This document shows, piece by piece, positions 1-48,344 of a DNA stretch of 48,344 nucleotides (position 1 is the first letter of the stretch; every line of letters starts with the position of its first letter). Location of the stretch: NCBI RefSeq assembly GCF_002530675.1, contig NZ_PCMX01000034.1, positions 1 to 48,344 on the forward strand, written 5' to 3'. Under the pieces are notes generated by a model. The model was not told the DNA's origin. It saw only the letters and a list, made by a program, of their open reading frames with translations, and made no database searches. The position numbers and the translations under genes were made by a program. Origin of the DNA: Flavobacterium columnare NBRC 100251 = ATCC 23463. GTDB taxonomy: Bacteria > Bacteroidota > Bacteroidia > Flavobacteriales > Flavobacteriaceae.

Positions 1-357
1 CTATTTTTAAAAAGAAAATTCAAAGTTTAAATGGTATTAAACCTTTTTTCTTTGCTTTTTTCCCTCTTTCTAAAGACATTCTAAAGAACTTCTACCCAAT
101 TAATCTCAGAGTATACATTAGCCCTTATGATGAAAAACAAAAGAGCAAAGAAGATAAAATCCAAGGGGATTTCCCCCACAAAGTCTAGTTTTACTATATT
201 GAGAACAAAAAATTAAGTCCTTTTTTAAGATTCAAAGTCATCTTTATCCGTAATAAATTTCTAATACGTAATCTGAGTTAAGGATTTAATATTTTTTGTT
301 TTTTCTAAGTTTAATTACATTTATCTATTTTTGCGGTAGAAAATTGAAACCTAAACA
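1..357. other. Intergenic region upstream of tsaE
   Basis: This stretch has no credible coding region. It holds an AT-rich 5' part (1-110) in which I see nothing, dispersed repeat copy R1 (111-283), and the probable tsaE promoter. A perfect flavobacterial -7 box, TATTTTTG, lies at 326-333, 25 bases before the tsaE ATG. A TTTG at 295-298 sits 27 bases further upstream, rather far for the usual -33 spacing of about 17-23 bases, so only the -7 box is convincing. Confidence 0.6.
111..283 (+). repeat. Dispersed imperfect repeat, copy R1
   Basis: About 172 bp, shared with 15679-15852 (R2) and 21911-22081 (R3) in the same orientation. It begins with ATACATTAGCCC and ends with CTAATACGTAATCTGAGTTA. 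Shared internal words include GATGAAAA, AGAGCAAAGAAGATAAAA, TAGTTTTACTATATTGAG and AGATTCAAAGTCAT. The two ends are imperfect inverted repeats of each other (about ATTAYRCRTTAGC), a layout typical of small non-autonomous mobile elements. No open reading frame is conserved between copies. Copies differ by many substitutions, so the family looks old. Confidence 0.65.
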
Positions 358-768
358 ATGAAGTTAGAATATTACTTAGAGGACATCGAACAAATTGCAA
401 ACGATTTTTTAAGGGCTAATCCAAAAAAAGTGATCCTTTTTAATGGAGAAATGGGAGCTGGAAAAACAACCTTTATAAAAACTTTATGCAAAGTTTTAGG
501 CGTAAAAGAAGCAACTAGTAGCCCTACATTTAGTTTGGTCAATGAATACGAAACGAACAATCATCAAATCATATATCATTTTGATGTATATCGTCTAAAA
601 TCACAAGCTGAAGCATTAGATATGGGAATAGAAGAATATCTATATTCTGGTCATTGGTGCTTTATAGAGTGGGCGGAAAAAATACCTGATCTAATTCCTG
701 AAAACCACACAGTTATTAGCATTTCGATTCTAGAAGATGGAAAAAGATTACTCGAATTAATTCCTTAA
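358..768 (+). CDS. tsaE: tRNA threonylcarbamoyladenosine biosynthesis ATPase TsaE
   Basis: TsaE is the ATPase that works with TsaB and TsaD to transfer the threonylcarbamoyl group to A37 of ANN-decoding tRNAs in the cytoplasm. The 136-residue product has the family's usual length. A Walker A loop GEMGAGKTT lies at residues 30-38, the family motif SSPTFSLVNEY at about 54-64, HFDVYR at 74-79, and the conserved W/E region (IEWAEK) at about 103-108. The ATG lies 25 bases after a TATTTTTG promoter box. It is transcribed alone or with ald downstream; the 200-base gap and a separate ald promoter favour alone. Identification is by family motifs and is secure. Confidence 0.95.
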   Translation: MKLEYYLEDIEQIANDFLRANPKKVILFNGEMGAGKTTFIKTLCKVLGVKEATSSPTFSLVNEYETNNHQIIYHFDVYRLKSQAEALDMGIEEYLYSGHWCFIEWAEKIPDLIPENHTVISISILEDGKRLLELIP

Positions 769-917
769 ACTTTAAGAGTATAAATAATAATTCGTTCACA
801 AATTCCTTTAATACTTTACAGTAAAAATATTTATTATTTTAGAAAAACTCGTTATAAGGATTAACAATACATTGAATTAGCAGATATCATGAGTCTAAAA
901 ATAAAACAATAGGTAGC

Positions 918-948
918 TTTGTTCCCATTAAGATTTTTTCGTAATTTG
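918..948 (+). promoter_or_regulatory. Predicted ald promoter
   Basis: A -33 TTTG at 918-921 and a -7-like TAATTTG at 942-948 are separated by 20 bases. The -7 lacks one of the two spacer bases of the TAnnTTTG consensus. It predicts a transcript start near 955 and a leader of about 14 bases before the ATG at 969. Confidence 0.5.
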
Positions 949-968
949 TCCCTTTATAAAATATCATC

Positions 969-2162
969 ATGGTCATTACTCCTTTTAGTAAGAAAGAGTT
1001 GCTTCCACAAGAGGAAAAATTGGAAGTTACCAAACACAAAAGCGAACTCTTTATTGGTATTCCAAAAGAGACTGCTTTTCAAGAGCGACGTATTTGTTTA
1101 ACACCTGATGCAGTCAATGCAATCGTTAGTCATGGTCACAGAGTACTAATTGAGGCGGGGGCTGGTAAAAATGCTAGTTATAGTGATAAGGATTATAGCG
1201 ATGCGGGGGCTGAAATTACCAATGATACTAAAAAAGTTTTTGCTTGTCCTATGATTCTAAAAGTAGAACCACCTACTCAAGAAGAAATTGAAATGATGAA
1301 GTCTCAAACAATTCTTATCTCAGCATTACAAATAAAAACTCGCAAAAAGGAATACTTTGAGTCTCTTAAAAAAAAGAAAATTACAGCACTTGCTTTTGAG
1401 TATCTAAAAGATGATGACAATTCTTTTCCTGCTGTTAAATCTTTAAGCGAGATTGCAGGAACAGCTTCTATACTAATAGCAGCAGAGTTGATGACTTGTA
1501 ACAAAGGGGGTAATGGATTACTTTTTGGCAATATCACAGGAGTAAGACCTACTGAAGTTATCATTTTAGGAGCTGGTACCGTAGCGGAATATGCTGTTAA
1601 AACAGCTCTTGGTCTAGGTGCTTCCGTAAAAGTGTTTGATAATTCTATTACAAAATTACGACGGTTGCAAAACAACTTACAGCAACGTATTTTTACCTCA
1701 ACTATACAAAACAAAACACTGCTCAAATCCCTGAGAAGATGCGATGTTGCTATAGGTGCAATGCGAGGCAAACACAGAACTCCTATCGTTGTAACAGAAG
1801 ATATGATAAGTCACATGAAAAAAGGTTCTGTTATAGTAGATGTTAGTATAGACACTGGAGGTTGTTTTGAAACTTCAGAAATTACTACCCATGAAAATCC
1901 AACCTTTGTAAAACATGGCGTAACACATTATTGTGTCCCCAACATCCCTTCTCGTTATGCTAAAACAGCATCTCTTTCTATTAGTAATATTATAACTCCT
2001 TACCTGCTACAAATTGCGGATGACGGAGGAATAGAAAGTGCAATACGCTGTGATGCTGGATTAAGAAATGGTATTTATTTTTATCATGGTATTTTAAGTA
2101 ATAAAACAATAGGTGAATGGTTTAATCTAACATATAGAGATATTAACCTAATCGTATTTTAA
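969..2162 (+). CDS. ald: Alanine dehydrogenase / PNT-family protein
   Basis: A 397-residue member of the alanine dehydrogenase/transhydrogenase family, expected to interconvert L-alanine and pyruvate plus ammonia with NAD. The N-terminal signature IPKE is at residues 31-34, followed by ERR at 39-41 and a conserved lysine at 98 (ILKVEPP). The Rossmann loop LGAGTVAEYA is near 200-209 and VDVSIDTGGCFETS starts near 290, with the family's aspartate. At the place where classical alanine dehydrogenases have the catalytic histidine (the LHLA region) this protein has Gln121 (SALQIK). The family assignment is therefore firm, but the exact reaction is less sure. A DUF4258 gene follows after 39 bases with its own -7 box. 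Confidence 0.88.
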   Translation: MVITPFSKKELLPQEEKLEVTKHKSELFIGIPKETAFQERRICLTPDAVNAIVSHGHRVLIEAGAGKNASYSDKDYSDAGAEITNDTKKVFACPMILKVEPPTQEEIEMMKSQTILISALQIKTRKKEYFESLKKKKITALAFEYLKDDDNSFPAVKSLSEIAGTASILIAAELMTCNKGGNGLLFGNITGVRPTEVIILGAGTVAEYAVKTALGLGASVKVFDNSITKLRRLQNNLQQRIFTSTIQNKTLLKSLRRCDVAIGAMRGKHRTPIVVTEDMISHMKKGSVIVDVSIDTGGCFETSEITTHENPTFVKHGVTHYCVPNIPSRYAKTASLSISNIITPYLLQIADDGGIESAIRCDAGLRNGIYFYHGILSNKTIGEWFNLTYRDINLIVF

Positions 2163-2176
2163 TCCATAAGATTTAT

Positions 2177-2184
2177 TACTTTTG
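2177..2184 (+). promoter_or_regulatory. -7 promoter box of the DUF4258 gene
   Basis: TACTTTTG matches TAnnTTTG exactly and lies 17 bases before the ATG at 2202, in the short gap after ald. The gene can thus be transcribed independently of ald. Confidence 0.55.
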
Positions 2185-2201
2185 TAAAAAAAAAAAATTA
2201 A

Positions 2202-2585
2202 ATGAGCACATTTACATATCGCTTGGCTTATTATCTATTTGGTGTTTTAGGAGGTAGTATTGTTTTGTTTTTTGTATTAAATCAAAAAAAAACAAGTTGT
2301 AGTTATTTTCCGAATGATCGCGTTTTAAACAACTTACGTTCAAAACCTTTTCATTATTCAAAAGAAGCTTCTAAGATATTATCTGAAAAATGGATTGACA
2401 CTACGGATATCCGGAATACTTTAACTTATGGTGATGTAGATTTTAGCAGAAGTAATATTCAAACTAAATCAGGTGGAAAACGCTACATAATAGAAGGATT
2501 TACTACTAAAAAACAGTCTATTGAATTAGAGGTAGAAAATTTTGAAGATAAATCTGTTTTAAAAAATATAATCAAAACTAAATAA
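2202..2585 (+). CDS. DUF4258 domain-containing small membrane protein
   Basis: A 127-residue protein of unknown function. Residues about 8-27 form one hydrophobic segment (YLFGVLGGSIVLFFVL), so the N-terminus is probably membrane anchored. The rest carries the features of DUF4258: a KASKILSEKW-like helix near 55-63, then a VDFSRSN strand and SGGKRYIIEG at about 90-99. The family lies next to ald in other flavobacteria as I remember it, which fits the arrangement here. No catalytic motif is visible. An intrinsic terminator follows 5 bases after the stop. Confidence 0.75.
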   Translation: MSTFTYRLAYYLFGVLGGSIVLFFVLNQKKTSCSYFPNDRVLNNLRSKPFHYSKEASKILSEKWIDTTDIRNTLTYGDVDFSRSNIQTKSGGKRYIIEGFTTKKQSIELEVENFEDKSVLKNIIKTK

Positions 2586-2590
2586 AACAC

Positions 2591-2636
2591 AAAACGGGTT
2601 TACTAATAAAAATCCCCTTTATTGCAAACCCGTTTT
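2591..2636 (+). terminator. Intrinsic terminator after the DUF4258 gene
   Basis: An 11-bp perfect stem, AAAACGGGTTT (2591-2601) with AAACCCGTTTT (2626-2636), ends in a short T run. The 24-base loop holds a small inner hairpin (ATAAA/TTTAT). Confidence 0.8.
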
Positions 2637-2732
2637 TGAGTGTTTATCAAAGATTCCTCAATGATATACATTGATATCTAATGCCCTTTCTTATAAATAC
2701 TATATTGTACCATAAATTCAAGGAGGCTATTA

Positions 2733-3230
2733 TTAAATTATTTTTTTTTCTAATACAAAATCATCCATAACATACCCTTTTCCTAATTGAATTACTTCTT
2801 CTTCAATAATTTCAAATCCTATTTTTTTATAAAAATAGAATGCTTTATTATACTTATTCACATTTAAATAAAGATAGAAGTTGTTGGCTTCTTTTGCTCT
2901 ATTTTCTACTTCATTCAACAAAAAACGTCCTACTCCTTTTCCTTGTAAATTTGGAAGTATATAAATTTTATGCAATTTTGTTTTTTTAGATTTCGAGTTT
3001 ATTTCATAAGAGGCAAAACCTAAATATTGAGAATCCTCTTTTACTAATAAAAATTGTTGATTAGTATTCATTTGCAATAATAACGCATCTTTATTATAAA
3101 ATAAATCTAACATATAACTTATTTGCTCTGAGCTTAATATTTCAGCATAAGTATCTGGCCAAATAGTATACGCTAAATTTCTGATTATTTCAATATCTTT
3201 TTTCTGTGCTTCAATAATTCTCATCTTCAT
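2733..3230 (-). CDS. GNAT-family N-acetyltransferase
   Basis: A 165-residue Gcn5-related acetyltransferase, predicted to transfer an acetyl group from acetyl-CoA to an unknown amine. The acetyl-CoA-binding motif A is LQGKGVGRFLLNEVE at about residues 94-108 (Q/RxxGxG/A), and the motif B region YLYLNVNKYNKAFYFYKKIGFE follows with the usual YxKxGF. Length and layout are typical. The substrate cannot be told from sequence. Its probable promoter region contains a 13-bp tandem repeat starting 48 bases upstream of the ATG. Confidence 0.85.
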   Translation of the reverse strand: MKMRIIEAQKKDIEIIRNLAYTIWPDTYAEILSSEQISYMLDLFYNKDALLLQMNTNQQFLLVKEDSQYLGFASYEINSKSKKTKLHKIYILPNLQGKGVGRFLLNEVENRAKEANNFYLYLNVNKYNKAFYFYKKIGFEIIEEEVIQLGKGYVMDDFVLEKKII

Positions 3231-3277
3231 TTTTTTAATAGCGTAAATAGGGATGGCTAAAAAATCCTTGAACTTAT

Positions 3278-3329
3278 AATTGTTTTATTGAATTGTTTTA
3301 TTGAATTGTTTTATTGAATTGTTTTATAC
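3278..3329. repeat. 13-bp tandem repeat, four units
   Basis: Three exact copies of AATTGTTTTATTG (3278-3290, 3291-3303, 3304-3316) are followed by a fourth with a changed end (3317-3328). It lies in the 180-base gap between folD and the GNAT gene. Slipped-strand copy-number change is possible. On the minus strand the array sits 48-99 bases upstream of the GNAT start codon. Confidence 0.9.
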
Positions 3330-3410
3330 TTAACCAATCGAATGAAACTGTAATAAAAACACCTTTTTTGTGCACGAGACAACAAACAAGTATTTGCCTT
3401 TACAAAAGGA

Positions 3411-4298
3411 TTACTTCGTTCTTTCTATTTTAAACTCACGAGCTAATAATGTGTTTTTCAACAACATGGCAATTGTCATAGGTCCTACACCACCAGGAAC
3501 AGGGGTTATATAAGATGCTTTTTTAGAAACATTTTCAAAATCTACATCTCCTTTTATCACATATCCTTTTGGATTGGTTTCATCGAGTACTCTTGTAATT
3601 CCAACATCTATGATTACTGCATCATCTTTAATCATTTCTGCTTTTAGGAAATCTGGAACTCCTAAAGCAGAAATGATAATATCAGCTTGTGAAGTAATTT
3701 GGTTGATATTTTTGGTATGACTATGCGTTAGAGTAACTGTTGAGTTTCCTGGAAATCCTTTTCTTCCCATTAAAATACTCATAGGTCTTCCAACAATATG
3801 ACTACGTCCAATAACTACTGTATGTTTTCCTTTGGTTTCAACGTTATAGCGTTCCAATAATTCTAAGATACCAAATGGTGTAGCAGGAATGAATGTAGAC
3901 ATATCTAATGCCATTTTTCCAAAGTTTTCAGGATGAAATCCATCTACATCTTTACTAGGATCAATTGCCATTAAAATTTTTTGTGTATCAATTTGTTCTG
4001 GTAAAGGTAACTGAACAATAAAACCGTCTATTTCATTATTTTCATTTAATTCTTTTATTTTTTTTAGTAGTTCTGTTTCGGAAGTAGTGCTGGGCATTTT
4101 TATTAAAGTAGATTCAAAACCTACTCTTTCACAAGCTTTTACTTTACTAGCTACATAAGTTAAGCTAGCGCCATCATTTCCTACAATCAAAGCGGCTAAG
4201 TGAGGTACTTTTTCTCCTTTTGCTTTCATTGCTTGAACTTGTATTGCTATTTCGTTTTTAATGTCTTCAGAAACTTTTTTTCCATCTAAAATTTGCAT
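3411..4298 (-). CDS. folD: Bifunctional methylenetetrahydrofolate dehydrogenase / cyclohydrolase FolD
   Basis: FolD oxidises 5,10-methylene-THF to methenyl-THF with NADP and hydrolyses it to 10-formyl-THF, supplying one-carbon units for purines and formyl-Met-tRNA. The product is 295 residues, the usual size. Catalytic Tyr48 and Lys52 lie in TYVASKVK, QLPLP is at 96-100, DVDGFHP at 117-123, the dinucleotide loop GRSHIVGRP at 164-172, and the C-terminal signature PVPGGVGPMT is present. It follows ffh on the same strand after 73 bases, with a terminator in the gap, so it may depend on read-through or on a promoter I could not see. Confidence 0.97.
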   Translation of the reverse strand: MQILDGKKVSEDIKNEIAIQVQAMKAKGEKVPHLAALIVGNDGASLTYVASKVKACERVGFESTLIKMPSTTSETELLKKIKELNENNEIDGFIVQLPLPEQIDTQKILMAIDPSKDVDGFHPENFGKMALDMSTFIPATPFGILELLERYNVETKGKHTVVIGRSHIVGRPMSILMGRKGFPGNSTVTLTHSHTKNINQITSQADIIISALGVPDFLKAEMIKDDAVIIDVGITRVLDETNPKGYVIKGDVDFENVSKKASYITPVPGGVGPMTIAMLLKNTLLAREFKIERTK

Positions 4299-4344
4299 TC
4301 TTTTTTTATTTTGTGTGTTGTTATCTATTTATTTTTAAATAAAA

Positions 4345-4366
4345 AAGGCGCGAAAACACGCACCTT
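4345..4366 (-). terminator. Intrinsic terminator after ffh
   Basis: On the minus strand GGTGCG (4364-4359) pairs with CGCGCC (4352-4347) across a 6-base loop, with one G-U pair, followed by a run of T. It lies between ffh and folD and probably attenuates transcription into folD. Confidence 0.7.
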
Positions 4367-4371
4367 CTTTA

Positions 4372-5721
4372 CTATTTCATTCCTGGAAGCCCACCTTTCA
4401 TACCTCCCATCATTTTCATTAATTGCTTACCTCCTGGTCCTTGCATCATTTTCATCATCTTACTCATCTGATCAAATTGTTTTAACAACTGATTTACTTC
4501 CTCTATTTTTCTACCTGATCCTTTGGCTATTCTGTTCTTACGTTTTGTATCAATTAATGAGGGTTTACTTCTTTCTCCTGGTGTCATTGAATAAATAATA
4601 GCTTCAATGTGCTTGAAAGCATCATCTTCAATTTCTACATCCTTTAGAGCTTTACTTGCACCTGGTATCATCCCTACCAGATCTTTCATATTACCCATTT
4701 TTTTAACTTGTTGTATTTGAGCTAAGAAGTCATCAAACCCAAATTCATTTTTGGCTATCTTGCGTTGTAATTTACGTGCCTCTTCTTCGTCATACTGTGC
4801 TTGAGCACGTTCTACTAAAGACACAACGTCTCCCATTCCTAAAATACGGTCTGCCATACGTTCTGGATAAAACACATCAATGGCATCCATTTTTTCACCC
4901 GTACCAATAAACTTAATAGGTTTATTGACAACAGTTTTAATTGATATAGCAGCACCTCCGCGTGTATCCCCGTCTAATTTAGTAAGAACTACGCCATCAA
5001 AATTTAAACGATCGTTAAATGCTTTTGCAGTATTTACTGCATCTTGACCCGTCATTGAGTCTACAACAAATAAGGTTTCGTTAGGCGTAATTGCTTTATG
5101 AACATTAGCAATTTCAGTCATCATTTCCTCATCAACAGCTAAACGTCCTGCTGTATCGACTATAACAACCGTAAAACCATTTGATTTAGCGTACTTGATA
5201 GCATTTTGTGCAATTTCAACCGCATTTTTATTTTCTGGTTCAGAATATACTTCTACACCTATTTGTTCTCCTACAACATGTAACTGGTTAATAGCTGCTG
5301 GGCGATAGATGTCACAAGCAACTAATAAGGGCTTTTTATTTTTCTTTGTTTTTAAGAAATTAGCCAATTTACCAGAAAAGGTTGTTTTACCAGAACCTTG
5401 TAAACCAGACATTAAAATAACCGAGAAACTTCCTGATAAATTAATTCCTTGTACGTCACCTCCCATTAACTCTGTTAATTCATCCTTTACGATTTTAACT
5501 AATAGCTGTCCTGGTTGTAAGGTTGTTAATACATCTTGTCCTAATGCTTTTTCTTTTACTCTGGTTGTAAAATCTTTAGCAATCTTAAAGTTAACATCAG
5601 CATCAAGTAATGCGCGACGTACCTCTTTTAAGGTATCTGCAACATTTACTTCTGTAATTTTACCGTGTCCTTTTAATATATGAAACGCCTTATCTAACTT
5701 CTCTGATAAATTATTAAACAT
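4372..5721 (-). CDS. ffh: Signal recognition particle GTPase Ffh
   Basis: Ffh binds 4.5S RNA and signal sequences and delivers ribosomes to FtsY at the inner membrane. The 449-residue product shows the N domain (1-90) and the G domain, with P-loop GLQGSGKTT at 106-114, DTAGR at 189-193 and TKLDGDTRGG at 247-256. The methionine-rich M domain (about 325-449) includes TPGERSKPSLID and the RNA-binding RIAKGSGRKIEEVNQLLKQF, then MSKMMKMM. It ends in a Gly/Met-rich tail. A TATCTTTG box lies 25 bases upstream. No SRP RNA gene was recognised nearby. Confidence 0.98.
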   Translation of the reverse strand: MFNNLSEKLDKAFHILKGHGKITEVNVADTLKEVRRALLDADVNFKIAKDFTTRVKEKALGQDVLTTLQPGQLLVKIVKDELTELMGGDVQGINLSGSFSVILMSGLQGSGKTTFSGKLANFLKTKKNKKPLLVACDIYRPAAINQLHVVGEQIGVEVYSEPENKNAVEIAQNAIKYAKSNGFTVVIVDTAGRLAVDEEMMTEIANVHKAITPNETLFVVDSMTGQDAVNTAKAFNDRLNFDGVVLTKLDGDTRGGAAISIKTVVNKPIKFIGTGEKMDAIDVFYPERMADRILGMGDVVSLVERAQAQYDEEEARKLQRKIAKNEFGFDDFLAQIQQVKKMGNMKDLVGMIPGASKALKDVEIEDDAFKHIEAIIYSMTPGERSKPSLIDTKRKNRIAKGSGRKIEEVNQLLKQFDQMSKMMKMMQGPGGKQLMKMMGGMKGGLPGMK

Positions 5722-5745
5722 AATTCCTTATTTTTTTAGAAGTTG

Positions 5746-5753
5746 CAAAGATA
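5746..5753 (-). promoter_or_regulatory. -7 promoter box of ffh
   Basis: Minus-strand TATCTTTG (TAnnTTTG) begins 32 bases upstream of the ATG and ends 25 bases from it. No clear -33 TTG is seen. Confidence 0.6.
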
Positions 5754-5900
5754 CTATAATTAAGAATTATCTAAAATTTTTAAAAATAATTTTTAGATGT
5801 TATTTTTTTATTTGATCAAATATTCTGTATAATATAACTAAAGATAGGGTAAATTAGTTTCTGTAAAAAGAATATTTTAATCATATAAATTCCGATCAAA

Positions 5901-5934
5901 AAAAACCGTCTGTTTGATTTTTTCAGACGGTTTT
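5901..5934 (-). terminator. Intrinsic terminator after the prolyl oligopeptidase gene
   Basis: On the minus strand CCGTCTG (5930-5924) pairs with CAGACGG (5912-5906) across an 11-base loop, extended by A/T pairs and followed by a run of T. It is placed 33 bases after the stop codon. Confidence 0.85.
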
Positions 5935-5966
5935 AAAATACTTATATTACATAAAATATTTTTATC

Positions 5967-8084
5967 TTAATTTATTTTTTTGATTCCCATATTCCATAAC
6001 GTAAATGCTTGTATGTCTACATTTTCATTTATAGTAGCAGAGACTGATTTTCCAGCTCCATGTCCTGCATTGATATCAATACGTATCAAAGTGGGGTTTG
6101 TTCCTGATTGTTTCTCTTGAAGTTCTGATACAAACTTAAAACTGTGTGCTGGTACTACTCTGTCATCATGATCTCCTGTAGTTACTAAGGTTGCTGGATA
6201 TTTTACTCCTTTTTTTACATTATGTACAGGCGAATATTTTTTTAGATAGTCAAACATTTCTTTACTTTCTTCAGCTGTTCCATAATCGTATCGCCATCCT
6301 GCACCTGCCGTAAAGGTATGATAACGCAACATATCTAATACTCCAACGGCTGGCAAAGCTACTTTCATTAAATCAGGACGCTGTGTCATGGTTGCTCCTA
6401 CTAATAAGCCTCCATTAGAACCTCCTCGAATTGCTAAAAAATCACTAGATGTAAATTTATTTTTTATAAGATACTCTGCTGCTGCTATAAAGTCATTAAA
6501 AACATTTTGCTTTTGCAATTTAGTTCCTGCTATATGCCATTTTTTTCCATATTCACCTCCTCCACGCAAATTAGCTACAGCATAAACTCCTCCATTTTCT
6601 AACCAGAGTGCATTTGAAACACTAAAACTAGGCATTAAACTTATATTAAATCCTCCGTATCCATATAATATAGTTGGATTTTTTCCATTTAATTTAGTCC
6701 CTTTTTTATATGTTATAATCATTGGAACTTTTGTTCCATCTTTAGATTTATAAAACACTTGTTTTGATTCATACAGATCACTCTGAAAGTCTACTTTAGG
6801 TTTCTGATAAATAGTTGTCTCTCCAGTTTCTGGATGTAAAGAATAAATACTATTAGGAGTGTAATAATTAGAAAAAGAAAAATATAATGTTTTATCTTTT
6901 GGTTTTCCAGCAAAACCACTTGCTGAACCTATTCCTGGCAATTTAATTATGCGTATTAAGTTTCCTGAAAAATCATATTGTTTTACCATAGAAACAGCAT
7001 CTTGCATATAGTGTGTAAAAATATATCCAGCCCCTACCGTGGAAGTTAATACATCTGTAGTTTCTTTTATTAAATCTTTCCAGTTTTCTTGTTTTGGATT
7101 TGATAGATCCACTGTTACAATTTTTTTATTGGGTGCCTTATAATCCGTTGTTATGTAAAAAACATCTTCTTTATTTTCTATTACATCATTATCTGAATCA
7201 AAATTATCTACTAAAGTTATGATGGGACTATTGCTTTTCCTTAGGTCTTTTATATATAATTCGTTGCCGTAGGTTGAATTAGATGCTGTTATGACTAAAT
7301 AATGATTATCTCTTGTTACAAATCCTCCTACGTATAATCTTTTTTTATCTAAACCAAAAACTACTTGATCGTTTTTTTGTTTGGTTCCTAATTTATGATA
7401 ATACAACTTATGCTGATCTGTTTTAGCTGATAATTCACTTCCTTTGGGTTTGTCATAGCTGGAATAATAGAAACCTTCATTTTTATACCAAGAAACAGCA
7501 CCAAACTTAACGTCTATTATTTTGGTATCTAATATTTTTTTGGTTTTGGCATCGATAATAATTATTTCTCTCCAATCTGATCCTCCTATAGAAATTTGAT
7601 AAGCTACCTTGCTTCCATCTTCTGAAAAGTTGACAGCTGCTAACGATGTTGTTCCATCTTTAGAAAATGTATTAGGATCTAAAAACATTTCTTCTTTTCC
7701 CTGCTTATCTTTTCTATATAAAACGGATTGATTTTGTAAACCATTATTCTTATAATAATAAGTATAATCTCCTTCTATAAATGGGGAACTAATTTTTTCA
7801 TAATTCCACATTTTTTCCAAACGCTCTTTCAATACAGCCCGATAAGGTATTTGATCTAAATATTTATAAGTAGCGGTATTTTGAGTCTTTACCCATGCCT
7901 CGGTCTCTAAGGAACGATCATCTTCAAGCCAACGATAAGGATCCTGAATAGCTGTTCCAAAATAGGTATCAACATGTTCCTTTTTTTTTGTTTCAGGATA
8001 TTCCATAGAATTCATGTTTATTTTAGATTGTGCTATAGCCCCCAAACTAGTAGCCAAAATCACTGTAGATGTTAAAATTTTCAT
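5967..8084 (-). CDS. Secreted prolyl oligopeptidase, S9 family
   Basis: A serine peptidase expected to cut short peptides after proline. The 705 residues begin with a likely signal peptide (MKILTSTVILATSLGAIAQ), so it acts in the periplasm or outside. Next come an N-terminal DPYRWLEDD segment near 50, a beta-propeller (about 80-430) and the alpha/beta hydrolase domain. The triad is readable as Ser556 in RGGSNGG, Asp641 in DHDDRV and His675 in AGHG, almost the numbering of the classical mammalian enzyme. YGGFNISLMP and ANLRGGGEYG are also present. It has its own promoter box and terminator, so it is monocistronic. Confidence 0.96.
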   Translation of the reverse strand: MKILTSTVILATSLGAIAQSKINMNSMEYPETKKKEHVDTYFGTAIQDPYRWLEDDRSLETEAWVKTQNTATYKYLDQIPYRAVLKERLEKMWNYEKISSPFIEGDYTYYYKNNGLQNQSVLYRKDKQGKEEMFLDPNTFSKDGTTSLAAVNFSEDGSKVAYQISIGGSDWREIIIIDAKTKKILDTKIIDVKFGAVSWYKNEGFYYSSYDKPKGSELSAKTDQHKLYYHKLGTKQKNDQVVFGLDKKRLYVGGFVTRDNHYLVITASNSTYGNELYIKDLRKSNSPIITLVDNFDSDNDVIENKEDVFYITTDYKAPNKKIVTVDLSNPKQENWKDLIKETTDVLTSTVGAGYIFTHYMQDAVSMVKQYDFSGNLIRIIKLPGIGSASGFAGKPKDKTLYFSFSNYYTPNSIYSLHPETGETTIYQKPKVDFQSDLYESKQVFYKSKDGTKVPMIITYKKGTKLNGKNPTILYGYGGFNISLMPSFSVSNALWLENGGVYAVANLRGGGEYGKKWHIAGTKLQKQNVFNDFIAAAEYLIKNKFTSSDFLAIRGGSNGGLLVGATMTQRPDLMKVALPAVGVLDMLRYHTFTAGAGWRYDYGTAEESKEMFDYLKKYSPVHNVKKGVKYPATLVTTGDHDDRVVPAHSFKFVSELQEKQSGTNPTLIRIDINAGHGAGKSVSATINENVDIQAFTLWNMGIKKIN

Positions 8085-8102
8085 TTTTTAATTTATTTTA
8101 AA

Positions 8103-8110
8103 CAAAAATA
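8103..8110 (-). promoter_or_regulatory. -7 promoter box of the prolyl oligopeptidase gene
   Basis: Minus-strand TATTTTTG matches TAnnTTTG and lies 18 bases upstream of the start codon. It supports the ATG at 8084 and a leader of about 12 bases. Confidence 0.55.
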
Positions 8111-8140
8111 CATTTTCAAATGTTAGAAATACGTTAAAAA

Positions 8141-8170
8141 AAAAAGCACCCTTAAAAAAGAGTGCTTTTT
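8141..8170 (-). terminator. Intrinsic terminator after the TonB receptor gene
   Basis: AAAAAGCACCCT (8141-8152) pairs with AGAGTGCTTTTT (8159-8170) with G-U pairs, loop of 6. On the minus strand the hairpin is followed by T residues and lies 19 bases after the receptor's stop. Confidence 0.75.
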
Positions 8171-8189
8171 AGCTGAAAATCAATAGTTT

Positions 8190-10397
8190 TTAGATTTTAA
8201 AATTAATTCCAAATACAATATTTCTTCCCATATTTTGAATATTATCTGCTTTTAAACGTGATAAATGAGCTATGTATTTTTGATTTAAAATATTATTTGC
8301 TGTAATATTTAGATTAAAATTTAATTTAAAAAGAGATAAATTCCCTCCCAATCCCAAATTAAACAACGAATAAGAAGGTGTTGCTATTTCAAAAGCAGAA
8401 ACAGTATTTTGGGCAAAATTTGTTTCATAATTAGCAAAAATATACCCTTCTTTCATTGTTTTATTCCAATCAAATTGTGCTTTTATTGTATTCATCCATT
8501 TATTAGCAGGTATCAATGGTAAAAATTCGTTATTTTGTTTTTTTCCTACCACCATTTCAAAACTAGAAGTTATATGCAACCAATCTATTGGGTGTGGATG
8601 TAAATGCACTCCCACTTCTCCTCCATATAATTTAGCATCTGCCTGTTCATAAGTATACACCTCTTTGTCCTCTATACGATCAGCTGTTGGAGCTATGTAA
8701 ATATAATTTTTTATATGATTATAAAATCCATTAGCAAATAATTCAAAATGAGAATTTCCATATTCTAGATTCAAATCAGTTTGAATATTTTGCTCATTTT
8801 TTAAATTTTCGTTTCCTTTTTCATAACGATTACTTCCTTCATGAACCCCGTTAGATGTTAGTTCTGCTAAATTAGGAGCTCTAAATCCACTAGCTACATT
8901 TAGCCTCATAATTAAATTATCTAACAAATTAGTTTTATATCCGAAAGAAGCATTGATACTTTTAAAATTTTTATCAACTGCCTTAAAATATCCTTCTTCT
9001 CCTTCTTCTCCATGCAAATCTGTTTTTATCTTTCTTGTATCGAAACGAACTCCTGCTTGCAAAACATTTTTATTCCGAGTATACATAGACGTTACAAGAA
9101 CCCCTAAATCATGTGTTTTGGCATCTGGAATTAAAATTTCATCACCAGAATTTTTATTGGTTTGTAACATTCCTTGAACTCCAACAATTGTTTCTAGATT
9201 ACCTATCTTAGGGGTATAATATTTTAAATTATAGTTTAAGGTTTGTAAATTCATATTTAACAAGGCTGTTGGAGAATTTTCAAATTCTTTTCTCTTATTA
9301 GCCACATAGCCTATTTCGGCTTCTAATTTAGAATTTCTTAAAAATAGAGTGTTATTCCAACTAGCTATTTGTGCTATTATTGCTTGTTTTGGATCAAGCG
9401 TTTTTTTAGACAAACTTTGCTCACTCAATTCTTCTGGTAAGCCTAAATCTAGATTATTAATATTATATCTTAGTATTGATAAAAATTTCGAATGGTAATA
9501 ACCTAAAGCTATCTTAGCATCTGTTTCATTAAAACGTGAGTTAGTTACCCTTTGATCTTTCCCTGTTAAATAGTCTGAATGGGTATTATGAGCACCTCTT
9601 ACAAAAAACTTCCAATGTTCGCCTGATGACTTCAAACCAAATCCTGTAGAACTTCCTTGGGTATTGCTAAAATATTTTTGTGAAAAATCAGCAACATAAG
9701 TCCCTGATGTTGCAAATTTTTCTGGATTAAAATACAAGACTCCTCCCAAAGCATCAGAACCATATAATAAAGAAGCAGGCCCTTTTATCACTTCAACACT
9801 TTCAATCCCATTATCGCTCAAGCCTAAGCCATGTTCTTCTCCAAACTGTTGATTTTCTAATCGTACTCCTTGTGAATAAACTAAAACACGATTACCGCTT
9901 AATCCTCTAATGACTGGTTTACCTATTGACAATCCTGTTGATACATTGGAAATCCCTGGTATTGTGGCTATATTTTCCATAAGTGTAGCCCCGCCTTTTT
10001 GTTGCAATGCTTTTAATGAACTATGTTCTACTTTCATTACATTTTGGCTCTGAGCTTTATTAAATGCAGTAGAAACAATTACTTCTTCTATATGATGTGT
10101 ATGTTCCTCTAAAAGAACGACATCATAACTATTTTCTTTTTTATTTAGCACAACTATTGAAGTATATCCATCATAATTAGGATGAGAAAAGATAATAGAA
10201 AAGGACCCCGATGCAAGTTTATCAAATTTAAAATTTCCAAATTCATCCGTTGTCGTTTCTTTATGCAACTCAGGGATGGCTACTAAAACGCCTTTTATTT
10301 TTTCTTTATTTATATTTGAAACGTTTCCTTTTAAGTTATTTTGACTATATACAATAGCACTAAGCCCCAAAAATAGGGCTATTAAAAAATTTTTCAT
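8190..10397 (-). CDS. TonB-dependent outer-membrane receptor, possible metal receptor
   Basis: A 735-residue active-transport porin. It has a signal peptide (about 1-18), a carboxypeptidase-like regulatory domain (about 22-95), and a plug (about 110-225) with IRGLSGNRVLVYSQGVR and the receptor phrase VEVIKGPASLLYGSDALGGVL. A 22-strand-type barrel ends in an aromatic/hydrophobic terminus (FGINFKI). The linker before the plug has histidines (EEHTHHIEE), and the plug region (RLENQQFGEEHGLG) resembles receptors of the ZnuD kind that take up zinc or other metals. The gene upstream (40 bases) encodes a His/Cys-rich membrane protein, which supports a metal role. The substrate remains an inference. 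Confidence 0.88.
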   Translation of the reverse strand: MKNFLIALFLGLSAIVYSQNNLKGNVSNINKEKIKGVLVAIPELHKETTTDEFGNFKFDKLASGSFSIIFSHPNYDGYTSIVVLNKKENSYDVVLLEEHTHHIEEVIVSTAFNKAQSQNVMKVEHSSLKALQQKGGATLMENIATIPGISNVSTGLSIGKPVIRGLSGNRVLVYSQGVRLENQQFGEEHGLGLSDNGIESVEVIKGPASLLYGSDALGGVLYFNPEKFATSGTYVADFSQKYFSNTQGSSTGFGLKSSGEHWKFFVRGAHNTHSDYLTGKDQRVTNSRFNETDAKIALGYYHSKFLSILRYNINNLDLGLPEELSEQSLSKKTLDPKQAIIAQIASWNNTLFLRNSKLEAEIGYVANKRKEFENSPTALLNMNLQTLNYNLKYYTPKIGNLETIVGVQGMLQTNKNSGDEILIPDAKTHDLGVLVTSMYTRNKNVLQAGVRFDTRKIKTDLHGEEGEEGYFKAVDKNFKSINASFGYKTNLLDNLIMRLNVASGFRAPNLAELTSNGVHEGSNRYEKGNENLKNEQNIQTDLNLEYGNSHFELFANGFYNHIKNYIYIAPTADRIEDKEVYTYEQADAKLYGGEVGVHLHPHPIDWLHITSSFEMVVGKKQNNEFLPLIPANKWMNTIKAQFDWNKTMKEGYIFANYETNFAQNTVSAFEIATPSYSLFNLGLGGNLSLFKLNFNLNITANNILNQKYIAHLSRLKADNIQNMGRNIVFGINFKI

Positions 10398-10437
10398 TTA
10401 TTTTATTTTTATTGTTAATATTGAGATATACAATTAA

Positions 10438-10788
10438 TTAAACAATAAAAAACGGAGGAGCGCGAGTATTTTGTAAACTGCCATTGAAAAAACTTATTTT
10501 CTCAATATAACCAAACAAATATGCAACATTGTAATCTATTGATTCAAAATCAATAGTAGGTAGTGTCGTCTTTAAATAATCACTAAAAGAATAATGGCAA
10601 ACAAAACAGTCATCAAAATCTTGATGATCGTGTGAAACAACCGTATGCGAATGATCATACTTATGTTGACAATGAGGTGTATTTAATTGTTCTATTAAGT
10701 GTTCGAATGAATGCAAAGATTGGAATGCTAGGACAAACCACAACACCCCCAATAGTAGGTAGCTAACTATATTTATTCTTTTATTCAT
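10438..10788 (-). CDS. His/Cys-rich small membrane protein upstream of the TonB receptor
   Basis: This 116-residue protein matches no family I can name with certainty. One hydrophobic segment lies at about 8-28 (IVSYLLLGVLWFVLAF). A metal-ligand-rich stretch follows at about 26-66 with His in LHSFEHL, then HCQHKYDHSHTVVSHDHQ and CFVCH (CxxCH). The C-terminal part is predicted outside the membrane. It resembles the short DUF2946-like proteins that precede copper or zinc TonB receptors in Bacteroidota. The 40-base spacing and shared strand suggest co-transcription with the receptor. The function, perhaps metal sensing or chaperoning, is an inference. A near-consensus -7 (TATTTTCG) lies at 10793-10800. 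Confidence 0.75.
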   Translation of the reverse strand: MNKRINIVSYLLLGVLWFVLAFQSLHSFEHLIEQLNTPHCQHKYDHSHTVVSHDHQDFDDCFVCHYSFSDYLKTTLPTIDFESIDYNVAYLFGYIEKISFFNGSLQNTRAPPFFIV

Positions 10789-10868
10789 TCAACGAAAATA
10801 AAAAATCCTTTTCTAACAGAGAAAGATACGTATAATAATTTTTTAAAATAAAAAAGAAACCTCTAAAA

Positions 10869-11390
10869 CTATAGTATCTGTCCAATTTCTTTTTTAAGAT
10901 ATGCAAGAGCTACAGTTGTAGGGGATTCTTGATTGGCCAATTGATTCATAATGGTCTGACGTAAATTATCAGCGTCTTTTATATCATCTCTTTTAGCTGT
11001 TTTTTGTATATTATGTGCAATCGTATTTTTGGCAGTTAAAATAACATTCCAACAATTATCTGTTAAATAGATTTGTTGCGTAATATTATGCTCTAATTCT
11101 TGTTCTATATGATCTAGTAAAAAAACAGCATAGAGCATCTTATCTTCACTCATTGGAGCAACTCGCATTAACAACTTAGTGGGATTAATACGTTCTAAAA
11201 ACAAAGCCATTCTTTCGTATGCTTGCAATTTTAATGGTAAAGAGTCTTTTTGATTTTCTTTTTGTAATAACCAATAGCGCATATTTTGCTGATCTTTGAA
11301 ATACGCTTGAAAAAAATAATACGCAACACCTGCTGTTACTATAGAAGGAATTGTGTACACTGCAATCTCTAATACGTTTACTGAATTCAT
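10869..11390 (-). CDS. Conserved flavobacterial membrane-anchored protein of unknown function
   Basis: A 173-residue protein with one N-terminal hydrophobic segment (about 8-27, VYTIPSIVTAGVAYYFF). A mostly helical, charged cytoplasmic part follows, including LPLKLQAYERMALFLERI (about 52-69), a family-like phrase known to me from uncharacterised Bacteroidota proteins. No catalytic motif is visible. It lies divergent from pcrA, with about 100 bases between the two starts. I cannot assign a function. Confidence 0.7.
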   Translation of the reverse strand: MNSVNVLEIAVYTIPSIVTAGVAYYFFQAYFKDQQNMRYWLLQKENQKDSLPLKLQAYERMALFLERINPTKLLMRVAPMSEDKMLYAVFLLDHIEQELEHNITQQIYLTDNCWNVILTAKNTIAHNIQKTAKRDDIKDADNLRQTIMNQLANQESPTTVALAYLKKEIGQIL

Positions 11391-11449
11391 TTTTATAAGA
11401 TACTTTTTATTAATTTATGATATGAATACAAATAAACTCAAAAAAATTA

Positions 11450-11480
11450 TTGTAATCCAATTTTAGTAGCAGTATTTTTG
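11450..11480 (+). promoter_or_regulatory. Predicted pcrA promoter
   Basis: TTG at 11450-11452 and TATTTTTG at 11473-11480 are spaced by 20 bases, a good flavobacterial promoter. It predicts a start near 11487, which makes the upstream TTG codon at 11493 an unlikely start and favours the ATG at 11499. Confidence 0.65.
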
Positions 11481-11498
11481 ACCCTTTGATTTTTGGTT

Positions 11499-13838
11499 AT
11501 GATTCAAGAGATAATAGAAAAACTAAATGATGCACAAAGAGCACCTGTTTTACAAAAAGACGGTGCCATGATTGTAATTGCTGGAGCTGGTTCAGGCAAA
11601 ACACGTGTATTAACGGTTCGTATTGCTAACTTGATGAGTCAAGGAGTAGATGCTTTCAATATTTTAGCCTTAACTTTTACAAACAAAGCCGCTCGTGAAA
11701 TGAAGATCCGAATTGCAAGTATTGTAGGAAACAATGAAGCTAAAAATCTGTGGATGGGAACCTTTCACTCTATTTTTGCAAAAATTCTACGTATAGAATC
11801 CGAAAAACTGGGCTATCCTTCTAATTTTACTATTTACGATTCTCAAGACTCTGTTCGCTTGATAGGACAAATTATTAAGGAAATGCAATTAGACAAGGAT
11901 ATTTATAAACCCAAACAAATATTAAGTAGGATATCACAATACAAAAATAGCCTTGTTACAGTAAAAGCGTACTTTAATAATCCTGAATTACAAGAAGCAG
12001 ATGCCATGAGCAAAAAGCCTCGATTAGGAGAAATTTATCAAAATTATGTTGAACGTTGCTTCAAATCAGGAGCTATGGATTTTGATGATTTATTATTAAA
12101 AACCAATGAACTTTTAACTCGTTTCCCTGATGTCTTGATGAAATATCAAGATCGCTTTCGATACATTTTAGTAGATGAGTATCAAGATACTAATCATTCT
12201 CAATATTTAATTGTTAGAGCACTCTCTGATCGTTTTCAAAATATTTGCGTTGTAGGGGATGATGCTCAAAGTATCTACGCTTTTAGAGGAGCTAATATTA
12301 ACAACATCCTAAATTTTCAAAAGGACTATGAGAATGTGCAAATGTATCGTTTGGAACAAAATTATCGTTCTTCAAAAAACATAGTAGAAGCGGCAAATAA
12401 CGTTATTGATAACAATAAAACGAAACTTGATAAAGTAGTCTGGACTGCTAATGATAATGGTCCTAAAATAAAAGTACACCGAAGCTTAACCGATGGTGAA
12501 GAAGGAAGATTTGTAGCATCTAGTATTTTTGAGGACAAAATGCAAAATCAAAAAAAGAACAGTGATTTTGCTATTTTATATCGTACCAATGCACAATCTC
12601 GCGCTATGGAAGACGCGTTGCGAAAAAGAGATATTCCTTATAGAATTTATGGTGGACTCTCTTTTTACCAAAGAAAAGAGATTAAGGATGTACTGTCTTA
12701 TCTAAGACTAGTAGTAAATCCTAAAGATGAAGAAGCATTAGTACGCGTTATTAATTACCCCGCACGAGGTATAGGCGATACCACCGTAGAAAAATTAACG
12801 GTAGCAGCAAACTATTATAAGCGTTCCATTTTTGAAGTAATGGAACACGTTGACAAAATTGATTTAAAATTAAATTCAGGTACAAAACAACGAATAAGTG
12901 ATTTTGTAACCATGATCAAAAGTTTTCAGGTCATCAACGAAAATCAAGATGCTTTCTATTTAACAGAACATGTTACTAAAAAAACAGGACTCGTTCAAGA
13001 ACTGAAAAAAGACGGAACTCCTGAAGGCATTGCTAGAATAGAAAATATTGAAGAATTACTAAATGGTATAAAAGACTTTATAGAGGGGCAAAAGGAAATA
13101 GATGGTGCTAGAGGTGCTTTATCCGAATTTTTAGAAGATGTGGCTTTAGCTACGGATTTAGACAACGACACGGGCGATGATGACCGTGTGGCATTAATGA
13201 CTATTCACTTAGCCAAAGGTCTTGAATTCCCCACTGTTTTTATTGTGGGATTGGAAGAAGACTTGTTTCCAAGTGCTATGAGTTTAAATACTAGAAGTGA
13301 ACTGGAGGAAGAAAGACGCCTTTTTTATGTAGCCTTAACCCGAGCAGAACATCAAGCCTACTTAACCTATGCTCAATCTCGTTATAGATGGGGCAAGCTA
13401 GTAGATTCTGAACCTTCTCGTTTTATAGAAGAAATAAACTCGGAATATTTAGAATTTTTATCTCCAGTAGAAACGAATTACCGATACAAACCTACTATTA
13501 ATACTGATATTTTCGGAGAGGTAGACAAATCCAAACTACGTTTACAAAAACCTATTGCGGGTACACCACCTAAACAAATTAACACAGAGTCTGCATCTAA
13601 CCCTGCAATTAGACGCTTAAAACCATTGTCTAATCCTACATCAGGAGCCGAAATTGGCAATACAAGTAACAATACAAGTTTAATAATTGGCAATATTGTT
13701 ATGCACGAACGATTTGGTAAAGGGCAAGTTTTAAATCTTGAAGGTGTTGGGGCAGATAAAAAAGCGGAAATACGCTTTGAAATTGGAGGCATTAAAAAAT
13801 TACTATTACGTTTTGCTAAATTAGATATAATAGGGTAA
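11499..13838 (+). CDS. pcrA: UvrD/PcrA-type ATP-dependent DNA helicase
   Basis: A superfamily 1A 3'-5' helicase for excision repair and replication-fork clearing, acting in the cytoplasm. With the ATG at 11499 the product is 779 residues. The motifs are Walker A GAGSGKTR at 29-36, motif Ia ALTFTNKAAREM, motif II DEYQD at 226-230, motif III GDDAQSIYAFRGA at about 253-265, motif IV EQNYRSS, motif V MTIHLAKGLEFP and motif VI RRLFYVALTRAE. The C-terminal tail carries a Tudor-like element (VMHERFGKGQVLNLEG) typical of PcrA/UvrD. I cannot separate PcrA from UvrD by sequence alone. An in-frame TTG lies six bases upstream but inside the predicted leader. Confidence 0.95.
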   Translation: MIQEIIEKLNDAQRAPVLQKDGAMIVIAGAGSGKTRVLTVRIANLMSQGVDAFNILALTFTNKAAREMKIRIASIVGNNEAKNLWMGTFHSIFAKILRIESEKLGYPSNFTIYDSQDSVRLIGQIIKEMQLDKDIYKPKQILSRISQYKNSLVTVKAYFNNPELQEADAMSKKPRLGEIYQNYVERCFKSGAMDFDDLLLKTNELLTRFPDVLMKYQDRFRYILVDEYQDTNHSQYLIVRALSDRFQNICVVGDDAQSIYAFRGANINNILNFQKDYENVQMYRLEQNYRSSKNIVEAANNVIDNNKTKLDKVVWTANDNGPKIKVHRSLTDGEEGRFVASSIFEDKMQNQKKNSDFAILYRTNAQSRAMEDALRKRDIPYRIYGGLSFYQRKEIKDVLSYLRLVVNPKDEEALVRVINYPARGIGDTTVEKLTVAANYYKRSIFEVMEHVDKIDLKLNSGTKQRISDFVTMIKSFQVINENQDAFYLTEHVTKKTGLVQELKKDGTPEGIARIENIEELLNGIKDFIEGQKEIDGARGALSEFLEDVALATDLDNDTGDDDRVALMTIHLAKGLEFPTVFIVGLEEDLFPSAMSLNTRSELEEERRLFYVALTRAEHQAYLTYAQSRYRWGKLVDSEPSRFIEEINSEYLEFLSPVETNYRYKPTINTDIFGEVDKSKLRLQKPIAGTPPKQINTESASNPAIRRLKPLSNPTSGAEIGNTSNNTSLIIGNIVMHERFGKGQVLNLEGVGADKKAEIRFEIGGIKKLLLRFAKLDIIG

Positions 13839-13880
13839 CGATTCCCTTAAATAAAAAACAAATTGTTTATCAAAATTCAA

Positions 13881-14060
13881 AAGAGGTTGTCTAAAAAATT
13901 GTAATGATCTTGTTTTCTTCGCTCAGTTACTCAACTCTAATTAACTAAAGAAAAAACAGACGAGAAAAACCAAGCAAATTACAAGCCTAATTAGGCAACT
14001 TCTGTTTTTAGATTGAAGTCATAAATTAAACGTAGAAATACGCTTTTTAGACAACCTCTT
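13881..14060. repeat. 180-bp element with 17-bp perfect terminal inverted repeats
   Basis: AAGAGGTTGTCTAAAAA (13881-13897) is the exact reverse complement of 14044-14060, and similarity extends a few bases outward (ATTCAAA on both sides, with one offset). The interior (about 146 bp) has no open frame and contains TTCTTCGCTCAGTTACTC. It fills the gap between the convergent genes pcrA and rdgB. Size and termini resemble a miniature inverted-repeat element. In place, the arms could also act as a bidirectional transcription stop. No target-site duplication could be confirmed by eye. Confidence 0.7.
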
Positions 14061-14109
14061 TGAATTCATCCGATCAACAAGCTCAATATCTATTTACAAA
14101 AGCCTTTTT

Positions 14110-14703
14110 TTATAATTCTTCTGAAATATTAACTTTATTTATAAAATCTATCAATTTTCTAACCGCTTTTGCTCTATGACTTATTTTTGATTTCTCTTCA
14201 AGCGTCATCTCAGCAAAAGTATTTTCATATCCATCAGGAATAAAAACAGGATCATATCCAAACCCATTAAGCCCTTTTTGTTCAAACGCTATTTTTCCAT
14301 CTATCGTCCCTGTAAACAAAAACTGTTGATCCTTTAAATTAAGTGCTATAACCGTTTTAAAGTTAGCTTTTCGATTCAGCTCTCCAGACAATACATTTAA
14401 CAGTTTGTCTATATTCTTTTGATCCTCTTTTTCTTCTCCAGCATATCTTGCAGAAAAAACCCCCGGTTCTCCATTAAGAGCCTCCACTTCTAGCCCACTG
14501 TCATCAGCAAAACAAGCATATCCATAATGTTGAGTAACATAATCTGCTTTAATCCGCGAATTTCCTTCAATAGTCGTAGCTATCTCTGGAATATCAACTA
14601 AACAGTTGATATCTTTTAAACTTAATATTTGAATATTACTAGGAATTAACCTTTGGATTTCCTTTATTTTATTTTGATTGTTTGAAGCAAAAACTATTTT
14701 CAT
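14110..14703 (-). CDS. rdgB: Non-canonical purine NTP pyrophosphatase RdgB/HAM1
   Basis: RdgB hydrolyses dITP, ITP and XTP to the monophosphates and keeps deaminated purines out of DNA. Using the ATG at 14701-14703 the product is 197 residues, the usual size, and begins MKIVFASNNQNKIKEI with the family's N-terminal nucleotide-binding motif (S/T-x-N-x-x-K). The core is FADDSGLEVEALNGEPGVFSARYAG (about 68-92 in part), then GFGYDPVF and the C-terminal SHRAKAVRKL. The open frame extends 30 codons further upstream, but that extension is hydrophobic, lacks family similarity and runs into the dyad of the adjacent RNA gene, so I reject it. Confidence 0.96.
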   Translation of the reverse strand: MKIVFASNNQNKIKEIQRLIPSNIQILSLKDINCLVDIPEIATTIEGNSRIKADYVTQHYGYACFADDSGLEVEALNGEPGVFSARYAGEEKEDQKNIDKLLNVLSGELNRKANFKTVIALNLKDQQFLFTGTIDGKIAFEQKGLNGFGYDPVFIPDGYENTFAEMTLEEKSKISHRAKAVRKLIDFINKVNISEEL

Positions 14704-14746
14704 CTTTGTTTTTTTAAAAAAAAGCAAGATACTATAATTTAAAATA

Positions 14747-14798
14747 AATTTTAACATAATGTACGGAAAATCCATAACAAAATTAATATTCAACCTCT
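14747..14798 (+). promoter_or_regulatory. Conserved upstream region and dyad of RNA gene A
   Basis: The region begins with AATTTTAACATAAT, identical to 15066-15079. A dyad TACGGA-AAA-TCCATA (14762-14776, one mismatched pair) is centred at 14769, about 42 bases before the predicted transcript start. The copy before RNA gene B has the same position and a compensating base-pair change. No -33 TTTG is present, so the dyad may bind an activator that replaces it. Confidence 0.5.
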
Positions 14799-14806
14799 TA
14801 CCTTTG
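14799..14806 (+). promoter_or_regulatory. -7 promoter box of RNA gene A
   Basis: TACCTTTG is an exact TAnnTTTG. The copy at 15118-15125 is identical and 319 bases away. It predicts a transcript start near 14811-14813, at the conserved word CGTTCTTAATCAA. Confidence 0.65.
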
Positions 14807-14810
14807 GAGC

Positions 14811-15037
14811 ACGTTCTTAATCAATTAAAACAAACTAAATTTTTAAACGAATTTTTGATAAAGTAACTACTGACTATATTTTGTATTTTTAATTGGGTAA
14901 TTTTCTTAAAAATTTTCTATTGATTAGTAGAAAAACTACAACTTTATCTTATTTTTTTGTTTTTGGGAGATATACAATTATCGTTTAAAAATTTATCTAA
15001 AAAACAGCTGTGTAATGTTTTACACAGCTGTTTTTAG
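14811..15037 (+). ncRNA. Candidate structured non-coding RNA, copy A
   Basis: The predicted transcript of about 225 nt has no open frame conserved with its tandem copy. Its structure reads as follows. The closing stem AAATTTTTAAACGA (14837-14850) pairs perfectly with 14981-14994. Inside it GATAAAGT (14857-14864) pairs with 14941-14948, and CTACTGACTA (14867-14876) pairs with TGATTAGTAG (14921-14930) using two G-U pairs and one mismatch. An apical loop holds ATTGGGTAATTTTCTT (14892-14907), and an asymmetric 3' internal loop contains TTTTTGGGAGATATA (14960-14974). It ends at a 15-bp terminator hairpin (15001-15034). A long rod with a large internal loop and a size near 200 nt recalls 6S RNA, but homology is unproven. 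Flavobacterial Rfam families such as Flavo-1 are alternatives. Confidence 0.7.
15001..15037 (+). terminator. Intrinsic terminator of RNA gene A
   Basis: AAAACAGCTGTGTAA (15001-15015) pairs perfectly with TTACACAGCTGTTTT (15020-15034), loop TGTT, followed by T. Its sequence is unrelated to the terminator of RNA gene B. Confidence 0.85.
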
Positions 15038-15065
15038 TTTTAAGCAAATAGAATTTAAAAAAACG

Positions 15066-15117
15066 AATTTTAACATAATATGCGGTAAAACCGTAACAAA
15101 ATCAGATTACAGTTATC
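15066..15117 (+). promoter_or_regulatory. Conserved upstream region and dyad of RNA gene B
   Basis: It starts with the same AATTTTAACATAAT as copy A. The dyad CGGT-AAA-ACCG (15083-15093) is centred at 15088. Compared with copy A, the innermost pair changed from A-T to T-A, so symmetry is kept although the sequence differs. The centre is 30 bases upstream of the -7 box, about -42 from the predicted start. Confidence 0.5.
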
Positions 15118-15125
15118 TACCTTTG
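15118..15125 (+). promoter_or_regulatory. -7 promoter box of RNA gene B
   Basis: TACCTTTG, an exact TAnnTTTG, 319 bases after the copy A box. It shows that RNA gene B can be transcribed separately from A. Confidence 0.65.
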
Positions 15126-15129
15126 GGGT

Positions 15130-15350
15130 ACGTTCTTAATCAAGTAAACAAACTAAATTTTTAAACGAACTTTAGATAGAGTAAGCTACTAACCATGTTT
15201 TGTATTTTTATTGGGTAATTTTCTTCACAAAGTTTTATTGGTTAGTAGAAATGCCATGACTTTATCTTTTTTTTGTTTTTGGGAGATATAAAATTATCGT
15301 TTAAAAATTTATATTTGAGAGGTTATCTATAACAAGATAACCTCTTTTTT
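15130..15350 (+). ncRNA. Candidate structured non-coding RNA, copy B
   Basis: The tandem paralogue of copy A, about 220 nt. The closing stem (15155-15168 with 15297-15310) is identical to copy A. Next come AGATAGAGT (15174-15182) with ACTTTATCT (15259-15267), one G-U pair, and CTACTAACCA (15186-15195) with TGGTTAGTAG (15239-15248), perfect. Two of the three differences from copy A in this stem keep pairing. The apical ATTGGGTAATTTTCTT (15210-15225) and 3' loop TTTTTGGGAGATATA (15276-15290) are invariant. Stem TTTTGT/ACAAAG below the apical loop is possible here only. It ends in a different terminator. The only short frame (from ATG at 15195) is absent in copy A, so the product is RNA. Confidence 0.7.
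15317..15350 (+). terminator. Intrinsic terminator of RNA gene B
   Basis: AGAGGTTATCT (15318-15328) pairs with AGATAACCTCT (15335-15345), loop of 6, followed by five more T. Strong and clearly oriented to the plus strand. Confidence 0.85.
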
Positions 15351-15678
15351 ATTTTATGCCATCATTAAAAAACAATTCTAAATTAACTTTAAAAAATTAA
15401 ACAAACCCCTTCTTTCTAAAACAGTTCATCAAATCAAAATCCTCATTTTAAATTACTAATAAAAGTTTTAAAATTCTTCTTTTTTCTTTTCAAAACATTC
15501 TTTTTCCCCTTTTCTTTTGATGTATCTGAATCACAATTCTCATTGCTCCTTCTATCTTTCAATGTTTCACAAACAAATAATACAAAGTTCATCCCCATAG
15601 CAATGCAAATGACACGAAATACAATCAATTCATATTCAGATCAAAAAACAAAATATTTTTCAAATTATTATTAACTCA
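15351..15678. other. Intergenic region between RNA gene B and repeat R2
   Basis: AT-rich DNA with no supported gene. A 61-codon minus-strand frame (15443-15628) has low-complexity, Lys-rich composition, no recognisable domain and no promoter box before it. I treat it as chance. Nothing else is visible. Confidence 0.5.
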
Positions 15679-15852
15679 AATTATGCGATAGCCCTTGTAA
15701 CGAATACGGAAAGAGCAAAGGAGGTAAAACCGCCCGGAATTTTTTTTACCGCAACTGTAGTTTTATTACATTAAAAAGAAAAAATGAAGGGCTTTTTTAG
15801 ATTCGAAGTCATTTTTTATTTGTAATATTTTTTTAATGCGTAATCTGGATTC
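15679..15852 (+). repeat. Dispersed imperfect repeat, copy R2
   Basis: Same family and orientation as R1 and R3. It starts AAATTATGCGATAGCCCTTG and ends TTAATGCGTAATCTGGATTC. Internal matches are AAAGAGCAAAG, TGTAGTTTTATTACATTAAAAA, AAATGAAGGGCTTTTTTAGA and TTCGAAGTCATTTTT. The middle is diverged and carries a GC-richer patch (ACCGCCCGG). End sequences form an imperfect inverted repeat. Confidence 0.65.
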
Positions 15853-15876
15853 AAACACCTATTTAGCGTTTTAAAC

Positions 15877-15914
15877 TAAAAAGGTTTATTGAAAAAAATT
15901 CCAACAAACCTTTA
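15877..15914 (-). terminator. Probable terminator downstream of the 16006-16473 gene
   Basis: AAAGGTTTATTG (about 15880-15891) pairs with CAACAAACCTTT (15902-15913) with one mismatch. On the minus strand the hairpin is followed by TTTTTAG. It lies 92 bases after the stop codon. Confidence 0.5.
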
Positions 15915-16005
15915 AAAACAAACACTTTAAACCAATTAAAGTATTACAATAAAACGAATACATTTACAACAAAAGTATATAGATCTTTATAAAATATTAC
16001 TTTTT

Positions 16006-16473
16006 TTAATCATTGGGATACATCAAAATTTCGGCTGGCTCAAAAGATACCTTTCCCTTTGGTTCTACAAAGTATTTTAAAAGAACCTCTCCCCAACCTG
16101 ATTCTCCTGTAAAATCAGCAATTATCCAACGGTGATTTAAAAAACGAACTTTATTAATTACCATCCCTTCGTATGAAACTAAAGGATTTCCTTTGGGGTT
16201 ATTATTCATTTCTACTAATTCTTCTTTTATTCGAGGCATTAATTCATCTATATCCTGATCTTCAAAATAATCTCTAGCCTTGTCATTGTACATTAATGAA
16301 AAATAGTCCCCCTCTTCTTTTTCTGCAACAATCTTAGCTATCGAATCTTTTATCTTTTTCTTATATTTTTCCGTTGTTTCGCTATCGTGATTAAATTTTT
16401 TAGTAGCATACATCAGTTGAAAAATATTCATTAAAACCGAAAAGATAAATCCGTATAAAAGTAATTTTCTCAT
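16006..16473 (-). CDS. Membrane-anchored or secreted protein of unknown function
   Basis: A 155-residue protein with an N-terminal hydrophobic segment (about 4-23, LLLYGFIFSVLMNIFQLMYA) that may be an anchor or an uncleaved signal. The rest is a small alpha/beta region with AEKEEGDYFSLMYNDKARDYFE (about 50-71) and RWIIADFTGESGWGEVLLKYFVE (about 115-137). It resembles short uncharacterised flavobacterial proteins. The start is three bases after the stop of the upstream MBL-hydrolase gene, so the two are almost certainly one transcript. No function can be assigned. Confidence 0.75.
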   Translation of the reverse strand: MRKLLLYGFIFSVLMNIFQLMYATKKFNHDSETTEKYKKKIKDSIAKIVAEKEEGDYFSLMYNDKARDYFEDQDIDELMPRIKEELVEMNNNPKGNPLVSYEGMVINKVRFLNHRWIIADFTGESGWGEVLLKYFVEPKGKVSFEPAEILMYPND

Positions 16474-16476
16474 ATA

Positions 16477-17241
16477 TTAAATAGTTATTTCTAAATTATC
16501 ATAAGCAACCCATACATTATCTGGTAATTTTTTTTGAATTTCTTCATGAAACCCAAACAAATGACTTATATGGGTTAAATAAGCTCTCTTTGGTTTTACT
16601 TTTTTTATTAATGTCAACGCCTCCTCTAAATTAAAGTGTGTATCATGTAATTCTTCTCGTAACGCATTAATCACCAAAACTTCCAATCCTAAAAGTTTTT
16701 TTAATTCTTCTTGATCAATACTTTTAACATCGGTTAAATAAGCAAAACGATCCAAACGATAACCAAAGGTTTGTAAATTACCGTGCCAAACACTTATTGG
16801 CTCTATCATTTTATCATTTATTTTTATTACCTGCCCATTAATTACCGTATGTTCATCTACACTAGGTGCTCCTGGATATTTGTCAACCGTTTCAAAGATA
16901 TAATCAAATCTTTTTTCTAAATTTTTCAAAACCCGTTCATGCGCATAAATAGGTATATTTCCTTGTTTAAAGAAAAAAGGGCGTATATCATCTAGCCCCG
17001 CTGTATGATCAGCGTGTTCATGTGTAAAAAAAATAGCATCAATTTTGGGACATTTAGACAAAAGCATTTGTTGCCTAAAATCAGGACCACAATCTATTAT
17101 AAATGAATCATGATCCCACTCTATCCATACAGAAACACGCAAACGTTTGTCTTTTACATCCTCACTTAAACAAACAGGATGATCACTCCCTATTACGGGT
17201 ATTCCTTGTGAAGTTCCGGTACCTAAAAAATATATTTTCAA
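16477..17241 (-). CDS. MBL-fold metallo-hydrolase, PhnP-like
   Basis: A 254-residue metallo-beta-lactamase-fold hydrolase. The N-terminus LGTGTSQGIPVIG and the ligand motif THEHADHTAGLDDIRP (THEHADH at 73-79) are those of the PhnP/cyclic-phosphodiesterase branch. Later ligands include SVWHG (about 153-157), YLTDVK and the C-terminal THISHLFGFHEE. It is probably a di-metal phosphodiesterase, but the substrate is unknown and no phn genes are nearby. A perfect TATTTTTG lies at 17259-17266 on the minus strand. It is the first gene of a two-gene operon. Confidence 0.88.
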   Translation of the reverse strand: MKIYFLGTGTSQGIPVIGSDHPVCLSEDVKDKRLRVSVWIEWDHDSFIIDCGPDFRQQMLLSKCPKIDAIFFTHEHADHTAGLDDIRPFFFKQGNIPIYAHERVLKNLEKRFDYIFETVDKYPGAPSVDEHTVINGQVIKINDKMIEPISVWHGNLQTFGYRLDRFAYLTDVKSIDQEELKKLLGLEVLVINALREELHDTHFNLEEALTLIKKVKPKRAYLTHISHLFGFHEEIQKKLPDNVWVAYDNLEITI

Positions 17242-17258
17242 TAGAAATCCTTTTTTTA

Positions 17259-17266
17259 CAAAAATA
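17259..17266 (-). promoter_or_regulatory. -7 promoter box of the PhnP-like gene
   Basis: Minus-strand TATTTTTG, 17 bases before the start codon at 17241, in the 78-base divergent gap. Confidence 0.55.
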
Positions 17267-17273
17267 AATATTA

Positions 17274-17305
17274 TTTGATAAAAAATAAGGCTTTTACTAC
17301 CTTTA
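17274..17305 (+). promoter_or_regulatory. Predicted promoter of the 17320 gene
   Basis: TTTG at 17274-17277 and TACCTTTA at 17298-17305 (last base off consensus) are separated by 20 bases. The predicted start near 17311 excludes the TTG codon at 17275 as a start and supports ATG 17320. Confidence 0.55.
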
Positions 17306-17319
17306 CACCGTATTTAATT

Positions 17320-18780
17320 ATGAAGATGAAAGATCTACAAAACGAAATTAGATTAAAAGGAGATAGAGAGATTGAACAAATCCCTTCCATCAGCGATAAA
17401 GCCCTAAGAATCAATCTGAACGAAAACATATACGGTACTTTTGCCGAAATAGGTGCTGGACAAGAAACTGTTAGACATTTTTTTAGAGCTGGAGCTTCTT
17501 CTGGCACTATTGCCAAAGCAATGAGTGCGTATGATAAGGATTTTAGTGATGCTATCTATGGAATAGAAGATGACGGACGTTATGTAACAGAAAGTCGCTT
17601 ACGTAAAATGCTTCAACACGAGATTGAATTAGTTGAACAACGCCTAAAAAGAGAAAAACATCCTAATAAATTATTTTTTAGTTATGCAAACACTGTGGCT
17701 ACTATAGATTTTGCAAAACAATACAAAGGCCATGGATGGGTAGGTATTATTTTTCAATTAGATCCAGATGAAGCATATAATGAAATTATTCTTCATATTC
17801 GTTTTAAAGAAAATGATGCCAAACTACAACAAGAAACTTTAGGTAAACTGGGAGTAAACTTAATTTACGGTGCTTTTTATAAATACAATGATCCTAAACG
17901 TTTATTACGTTATTTATACGATCATATAGACAAAGACCAATTAGAAATTGATACTGTAAATTTTTCAGGACCTCGTTTCAACCAAGTTGACAACCGCTTA
18001 ATGAGTTTACAATTAGTATGCAATGGTATGACTGATGCTGTTATGTTTGATCCTAATGCCAAAAACGTATTACCCGCTCAAATCTTATATAAGAAAAATA
18101 TTTTAAGTTTCCGCCCTGTTACGAAAGTAAACATGGATATGTATGAAAAATCACTACAAATGTTTCTCCAAGAAAACAAAGTAAAAGAAGAAAACACTCT
18201 TGTGGTCTTTGAAATTACCTTATCTAATTTACGTTCCGATGGCGAAATTGATGAAAAAGATTTCTTAGATCGCGCAGAATTACTTTGCTCATTAGGACAA
18301 ACTGTTCTCATTTCAAATTTCCAAGAATATTATAAAGTTGTAGAATATTTCTCTAACTATACCAAAGAGCGTATGGGACTTGCTATGGGAGTAAATAACT
18401 TAATTGATATTTTTGATGAAAAGTACTATCGTCACTTAAGCGGCGGAATCCTGGAAGCTTTTGGTAAATTATTCTATCGCGATATGAAAGTTTATTTGTA
18501 TCCAATGGAAGATGAAGATGGAACTATTCTTACCTCTCAAAACCTAAAAGTCCATCCTAGAATGAAAGAATTATATAAATTCTTTGCCTACAATGGAAAA
18601 GTAATTGACATTACAGATTTTGACAAATCACATTTAAAAATATTTTCTAGAGAAGTTCTAAAAATGATTGGATGTGGCAAACCAGGATGGGAAGAAATGC
18701 TCCCAAAAGGTATTGCAGAACTCATCAAACGCGATCATCTTTTTGGTTGTGATGAAAATAAAAAGATTGAAAAAGTATAA
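17320..18780 (+). CDS. Large conserved protein of unknown function
   Basis: With ATG 17320 the product is 486 residues, soluble, with no signal peptide or membrane segment. The N-terminal block is strongly conserved in style: NLNENIYGTFAEIGAGQETV, then FFRAGASSGTIAKAMSAYD and EDDGRYVTESRLRKML. Later blocks are YANTVATIDFAKQYKGHGWVG and FSGPRFNQVDNRLMSLQLV. Related proteins in Bacteroidota have been labelled as nucleotide adenylyltransferases or even TonB receptors, but I see neither an HxGH nucleotidyltransferase motif nor any receptor feature, so I give no function. It has its own promoter and a clear terminator, and is monocistronic. Confidence 0.85.
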   Translation: MKMKDLQNEIRLKGDREIEQIPSISDKALRINLNENIYGTFAEIGAGQETVRHFFRAGASSGTIAKAMSAYDKDFSDAIYGIEDDGRYVTESRLRKMLQHEIELVEQRLKREKHPNKLFFSYANTVATIDFAKQYKGHGWVGIIFQLDPDEAYNEIILHIRFKENDAKLQQETLGKLGVNLIYGAFYKYNDPKRLLRYLYDHIDKDQLEIDTVNFSGPRFNQVDNRLMSLQLVCNGMTDAVMFDPNAKNVLPAQILYKKNILSFRPVTKVNMDMYEKSLQMFLQENKVKEENTLVVFEITLSNLRSDGEIDEKDFLDRAELLCSLGQTVLISNFQEYYKVVEYFSNYTKERMGLAMGVNNLIDIFDEKYYRHLSGGILEAFGKLFYRDMKVYLYPMEDEDGTILTSQNLKVHPRMKELYKFFAYNGKVIDITDFDKSHLKIFSREVLKMIGCGKPGWEEMLPKGIAELIKRDHLFGCDENKKIEKV

Positions 18781-18802
18781 CTTTACACTATAAAACTATC
18801 CA

Positions 18803-18842
18803 AAAAAACGACTTAGAAAACTTTTCCTAAGTTGTTTTTTTG
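18803..18842 (+). terminator. Intrinsic terminator after the 17320 gene
   Basis: AAAAAACGACTTAG (18803-18816) pairs with CTAAGTTGTTTTTT (18827-18840), one G-U pair, loop of 10, then T. It starts 23 bases after the stop. Confidence 0.8.
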
Positions 18843-19120
18843 GTTCTTTAAAAACTAAAAAAATCAGACAATTCTAATTTTATTATTATCCCCCTGCATT
18901 TCAAGCAAAAAACTAACGAAATCAATGGTCTAGGTTATAAAATTTCAATATTTCTTACACCTTCTTTACACCCCTTTCTAATTAAAAAAGGAGTACCTTT
19001 TCTACTTATAGTAGTTATTTTCTATACCTAAAATCAATCGTTTTTTGCTGGTTAGATACAATTCCAAAAAGAGTCTTTTTTTTAAAAAGCAAAAGAGCTA
19101 TTTTATTTTTATTAAACACG
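18843..19120. other. Intergenic region before the TerB-like gene
   Basis: AT-rich, no open frame, no RNA-like structure that I can support. A few T- and A-runs near 19075-19090 could weakly stop the TerB-like transcript. Confidence 0.5.
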
Positions 19121-19522
19121 TCAATTCAACTGTTCTTGAAAAGCTCCTATAACTACCTCTGCTTCTAACATTTGATTAGGTGCCTTTTCCATTAAATAAA
19201 GCACTCTTTTCATAGCGCCTGGATTCAATCCCATATTAATCCCTATTTCAACTATTCTTTCTTTTTCTCTAATATGTAAAACACCATCACAGTGCATTAA
19301 TAAAGCTAATCTATAAAATTGTAAAACACGTTGGAACTCATCCTTCAGTACTTGTCTTTCTCCTTTTAATTTAAATAACTCCAAAAATGTTGCTTTATCT
19401 ATCTCTAATTCTTGTGCTACTATCCAAAGGAAATCATATTCTCTATCATGTAATTCTCCATCTACAATTGCAAATGCAATCATCTCTTTTAACAAATTAA
19501 TCTTTTCTTTTTGGGTATTCAT
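19121..19522 (-). CDS. TerB-like domain protein
   Basis: A 133-residue, all-helical, acidic cytoplasmic protein. The pattern KEMIAFAIVDGELHDREYDFLWIVAQELEID (about 12-42) followed by a second LLMHCDGVLHIREKERIVEIGINMGL (about 73-98) is the two-repeat layout of the TerB/DjlA-like fold, with acidic residues (DGELHDRE, DGVLHIREKE) that bind metal in relatives. Its role in this organism is unknown, and no ter genes are adjacent. A well-formed promoter lies upstream, and it is transcribed alone. Confidence 0.75.
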   Translation of the reverse strand: MNTQKEKINLLKEMIAFAIVDGELHDREYDFLWIVAQELEIDKATFLELFKLKGERQVLKDEFQRVLQFYRLALLMHCDGVLHIREKERIVEIGINMGLNPGAMKRVLYLMEKAPNQMLEAEVVIGAFQEQLN

Positions 19523-19541
19523 AACTTATTTCATTTCTTAA

Positions 19542-19572
19542 CAAATCTATAATTTTGTACTGAATATACAAA
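19542..19572 (-). promoter_or_regulatory. Predicted promoter of the TerB-like gene
   Basis: On the minus strand TTTG (19572-19569) and TAGATTTG (19549-19542) are separated by 19 bases, an exact match to the flavobacterial -33/-7 consensus. Confidence 0.7.
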
Positions 19573-19635
19573 AATTAACATTTCTGTATCGTATGAACAA
19601 GCCCTTTATAAGATAAATAATATAGATTAAAACCG

Positions 19636-19643
19636 TATCTTTG
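19636..19643 (+). promoter_or_regulatory. -7 promoter box of the DUF1456 gene
   Basis: TATCTTTG matches TAnnTTTG and lies 18 bases before ATG 19662. Confidence 0.6.
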
Positions 19644-19661
19644 AAAAAATTTTAACGTCAC

Positions 19662-20081
19662 ATGACAAACAACGATATATTTAAAAAATTAAGAGTTGCT
19701 CTTCAACTTAGAGATGATCAAATAGTAGAAATTCTTGAACTCGTAGATTTTAGAATTTCAAAAGGTGAATTAGGGAATATTTTTCGTAATGAAGACCACC
19801 CTAAATATATGGAATGTGGAGATCAAATACTACGCAATTTCTTAAATGCCTTAATTATTTATTTAAGAGGAAATAAAGAAATTTCTAAAAACCCTTTAGA
19901 AATTTTGAATGCAAACAAACAAAATATAAAAAAACTTCCATCTGATAAGTCCATCGAAAAAAAGCCAGCTGACAAAATATTTAAGCCCATAAACAAGCAA
20001 GCTTCTTTTAAAAAAAACACCAAAACTTCGAATCCTGTTTTCGAACCTGTTCGTTTTAAAAACGGTAAGAAAAAAGGCTAA
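19662..20081 (+). CDS. DUF1456 (YehS-like) protein
   Basis: A 139-residue cytoplasmic protein. Residues 1-70 show one full DUF1456 unit: MTNNDIFKKLRVALQLRDD, then ELVDFRISKGELGNIFRNEDHPKYMECGDQILRNFLNALI. The family is of unknown function and usually carries two such units. Here the second is replaced by a Lys-rich disordered tail (about 75-139, ending KNGKKKG), so it looks like a single-unit form with a basic, possibly nucleic-acid-binding tail. A hairpin follows the stop. Confidence 0.85.
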   Translation: MTNNDIFKKLRVALQLRDDQIVEILELVDFRISKGELGNIFRNEDHPKYMECGDQILRNFLNALIIYLRGNKEISKNPLEILNANKQNIKKLPSDKSIEKKPADKIFKPINKQASFKKNTKTSNPVFEPVRFKNGKKKG

Positions 20082-20089
20082 ATAACATC

Positions 20090-20121
20090 GTTTCCTCTTA
20101 CCTCTTACGTAAAGAGGAAAC
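20090..20121 (+). terminator. Hairpin after the DUF1456 gene
   Basis: GTTTCCTCTT (20090-20099) pairs perfectly with AAGAGGAAAC (20112-20121), loop of 12. The following bases are CATTAATC rather than a T run, so efficiency as a terminator is doubtful. Confidence 0.5.
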
Positions 20122-20269
20122 ATTAATCATTATTTTACTCTCTTTTTCTAGATAAATTTCAAAAAACGTTCTTTTTGACTTTTCTTTTTCTTAAACACAT
20201 TGTTAATTTTACTTTAAACTACAAGAAATATCATAAGGTTTAACTACATTAGCAAAGACAATTCTAGTT

Positions 20270-21025
20270 ATGAGATATTTTATATTTATACTTTTAAGCT
20301 TTTTCAATTCTTCTTTTTTGGGGCAAGAAACCACCGTAAAAGGAACTATTATCAACAACAATACCTTAACTCCAATTTGGAATGTTAATATAGTGAATAC
20401 CAATAAAGTCCGTGGTGCTATATCAGATGCCAAAGGAAATTTTGAAATCAAGGCTGATGTAAATGATAATTTGCTTATTTCATGTTTAGGTTTTCAGTCT
20501 ATTGAAATTAGAGTAACCAATGACTGGCTAAAAAATCAAAATTTCCGAATAAAATTAACAGAAAAAGCGTATGCTTTAGAAGAAATAGTAATTCCACCTT
20601 ATGAACTTACAGGTTATCTAGAAGTAGACTCTAAATTAATTCCTGAACGAGAAAATTATTGGTACTCTATAGCAGGTCTTACCAAACGATACGAAGGAGG
20701 AGAAAACTCTCCTAATGCTTTTAATAGGGTAATTGGTTCTTTATTTAATCCTGCTGATGCACTTTATAATTTCTTTGGAAAAAAACCAACAGAACTCAAG
20801 AAATTAAAAGAGTTGAGAAAAGATGAAAACATAAGAAATATACTACAAAATCGTTACGATCGTCAAACCATTTATCTAATGTTTGGTATCAATGAAAAAG
20901 AATTAAATGAAATCTTGGAACGTTGTAATTACTCTGAATCTTTTATGAAAACGGCCAATGACCTTCAGATTCTAGATGCCATCAATGGGTGTTATGAGGA
21001 ATATAAAATACTTAAGAAAAAATAA
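20270..21025 (+). CDS. Carboxypeptidase-like regulatory-domain protein, exported
   Basis: A 251-residue exported protein. A signal peptide (MRYFIFILLSFFNSSFLGQ, about 1-19) is followed by a CarboxypepD_reg-like domain (about 22-100), with TVKGTIINNNTLTPIWNVNIVN and GAISDAKGNFEIKADVNDNLLISCLGF. A short linker (EEIVIPPYELTG) resembles the hinge before a TonB plug, but no plug or barrel follows. The C-terminal half (about 110-251) is charged and helical. It belongs to a common Bacteroidota envelope family of unknown function. A bidirectional terminator follows. Confidence 0.8.
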   Translation: MRYFIFILLSFFNSSFLGQETTVKGTIINNNTLTPIWNVNIVNTNKVRGAISDAKGNFEIKADVNDNLLISCLGFQSIEIRVTNDWLKNQNFRIKLTEKAYALEEIVIPPYELTGYLEVDSKLIPERENYWYSIAGLTKRYEGGENSPNAFNRVIGSLFNPADALYNFFGKKPTELKKLKELRKDENIRNILQNRYDRQTIYLMFGINEKELNEILERCNYSESFMKTANDLQILDAINGCYEEYKILKKK

Positions 21026-21068
21026 TCTTTTTTATTTAGAAACATCCTAAAATTTCACAGATAATAAT

Positions 21069-21105
21069 AAAACATAAGAGGCGCTAAAGCACCTCTTATG
21101 TTTTT
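21069..21105. terminator. Bidirectional terminator between convergent genes
   Basis: AAAACATAAGAGG (21069-21081) pairs with CCTCTTATGTTTT (21092-21104), with a small GC/GC pair near the loop and a run of A or T on each side. It serves both the 20270 gene (+) and the DUF2490 gene (-). Confidence 0.85.
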
Positions 21106-21116
21106 ATAATAAAAAG

Positions 21117-21839
21117 CTAATCATGATCTGGTGTGGGTGCTTCTACAGGAGCACTATTGGATTTATCAATTGTAAAATTTAAACCACAAAATATAAAATG
21201 CAAATTTGTGTTTGTTTTTAAACCAAAATCTCTTTGAAATAAATAACCTAAGGATACTCCAAAATCTTTAGAAAGCTGATAACCTCCTCCTGCATACATT
21301 CTGTTTCTTTTTATAACAGGGTTATCTGGGCCTAAAAACAGCTCATCATACGCATTTACAAAAAAAGTATTCGCATCAACTTTCTTATTATTAATAGGTA
21401 TAATAACATTTATTCGATCTCTGTAACGCTCTGTATTTGTATTTATACCTGTAATAGGATTATGAAAAAGTCTTTTTTCTCCCCTCATTCTATTTTCAAA
21501 TTTAACACGTCCAATTGTTTTTGCATAAGTATACTGTAGCCAGAAGCGTAATTCTTCGTTTGAAATACTTTTTTCTCTATAATTAGCATATCTTCCTAAA
21601 CCTAAAAAGGCTTGATTACTTGAATTTATATTATAGCCACTTCCTCCTTTTACTTCATAATAATCAACAGTAGTCAAATCAGCAATTGACCGAGCTTGCA
21701 ACTCGCCATAAACATACCATTTTTTATTAAATTTATACGTCAACGAAAGTGTAGAAAACCCTGACAAATGTTCTTCGTTTTGCCCTAAAACATTTCCTAT
21801 ACTAAAAACCAGTAACAGGATTAAAAGATTTTTTTTCAT
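21117..21839 (-). CDS. DUF2490 outer-membrane-type protein
   Basis: A 240-residue protein with a signal peptide (MKKNLLILLLVFSIGNVLGQ, 1-20). It then alternates strand-like segments, such as TYKFNKKWYVYGELQARS (about 33-50), FLGLGRYANYREKSISNEELRFWLQYTYA and MYAGGGYQLSKDFGVSLGYLFQRDF, which fit a small beta-barrel of the DUF2490 family. Unlike most outer-membrane proteins it ends in a charged tail (APVEAPTPDHD) after the last strand (LHFIFCGLNFTID). The function is unknown. It is transcribed alone toward a shared terminator. Confidence 0.8.
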   Translation of the reverse strand: MKKNLLILLLVFSIGNVLGQNEEHLSGFSTLSLTYKFNKKWYVYGELQARSIADLTTVDYYEVKGGSGYNINSSNQAFLGLGRYANYREKSISNEELRFWLQYTYAKTIGRVKFENRMRGEKRLFHNPITGINTNTERYRDRINVIIPINNKKVDANTFFVNAYDELFLGPDNPVIKRNRMYAGGGYQLSKDFGVSLGYLFQRDFGLKTNTNLHFIFCGLNFTIDKSNSAPVEAPTPDHD

Positions 21840-21910
21840 GTTTAGCGTTAGATTAAAAAATATTAAATTAAAGTTGTGTGTTGTATATTGAACTGTTGTT
21901 CTTTTAACCT

Positions 21911-22081
21911 AAATTATACGTTAGCCTTTGTGATGAAAACGAAAAGGGCAAAGAAGATAAAAATACAAGTTTTTTTTTCTCACCTCCATAGTTTTACTAT
22001 ATTGAGGATAAAAAATGAAGTACTTTTTAGATTCAAGGTCGTTTTTATGTGTAATAAATTGCTAATGCGTAATCTGGATTA
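21911..22081 (+). repeat. Dispersed imperfect repeat, copy R3
   Basis: The best-preserved copy, 171 bp. It begins AAATTATACGTTAGCC (21911-21926) and ends GCTAATGCGTAATCTGG (22061-22077). Reading the end in reverse complement gives CCAGATTACGCATTAGC, which matches the start imperfectly. Internal words GATGAAAACGAAAAGGGCAA, AGTTTTACTATATTGAGGAT and TTTTTAGATTCAAGGTC recur in R1 and R2. It lies between the DUF2490 start and the phosphate operon terminator. Confidence 0.7.
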
Positions 22082-22084
22082 AAA

Positions 22085-22112
22085 AAAAAGAGGCTAAAAA
22101 TAGCCTCTTTTT
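22085..22112 (-). terminator. Intrinsic terminator of the DUF47-PiT operon
   Basis: AAAAAGAGGCTA (22085-22096) pairs with TAGCCTCTTTTT (22101-22112), loop AAAA (TTTT on the transcript strand), followed by T on the minus strand. It lies 16 bases after the PiT stop. Confidence 0.85.
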
Positions 22113-22127
22113 AGAGAAATAATATAA

Positions 22128-23753
22128 TTAATTAAAAACTGACAAAATATAATAAATAATTGCGGCAACTAATGCTGATACAGGAATGGTTAAAATCCAA
22201 GCCCAAATTAAATTTATGGTTATCCCCCATCTTACAGCACTCAATCGCTTAGTTGCACCAACACCTATAATAGATCCAGTAATCGTATGGGTTGTAGACA
22301 CAGGAACCCCCATTTGAGAAACTGTAAAAAGCGTTAAAGCACCTGCTGTTTCAGAACAAACTCCTTCTAAAGGAGTAACTTTGGTAATTTTAGTTCCCAT
22401 TGTTTTTACGATTTTCCAACCGCCCATCAATGTTCCTAAACCTATCATTAAATAACACCCAAAAGCAATCCATATAGGCATTGTTTTATTCGTAACCTTA
22501 GTTTCAACCTTTGCTTTAATCTCTTCTTTTAACCTTCCTTTTTCATCTACGTACTTTGCAAATATTTTAGCATAACGATACGCAGGATTTAATTCTTTGT
22601 CTTTAAAAATAACTTCTTTTGTATCAGTATCATGCACATCTTTTTTATCAGTATATACATGTAATGTTTTTAACTGTTTGACTGCTTTTTCAAAGTTACT
22701 CAAATCAATATTTTCTTTTTTCAAATGCAAAAGGAAAGGATTACTAGAATTAATTCCTGCAACTAACTTTTCATCTTCATAAATATTTTGTTTTGTAGAT
22801 AAATCAATAATCTTTTTTCCATCTACATAAATTGTATCTTTATCGAAAATACCAATAGCTGGTTTAAATTTTTTAATTTTACCTTCGTCGTTAGTATATT
22901 TTACTTGTAAAACTTCTGTTACTTGTAATAAACTAGGTACTTCTCCTTTTACCTCTCCTCTTCTTACTCCATTAGCATATACAATACAAGCAGCACAAAT
23001 AATTCCCATTACTTTTTGAGAATCGGCTCCACCGTGACCTAATGAAAAGGCTGCTGAAGACAATAATTGTAATTTTTTATATAAATTACCTTCTTTCATA
23101 GCCGTATTGTTTTTACCTACAACTATTTCAAAAATGATAAAAATTAACACAAACGAAGACAATAAAACGCCTATGATCCAAATCATAATGGGCTTGATAT
23201 CAAAAATATCTTTATAGGCCCAAGTCATATAAACTGTAAAAACAGTTAACAGGATATAACAGAACAATTTTATAAAGAAATTTCTTTGAATTGTCATGAG
23301 TGTAATAATAAAGGATATAACTCCCCCTATGATTGGTGCTAAAACAATAAACATCAAGGGCTTTGTAATTTCTTCTAACTTCAACACATCAAAACCTGCG
23401 TGCGCTACGGCTGCCCCCGCAAATCCACCAATAAGTGTATGAGAAGAAGATGAAGGTATTCCTAGCCACCACGTTAACAAATTCCATACTGTAGCTGCTA
23501 ACAAACCTGACAGAATCACCCACAAGTCAATAACCGAGTTATCCACTGTTTTTGCTACTGTATTACCTACACTCATATCAAAAACCCAATAAGCAGCGAA
23601 GTTAAATATTGCAGCCCATATTACAGCCTGAGTTGGCGATAATACCTTTGTTGAAACCACTGTAGCAATCGAATTGGTCGCATCGTGAAAACCGTTGACC
23701 AAGTCGAAGCCCATAGCTACAACAATTATTATAATTAATAAAGCAAATTCCAT
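22128..23753 (-). CDS. Inorganic phosphate transporter, PiT family
   Basis: A 541-residue inner-membrane phosphate symporter. The two diagnostic repeats are present: GFHDATNSIATVVSTKVLSP (21-40) and VPVSTTHTITGSIIGVGATK (about 484-503), with about ten membrane segments and the SLGHGGADSQK motif (237-247). Residues about 265-425 are a hydrophilic insert between membrane segments that is longer than in many PiT proteins and has a strand-rich centre (IGIFDKDTIYVDGKKIIDL). It follows the DUF47 gene by 23 bases, the usual PiT partner, and shares its Pho-box-like promoter. The transporter family is certain, but whether the coupling ion is H+ or Na+ is not visible. Confidence 0.95.
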   Translation of the reverse strand: MEFALLIIIIVVAMGFDLVNGFHDATNSIATVVSTKVLSPTQAVIWAAIFNFAAYWVFDMSVGNTVAKTVDNSVIDLWVILSGLLAATVWNLLTWWLGIPSSSSHTLIGGFAGAAVAHAGFDVLKLEEITKPLMFIVLAPIIGGVISFIITLMTIQRNFFIKLFCYILLTVFTVYMTWAYKDIFDIKPIMIWIIGVLLSSFVLIFIIFEIVVGKNNTAMKEGNLYKKLQLLSSAAFSLGHGGADSQKVMGIICAACIVYANGVRRGEVKGEVPSLLQVTEVLQVKYTNDEGKIKKFKPAIGIFDKDTIYVDGKKIIDLSTKQNIYEDEKLVAGINSSNPFLLHLKKENIDLSNFEKAVKQLKTLHVYTDKKDVHDTDTKEVIFKDKELNPAYRYAKIFAKYVDEKGRLKEEIKAKVETKVTNKTMPIWIAFGCYLMIGLGTLMGGWKIVKTMGTKITKVTPLEGVCSETAGALTLFTVSQMGVPVSTTHTITGSIIGVGATKRLSAVRWGITINLIWAWILTIPVSALVAAIIYYILSVFN

Positions 23754-23776
23754 TTTTTTAAAATAATTTAGAGCGA

Positions 23777-24430
23777 TTAAGCGTGTTTAACTGAAATTGC
23801 TTCTAAAGTTCTAGATACATCTTTACATTTATCTGTTGCTTTATGCAAAGCATATAATACTTCTTTATATTTAATAATGTTAACAACATCTGTTTCATTT
23901 TCAAACAATTCAGCTACTGCCTTATCAAATACTAAATCAGCTTTACTTTCTAATTTGTTAATTTTTTTAACAGCACTGTTAATCTTATCTAAATTCTTTA
24001 AATCCTTCAACTCTAATACAGCCCCGTTAATATGAGTACACGCTTCTAAAGTGATTTCAGTTAATTTGCGAATGGATTTATTAATTTTAACCACATTATA
24101 TAAGTTCATACGGTTAGAAGCCGTATATATATTATTAGCTACTTCTGTAATAGTAGTGATTAACATGTGAATATCTTCACGATCAAAAGGAGTAATAAAA
24201 TTTCTACTCAATTCGATATTCATTTTATGGTTTACATTCTCAATATCTGCTACTAATTGCTCTACTTGTTTGTAGTAATTAGTTCTATTTTCCATTTCAC
24301 TTTTCCCTATATTTACAGCTTCGTGTAAATTTTCAGATAAAGCAAGTAAATCTGCTGTTGCTTTAATAAATAAAGGATAAAAAGTTGTATCCTTTGGAGA
24401 AAAGAATTTCAATACGTCTCTAAATGCCAT
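23777..24430 (-). CDS. DUF47 (PhoU-like, TIGR00153) phosphate transport regulator
   Basis: A 217-residue all-helical cytoplasmic protein of the DUF47 family, which is related to PhoU and accompanies PiT transporters. The N-terminus FFSPKDTTFYPLFIKATADL is typical, and ENRTNYYKQVEQLVADIE plus FDREDIHMLI carry the family's acidic metal-binding residues. It is thought to modulate the partner transporter. First gene of the operon with PiT. A tandem ATGTTAA repeat in the promoter points to phosphate control. Confidence 0.92.
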   Translation of the reverse strand: MAFRDVLKFFSPKDTTFYPLFIKATADLLALSENLHEAVNIGKSEMENRTNYYKQVEQLVADIENVNHKMNIELSRNFITPFDREDIHMLITTITEVANNIYTASNRMNLYNVVKINKSIRKLTEITLEACTHINGAVLELKDLKNLDKINSAVKKINKLESKADLVFDKAVAELFENETDVVNIIKYKEVLYALHKATDKCKDVSRTLEAISVKHA

Positions 24431-24454
24431 TTTTAATCAATTTAATTTCAGGTA

Positions 24455-24488
24455 CGAAAATACCCTTCGTATGTTAAGTTAATGTTAA
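24455..24488 (-). promoter_or_regulatory. Pho-box-like promoter of the DUF47-PiT operon
   Basis: On the minus strand two exact 7-bp copies of TTAACAT (24488-24482 and 24477-24471) are separated by 4 bases. That is the 7+4+7 architecture of a PhoB box, and the core TTAAC matches the half-site known from cyanobacterial Pho boxes. Eight bases downstream lies TATTTTCG (24462-24455), one change from TAnnTTTG. The repeat thus occupies the place of the -33 element, as in PhoB-activated promoters. Confidence 0.6.
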
Positions 24489-24515
24489 CCCAAGATGAAT
24501 TACATATTAATTCTG

Positions 24516-24533
24516 TTAACAGTATTTTAACGC
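24516..24533 (+). promoter_or_regulatory. Second TTAAC direct repeat, plus-strand orientation
   Basis: TTAACAG (24516-24522), spacer TATT, TTAACGC (24527-24533): the same 11-base period as the minus-strand site 28 bases away. A weaker TTAAA follows near 24539. It lies 60 bases upstream of the acyl-CoA carboxylase start, and a weak -7 (TAATTTAG) lies at 24561-24568. Confidence 0.4.
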
Positions 24534-24592
24534 TCTTTTTAAATAGTTAAACAGATTTTGTAATTTAGCAGACCGAAATTAAACAATACACT

Positions 24593-26236
24593 ATGGATTT
24601 AAACTTCAATAAAAACGAAGATCATAACAGACTTCTACTATCTGAATTAAAACAGCGTTTAGCAAAAGTAAAATTAGGAGGCGGAGAAAAGCGTATTGCC
24701 AAACTTCGTGCTGAAGGCAAAATGACTGCACGAGAAAGAATAGATTATTTACTAGATAAAGACACAAATTCAATTGAAATAGGAGCTTTTGTTGGGGAAG
24801 GTATGTACAAAGAACACGGAGGTTGCCCATCAGGAGGAGTTGTTATAAAAATGGGCTATATACAAGGCAAACAATGTATAGTAGTAGCAAATGATGCAAC
24901 CGTAAAAGCAGGCGCATGGTTTCCTATTACAGCTAAAAAAAACTTACGCGCACAAGAAATTGCAATGGAAAACAGATTGCCTATCATCTATTTGGTAGAC
25001 TCTGCCGGTGTTTATCTACCTATGCAAGATGAAATTTTTCCTGATAAAGAACATTTTGGCCGTATTTTTCGTAACAATGCTTTAATGAGTAGTATGGGAA
25101 TCACTCAAATAGCAGCCGTTATGGGAAGCTGTGTGGCAGGTGGTGCTTATCTTCCTATTATGAGCGATGAAGCCTTGATTGTTGACAAAACAGGAAGTAT
25201 CTTCTTAGCAGGTAGTTATTTAGTAAAAGCAGCCATTGGCGAAACAATTGACAACGAAACCTTAGGAGGGGCTACTACACATTGCGAAATTTCAGGGGTA
25301 ACGGACTTTAAAGCAAAAGATGATAAGGATGCTTTAGACAGAATTAAAAGCATTGTTAGTAAAATAGGCGATTTTAATAAAGCAGGGTACAACCGAATCA
25401 AACCCGAAAAACCAGCTTTAGATCCGAACGAAATCTTTGGAATTTTACCAAAATCGCGTACAGAACAGTACGACATGATGGAAATCATCAAGCGTTTAGT
25501 CGATAATTCTGAATTTGATGAATACAAAGCAGGCTATGGTCAGACGATCATCACAGGTTATGCTCGCATTGATGGATGGGCGGTAGGAATTGTAGCAAAT
25601 CAACGTTTGATAGCTAAAACCACGGGAGCCAAAACAAAACCTAGTGAAATGCAATTTGGAGGTGTTATTTATTCTGACAGTGCTGATAAAGCAACTCGAT
25701 TTATAGCAAACTGTAATCAAAAAAAGATCCCTTTAGTATTCATGCACGATGTAACAGGATTTATGGTAGGCTCTAAGTCTGAACATGGAGGAATTATAAA
25801 AGACGGTGCTAAAATGGTAAACGCCGTATCTAACTCTGTAGTTCCTAAATTTACAGTCGTAATAGGCAATTCTTATGGAGCTGGCAACTATGCTATGTGT
25901 GGGAAAGCCTATGACCCTCGACTCATATTTGCTTGGCCGAGTGCTGAATTAGCCGTTATGGGAGGAGCACAAGCAGCAAAAGTACTTACACAAATAGAAG
26001 CCGCCTCGTTAAAAGCCAAAGGCGAAGAAATTACTCCAGAAAAAGAAGAAGAACTATTCAATAAAATAAAATCACGTTACGACGAACAAGTTTCTCCTTA
26101 TTATGCTGCTTCTCGTTTGTGGACAGATGCTGTTGTAGACCCTCTTGAAACTCGTACTTGGATTTCTATGGGAATAGAAGCTGCTAATCATGCTCCTATA
26201 GAAAAACCTTTTAATTTAGGAGTCATTCAAGTTTAG
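24593..26236 (+). CDS. Acyl-CoA carboxylase, carboxyltransferase (beta) subunit
   Basis: A 547-residue biotin-dependent carboxyltransferase that moves CO2 from carboxybiotin to an acyl-CoA. MTARERIDYLLD (about 44-55) starts the N-terminal crotonase-like domain, followed by VGEGMYKEHGG and VAGGAYLPIMSDE. The C-terminal domain has GAGNYAMCGKAYDPRL and FAWPSAELAVMGGAQAAKVL. These phrases are closest to methylcrotonoyl-CoA or related carboxylases rather than to AccD, but propionyl-CoA cannot be excluded. The biotin carboxylase/carrier subunit is not in the window, so the partner must be encoded elsewhere. A hairpin follows the gene. Confidence 0.93.
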   Translation: MDLNFNKNEDHNRLLLSELKQRLAKVKLGGGEKRIAKLRAEGKMTARERIDYLLDKDTNSIEIGAFVGEGMYKEHGGCPSGGVVIKMGYIQGKQCIVVANDATVKAGAWFPITAKKNLRAQEIAMENRLPIIYLVDSAGVYLPMQDEIFPDKEHFGRIFRNNALMSSMGITQIAAVMGSCVAGGAYLPIMSDEALIVDKTGSIFLAGSYLVKAAIGETIDNETLGGATTHCEISGVTDFKAKDDKDALDRIKSIVSKIGDFNKAGYNRIKPEKPALDPNEIFGILPKSRTEQYDMMEIIKRLVDNSEFDEYKAGYGQTIITGYARIDGWAVGIVANQRLIAKTTGAKTKPSEMQFGGVIYSDSADKATRFIANCNQKKIPLVFMHDVTGFMVGSKSEHGGIIKDGAKMVNAVSNSVVPKFTVVIGNSYGAGNYAMCGKAYDPRLIFAWPSAELAVMGGAQAAKVLTQIEAASLKAKGEEITPEKEEELFNKIKSRYDEQVSPYYAASRLWTDAVVDPLETRTWISMGIEAANHAPIEKPFNLGVIQV

Positions 26237-26323
26237 TTATAAAAAAACTACATCTATGTTTCTTAATTATTCATAGTCTATTTAAAACATCCAATAATAA
26301 ATTATTTTTTTATTAAAACTCAT

Positions 26324-26355
26324 AAAAATCTACCTTTACGCGGTAGATTTTTTTT
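26324..26355 (+). terminator. Terminator after the carboxylase gene, overlapping the next promoter
   Basis: AAAAATCTACC (26324-26334) pairs with GGTAGATTTTT (26342-26352), loop of 7, then T. The T run ends only a few bases before the ATG at 26360. TACCTTTA, a near-consensus -7 box, spans 26331-26338 inside the hairpin, so stop signal and start signal share DNA. Confidence 0.7.
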
Positions 26356-26359
26356 TATT

Positions 26360-28000
26360 ATGAGAAAATATATTTTATTATTATTATTCCTTTTTTTAAA
26401 AACTCAACCTATATCAGCACAGCTAACTGTAGCCAAAGAACAATATAGCCATCGAGACTCTCTACAAGGAGGATTACGAACAGAACGCAGCTGTTTTGAT
26501 GTACAACGTTATGATTTAAACATCAAAATCAATATTGATCAAAAATCAATAATAGGTTATAATGATATTACTTTTAAAGTAGTAAACCATACTTCAAAAA
26601 TTCAAATTGATTTATTTGAAAACATGAAAATAGATAGCATCCTTTATGACAACCAAAAACTGAATTACAAACGTGATGAAATAGCTACTTTTATCTATTT
26701 TCCTAATACACTTCCTAAAGGAAGCACCCAAAAAATCAGATTCTATTATTCCGGAAATCCTAAAGTAGCCAAAAGAGCCCCTTGGGATGGTGGTTTTACC
26801 TTTACTCATGATCTAAACAACAAACCTTGGGTGGCTGTTAGCTGTCAAGGATTTGGGGCTAGTTCTTGGTACCCCGTAAAAGATTCACAAAGTGATGAGC
26901 CCGATTTAGGAGCTTCTATTAAGGTGGCCGTTCCCAATGGACTCATGAATGTATCTAACGGACGATTTCTAGGAAATGAAAATCTGAAAAATGGCTATAC
27001 TCGTTGGGATTGGGAAGTTAAAAATCCTATTAACACCTACGACATTACTGTGAATATAGGCGATTATGTATTAATTGAAGATCATCATAAAGGCTTAGAT
27101 CTAAAATATTATGTCCTACGAAATAATGAATCAAAAGCACGAAAACACTTTGAAGAAGTAAAACCTATGTTGGATTGTTTTCAATCAAAATTTGGCGAAT
27201 ATCCTTTTAAGGAAGATAGCTATAAGTTAGTAGAAAGCCCATATTTGGGAATGGAACATCAAAGTGCAATAGCATACGGAAACCAATATAAAAAAGGGTA
27301 TCAAGGGAAGGATTTATCAGGAACTGGGATTGGACTATTATTTGATTATATAACGATACATGAAACAGGTCATGAATGGTTTGGCAATAGTATAACAAGC
27401 AAAGACATTGCTGATATGTGGATACATGAAGCCTTTACTATGTATTCCGAAATAGTTTTTATAGAATGTCTATACGGATATGAAAAAGCACTAGAATATT
27501 GCAAAGGACTTCGTATGAACATAGCTCATGATCGTCCGATGATAGGAGATTTTGGGGTAAACAAAGAAGGAAGCGGCGACATTTATTATAAAGGAGCTAA
27601 TATGCTTAACACTCTACGTCATGTTATAGGCATAGATAAATGGTGGGATATTTTGTTAAATTTCTCTAAAAAATACAAAAAACAAATTATCGAAGGAAAA
27701 ACAGTAATTGATTTTTTTAACAAAGAATCTAAGATGAATCTAACCCCTATATTTAATCAGTATCTAAAATACACCACTATTCCCCTCTTAGAAATTCAAA
27801 AAAAAGACCGTACATTTGAAATTAGATGGGTTACGGAGGAGCCTAATTTTAAAATGCCTATCGAACTCTTTATAAAAAGTAAAAAACAAACGATCTTGGT
27901 TTCCAATAATTGGCAAACGATTCCTTTTGATATAAATAAAATAAGCGACATACAACCCAATGAAAACGCTTTTTATATAAAATATAATCCAAAAAATTAA
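26360..28000 (+). CDS. Secreted M1-family metallopeptidase
   Basis: A 546-residue zinc aminopeptidase-type enzyme with a signal peptide (MRKYILLLLFLFLKTQPISA, 1-20). The N-terminal saddle domain covers about 45-245 and the catalytic domain the rest. Zinc ligands are His334 and His338 in HETGHEW plus Glu357 in WIHEAF, and Glu335 is the base. The exopeptidase motif GxMEN appears as GMEHQ (297-301), and Tyr in YKGANM (about 413-418) fits the transition-state tyrosine. The large C-terminal helical domain of longer M1 enzymes is missing, as is usual for this short bacterial form. DoxX follows after 28-52 bases. Confidence 0.93.
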   Translation: MRKYILLLLFLFLKTQPISAQLTVAKEQYSHRDSLQGGLRTERSCFDVQRYDLNIKINIDQKSIIGYNDITFKVVNHTSKIQIDLFENMKIDSILYDNQKLNYKRDEIATFIYFPNTLPKGSTQKIRFYYSGNPKVAKRAPWDGGFTFTHDLNNKPWVAVSCQGFGASSWYPVKDSQSDEPDLGASIKVAVPNGLMNVSNGRFLGNENLKNGYTRWDWEVKNPINTYDITVNIGDYVLIEDHHKGLDLKYYVLRNNESKARKHFEEVKPMLDCFQSKFGEYPFKEDSYKLVESPYLGMEHQSAIAYGNQYKKGYQGKDLSGTGIGLLFDYITIHETGHEWFGNSITSKDIADMWIHEAFTMYSEIVFIECLYGYEKALEYCKGLRMNIAHDRPMIGDFGVNKEGSGDIYYKGANMLNTLRHVIGIDKWWDILLNFSKKYKKQIIEGKTVIDFFNKESKMNLTPIFNQYLKYTTIPLLEIQKKDRTFEIRWVTEEPNFKMPIELFIKSKKQTILVSNNWQTIPFDINKISDIQPNENAFYIKYNPKN

Positions 28001-28052
28001 AATAATAAGCTGATTTTTAGTATTTTAGATGCAATTTTATAAACTAACAGCT

Positions 28053-28475
28053 ATGGAAACAGTAAAAAATTTGAATAAGTGGGCAAATGCGCACACTTAT
28101 TATTCATTGGATTTGTTGAGAATTTTTGTAGGTATTTTTTTATTCATGAAAGGGGTTTCTTTTATGACTAATACCCTTTATTACACACAATTAATTGAAC
28201 CCATAAAAAATTTTGGTGGTGGAATGCTAATTGTACATTATGTCATGGCAGCTCATATAATGGGTGGAATTATGATTGTATTTGGGTTATTAACACGTTG
28301 GTCCATTATAGCTCAAATTCCTATTCTTTTGGGCGCATTCTTAATTAATTTTATCGACCAAATGAATCCTACAAATTTAATTTTATCGTTCTTTTTACTA
28401 TGTGTTTGTTCTTTCTTTCTTTTTTATGGAAGTGGTAAACACTCTGCTGATTATTACTTTAAAATGGGACAATGA
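28053..28475 (+). CDS. DoxX-family membrane protein
   Basis: With the ATG at 28053 the product is 140 residues (an in-frame ATG at 28029 would add eight). Four membrane segments are visible: YSLDLLRIFVGIFLFMKGVSF, a second around HYVMAAHIMGGIMIVFGLL, a third from IIAQIPILLGAFLINF and a fourth LILSFFLLCVCSFFLFYG. DLLRIFVGIFLFMKG near the N-terminus is the DoxX signature region. Members take part in oxidative-stress or quinone-linked electron reactions in some bacteria, but the role here is unknown. The shorter start fits the usual N-terminus (NLNKWANAHTY) of relatives. Confidence 0.82.
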   Translation: METVKNLNKWANAHTYYSLDLLRIFVGIFLFMKGVSFMTNTLYYTQLIEPIKNFGGGMLIVHYVMAAHIMGGIMIVFGLLTRWSIIAQIPILLGAFLINFIDQMNPTNLILSFFLLCVCSFFLFYGSGKHSADYYFKMGQ

Positions 28476-28537
28476 TAATTTAAAAAAGATATCATCATCT
28501 TTACATTCTCTAAAAAAGTGATTAGTTAATATAAAAC

Positions 28538-28568
28538 GGCTTAAGTTTAAAAAAAATAAACTTAAGCC
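28538..28568. terminator. Bidirectional hairpin between doxX-like gene and ndh
   Basis: GGCTTAAGTTTA (28538-28549) pairs perfectly with TAAACTTAAGCC (28557-28568) over a 7-base A loop. It sits between convergent genes. T-rich tails are weak on both sides, so efficiency is uncertain. Confidence 0.65.
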
Positions 28569-28576
28569 ACAATTCA

Positions 28577-29881
28577 CTAAATCTCGTCACTAGTAAATGT
28601 AATAAAACTTTTCTTTTTGTAAGGACGAATAATCAAACGTCCTTCTCGATCAAAGCGAATGTAATTATAAACCCAATTTAAAAAAACAACCGCTTTGTTT
28701 TTAAATCCAATCAATGAAAACAAGTGAACAAACATCCATACAAACCAAGCAAAAACGCCATTAAAATGGCATTTAGGTAAGTCTACAACAGCTAAATTCC
28801 TACCAATAGTTGCCATAGAGCCTTTATCATCATATACAAAGGCTTTCATAGATTTATTTTGTTGTAAATTAAGTAGATTATCTGCTAATAAATCCCCTTG
28901 CTGTATGGCAGGTTGTGCCATCATAGGATGTCCTTGCGGATACAATTCACTTTCCATAGAAGCAATATCTCCTATGGCAAAAATATTTTCAAATCCTTTT
29001 ACTTGATTAAATTCGTTTACTCTTATGCGTTCTACTCGTTCTACAACAGATTCTTCTGGCAAACCATGTATACAAGCTCCTTGAACCCCTGCTGTCCAAA
29101 TAACCGTTGCCGCATCTAAAACAAGGTTTGTATTAGTCGTAATTGTGCGTCCATCATAATTTGTTACACGTACATTTTTCCAAATTTTAACACCCAATTC
29201 TTTTAAAAAATTTTCAGAAGCTATAGACGATTTTTCTGTCATTGTATTGAGTATCCGATCGCCACTTTGTATTAAATGAATCTGCATTTTTTGAATATCT
29301 AAATCGGGATAATCCTTTTGAAAAATGGCTTTTTTCATTTCTGCCAAGGCTCCTGCTAGTTCAACTCCTGTTGGTCCTCCTCCTACCAAAACAAAATTCA
29401 TCAAAGCATTTCTTTCTAGTTCATCTTTCGTTAAAACAGCCTCTTCAAAATTTTCTAAAATTAAACTACGAATATTTAGTGACTGCGGAATGGTTTTCAT
29501 AGACATTGAATTACGTTCAATTTCTTTATTCCCAAAATAATTCGTTTTAGATCCAGTAGCAATAACCAAATAATCATAATGTATATCACCTATTTCTGAC
29601 AAAACTTTTTGATGATTAGGATCTATCTCCTTTACAGTAGTCAATCTAAAGTAAAAATCCGTACATCCTTGAATAACTTTACGAATAGGGTACGCTATAG
29701 AACCTGCTTCTAATCCTCCTGTAGCAACTTGATACAATAAAGGCTGAAATGTATGATGATTGTGTTTATCAATCAGTACAACTTGAAAATTTTTATTTCT
29801 TAGTTTTTTGGCTAACGCAATACCTGCAAAACCACCACCAATTATAACAACTCTTTTCTTTGAACTTTGTGGAATATTCAT
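28577..29881 (-). CDS. ndh: Type II NADH:quinone oxidoreductase (NDH-2)
   Basis: A 434-residue FAD enzyme that passes electrons from NADH to quinone at the inner face of the membrane without pumping protons. The FAD Rossmann motif is VIIGGGFAGIALA (about 13-25, GGGFAG at 15-20) and the NADH motif VLVGGGPTGVELAGALAEM (about 164-182). IFAIGDIA (about 302-309) binds FAD, and AQPAIQQGDLLADNL is the quinone-site helix region of the family. The C-terminus has amphipathic hydrophobic stretches (FAWFVWMFVHLFSLIGF) for membrane attachment. It is transcribed alone and divergently from pabB. Confidence 0.93.
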   Translation of the reverse strand: MNIPQSSKKRVVIIGGGFAGIALAKKLRNKNFQVVLIDKHNHHTFQPLLYQVATGGLEAGSIAYPIRKVIQGCTDFYFRLTTVKEIDPNHQKVLSEIGDIHYDYLVIATGSKTNYFGNKEIERNSMSMKTIPQSLNIRSLILENFEEAVLTKDELERNALMNFVLVGGGPTGVELAGALAEMKKAIFQKDYPDLDIQKMQIHLIQSGDRILNTMTEKSSIASENFLKELGVKIWKNVRVTNYDGRTITTNTNLVLDAATVIWTAGVQGACIHGLPEESVVERVERIRVNEFNQVKGFENIFAIGDIASMESELYPQGHPMMAQPAIQQGDLLADNLLNLQQNKSMKAFVYDDKGSMATIGRNLAVVDLPKCHFNGVFAWFVWMFVHLFSLIGFKNKAVVFLNWVYNYIRFDREGRLIIRPYKKKSFITFTSDEI

Positions 29882-30087
29882 TAGTTAAAGGACTTGATAT
29901 TTTTAAAGCTTTAAAATTAAGAAATATCTCTATAAAAAGATTATTAAGAGGGCTCTAAATCTTTTCTACAAATTATTTATTACTACTGCTTATCTAATCT
30001 TTTATATACTTTAACAACTATTTAAAGCGTTCTGATTTTCTATTCTGTAAAGTATGTAATATTTTAGCCTTTTGAAAAAAGTATATT

Positions 30088-31374
30088 GTGAGAATCTTAA
30101 AAAAAATAAAAGTTAATCCTATAGCTATAAAAGAAAAATTACTTCTTTGGGCAGAAAATTTCCGTGAAGTAGCCTATCTAAACAGTAATAATTATCCACA
30201 ACAATATAGTTCTTATGACTTAATTGTTGCTGTAGATGCTTTTACTTCCCTAAAAACGGACTATCTTAATGCTTTTGATGATTTAAAACAATACCAACAA
30301 CAAACCAATGATTGGCTATTTGGTTACTTAGCTTATGACCTAAAAAATGATATTGAATCACTAAATTCTAAAAATCATGATGGATTAAATTTTTCCGATT
30401 TATTTTTTTTTCAGCCTAAAAAGATATTTTTCTTAAGAGGAAATGAACTAGAAATTGCTTATTTAAATATGTGCGATGATGAAATTGATTCAGATCTTGA
30501 AGAAATTTTAGAAAAACGAAAAACGAAAAACGAAACTCAAAAATCTGAAATCACAATCCAACAACGTGTTTCAAAAGAGCATTATATAAAAAAAGTGAAC
30601 CAAATGTTAACTCATATTCATAGAGGCGATCTTTATGAAGCTAACTTTTGCATGGAATTTTATGCTAAAAACGGTAAAATCATTCCTTCCGAAATTTTTC
30701 AAGAATTAAATAAAATTTCTGAACCTCCTTTTGCTTGTTTTTTTAAAAATCATATCCATTATTTGCTATGTGCTTCTCCTGAGCGTTATATAAGGAAAGA
30801 AAATCAAAAAGTCATCAGCCAACCTATTAAAGGAACTTCTAAACGATTTGAAGATCTCATTTTAGATACAAATTCTAAAACTGAATTAGAACAGAATCCA
30901 AAAGAACGGTCTGAAAATATTATGATAGTGGATTTAGTCCGAAATGATTTAGCTCAAACAGCTACAAAAGGTTCTGTACAAGTAGAAGAATTATGTAAAA
31001 TTTATTCTTTCAAACAAGTACATCAAATGATTTCAACGGTTATTTCTGAAGTAAAAAGCACAACTAATCCTGTTGATATTATAAAAACCACTTTTCCTAT
31101 GGGAAGTATGACTGGTGCTCCTAAAATTTCGGCTATGCGGATTATAGAAGAATTAGAAGAAACCAAAAGAGGTTTGTATAGTGGAGCCGTAGGCTACTTT
31201 ACTCCTTCTGGTAATTTTGATTTTAATGTAGTCATTCGCAGCATTTTATACAATTCTAATACTCATTATCTTTCTTTTTCTGTGGGCAGTGCTATTACCG
31301 CATTATCTGACCCTGAACAAGAATACGAAGAATGTTTATTAAAGGCTAAAGCCATGCGTGAAGTATTAAGTTAA
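30088..31374 (+). CDS. pabB: Aminodeoxychorismate synthase component I
   Basis: PabB converts chorismate and ammonia (from PabA glutaminase) to 4-amino-4-deoxychorismate for folate. The 428-residue product starts at GTG 30088, with no ATG nearby in frame. QPIKGTSKRF (PIKGT at 246-250) carries the lysine that distinguishes PabB from anthranilate synthase, which has alanine there. IMIVDLVRNDL (278-288) and FPMGSMTGAPK (336-346) complete the chorismate-binding site, and a terminal SVGSAITALSDPEQEYEE follows. The A/T-only hairpin after the stop may end transcription. PabA and PabC are not in the window. Confidence 0.94.
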   Translation: MRILKKIKVNPIAIKEKLLLWAENFREVAYLNSNNYPQQYSSYDLIVAVDAFTSLKTDYLNAFDDLKQYQQQTNDWLFGYLAYDLKNDIESLNSKNHDGLNFSDLFFFQPKKIFFLRGNELEIAYLNMCDDEIDSDLEEILEKRKTKNETQKSEITIQQRVSKEHYIKKVNQMLTHIHRGDLYEANFCMEFYAKNGKIIPSEIFQELNKISEPPFACFFKNHIHYLLCASPERYIRKENQKVISQPIKGTSKRFEDLILDTNSKTELEQNPKERSENIMIVDLVRNDLAQTATKGSVQVEELCKIYSFKQVHQMISTVISEVKSTTNPVDIIKTTFPMGSMTGAPKISAMRIIEELEETKRGLYSGAVGYFTPSGNFDFNVVIRSILYNSNTHYLSFSVGSAITALSDPEQEYEECLLKAKAMREVLS

Positions 31375-31421
31375 AAAAATAAATATTTTTATAAATCCAT
31401 CAAAAAGTATTTATTTTTTTA
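31374..31421 (+). terminator. A/T-only hairpin after pabB
   Basis: AAAAAATAAATA (about 31374-31385) can pair with TATTTATTTTTT (about 31409-31420) with a T run. The stem has no G-C pair, so it is only a moderate candidate. Confidence 0.45.
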
Positions 31422-31694
31422 CAATTTCTCTCTAGCATCCTATTTACTTTCATAGTTTGCCATTAAAAAATGAATTATGTTATTCCTATTACTTCTATAC
31501 GGGTTCCAACAAAACCTAAACAAAATAAGAATAAGCTTTTCTACAAATCTTTTGATTATAAAATATAAAAACACTCAATGCGTAATTTAAACACCTATAT
31601 TGTATGAAATTTTAAAAAGAGATCTATACTCCTAGTTTAGGTTTTTTTATAATTTCAATCTCAATTATTACTAATAAAATTCAATGAACAAAAA
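31422..31694. other. Intergenic region between pabB and tilS
   Basis: No gene is supported. AATGCGTAATTTAAACACCTAT at 31577-31598 (in two parts AATGCGTAAT and AAACACCTAT) recalls the 3' end and right flank of repeat R2, so a decayed copy may have stood here. No tilS promoter box is convincing. Confidence 0.4.
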
Positions 31695-33002
31695 ATGCTG
31701 ATACAATTACAGAATCATATTAATCAAAACCTTCCCTTTTTAAATGATAAAAAATTACTTCTAGCTGTTAGTGGTGGTATTGATAGTATGATTTTATTAA
31801 ACTTGTTTTCAAAATTAAACTTACAAATAGCTATTGCACATTGTAATTTTCAATTAAGGGGTGATGAAAGTAATAAGGATGAAGAATTTGTAAAATTTGA
31901 AAGTCAAAAATTAAAAGTTGAAAGTTTTATTAAAAATTTTGAAACGCAAATATATGCGAACGACAATAAACTTTCTATTCAACAAGCAGCACGCGAATTA
32001 CGCTATAATTGGTTTTATGAATTATTAAACACGCAAGGATTTGATCATTTGCTAACCGCACATCATTTAGATGATTCGTTAGAAACATTTTTAATCAATT
32101 TCACCCGTGGTACAGGTATTGAAGGACTAACAGGAATCCCACAAATCAATGATAAAATTATACGTCCTTTATTAATTTTTTCTCGTGAAGAAATTGAAAA
32201 ATACGCAGCAGAAAATAATATTCAATGGAGAGAAGATGCAAGCAATGCTTCTGATAAATATTTCAGAAATAAAATTAGACATCACGTAGTTCCTATTCTA
32301 AAAGAATTGAATACGAATTTATTAAGTTCTTTTCAAAATACACTTAAAAATTTAAAACAAACTGAATCTCTTGCAAGTCATTCTATTTATAATAAATTGG
32401 AAGAAATAGCAATTAAAAAAGAAGACGACATTTATTTTGATGTTGTAAAATTACAAACTTTACCAAATTATAAAGCCTATTTATATGAATGGCTCAAATC
32501 GTACGGCTTTCATGATTGGGATGCTATTTATGACTTAGTAGAAAATCAATCGGGGAAACAGATTCTTTCCGATCACTACCGATTAATAAAAGATAGAAAT
32601 ATTCTTATTCTAACTAAAAAACAAACTTCTCTTACTTTAGAGTTCTTTATTTCTAAGGAAACTAAATACATTGAAAATCCAATAAAATTGCGTTTTTGTA
32701 ACTCAGGTTACAATACAATACCTACAAAATCTTCTATTTTTGTAAACAAGGAAACGTTAAAATTTCCTTTAAAACTTAGAAAATGGCAAAAAGGTGATTA
32801 TTTTTATCCATCTGGAATGAAGGGTAAGAAAAAAATAAGTAAATACTTTAAAGATGAAAAATTTTCATTAGTTGATAAAGAAGATACTTGGCTTTTACTT
32901 TCAGACGACAAAATTGTTTGGGTTATCAATCATAGAGCTGATAATCGTTTTATTGCCCATTCAAATACAAAAAACATATTAAATATAATTTTCACAGAAT
33001 GA
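31695..33002 (+). CDS. tilS: tRNA(Ile)-lysidine synthetase TilS
   Basis: TilS attaches lysine to C34 of the CAU-anticodon isoleucine tRNA using ATP, so that it reads AUA. The 435-residue product has the PP-loop SGGIDS (26-31), HCNFQLRGDES (about 55-65), TAHHLDDSLETFLINFTRGTG (about 122-142, in two parts) and RPLLIFSREEIEKYA. The C-terminal substrate-binding domain (about 340-435) includes LRKWQKGDYFYPSGMKGKKK. Its stop overlaps the dsbD start in ATGA. It is essential in most bacteria. Confidence 0.96.
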   Translation: MLIQLQNHINQNLPFLNDKKLLLAVSGGIDSMILLNLFSKLNLQIAIAHCNFQLRGDESNKDEEFVKFESQKLKVESFIKNFETQIYANDNKLSIQQAARELRYNWFYELLNTQGFDHLLTAHHLDDSLETFLINFTRGTGIEGLTGIPQINDKIIRPLLIFSREEIEKYAAENNIQWREDASNASDKYFRNKIRHHVVPILKELNTNLLSSFQNTLKNLKQTESLASHSIYNKLEEIAIKKEDDIYFDVVKLQTLPNYKAYLYEWLKSYGFHDWDAIYDLVENQSGKQILSDHYRLIKDRNILILTKKQTSLTLEFFISKETKYIENPIKLRFCNSGYNTIPTKSSIFVNKETLKFPLKLRKWQKGDYFYPSGMKGKKKISKYFKDEKFSLVDKEDTWLLLSDDKIVWVINHRADNRFIAHSNTKNILNIIFTE

Positions 33003-35014
33003 AAAAATTACTAGCCTTTTTATTTTTTATAAGCTCTTTAGGTGCTTATTCTCAAATACTAAATCCAGTAAGCTGGAAAACAAGTGTACAAAAAAAATCA
33101 GACACTGAATTTATTATTACTTTCGATGCAAAAATAGAACACGAATGGCATCTATTTTCACAGTTTACGCCTGATGGTGGATCTTTACCTACTGTTTTTA
33201 CTTTTAAAAATGCAAAAGGAAATTACCAATTAGTTGGCAAAACCTCTGAAAGTGCTTATAAAAAGGTATATAGTGAGGTTTTTGAAGTAGATGAATATTT
33301 ATTTGAAAACAAAGCACAATTTAAGCAAACAATAAAACTTATTAATCCTAAAAACACGAATGTAAAAGTATATGTTGAATATCAAGTATGTAAAGAAGCT
33401 TGTATACAACAAGACAAAACATTTGATATACAATTACCCCTAACAAACACAGAAGCGGCAAAAGAAGACGTTGCAAACACAGAAGTAACACCAAAAGACA
33501 CAACTAATAAGATAATTGCTGTTCCTTTGATCACAAAAGAAAATAAGCCATCAGCTATTGACACAAACAATAGCTCTACTACAAAAACGGAAGATAACGA
33601 TAAAAGTCTTTGGACGATCTTTTTATTAGCATTTCTAGGAGGATTTGCTGCTTTACTGATGCCTTGTATTTTTCCGATGATACCAATGACGGTAAGTTTT
33701 TTCACAAAACAAAGCAAAACAAAAGCAGAAGGTATAAGAAATGCCATTCTATACGGATTGTCAATTATTGTTATTTACGTAATCCTTGGTTCTTTAATAA
33801 CAGGTGTTTTTGGTGCAGAAGCTTTAAACGAATTATCAACAAGTGTTTGGTTTAACTTAATCTTTTTTGGATTATTAATTGTATTTGCCCTTTCTTTTTT
33901 AGGCGCGTTTGAAATTGTTTTACCAAGTTCTTGGGCAACAAAGTTAGATTCACAAGCGGATAAGGGAGGAATCCTAGGAATTACATTCATGGCTCTAGCT
34001 CTTGCGGTGGTTTCTTTTTCTTGTACAGGGCCTATTGTAGGAACATTGTTAGTAGAATCTGCTACAAAAGGAGGAATTGCTCCTATCGTTGGAATGTTTG
34101 GTTTTTCTTTAGCTATTGCACTTCCCTTTATGCTTTTTGCTATGTTCCCTGGATGGTTAAACACTTTACCCAAATCAGGAGGATGGTTAAACACCGTAAA
34201 AGTTTCTTTAGGATTTTTAGAATTGGCTTTTGCTTTTAAATTTTTATCTAATGCGGATTTAGTTTTACAAAAGCATCTATTAGAAAGAGAATTATTCCTA
34301 GCTATTTGGATTGGTATTTTTGGTGCTTGGGCACTGTATTTATTTGGTAAATATATGTTACCTCATGATTACGAAAAAGCTGATAAAATTGGTATTGGAA
34401 GACTCATAATGGCTATTATTGTTACCTCATTTACTTTTTATATGATTCCTGGGTTATGGGGAGCTCCTCTTAAAATTTTAAGCGGATTAACACCTCCATT
34501 AAATTATGCGGAAAGCACTAATGGTTTAGGTTCTTCTTCCGCTGCTTCAAAAGCAGAATTACCTGAACACGCACATTACGGACCGCATAACATTGTTACT
34601 TTTGACGATTACGAAACAGGTTTAGCATACGCAAAAGAAGTTAACAAACCTGTTCTCCTAGATTTTACAGGAGATGCTTGTGCTAATTGTAGAAAAATGG
34701 AAGATAACGTATGGTCTAACCCTGAAGTATTATCTATCTTACAAGAAAAAGTTGTTATCATTTCTTTAGTTTGCGATCGAAAAATTGAATTGCCAAAAGA
34801 ACAACAATACGTTTCAAAAGCAACAGGTAAAGAAATCATAACAATTGGTAATAAATGGAGTGATTTCCAAATTACGAGATACAAAAGCAACTCTCAACCC
34901 CTTTATGTAGTTTTAGATTCTGATGGAAATGACTTGTCTAAACCTATTGGCTTTTCAGGTATTGATGAATATAAATCTTGGTTAGAAAACGGCATCAATA
35001 ATTTTAAAAAATAA
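32999..35014 (+). CDS. dsbD: Thiol:disulfide interchange protein DsbD
   Basis: A 671-residue inner-membrane reductant carrier that passes electrons from cytoplasmic thioredoxin to the periplasm. A signal peptide (1-18) is followed by the alpha domain (about 20-150) with Cys131 and Cys135 (CKEAC) and an Asp/Thr-rich linker. The eight-helix beta domain (about 202-480) has the active cysteines in LMPCIFPMIPM and SFSCTGP. The thioredoxin-like gamma domain has CANC at 561-564 instead of the common CVAC. The start overlaps tilS by four bases and a Crp/Fnr gene follows after two bases, so the three are one operon. Confidence 0.94.
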   Translation: MKKLLAFLFFISSLGAYSQILNPVSWKTSVQKKSDTEFIITFDAKIEHEWHLFSQFTPDGGSLPTVFTFKNAKGNYQLVGKTSESAYKKVYSEVFEVDEYLFENKAQFKQTIKLINPKNTNVKVYVEYQVCKEACIQQDKTFDIQLPLTNTEAAKEDVANTEVTPKDTTNKIIAVPLITKENKPSAIDTNNSSTTKTEDNDKSLWTIFLLAFLGGFAALLMPCIFPMIPMTVSFFTKQSKTKAEGIRNAILYGLSIIVIYVILGSLITGVFGAEALNELSTSVWFNLIFFGLLIVFALSFLGAFEIVLPSSWATKLDSQADKGGILGITFMALALAVVSFSCTGPIVGTLLVESATKGGIAPIVGMFGFSLAIALPFMLFAMFPGWLNTLPKSGGWLNTVKVSLGFLELAFAFKFLSNADLVLQKHLLERELFLAIWIGIFGAWALYLFGKYMLPHDYEKADKIGIGRLIMAIIVTSFTFYMIPGLWGAPLKILSGLTPPLNYAESTNGLGSSSAASKAELPEHAHYGPHNIVTFDDYETGLAYAKEVNKPVLLDFTGDACANCRKMEDNVWSNPEVLSILQEKVVIISLVCDRKIELPKEQQYVSKATGKEIITIGNKWSDFQITRYKSNSQPLYVVLDSDGNDLSKPIGFSGIDEYKSWLENGINNFKK

Positions 35015-35016
35015 TT

Positions 35017-35613
35017 ATGAATCCCCAATTAATACAAAATCATTTAAAGGAGTATTTAAGTTCTCTCCACATTTTAAATGAAGATGAAATTAATTGGGGA
35101 TCTTCTTTTTTTAAAATCATTATTCTAAAAAAAGAAGATTTTTTTATCAAACAAGATGAGCCTTGCTTGCTCTTAGGTTTTATTGCAAAAGGAATGGTCA
35201 AAGCTTACTCTGTAGATGCTTACGGTAAAGAAAACATTTATTGTTTTGGTATTGAAAACGATTTTGTAACTATTTTAACTAGTTTTCAAAATAAAACACT
35301 TTCTACAAAAAATATACAAGCAATAGAAGATAGTTTATTACTTACTATTACCTTAGAAAATTTAAACCTGCTTATTAAAAAAAGTACTAATTGGGGAAAA
35401 GTTGCACAACATATTATACAAAAAGAGTATTTAGAAAAAGAACGTTTTTTACAACTTTTTCATCATCAATCAGCAAATTTAAAATTTAGAAACCTAATTA
35501 AGTTTTATCCTTTCCTTCTTACCCGAGCTAAAACAGAAGATATAGCTTCCTTTATAGGAATTACTACTCGTACATTAAATAGGGCTAAACTACATTTTTA
35601 TCAAAAAGAATAA
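35017..35613 (+). CDS. Crp/Fnr-family transcriptional regulator
   Basis: A 198-residue regulator with a cyclic-nucleotide-binding-like beta-roll (about 25-120; DFFIKQDEPCLLLGFIAKGMV, then ENDFVTILTSF). A long helix and a C-terminal HTH (about 165-195; EDIASFIGITTRTLNRAKLHF) complete it. No Fnr-type N-terminal cysteine cluster and no clear cAMP-binding Arg/Ser pair are present, so the effector is unknown. It follows dsbD by only two bases, which suggests co-expression with the thiol-reduction system. A role in redox response is an inference. Confidence 0.85.
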   Translation: MNPQLIQNHLKEYLSSLHILNEDEINWGSSFFKIIILKKEDFFIKQDEPCLLLGFIAKGMVKAYSVDAYGKENIYCFGIENDFVTILTSFQNKTLSTKNIQAIEDSLLLTITLENLNLLIKKSTNWGKVAQHIIQKEYLEKERFLQLFHHQSANLKFRNLIKFYPFLLTRAKTEDIASFIGITTRTLNRAKLHFYQKE

Positions 35614-35713
35614 GACAAATGTCTTTTTTTACTCATTTTTTCTGTTCTATTTTCGTCTCATATAAATTTTAAGATTCATTTTTGAATATTTACCCCAAAA
35701 CACTCCTTTTTAT

Positions 35714-36406
35714 ATGATAAAAAAAATAGCACCCGAAGTATTTCATATTCCTTTATTACCCCGAAATAGTGTAAACTGTTATATTATAGAGGGAGTATTA
35801 GTAGATGCAGGCATAAGAAGTTCTTTTTCTAAAATAAGAAAAGCAACAGAAGAAATCCCTATTTATGCACACGCGTTAACACATGCTCATCCTGATCACC
35901 AAGGCGCATCGCAATTAATTTGTCATACTTTAGACATCCCTTTGTATTGTCATACAAAAGAGGTAGAAAGAGCTGAATCTGGATTGGCAACTAAAGATTA
36001 TCCTTCGCCTAAAAATATGATTTCTTTATTACAACAAAAATTTTGGTCAGGGAAAGGAATGAAAGTAAATAAAACACTTAGAGAAGGAGATTCTTTGGGC
36101 GAATTTAAGGTAATTGAAACGCCTGGACATTCTGATGGACATATTGCTTTTTTTAGAGAAAAAGATGGTGTTTTAATTGCTGGTGATGTAGCTACAAACA
36201 TGAACCTAATTACAACTCAAAAAGGTTTGTATTTACCTCCTTATCTATTTACTTCTAATCCTAAAGAAAATCTTTATTCTCTACAAAAAATAGCCAAACT
36301 CAATCCACATATCTTATGTTTTGGACATGGCCCTGTTTTTTACAATCAGGATAAAAAATTTGAAAAATTTGTAGCCAAAGGATTTGAAAAACATTTACCC
36401 ATGTAA
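35714..36406 (+). CDS. MBL-fold metallo-hydrolase
   Basis: A 230-residue metallo-beta-lactamase-fold hydrolase of the glyoxalase II-like branch. Metal ligands are His56 onward in THAHPDH (ALTHAHPDHQGAS, 54-66), His in TPGHSDGHIAFF (about 138-149), Asp in LIAGDVA and His in CFGHGP near the C-terminus. The short N-terminal NSVNCYIIEG is typical. It is cytoplasmic, since no signal peptide is present. The substrate is unknown. Its transcription stop is formed by a hairpin that also contains the end of the convergent gene. Confidence 0.88.
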   Translation: MIKKIAPEVFHIPLLPRNSVNCYIIEGVLVDAGIRSSFSKIRKATEEIPIYAHALTHAHPDHQGASQLICHTLDIPLYCHTKEVERAESGLATKDYPSPKNMISLLQQKFWSGKGMKVNKTLREGDSLGEFKVIETPGHSDGHIAFFREKDGVLIAGDVATNMNLITTQKGLYLPPYLFTSNPKENLYSLQKIAKLNPHILCFGHGPVFYNQDKKFEKFVAKGFEKHLPM

Positions 36407-36416
36407 ACTTTTCAGT

Positions 36417-36466
36417 AAAAATAGTAAGACAATTTTTTATTTTTTTTCTATTGTCTTACTATTTTT
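36417..36466. terminator. Bidirectional 17-bp hairpin overlapping a coding end
   Basis: AAAAATAGTAAGACAAT (36417-36433) is the exact reverse complement of 36450-36466, with a 16-base T-rich loop. For the plus-strand hydrolase gene it is an intrinsic terminator 11 bases after the stop. For the minus-strand gene the 5' arm encodes residues KNSKTI near its C-terminus and the stop codon lies in the loop. Confidence 0.85.
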
Positions 36467-37150
36467 AACAATTCTTGTGATATTAAATTTTGCTTTAAAC
36501 CCTGTAGCCAATCCCCATTTATCGCCCATCAAAATTTTAGATTGACTATCTGTAAACAAAAATTCCCCTGTATTAGGAGTAAAAGTTCCTTCGTTTAGAG
36601 CTTCAATTTCTATATGATTAATCCCTTCTGTAAGGTAAATTATTATTTTTTTTCTAAATCCTTCTAAATATAAATAGTCAGTCACATTTTTGCCATTTAC
36701 CCAAACTTGAACCTGATCTCCATCTACCTCTCCGAAATCTCGATAGTTTAAGGTTATGGTTTCTGAATCTATAGTAAAATCTCCAAAATATTGATGTTTT
36801 CTAAAAGCTTTTGGATCCAAAACACCTTCTTTAATCTGAGGCTTTAGCTTATCATTCATTTTTTCTGCATATAGCTTTCCTAGGTCTAGATCACTACCTC
36901 CTCCCGTCATCTGCATTTCTTTATCTGTTTTGGGAGGATCATATTTTTTAGGAGGTACTTTGAATAATTTAGGTTCAAAAGGTTTATTTAATGAATATTG
37001 AGGAGCCGTTTCTTCTTTGCCTTTATTTTTATTAGGTTCGGGAATATCTATTCGCGGTATTTTTAACGAAGGCAATCGTTTGCCATCATTTTGCGCTTTC
37101 AGCTTGAAACATACAAAAACTACAATTATAAAAATTTGGTATCGCATCAT
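36437..37150 (-). CDS. Exported protein of unknown function
   Basis: A 237-residue protein with a signal peptide (MMRYQIFIIVVFVCFKLKAQ, 1-20; the second Met could also start). A Pro/Lys-rich, probably disordered region (about 25-90) follows, then a beta-rich domain (about 115-237): QYFGDFTIDSETITLNYRDFG, VQVWVNGKNVTDYLYLEGF and GINHIEIEALNEG. The last part looks like an immunoglobulin- or lectin-like fold that presents a ligand-binding surface. I know no named family. Start is 57 bases downstream of mazG on the same strand, so co-transcription is likely. Confidence 0.75.
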   Translation of the reverse strand: MMRYQIFIIVVFVCFKLKAQNDGKRLPSLKIPRIDIPEPNKNKGKEETAPQYSLNKPFEPKLFKVPPKKYDPPKTDKEMQMTGGGSDLDLGKLYAEKMNDKLKPQIKEGVLDPKAFRKHQYFGDFTIDSETITLNYRDFGEVDGDQVQVWVNGKNVTDYLYLEGFRKKIIIYLTEGINHIEIEALNEGTFTPNTGEFLFTDSQSKILMGDKWGLATGFKAKFNITRIVKNSKTIEKK

Positions 37151-37207
37151 ACGGATATATCAAAAATCATTCCTTTTTAAAGACTTATTCTTTTTTAAAA
37201 TAGTTTT

Positions 37208-37984
37208 TTAGGGCATACGTTTGGCTTCTTCCCAAAAAACATCCATCTCGGCAAGTGTCATATCCGAGAGGTTTTTACCCAGTACTTTTGCTTTTTGTTC
37301 TAAATAGGTAAACCTTTTGATAAATTTTTTATTCGTTCTTTCCAAAGCGTCTTCTGGATTAATATTTAAAAAACGAGCGTAATTAATCATTGAAAAAATA
37401 ACATCTCCAAACTCTGCTTCTATTTTATCTTGATTTCCTTTTTTTACTTCTTCTTGTAATTCTTGTAATTCTTCTTGTACTTTATCCCATACTTGGTATG
37501 GTTCTTCCCAATCAAAACCTACTCCTTTGACTTTATCTTGTATCCTACTGGCTTTAACCATGGCGGGCAATGATTTAGGTACTCCTTGTAGAACTGATTT
37601 TTTACCTTCTTTAAGTTTGAGTTTTTCCCAATTTTGTTTCACTTCTTGTTCATCTGCTACTTCTACATCTGCATAAATATGAGGATGGCGATGAATGAGT
37701 TTATCACAAATAGCGTTGGCTACATCCGCTATATCAAAATGTTGGGTTTCACTTCCTATTTTTGAATAAAAAACGATATGAAGTAATAAATCTCCTAGTT
37801 CATTTTTAATTTCATTTAAATCATTATCTAGTATAGCTTCTCCTAACTCATAGGTTTCTTCTATGGTCAGATGACGCAAACTTTCTAATGTTTGCTTTTT
37901 ATCCCATGGGCATTTTTCTCGAAGTTCGTCCATAATATCCAATAAACGATTAAAAGCTTGTAGTTGTTCTGAACGTGTATTCAT
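37208..37984 (-). CDS. mazG: Nucleoside triphosphate pyrophosphohydrolase MazG
   Basis: MazG hydrolyses (d)NTPs to monophosphates and pyrophosphate and helps sanitise nucleotides or lower ppGpp. The 258-residue product has two MazG domains. The first (about 12-115) has CPWDKKQTLESLRHLTIEETYEL (in two parts, 20-42) and the metal-binding ELGDLLLHIVFYSKI. The second (about 145-230) has EEPYQVWDKVQEELQELQEE and EFGDVIFSMINYARFL. Length matches the E. coli protein. It belongs to a conserved flavobacterial cluster with DUF5606, def, ruvX and dapD. Confidence 0.96.
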   Translation of the reverse strand: MNTRSEQLQAFNRLLDIMDELREKCPWDKKQTLESLRHLTIEETYELGEAILDNDLNEIKNELGDLLLHIVFYSKIGSETQHFDIADVANAICDKLIHRHPHIYADVEVADEQEVKQNWEKLKLKEGKKSVLQGVPKSLPAMVKASRIQDKVKGVGFDWEEPYQVWDKVQEELQELQEEVKKGNQDKIEAEFGDVIFSMINYARFLNINPEDALERTNKKFIKRFTYLEQKAKVLGKNLSDMTLAEMDVFWEEAKRMP

Positions 37985-38023
37985 GTCGTTTTTTTATAGA
38001 AAATAATAGATTTACTAAATAAC

Positions 38024-38056
38024 AAAAAATCCTGCATTTGTTGTTCAAATACAGGA
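38024..38056 (-). terminator. Intrinsic terminator after the DUF5606 gene
   Basis: TCCTGCATTTG (38030-38040) pairs with CAAATACAGGA (38046-38056), one G-U or C-A position, loop of 5. On the minus strand a T run follows. It separates DUF5606 from mazG. Confidence 0.8.
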
Positions 38057-38084
38057 CTTATATTTTTGTTAAAATTACAACTGA

Positions 38085-38627
38085 TTATTCTTCAGATTTT
38101 GTTTTTTTTGTTGCTCTTGGTTTCTTTGGTTTTTCTTCTTTTTCACCAGTAGTTTCTTCTTTTTTAGCTTTAGTTGCTCTCGTTTTTTTAGGTTTTTCTT
38201 CAGCTACTTCTTCTTTTTTAGTTTCTTCTACTTTTACTTCTTCAGCTAAAACCACTAATCCTTTAGCTTGTAATATATTATACCAGTTCAAGATTTTTTT
38301 TACATCAGAAGGATATACTCTATCTTGATCATAATCTGGCAACACTTCTCCAAAATATGCTAATAAAGCGGCTTTATCCTCTTTTAAACGAGGGGCTTCA
38401 CCACCATTTTCTTTTTTGGCAATAGCACTCATTACTTCTACTAATGGTTTTTCTTCTGAGTAAGTATATACTGATATTTCAGATAATAAACTTACATTAC
38501 TTTGCATACCCACTGTTACTTTTTTACCATCAACTAATGATTCTGCTACAAAACCAGTTCTTGTTTGCATTTTTAAAGCATATAAACCTGGCTTTCCTGA
38601 AATGGCTAATATTCTTTCTAAATTCAT
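38085..38627 (-). CDS. DUF5606 domain protein with charged repetitive tail
   Basis: A 180-residue protein known from Bacteroidota only. The N-terminal domain (1-120) begins MNLERILAISGKPGLYAL and has TRTGFVAESLVDGKKVTVG, the hallmark of DUF5606. Residues about 130-180 are a Lys/Glu-rich, low-complexity tail with repeated KKEEVAEEKPKKTRATK and EEKPKKPRATK blocks, probably disordered and possibly nucleic-acid or ribosome associated. The function is unknown. It lies between def and mazG in a conserved cluster. The repeats in the tail could vary by slippage. Confidence 0.88.
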   Translation of the reverse strand: MNLERILAISGKPGLYALKMQTRTGFVAESLVDGKKVTVGMQSNVSLLSEISVYTYSEEKPLVEVMSAIAKKENGGEAPRLKEDKAALLAYFGEVLPDYDQDRVYPSDVKKILNWYNILQAKGLVVLAEEVKVEETKKEEVAEEKPKKTRATKAKKEETTGEKEEKPKKPRATKKTKSEE

Positions 38628-38679
38628 TTTGTTAAATTATTTTTATTGCTCCTCAATTGGGAGGGCAATTATATTACTT

Positions 38680-39261
38680 TTATTTCATTTTTGCAAAACG
38701 CATACGGTAATCAGGTCGAGCCTTTCCTTCCATAATGTTTTGTAATTTCTTTTTAATTAAGGTTTTTTTAAGGGTTGAAATTTTATCGGTAAACAAAACG
38801 CCTTCTATATGATCGTACTCGTGTTGAATTACACGTGCCACCAATCCGTCGTATACTTCTGTTTTCTTTACAAAATTTTCATCAAAATATTCGATAGTTA
38901 TCCGTTCATGTCGATATACGTCTTCACGGACATCTGGAATACTCAAACAACCTTCATTAAAAGCCCATTCTTCTCCTTCTTCTTTCAGTATTTTGGCATT
39001 AATAAAAGTTTTCTTAAACCCTTTTAATTGTGTTGCTTCTTCTTTAGATAAGTCTTCTGTATCACTAAAGGGTTCTGTATCTACAATAAACAACCGAATA
39101 GCTAGACCTACTTGCGGAGCTGCCAGTCCTACACCGTGTGCCTTGTACATAGTTTCGTACATATTAGCAATTACTTCTTTCAAATTAGGATAATCCTCTG
39201 AAATATTTTCACCTACTTTTCGTAATACAGGATCTCCGTAACCTACAATTGGATATATCAT
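38680..39261 (-). CDS. def: Peptide deformylase
   Basis: Def removes the formyl group from the N-terminal methionine of new proteins. The 193-residue product shows the three active-site motifs: GVGLAAPQ (43-50), EGCLS (103-107, metal Cys105) and QHEYDH (146-151, metal His147 and His151, base Glu148). It is a class I-type enzyme with a short insert (about 60-82). The promoter box TACTTTTG lies in the mqo-def gap, so def has its own start in addition to any read-through. Confidence 0.97.
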   Translation of the reverse strand: MIYPIVGYGDPVLRKVGENISEDYPNLKEVIANMYETMYKAHGVGLAAPQVGLAIRLFIVDTEPFSDTEDLSKEEATQLKGFKKTFINAKILKEEGEEWAFNEGCLSIPDVREDVYRHERITIEYFDENFVKKTEVYDGLVARVIQHEYDHIEGVLFTDKISTLKKTLIKKKLQNIMEGKARPDYRMRFAKMK

Positions 39262-39292
39262 TCTTCTATTTTTTCAAAATAAATCAAGGACG

Positions 39293-39300
39293 CAAAAGTA
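39293..39300 (-). promoter_or_regulatory. -7 promoter box of def
   Basis: Minus-strand TACTTTTG (TAnnTTTG) lies 31 bases before the def ATG, between mqo and def. Confidence 0.55.
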
Positions 39301-39309
39301 CGAATAGTT

Positions 39310-40806
39310 TTAAACATTTAATTTTAAAACTTCATTTGTTTTTTGACGAATTTCTTTGACCATTTGCGTATTTTTATTTAGCTCTTGACCATAAGAAGGT
39401 ATCATTTCTTTTAGTTTGGTTTGCCAAGCATTACTTTTCATTTTTTGAGGAAAACATTTTTCGAGTAATTCAATCATGATTGAGGTAGCTGTTGATGCTC
39501 CAGGAGAAGCTCCTAGTAATACAGATAATGATCCATCGGCGGCAGCTACAACTTCTGTTCCGAATTCTAAAACTCCGTTTCCGTTTTTATCTTTTTTTAT
39601 AACCTGAACTCGCTGTCCTGCTGTTTCTAATACCCAGTCTTCTTTTTTTGCTGAAGGAACATATTCTTTCAGGGCTTTCATTCTATCATTAGTAGATTGA
39701 AATACTTGTTCTATTAAATACTTAGTTAAAGGTATATTTTTAATACCTGCTTGTAACATGGGCTTAATATTATCCATTTCTATGGATGAGATCAAATCAA
39801 AATAAGATCCATTTTTTAGGAATTTGGTTGAAAAACCTGCATAAGGTCCAAACAATAATTCTTTTTTCCCGTTTATGACCCGTGTATCTATATGAGGTAC
39901 AGACATAGGCGGTGCACCCACTGAGGCTTTGCCGTATACCTTTACATCGTGTTTTTTGATTACTTCTTCGTTAGTACATTTTAACCATTGTCCGCTTACA
40001 GGAAATCCCCCATAACCTTCTCCTTCAGGAATATTGGCTTTTTCTAACAGTAATAATGATCCTCCACCTGCTCCAATGAATACAAATGGTGTGTAAATTC
40101 TTTTCTTTTCACCAGTAGTGAGATCCGTTATTTTCAAACGCCACTTTCCTTCTTCTTTTTTACGCAACTTTTTAACTTCGTGATTAAAATGTATGTTCAC
40201 TCCATCTAACGTTTCTAAATATTTGAAAAGATTTCTTGTTAAAGCACCAAAGTTAACATCAGTCCCATATTTCATTGTTGTGCATGCAATATCAGTATTG
40301 GATTTACGTCCTTCCATTATTAATGGAGCCCATTGTTTGATTATTTCTGGATCTTCTGTATATTCCATTTCCTTAAACAATTCATATTGTTGTAAAGCTT
40401 CAAAACGTTTACGTAAATAGGAAACATTTTCTTTACCCCATACAAAACTCAAATGTGGAACAGACTTGATAAAAGACTCTGGATTGGCAAGTAATTCTTT
40501 TTCAACTAAGTATGCCCATAGCTGACGTGATACTTCAAAAGCTTCTGAAATTTTAACTGCTTTTTTTACATCTACCGTTCCGTTTTCTAATTCTGGAGTA
40601 TAATTAAGTTCACAAAATGCGGCATGTCCTGTTCCGGCATTATTCCAAGCATCAGAACTTTCGGCGGCTGCCACGTCTAAGCGTTCAAAAATTTCAATCT
40701 TAATATCAGGTTGTAATTCCTTTAATAACAAACCTAAAGTAGCGCTCATAATTCCAGCGCCAATTAACACTACATCTGTTTCTTGATTTTGAGTTGTTGC
40801 TGCCAT
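39310..40806 (-). CDS. mqo: Malate:quinone oxidoreductase
   Basis: Mqo oxidises malate to oxaloacetate and passes electrons to the quinone pool at the membrane, replacing or helping malate dehydrogenase. The 498-residue FAD protein has VVLIGAGIMSATLGLLL (about 13-29) and SSDAWNNAGTGHAAFCELNYTPE (about 50-72, in two parts), the Mqo signature. It also has VFIGAGGGSLLLLEKA and SVLLGASPGASTA near 420-433. It sits between def and ruvX, interrupting an order that I recall as contiguous in other flavobacteria. It has its own TATCTTTG box. Confidence 0.96.
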   Translation of the reverse strand: MAATTQNQETDVVLIGAGIMSATLGLLLKELQPDIKIEIFERLDVAAAESSDAWNNAGTGHAAFCELNYTPELENGTVDVKKAVKISEAFEVSRQLWAYLVEKELLANPESFIKSVPHLSFVWGKENVSYLRKRFEALQQYELFKEMEYTEDPEIIKQWAPLIMEGRKSNTDIACTTMKYGTDVNFGALTRNLFKYLETLDGVNIHFNHEVKKLRKKEEGKWRLKITDLTTGEKKRIYTPFVFIGAGGGSLLLLEKANIPEGEGYGGFPVSGQWLKCTNEEVIKKHDVKVYGKASVGAPPMSVPHIDTRVINGKKELLFGPYAGFSTKFLKNGSYFDLISSIEMDNIKPMLQAGIKNIPLTKYLIEQVFQSTNDRMKALKEYVPSAKKEDWVLETAGQRVQVIKKDKNGNGVLEFGTEVVAAADGSLSVLLGASPGASTATSIMIELLEKCFPQKMKSNAWQTKLKEMIPSYGQELNKNTQMVKEIRQKTNEVLKLNV

Positions 40807-40823
40807 TCTAGTAAATTGTGATG

Positions 40824-40831
40824 CAAAGATA
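40824..40831 (-). promoter_or_regulatory. -7 promoter box of mqo
   Basis: Minus-strand TATCTTTG, 17 bases upstream of the ATG at 40806. A TTG (40858-40856) lies 24 bases further upstream. Confidence 0.6.
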
Positions 40832-40902
40832 CATCGTAAAAGTATTATTTTTTTACAATTTTTTTAGGTAACGAATTAATTCTACAAAAATTGTAAAGAA
40901 TG

Positions 40903-41319
40903 TTAAATCATTTTTCTAGTTAAATAATCTTTCAGCATAATAGTTGCTGAAATTTCATCTATTAATGCTTTATTTTGGCGTTGTTTCTTCTTAAGACCAC
41001 TATCAATCATGGTTTGAAAAGCCATTTTAGATGTAAATCGTTCATCTACTCTTACTATTTTTACTTCTGGAAATTGATCGCTAAACTTTTGCACAAAAGC
41101 TTCCACCAAAGGAGCACTTTCCGAAGGCTGTCCATTCATTTGTTTAGGATCGCCAATCAAAACTTTTACAACTTTTTCTTTTTCAAAATACGTTTTCAAA
41201 AAATCTAAGACTTCTGTAGATGCTACTGTAGTAAGTCCTGAAGCAATTATTTGAAAATCATCCGTTACAGCAATACCTGTGCGTTTTAACCCGTAATCTA
41301 TCGCTAAAATCCTTGACAT
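40903..41319 (-). CDS. ruvX: Pre-16S rRNA nuclease / RuvX (YqgF)
   Basis: A 138-residue RNase H-fold nuclease. It processes the 5' end of 16S rRNA in E. coli and was named as a putative Holliday-junction resolvase. The N-terminal ILAIDYGLKRTGIAV holds the catalytic Asp7, LIGDPKQMNG the second site and RVDERFTSKMA (about 98-108) the third, with a final Asp near EISATIML. Size is standard. The gene is divergent from dapD, with promoter boxes for both in 86 bases. Confidence 0.94.
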   Translation of the reverse strand: MSRILAIDYGLKRTGIAVTDDFQIIASGLTTVASTEVLDFLKTYFEKEKVVKVLIGDPKQMNGQPSESAPLVEAFVQKFSDQFPEVKIVRVDERFTSKMAFQTMIDSGLKKKQRQNKALIDEISATIMLKDYLTRKMI

Positions 41320-41335
41320 GAATTAAAAATTTCAA

Positions 41336-41343
41336 CAAAAATA
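41336..41343 (-). promoter_or_regulatory. -7 promoter box of ruvX
   Basis: Minus-strand TATTTTTG, 16 bases before the ruvX ATG. Confidence 0.55.
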
Positions 41344-41358
41344 GCTAAAACTTTGATT

Positions 41359-41387
41359 TTTGCTTTGGTTCAAATCATTTATATTTG
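41359..41387 (+). promoter_or_regulatory. Predicted dapD promoter
   Basis: TTTG (41359-41362) and TATATTTG (41380-41387) are separated by 17 bases. It predicts a transcript starting near 41394, which supports the ATG at 41405 and not the earlier in-frame start at 41360. Confidence 0.6.
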
Positions 41388-41404
41388 CTAAAAATATAAA
41401 TCAC

Positions 41405-42220
41405 ATGCAAAATTTACAGAATATAATAGAAAAAGCTTGGGAAGACCGATCTTTACTACAAGATGACGCTACACAAGAAGCCATTAGGGAAGTAATTAAT
41501 TTACTTGACGCAGGAACATTAAGAGTAGCAGAACCTATTTCTGATGGATGGCAAGTAAACGAATGGGTAAAAAAAGCGGTTGTTATGTTTTTCCCCATTC
41601 AAAAAATGGAATCTTTTGAAGTGGGTATTTTCGAGTACCATGATAAAATGCCTTTAAAAAGAAATTATGCTGAAAAAGGGATTCGAGTAGTTCCTAATGC
41701 TGTAGCAAGACACGGAGCGTATATTTCATCAGGTGTAATTATGATGCCTTCTTATGTAAACATAGGTGCTTATGTAGATGCGGGTACAATGGTAGATACA
41801 TGGGCTACAGTAGGAAGTTGTGCTCAAATAGGAAAGGATGTTCACCTTAGCGGTGGCGTAGGTATTGGAGGCGTATTAGAACCGTTGCAAGCTGCTCCTG
41901 TGATTATTGAAGATGGTGCTTTTATTGGCTCTCGTTGTATTGTTGTGGAAGGAGTTAGAGTAGAAAAAGAAGCTGTTTTAGGAGCTAATGTTTGTCTTAC
42001 TGCCTCTACTAAAATCATAGATGTAACGGGTCCAGAACCTGTAGAATACAAAGGCGTTGTTCCTGCTAGAAGCGTGGTTATACCTGGTAGCTATGCTAAA
42101 AAGTTTGAGGCAGGAGAATACCAAGTTCCTTGTGCATTAATCATTGGAAAGCGTAAAGCATCTACTGATTTAAAAACATCTTTAAACGATGCTTTAAGAG
42201 AATACAACGTAGCGGTATAA
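41405..42220 (+). CDS. dapD: 2,3,4,5-tetrahydropyridine-2,6-dicarboxylate N-succinyltransferase
   Basis: DapD transfers succinate from succinyl-CoA to tetrahydrodipicolinate in the succinylase route to diaminopimelate and lysine. The ATG at 41405 gives 271 residues, the usual size. An N-terminal helical part (1-95) is followed by a left-handed beta-helix of hexapeptide repeats (about 100-230), with MMPSYVNIGAYVDAGTMVDTWA (in two parts), CAQIGKDVHLSGGVGIGGVLEP and EDGAFIGSRCIVVEGV. The 15 extra codons upstream overlap the promoter and are rejected. A glycosyltransferase gene follows after 30 bases. Confidence 0.97.
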   Translation: MQNLQNIIEKAWEDRSLLQDDATQEAIREVINLLDAGTLRVAEPISDGWQVNEWVKKAVVMFFPIQKMESFEVGIFEYHDKMPLKRNYAEKGIRVVPNAVARHGAYISSGVIMMPSYVNIGAYVDAGTMVDTWATVGSCAQIGKDVHLSGGVGIGGVLEPLQAAPVIIEDGAFIGSRCIVVEGVRVEKEAVLGANVCLTASTKIIDVTGPEPVEYKGVVPARSVVIPGSYAKKFEAGEYQVPCALIIGKRKASTDLKTSLNDALREYNVAV

Positions 42221-42250
42221 TCTTAATTAATAGCATAAAACATTCAATAG

Positions 42251-43366
42251 ATGAAAATAGGATACGAAGCTAAACGCGTATTTCATAATAAAACAGGTTT
42301 AGGAAATTATAGCAGGGATTGCGTTCGAATCCTTGCTACTTTTTTTTCAGAAAACCAGTATTTTTTGTACAATCCTAAAAAAACAAGTACTGTTTTATTT
42401 CCTTTCAATAAAAGTAATGTAGAAGAAAAACTTCCTTTTTCTAGCTTTTATAAGAAGTTTTACAATATATGGAGGCAATTTGGAATTTTATCTGATCTTA
42501 AAAAAGATGAAATAAAATTATTTCATGGTCTTTCAGGAGAACTCCCTAGCGGTCTTCAAAAAAATGGGATCAAAAGCATTGTAACGATACATGACTTAAT
42601 TTTTATACGATATCCTGAGTTGTATTCTTTTTTTGATCGAAAAATTCATTTTTATAAATTCAAAAAAGCTGCTCAAGAAGCTGATCTTGTTATTGCTATA
42701 AGCAAACAGACCAAAGAGGATATTGTTCATTTTTTAAAAATTCCTGAGTCTAAAATCAAAGTTGTTTATCAGGGCTGTCAAGATGTATTTAAGACAATTT
42801 ATGCTGCTGAATTACAAGAAAAAGTTTTGAAAAAATTTAATCTACCGAAACAGTTTGTATTAAATGTAGGAACTTTAGAAACACGAAAAAACGCACTCAA
42901 TATAGTAAAAGCTATAAGAGATATTGACACTCATTTAGTCCTTATAGGCAAAGAAACGCCTTACACAAAACAAATTCATCAATATATAAATGAACATCAA
43001 ATTCAATACAAAGTAAGCTTTTTAAGAAATGTAAGCAACGAAGAATTAGCTATTATTTACCAGTTAGCAAGTGTTTTCGTGTACCCTTCTATTTTTGAAG
43101 GATTTGGCATCCCCATTATAGAAGCTCTTTTTTCAAAAACCCCTGTTATTACTACTCATTCGGGTGTTTTTCCTGAAGCTGGTGGTCCAAATAGTTTATA
43201 CATCAACCCGAATAATCCAGAAGAAATAAAAGAAAAAATTGAATGGGTACTCAATAATCCAGAAGAAGCTGAAATTATTTCTAAAAAAGGTTTTGAATAT
43301 GCTCAGCAATTTTCTGACGAGGTAATTGCAAATAATTTAATGGATTGTTATCTCTCTTTGTTTTGA
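42251..43366 (+). CDS. Glycosyltransferase family 4-type
   Basis: A 371-residue GT-B fold glycosyltransferase. The N-terminal half has KIGYEAKRVFHNKTGLGNYSR and FHGLSGELPSGL. The C-terminal donor domain has FVLNVGTLETRKNALNIVKA (about 196-215), SVFVYPSIFEGFGIPIIEAL (about 271-290) with the Ex7E pair, and THSGVFPEAGG. It is probably cytoplasmic and adds a sugar to a surface glycan, but donor and acceptor are unknown. It is 30 bases after dapD on the same strand, so co-transcribed. Its 3' end overlaps the convergent GT2 gene by 19 bases. Confidence 0.9.
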   Translation: MKIGYEAKRVFHNKTGLGNYSRDCVRILATFFSENQYFLYNPKKTSTVLFPFNKSNVEEKLPFSSFYKKFYNIWRQFGILSDLKKDEIKLFHGLSGELPSGLQKNGIKSIVTIHDLIFIRYPELYSFFDRKIHFYKFKKAAQEADLVIAISKQTKEDIVHFLKIPESKIKVVYQGCQDVFKTIYAAELQEKVLKKFNLPKQFVLNVGTLETRKNALNIVKAIRDIDTHLVLIGKETPYTKQIHQYINEHQIQYKVSFLRNVSNEELAIIYQLASVFVYPSIFEGFGIPIIEALFSKTPVITTHSGVFPEAGGPNSLYINPNNPEEIKEKIEWVLNNPEEAEIISKKGFEYAQQFSDEVIANNLMDCYLSLF

Positions 43367-44100
43367 TATAAATCATATAATTTTGCATATTTTAAAAAAC
43401 TTCCAAAGGCTGAAAACATACTCCACACAAACCCTTCGTAACCATTTAATATGTTACGTTGTATAAAATAAACTCGAATAAACTCAAAGAGGAATTTAAT
43501 GAAAGGCTTCAATAATGAGGCCTTTTTTTCTTTTTCAAAAAAGAGCTCACCACTTAACAAAGAGTATTTGATTTGTTTTTGTATGGCAATAGAAATATCA
43601 AAGACCGTGTAATGTAACATTTCATTTGATAAGACTCCTGTTTTACCTTCTACTTTTATGGTTTCATGTACTTTATCTGGTGTAAAACTTCCTACTGTTT
43701 TATCAAATAGTCGTAAAATTGGTTTTTTATTTTCATTTCCGTATTGAAAGACTTTATTTAAAAAAACATGTGTTCTTGGTATTAAAAATCCGCTTTTAGT
43801 ACTTTGTTCTAAATCTAATTTTTGAATTTCATTTATTAACTCATCTGAAAGAACCTCATCAGCATCTAAGGACAACACCCATTTATTAGTTGTTTGTTGA
43901 AGCGCAAATTGTTTTTGTTGTCCAAAATTTTCAAATTTATTATAAATTATTTTAGCTCCATATTGTTCACAAATAGCAACGGTTTGATCGGAACTTCCTG
44001 AATCTACAACTAGTATTTCATTAGCCCAGTATAACTTTTCTAAACATTTAGCTATTATCTTTTCCTCGTTAAAAGTTATAATAAAGACAGATATTTTCAT
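43348..44100 (-). CDS. Glycosyltransferase family 2, WaaE/KdtX-like
   Basis: A 250-residue GT-A enzyme. It begins MKISVFIITFNEEKIIAKCL, has the nucleotide-sugar pocket ILVVDSGSSDQTV (about 29-41) and the metal motif SLDADE (about 76-81), then FLIPRTHVFLNKVFQYG and the PDKVHETIKVEG region typical of lipopolysaccharide core beta-glycosyltransferases related to WaaE/KdtX. It is the last gene of a five-gene operon that runs from 47724 to 43348 with gaps of 1-2 bases or overlaps. Confidence 0.88.
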   Translation of the reverse strand: MKISVFIITFNEEKIIAKCLEKLYWANEILVVDSGSSDQTVAICEQYGAKIIYNKFENFGQQKQFALQQTTNKWVLSLDADEVLSDELINEIQKLDLEQSTKSGFLIPRTHVFLNKVFQYGNENKKPILRLFDKTVGSFTPDKVHETIKVEGKTGVLSNEMLHYTVFDISIAIQKQIKYSLLSGELFFEKEKKASLLKPFIKFLFEFIRVYFIQRNILNGYEGFVWSMFSAFGSFLKYAKLYDLYQNKER

Positions 44101-44101
44101 T

Positions 44102-44878
44102 TTATTTAATTGTTGCTATAAATTCTTTAAATGTTCCAAATATTTTATTTTTTTTCTTAAAATAAAGAATAAAATCATCCAATCGTTTTATTAATGGATC
44201 ACCACTGTTTTTGACAACATATTTTGGGAAATTAAACTTTTCTGGCTGATTTAAATCTATAAATTCCCAAGGATGCAAGTATATATTTAAATAACCATCT
44301 TTATTATATGTCCAATTAGCCAATAGTTTATAAACCCACATTGGTAAATTATGGAAAGATAACCAAAACAATGGAAAACGCACCCAAGGACTTACTGAGG
44401 CTGGAATTTGTAAAACTTGGTCCTGATAAAAATAGTTCCTTGGTTTGTCTAGATTATTATAACGTCCTGGCAAAAACGTTGGATTTATAGATGAATTATA
44501 TGTGTAACCTGCTTTTTGAATTTCTTTTTCATCTACTGGATACATACGAGGCATTCTAAAACCTATTACTTCTTTACCTGTTAATTCTTCTAGTTTATCT
44601 TTTGACTCTTTAAGATGTTTTATTTCAAAATCGGTATGATAATAGTTATGTGAGGCTATTTCGTGTCCTGACTGAATGATACGATCTATGACTGTTTTTG
44701 CATTCATAGCAAAAGTGGCTGTAGAAAAAAAAGTAGCTTTAATCTGATGTTTATCTAATAAGTCTAAAATCTTATTAGTCCCATCAATAGAAATAGACAT
44801 TTGTTCTTCAAATGTAATTTCTTTGCCATATTCAAAAGGCATATCAAACTCTTCTATATCAAAACTTAATAAAATCAT
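44102..44878 (-). CDS. Polysaccharide deacetylase-family protein
   Basis: A 258-residue NodB-like carbohydrate esterase. The start LLSFDIEEFDMPFEYG has the family's catalytic Asp region (SFDIEEFD). The zinc pair is in GHEIASHNYYHTDF (about 71-84, His-x3-His), followed by GFRMPRMYP (about 106-114) with the conserved Arg and Pro. It is cytoplasmic by lack of a signal peptide, unlike secreted chitin deacetylases, and probably removes acetyl groups from a lipid-linked sugar. The 3' HPWEF motif (LHPWEF, about 202-207) supplies the late histidine. Confidence 0.88.
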   Translation of the reverse strand: MILLSFDIEEFDMPFEYGKEITFEEQMSISIDGTNKILDLLDKHQIKATFFSTATFAMNAKTVIDRIIQSGHEIASHNYYHTDFEIKHLKESKDKLEELTGKEVIGFRMPRMYPVDEKEIQKAGYTYNSSINPTFLPGRYNNLDKPRNYFYQDQVLQIPASVSPWVRFPLFWLSFHNLPMWVYKLLANWTYNKDGYLNIYLHPWEFIDLNQPEKFNFPKYVVKNSGDPLIKRLDDFILYFKKKNKIFGTFKEFIATIK

Positions 44879-44880
44879 AC

Positions 44881-45825
44881 TTATTTTTTATAATTAGTGT
44901 CTCGAATTAAATAATTAGGTCTTCCTTTAGACTGCATAAATAATTTACCTACATAAATTCCTATAATTCCTAAAACAATCAGATTTAAGCCTCCAAAAAA
45001 CACAACTGTACTTATAAGAGAAGCCCATCCTGAAATTACGTGTCCATGATAAATACTAAATAGTATGTAAAAAAGGTACCCTATAAAAGAAAATAATGTG
45101 ATAAACAAGCCCAATAGAACCGCTAAATACAACGGACGTGTACTAAACGATGTAATGCCTTGTAATGCAAAACGGAACATTTTTCTTACTGTATACTTAC
45201 TTTGTCCCGCAAATCGTTTTGCAGGTTGAAATGAAATTCCATATTGTCTAAAACCTAGCCAATTTATCAATCCTCTAATAAATAATTCATTTTCAGAAAA
45301 ACCAGAAAAGACTTTTGCTACACGTTGATCCATGAGTCTAAAATCCGCAGTCCCAGGTTCAAATTTAACTTCTGAGAGATAGTTCATCAAGCTATAGAAT
45401 CCTCGAGAAGTTTTTTTCTTAAAAAAGGAAAGATTTTCATCTTCTTCTCTAATAGTATATACTACATCAAAGCCTTCTTCCCATTTAGCTAATAATTGAG
45501 GTAATAATCCAGGAGGATGTTGCATATCTCCATCCATTGTTATAATAGCATCTACGGTATCTACTACGGTATCTACTCCTGCTTTTAGCGCATTTTGATG
45601 TCCGAAATTTTTAGATAATTCAACGTAAAATAATTTATCGTCTTTTTCTGAAAATTTCTTTAATGTGGATAATGTTGAATCTTTACTTCCATCATCTACA
45701 AAAACTAATTTGTATTCATAATTAAGAGTTGAAAAAACTTGATGTAAAGAATCAACCATAACTTTTAGATTTCCTGATTCATTATAAGCAGGAATTACTA
45801 CAGCTATTTTTTTATTATTTGTCAT
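44881..45825 (-). CDS. Polyprenyl-phosphate glycosyltransferase, GtrB/ArnC-type GT2
   Basis: A 314-residue GT2 enzyme with a membrane anchor. VVIPAYNESGNLKVMVDSL (about 9-27) and FVDDGSKDSTL (about 42-52) bind the nucleotide sugar, and TMDGDMQHPP (about 96-105) is the metal-binding D-x-D. FAGQSKYTVRKMFRFALQGI (about 207-226) is the family's membrane-interface segment. Two transmembrane helices follow (about 232-256 and 265-290). It probably loads a sugar onto undecaprenyl phosphate for the downstream GT87-type enzyme, with which it overlaps by 11 bases. Confidence 0.9.
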   Translation of the reverse strand: MTNNKKIAVVIPAYNESGNLKVMVDSLHQVFSTLNYEYKLVFVDDGSKDSTLSTLKKFSEKDDKLFYVELSKNFGHQNALKAGVDTVVDTVDAIITMDGDMQHPPGLLPQLLAKWEEGFDVVYTIREEDENLSFFKKKTSRGFYSLMNYLSEVKFEPGTADFRLMDQRVAKVFSGFSENELFIRGLINWLGFRQYGISFQPAKRFAGQSKYTVRKMFRFALQGITSFSTRPLYLAVLLGLFITLFSFIGYLFYILFSIYHGHVISGWASLISTVVFFGGLNLIVLGIIGIYVGKLFMQSKGRPNYLIRDTNYKK

Positions 45826-47011
45826 TTTCTAACCTTACATGATTATTATTTGAAGTAGGCAGTACTAACATTTCATATACTATTTTAAGCCAGACTAATA
45901 CACAAGGTAGCGCCTTTAAAGCATAGGGGTTTATATACTTTTCTCTTATAAATTTTGGAAATAAGTCAGTCGGAGAAAAACTCGTTAATAACATGGCTAA
46001 AACAAATAAAAACCAATCTACTTTAGTAATAGCTTTTCCTTTTAATACAAACCAAATGGCTACTCCAAAAAATGCAATTATATAGGTGGGTGATTCTGAT
46101 CCTGAACTAAATATTACTGTAAATATTAAGACTGAAGCCAATAAGAGTAATTGAAATTTTCTATCCTTGAACGCAGACCATCTTAGATAAGGCATTCCAA
46201 AAAGTATGACCCCTACTCCTAAAAAAGGTAAATTAGACCATTCTGCATGTCCTGAAATACGTCTAAACATTCCCATTACAGAAATATCTTGTCTGGAAGT
46301 AAATGACGCATTTTCGCTATTTTTTACTACTAATCTTTCAAACCACTCAATGTATGAATGACAAACAAAACTAGGTGATGAAATAAACATGGGCAATACA
46401 AATAAAAGGGTACTCCACAAAACAAGTCCGCCAATAAATTTAGGTTTGTTCTTGATGAAAAAGAAAAAAGCTAATCCAACAATTCCGTACAATTTAATAA
46501 AAACACCTAAAATGATACAAAAGGCAGCCCTAAGTTCTTTTTCTTCAATGATAAAAACATAGGTAAGAATTATCAAAGCAGTCATAATTGGATTGAATTG
46601 TAATCCTAAATTAGATGTTATAAATTCATTTAAACAAATCCATAAAATCAAATTTATTTTTTGGGTATTCAAGGGGAGTTTAAAAACACTCCATACCAGC
46701 AAAAAAGCGTTAAAACAATTCCATAACACAATCCCAATGGCATCAGGTAAAATGGCAAATGGAGCTATAAACAAACCAAATATGGGACCATAATGGTTAT
46801 GATCAAAATACAAACTAGGATACTCTGCATACAAAGATTGTTTTTCTAATGTATGCCAAAAAACATTTTTAAAGATTAAATAATTATTATAGCTTCCTCT
46901 TGCAAATTGTTTTATAGCTGAAACAGCCGAAATAATTATCCAAATTATTGCTATATTTTTTGGATTTTGAAAAAAACTAACTGTGAAAATATTTTTTATC
47001 TTTTCAACCAT
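45815..47011 (-). CDS. GT87-type (DUF2029) integral-membrane glycosyltransferase
   Basis: A 398-residue polytopic membrane protein with about ten hydrophobic segments. The luminal loop sequence PSLYFDHNHYGPIFGLFIAPF (in two parts, about 66-86) and later WSNLPFLG are typical of DUF2029/GT87 mannosyltransferases, which use polyprenyl-phosphate sugars. It overlaps the LPS-kinase-like gene by 16 bases upstream and the GtrB-type gene by 11 downstream. That makes a donor-maker plus user pair likely. Linkage and sugar are unknown. Confidence 0.82.
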   Translation of the reverse strand: MVEKIKNIFTVSFFQNPKNIAIIWIIISAVSAIKQFARGSYNNYLIFKNVFWHTLEKQSLYAEYPSLYFDHNHYGPIFGLFIAPFAILPDAIGIVLWNCFNAFLLVWSVFKLPLNTQKINLILWICLNEFITSNLGLQFNPIMTALIILTYVFIIEEKELRAAFCIILGVFIKLYGIVGLAFFFFIKNKPKFIGGLVLWSTLLFVLPMFISSPSFVCHSYIEWFERLVVKNSENASFTSRQDISVMGMFRRISGHAEWSNLPFLGVGVILFGMPYLRWSAFKDRKFQLLLLASVLIFTVIFSSGSESPTYIIAFFGVAIWFVLKGKAITKVDWFLFVLAMLLTSFSPTDLFPKFIREKYINPYALKALPCVLVWLKIVYEMLVLPTSNNNHVRLENDK

Positions 47012-47724
47012 TTTTTTTTGAACTTTTTCTTTGCAATTACCTTCTTTTGAAAGGCAGATGTATGATATACTAATTTCTCAAAAACTTCTTGTTTTGTTTT
47101 ACCATAAAGAGTAGCGTATTCTTCACTTATGACTTCTATTTGATCTTGTCTTGGAGTAATTCTCTCCATATTTTTCATTCTTCGATCAAAAGTCATATTG
47201 GTATGAAATTTCATCCTATTCAAATCTACAAGATAAAAATTATATCCTCCTGTGTTATTTTTCTTGATTAATGTATTACCAGGTGAGTGATCTAAGAACT
47301 CTATTCCCTCGCTATGGAGTAAAAAAGTAAATTTTGCAAATTCTTTTAAAATTGTTACATGATTTGGCTCATCTATTGGCAAATCTAGTAGATCTCTAAA
47401 AAGAAAATCGTATTGAATATGTTCACATACATAATAACTGTCTTTCAGAGTAAACAAAGAAAAGTTTTCATAATAACCTACTGGTAAAGGAGTTCCTATT
47501 CCTTTTTTTGTTAAAAGATGAGCATATTCATAAGAACGCCTTGCTTTTGATTTTCGAAAAAATTTATATACAACGCCGTTAAACAACGAAGGAATTTTAA
47601 AGATTTTCACATTCAAGACTTTCCCTTCGTATGGAATAATTTTTATCTGATTTCTTGTTCCTATCGTAAAATCGGTTCCTTTTTCTTTTAGTTGTAGCAA
47701 TAGGTCTTGAATCTTTCTATCCAT
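46996..47724 (-). CDS. Lipopolysaccharide kinase-family protein (Kdo/InaA-like)
   Basis: A 242-residue protein of the atypical kinase fold that includes KdkA, WaaP and InaA. AEGTP-binding hallmarks are degenerate, but the core reads LNVKIFKIPSLFNGVVYKFF (about 36-55, in two parts, conserved Lys), then IGTPLPVGYYE (about 76-86). The catalytic loop HSEGIEFLDHSPGNTLIKKN (about 137-156) has DHSPGN, with the metal site FYLVDLNRMKF (about 163-173, DLN). It is expected to phosphorylate Kdo or heptose in the LPS inner core. First gene of the operon, with a perfect -7 box upstream. Confidence 0.85.
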   Translation of the reverse strand: MDRKIQDLLLQLKEKGTDFTIGTRNQIKIIPYEGKVLNVKIFKIPSLFNGVVYKFFRKSKARRSYEYAHLLTKKGIGTPLPVGYYENFSLFTLKDSYYVCEHIQYDFLFRDLLDLPIDEPNHVTILKEFAKFTFLLHSEGIEFLDHSPGNTLIKKNNTGGYNFYLVDLNRMKFHTNMTFDRRMKNMERITPRQDQIEVISEEYATLYGKTKQEVFEKLVYHTSAFQKKVIAKKKFKKKWLKR

Positions 47725-47744
47725 GAAACAAATTTTAATGAGGA

Positions 47745-47752
47745 CAAAAATA
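47745..47752 (-). promoter_or_regulatory. -7 promoter box of the LPS-kinase-like operon
   Basis: Minus-strand TATTTTTG, 20 bases before the ATG at 47724. It shows that the five-gene operon starts here. Confidence 0.6.
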
Positions 47753-47764
47753 ACTTAAAATTAA

Positions 47765-47772
47765 TATCTTTA
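47765..47772 (+). promoter_or_regulatory. -7-like box of the terminal plus-strand gene
   Basis: TATCTTTA (one base off TAnnTTTG), 19 bases before ATG 47792. Confidence 0.4.
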
Positions 47773-47791
47773 CGCTTTTTATTAGAATAAA

Positions 47792-48344
47792 ATGAGTCAA
47801 AAAATTTGTGTTATTAGTTTTGATCACTGGAATTATGATTGTCATATTGTTACAGAACTTCAAAAACTAGGCCATGAAAGTCATCATATAAGAATTGGAA
47901 ATTTAAAATACAAAAATTTCCTTGAACGATTAGCCAATACTTGTTCTAAAGTTTTTTTAGGCAAAAACCCTAAAATCAAAAAACGCCAAGAGTATATATT
48001 ATCAACATTAAAACAATTAGGGAAACAAGATCAAATTTTAGTTATAAATCCAGAACTCATAGAGCTTGAGTATCATTTAGAAATAAAAAAGTTTACCAAT
48101 AAATATCTAGCATATCTATATGATAGCATAGAACGAAATCCGATTGACCATTTACCGTCTAATATTTTTGATAAAATATATTCTTTTGATATTAAAAATT
48201 GCAAAGAACATTGCTTTGTCAAAACATCCAATTATATTTATACTGTAGAAAATAAATCCGCAGAGAATATAACCCAGAATTTCATTTACATTGGTTCTAT
48301 TGACGAAAGAATTGACTTATTGAATCAAATAGGTGTAATATTAA
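47792..48344 (+). CDS. Partial protein, probable glycan-biosynthesis (glycosyltransferase-like)
   Basis: An open frame starting at ATG 47792 runs to the window end (184 codons, no stop), so it is cut off. The N-terminus KICVISFDHWNYDCHIVTEL followed by LGHESHHIRIGNLKY resembles the GT-B type N-terminal domain of CgeB-like or surface-glycan transferases, and AYLYDSIERNPIDHLP, FDKIYSFDIKNCKEH and FIYIGSIDERID fit that class. The C-terminal half is needed for a firm call. It is divergent from the LPS-kinase-like operon, consistent with one glycan locus. Confidence 0.65.
   Translation, partial: MSQKICVISFDHWNYDCHIVTELQKLGHESHHIRIGNLKYKNFLERLANTCSKVFLGKNPKIKKRQEYILSTLKQLGKQDQILVINPELIELEYHLEIKKFTNKYLAYLYDSIERNPIDHLPSNIFDKIYSFDIKNCKEHCFVKTSNYIYTVENKSAENITQNFIYIGSIDERIDLLNQIGVIL

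What the first reader, a model, noticed from the sequence alone, without database searches (positions are those of the whole stretch)
14747..15350. Tandem pair of about 220-nt structured RNA genes, each with its own promoter and terminator
Seen: every element recurs at an offset of 319 bases: AATTTTAACATAAT, a dyad, TACCTTTG, the word CGTTCTTAATCAA, a 14-bp perfect closing stem, two inner stems, an invariant apical loop and an invariant 3' internal loop. Substitutions in the stems mostly keep pairing by G-U or complementary change. The two terminators are unrelated in sequence, so selection kept the RNA bodies while stop signals diverged. No open frame is shared. Inference: two paralogous regulatory RNAs. 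The rod-with-large-internal-loop shape, size and independent promoters resemble 6S RNA (known in duplicate in Bacillus), but they may be another family such as Flavo-1 or an undescribed one.
Basis: partly seen in the sequence, partly recalled or inferred. Interest (0 to 1): 0.85.

Follow-up and report, generated by a model that had tools for sequence, protein, structure and literature searches.

The report
Tandem signal-controlled small RNA genes
Two neighbouring units in a Flavobacterium genome are copies of a structured RNA family that is not in Rfam, and each sits at a fixed distance behind a DNA site that is likely bound by a two-component regulator whose own locus encodes small, probably secreted peptides, so the RNAs would be the output of a cell-to-cell signalling circuit.

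Summary
In detail: two 84% identical units, each with a dyad, a Bacteroidetes-type -7 box (TACCTTTG), a conserved fold and its own terminator. They are unlikely to be 6S RNA: neither matches a 6S or Flavo-1 model at E<=10, and 6S-Flavo matches elsewhere in the same genome. The genome holds four copies (two tandem pairs). I found 26 copies in six genomes, including an eight-copy tandem array in Flavobacterium sp. H122. Stems covary (25 of 32 pairs with double changes; best slid control 7), while the 5' leader and a GUUUUUGGGAGAUAU loop hardly change. The dyad behaves as an operator: of 90 sites in fetched loci, 41 have an exact TAnnTTTG at one single offset (72 with one mismatch). A NarL-type response regulator lies in the site loci of 19 of 25 genomes, in 11 of them in the order operator, small peptide gene, TPR kinase, regulator. 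The peptides keep their C-terminus and vary in the middle, as pheromone precursors do. Best reading: RNAs activated by this regulator, Qrr/RprA-like in logic, probably acting through the exposed leader. Regulator binding, peptide signalling and RNA targets are inferred; no transcript was seen and no target found.

The parts
14110..14703 (-). Ham1-family (rdgB-like) gene, the conserved neighbour of this RNA locus
   Evidence: Pfam Ham1p_like 2e-66; same neighbour by Pfam in G061 and H122 and, by the start of the protein sequence only, in G262, F. davisii and F. covae
14750..14780 (+). operator 1: TTTAACATAATG-TACGG-N5-CCATA, dyad centred about -42 from the inferred start
   Evidence: pattern search, 7 places in own genome with up to 3 mismatches, reversed control 0; spacing test
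14799..14806 (+). -7 box TACCTTTG of RNA 1
   Evidence: sequence; TAnnTTTG is the sigma-A -7 consensus of F. psychrophilum at -12 to -5 (PMC9723704, passages)
14811..15035 (+). RNA 1 (about 225 nt; start inferred from the -7 box, end at the terminator)
   Evidence: R1/R2 models (R1 was built from it); fold z -5.4
14811..14835 (+). unpaired 5' leader ACGUUCUUAAUCAA..., nearly invariant (H122 versus c1-c3 types 96% identical; fourth paralogue 62%)
14837..14850 (+). P1, 5' strand (pairs with 14981-14994)
14857..14864 (+). P2, 5' strand (pairs with 14941-14948)
14867..14876 (+). P3, 5' strand (pairs with 14921-14930); encloses the apical loop with UUGGGUAAUUUUCUU
14959..14973 (+). conserved 3' internal-loop element GUUUUUGGGAGAUAU
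   Evidence: 97% identical between H122 and c1-c3 types while paired columns are 48%
14981..14994 (+). P1, 3' strand
15000..15035 (+). intrinsic terminator of RNA 1
   Evidence: fold
15069..15099 (+). operator 2
15118..15125 (+). -7 box TACCTTTG of RNA 2
15130..15350 (+). RNA 2; P1 15155-15168 with 15297-15310, P2 15175-15182 with 15259-15266, P3 15186-15195 with 15239-15248
15317..15346 (+). intrinsic terminator of RNA 2

Best explanation
The two units are paralogous small-RNA genes (predicted, no transcript seen) of a family absent from Rfam, each preceded at a fixed distance by an operator-like dyad that is likely bound by a NarL-type response regulator, so that the RNAs would be the multicopy regulatory output of a TPR-kinase signalling system. 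Shown by sequence: the family and its covarying fold; the dyad and its rigid spacing to TAnnTTTG; the co-location of dyad, small peptide gene, TPR kinase (HisKA_3/HATPase_c) and response regulator in many Flavobacterium genomes. Inferred: the phosphorylated regulator binds the dyad centred near -42 (the class II activator position, recalled) and turns on its own peptide gene (positive feedback) together with the RNA genes; the N-terminal, probably periplasmic TPR part of the kinase senses the conserved C-terminus of the peptide. Inferred and least certain: the RNAs act in trans by pairing their exposed, nearly invariant 5' leader (and perhaps the GUUUUUGGGAGAUAU loop) with target mRNAs, the stems serving to hold these segments single-stranded and stable; copy number (1 to 8) sets the dose.
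For: RNA family: four copies in own genome, 25 copies in nine loci by model R1 plus one syntenic copy in G061. Covariation: 25 of 32 pairs changed on both sides versus 14.8 in shuffles (0 of 500 reach it) and at most 7 in slid controls; minimum-energy folds of an H122 copy, the G061 copy and F. covae copy 4, none used to build R1, show P1-P3 on their own. Leader 96% and loop element 97% identical where paired columns are 48%. Dyad: 7 places in own genome, reversed control 0; 69 of 398 genus genomes, with one reversed-control hit (G111) that I can see in the table (the 69 include an unsubtracted class of probably coding hits). Spacing: exact TAnnTTTG at offset 48 in 41 of 90 sites, next best offset 4; with one mismatch 72 of 90, next best 14. 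Regulator homologue in the fetched site loci of 19 of 25 genomes; its profile matches full-length NarL (1.7e-10), RcsB, VraR, and the model (pLDDT 91, pTM 0.70) matches RcsB bound to the rprA promoter among others. The one regulator of 16 aligned with D for E in SxxEKRK (G187) is also the one whose sites read TACAG..CTGTA instead of TACGG..CCGTA (one case). Peptides: small precursor upstream of 16 of 18 kinases; 57 of 63 homologues end in [KRT]KP plus at most 3 residues.
Against: No transcript, binding or phenotype data were available. In the window's own assembly the regulator gene is frame-shifted in its receiver domain, so in this strain the pathway may be off, or the assembly is wrong. The RNA family was found in only 3 of 398 genus genomes (own, G215, G262) by R1 and by R2, fewer than the dyad; the search missed the G061 copy, so this is a lower bound. 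That G061 copy scores only 17.9 bits with R1 and 16.5 with R2, and rests on synteny, promoter spacing, leader start and its own fold. The fourth paralogue has a divergent leader (62%). The minimum-energy fold of window copy 1 does not show P2 and P3. Leader-antisense sites are not above the reversed control: 51 vs 53 (own), 28 vs 71 (G262), 65 vs 51 (G215), and no convincing duplex was found in the fetched 5' regions. Six of 25 genomes with fetched site loci showed no regulator there. No Hfq match in four genomes. Loci were fetched because they hold sites, so the tallies are not a random sample.
Confidence: 0.7

Rival explanations
1. The RNAs work by sequestering an RNA-binding protein, as CsrB/RsmY do, rather than by pairing with mRNAs; the GGG-bearing loops and leader would be the binding sites and tandem copies would raise the titre.
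For: Multicopy arrays, conserved unpaired GGG elements, possible control by a NarL-type regulator as GacA controls rsmY/Z (recalled), no enrichment of leader-antisense sites.
Against: CsrA gave no match in the 4 genomes tested; there is one long invariant leader rather than many repeated short motifs.
Confidence: 0.25
2. The units are duplicated 6S RNAs that bind RNA polymerase, as in Bacillus.
For: Size, rod shape with large internal loop, own promoters.
Against: No RF00013 or RF01685 match to either unit at E<=10; 6S-Flavo matches another locus; RF00013 finds nothing in this genome at E<=0.001; 1 to 8 copies per genome.
Confidence: 0.03
3. The dyad is bound by some other regulator, or is a repeat or recombination site, and its nearness to the TPR kinase/regulator locus is secondary.
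For: No binding data; six of 25 genomes show sites without a regulator in the fetched loci; the TTATGTTAAA half on the other strand recalls a XerD arm (recalled).
Against: One fixed offset to TAnnTTTG; sites flank the regulator operon itself in conserved positions; dyad variant and regulator HTH variant coincide in G187 (one case).
Confidence: 0.12
4. The units are a repeated cassette without a trans function, spread by unequal exchange.
For: Tandem arrays with near-identical repeated units in H122.
Against: In a quick tree copies of the columnare group mostly group by position, not by genome (some nodes weak); stems are kept by compensatory change.
Confidence: 0.05

Closest known systems
RcsB-RprA and GacA-RsmY/Z (NarL-family regulator activating sRNA genes; recalled, except that RcsB bound to the rprA promoter is listed)
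   Same: A NarL-type response regulator, an upstream dyad and sRNA genes, sometimes several copies.
   Different: No Hfq or CsrA match in four genomes; RNAs match no Rfam family; TPR kinase and peptide gene instead of RcsC/GacS.
Qrr sRNAs of Vibrio quorum sensing (recalled)
   Same: Several sibling sRNA genes (4-5 in some Vibrio; 4-8 in the columnare group and H122) possibly downstream of a cell-signalling phosphorelay.
   Different: Qrr uses sigma-54/LuxO and Hfq; here a NarL-type regulator on sigma-A-like promoters and no Hfq match.
PlcR-PapR and Rap-Phr peptide systems (recalled)
   Same: Small exported precursor with conserved C-terminus next to a TPR receptor.
   Different: Receptor here is a histidine kinase with TPR part and an apparent membrane segment; Gram-negative; precursors look like lipoproteins.
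6S-Flavo (RF01685) and Flavo-1 (RF01705)
   Same: Structured RNAs of Bacteroidetes (table in PMC2864571, passages).
   Different: No model match to the units; 6S-Flavo lies elsewhere in this genome.
Rfp18 of F. psychrophilum (PMC9723704, passages)
   Same: Flavobacterial sRNA with a predicted strong fold, conserved outside its species, homologue expressed in F. columnare.
   Different: Not compared: its sequence is not in the passages seen; these mention no tandem array or shared dyad.

Membership tests
6S RNA (RF00013) / 6S-Flavo (RF01685) | scores with the covariance model | tested here: not met
   absent among the 22 matches to E<=10 for 14680-15450; RF01685 matches C148 instead, 77.1 bits, cut-off 85
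6S RNA | binds RNA polymerase, makes product RNA | not testable with these tools
   needs co-precipitation
Flavo-1 (RF01705), Bacteroidales-1 (RF01693) | scores with the covariance model | tested here: not met
   absent among matches to E<=10
CsrB/RsmY-type sponge | CsrA/RsmA present | tested here: not met
   0 of 4 genomes; control positive in 3 of 14
Hfq-dependent Qrr-type sRNA | Hfq present | tested here: not met
   0 of 4 genomes; control positive in 5 of 14
NarL/FixJ response regulator (the proposed activator) | receiver plus C-terminal LuxR-type HTH, NarL-like along its length | tested here: met
   Response_reg; NarL 4-204, 1.7e-10; fold matches; Pfam itself gives no GerE hit
Peptide pheromone precursor | variable middle, conserved C-terminus, gene next to a TPR receptor | tested here: met
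   57 of 63 homologues share the end (the query profile already had it); 16 of 18 kinase loci
Peptide pheromone precursor | export signal | tested here: inconclusive
   hydrophobic N-termini by eye; a Pfam lipoprotein signal (LPAM_1, 2.7e-4) for the one precursor scanned
Peptide pheromone precursor | C-terminal peptide is released and sensed | not testable with these tools
   needs peptide assays

The most novel reading that the evidence does not exclude
Flavobacteria have a peptide-pheromone quorum-sensing system: secreted precursors ending in (E/D)IDPIVMPKKP-like or DNGDxxLPKPP-like peptides are sensed by periplasmic TPR kinases with matching specificity, a NarL-type regulator feeds back on the precursor gene, and in the columnare group and H122 the signal is relayed by up to eight tandem sRNA genes, a Bacteroidota counterpart of the Vibrio Qrr relay without Hfq.
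Probability: 0.4. Interest if true: 0.9.

Novelty: new variant of a known kind. Interest (0 to 1): 0.74.

Why it matters
Five full-text searches aimed at peptide signalling or quorum sensing in Flavobacterium and Bacteroidetes (open-licence PMC papers only, listings and abstract starts seen) showed no described system of this make-up. If the reading holds, it gives a directly testable signal peptide, receptor, operator and sRNA output in a phylum where cell-to-cell signalling is little understood (my recollection), in the group that includes the columnaris fish pathogens. It also offers a natural copy-number series (1, 2, 3 and 8 RNA genes at the rdgB locus) for studying sRNA dosage, and an sRNA family that apparently works without Hfq or CsrA.

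Tried and rejected
6S identity: rejected. Phage or plasmid origin: no match in the phage or plasmid collections. Small ORF inside the RNAs: none shared; the 71-97 aa frames of the H122 array are not conserved in the window copies. A Xer/dif-like reading of the dyad was considered because of TTATGTTAAA on the other strand; set aside after the fixed promoter offset was found. Dyad hits of the form TTTACATAATTTTCGGTAAAACCGTGA (five seen) have alike flanks and look like one conserved coding sequence; no ORF call was made on them and they were not subtracted from the 69 of 398. Leader targets: no excess; the one strong duplex (-25.4) is the strand upstream of rdgB that is complementary to the RNA gene itself, trivial. 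Pseudoknot between leader AAACAAA and loop UUUGUUU: seen by eye, low complexity, not claimed. Low-scoring R1/R2 matches were dropped as chance: 27 of the 43 (bits 21.6 and below, among them the G061 place at 17.9) and all 6. Papers: PMC9723704, PMC5395568 and PMC2864571 seen as passages; all others only as search listings. PMC5395568 reports candidate sRNAs of F. columnare in a supplementary table that could not be opened, so published expression may exist.

Full report
WHAT IS THERE. The window holds two similar units at 14750-15035 and 15069-15350 next to a Ham1-family (rdgB-like) gene. Each has a dyad, a TACCTTTG box, a 25-nt leader, a 14-bp closing stem, two inner stems, a large apical loop, a U-rich 3' internal loop and an intrinsic terminator. 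Copy 2 is 84% identical to copy 1 over the body. Both fold far better than shuffles (z -5.4 and -4.9), although the minimum-energy fold of copy 1 alone does not show the two inner stems. No Rfam family reaches its threshold in the window, and none of the 6S, Bacteroidales-1 or Flavo-1 families is among the 22 matches to E<=10 in this stretch.

HOW MANY COPIES. The own genome has four: the window pair and a second pair on another contig between a transketolase and an aminotransferase gene. A pattern scan of named genomes hit F. davisii, F. covae and Flavobacterium sp. H122, so the window comes from or near the F. columnare group. A 26th lies beside rdgB in G061; R1 and R2 score it only 17.9 and 16.5 bits. 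H122 has eight head-to-tail units spaced 312-315 bp. In the 398 genus genomes sampled, R1 and R2 each find 3 with the RNA, the own genome among them; the search missed G061, so this is a lower bound. In a quick tree, copies of the columnare group mostly group by position rather than by genome, with some weak nodes, so most of these paralogues appear older than its species.

THE FOLD IS REAL. On 24 distinct rows, 92.0% of 749 cells pair and 25 of 32 pairs change on both sides; shuffles give 14.8 and slid controls at most 7. That alignment was fitted to the structure, but minimum-energy folds of an H122 copy, the G061 copy and F. covae copy 4, none of which built R1, show P1, P2 and P3 unaided. 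H122 and the c1-c3 types share 48% identity in paired columns, 96% in the leader and 97% in GUUUUUGGGAGAUAU. The fourth paralogue has a divergent leader (62%). So selection seems to keep the exposed segments and to let the stem sequences drift in compensated pairs.

THE DYAD BEHAVES AS AN OPERATOR. A pattern of the dyad block occurs seven times in the own genome with up to 3 mismatches (reversed control 0): four at the RNAs and three elsewhere. I gathered 90 distinct sites from fetched loci. An exact TAnnTTTG lies at offset 48 in 41 of them, with no other offset above 4; allowing one mismatch, 72 of 90, next best 14. Of the 23 distinct RNA sites in that set, 22 are exact, leaving 19 exact among the 67 other sites. 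TAnnTTTG at -12 to -5 is the sigma-A box of F. psychrophilum (PMC9723704, passages); if that holds here, the dyad is centred near -42.

WHO BINDS IT. In the fetched site loci, 19 of 25 genomes hold a homologue of one ~217-aa response regulator. In 11 of the 19 the order is site, small peptide gene(s), TPR kinase, regulator, usually with a phosphoesterase gene on the other side of the site. The regulator is NarL-like along its length; the kinase has TPR, HisKA_3 and HATPase_c. The loci were fetched because they hold sites, so this is not a random sample, and I did not compute a chance expectation. In G187 the sites read TACAG..CTGTA and its regulator alone among 16 aligned has D in place of E in SxxEKRK, at what I recall as a base-contacting position of NarL; this is one case only. 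Binding itself is inferred.

WHAT IT MAY SENSE. Upstream of 16 of 18 kinases lies a precursor of 55-89 aa with a signal-peptide or lipoprotein-like N-terminus (exceptions G118 and G376). Among 63 homologues found with a profile of eight of them, 57 end in [KRT]KP plus at most three residues, e.g. EIDPIVMPKKP, while the middle varies; the profile contained that end, so some bias is possible. Four of the more distant kinases (34-39% identical to that of G061; G033, G024, G239, G153) come with another end, DNGDxxLPKPP. This is the make-up of a peptide pheromone and its TPR receptor; that it acts so is inferred.

HOW THE RNAS MAY WORK. Hfq and CsrA gave no match in four genomes. The reading I commit to is trans-acting RNAs whose leader pairs with mRNAs. 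A search for leader-antisense sites found no excess over the reversed control in three genomes taken together (51 vs 53, 28 vs 71, 65 vs 51), and a duplex scan limited to fetched loci found nothing convincing. Protein binding remains open.

CAVEATS. No expression evidence was seen. The own regulator gene is frame-shifted in this assembly; the G262 and H122 kinases appear as two pieces each, though their regulators match in one piece, and sequencing error is possible. The published F. columnare RNA-seq study reports candidate sRNAs in a supplement I could not open (PMC5395568, passages).

VERDICT. The find is a new sRNA family that is likely the output of a two-component, possibly peptide-sensing, system.

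Noticed in passing
L070 8274-7622 (G000 contig C153): The own genome's copy of the response regulator is frame-shifted within its receiver domain in this assembly; the 16 homologues aligned read through.
   Followed up: partly
L110 6240-8680 (Flavobacterium sp. H122): Eight-copy tandem array of the RNA with repeated near-identical units, suggesting recent unequal exchange or gene conversion.
   Followed up: partly
L151 6416-6650 (F. davisii): Only one, shorter RNA copy at the second locus; it looks like a fusion of the two copies found there in relatives.
   Followed up: no
L132 5097-5400, L069 3974-3790, L066 2487-2690: In G209, G001 and G061 the dyad precedes short stretches without a long ORF that end in a terminator-like hairpin; possible unrelated or highly diverged sRNAs of the same regulon.
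   Followed up: partly
L133-L142 (G187, G314, G193): Dyad variant TACAG..CTGTA, eight sites in G187, several in front of genes whose products start like lipoproteins or secreted proteins.
   Followed up: partly
L018 8850-8960: What looks like a remnant of an insertion sequence beside the second RNA pair (by eye).
   Followed up: no
L123 8315, L129 7790, L121 4752: A second dyad behind the regulator gene precedes a ~103-aa protein with hydrophobic stretches and no Pfam match for the one relative scanned (L126).
   Followed up: no
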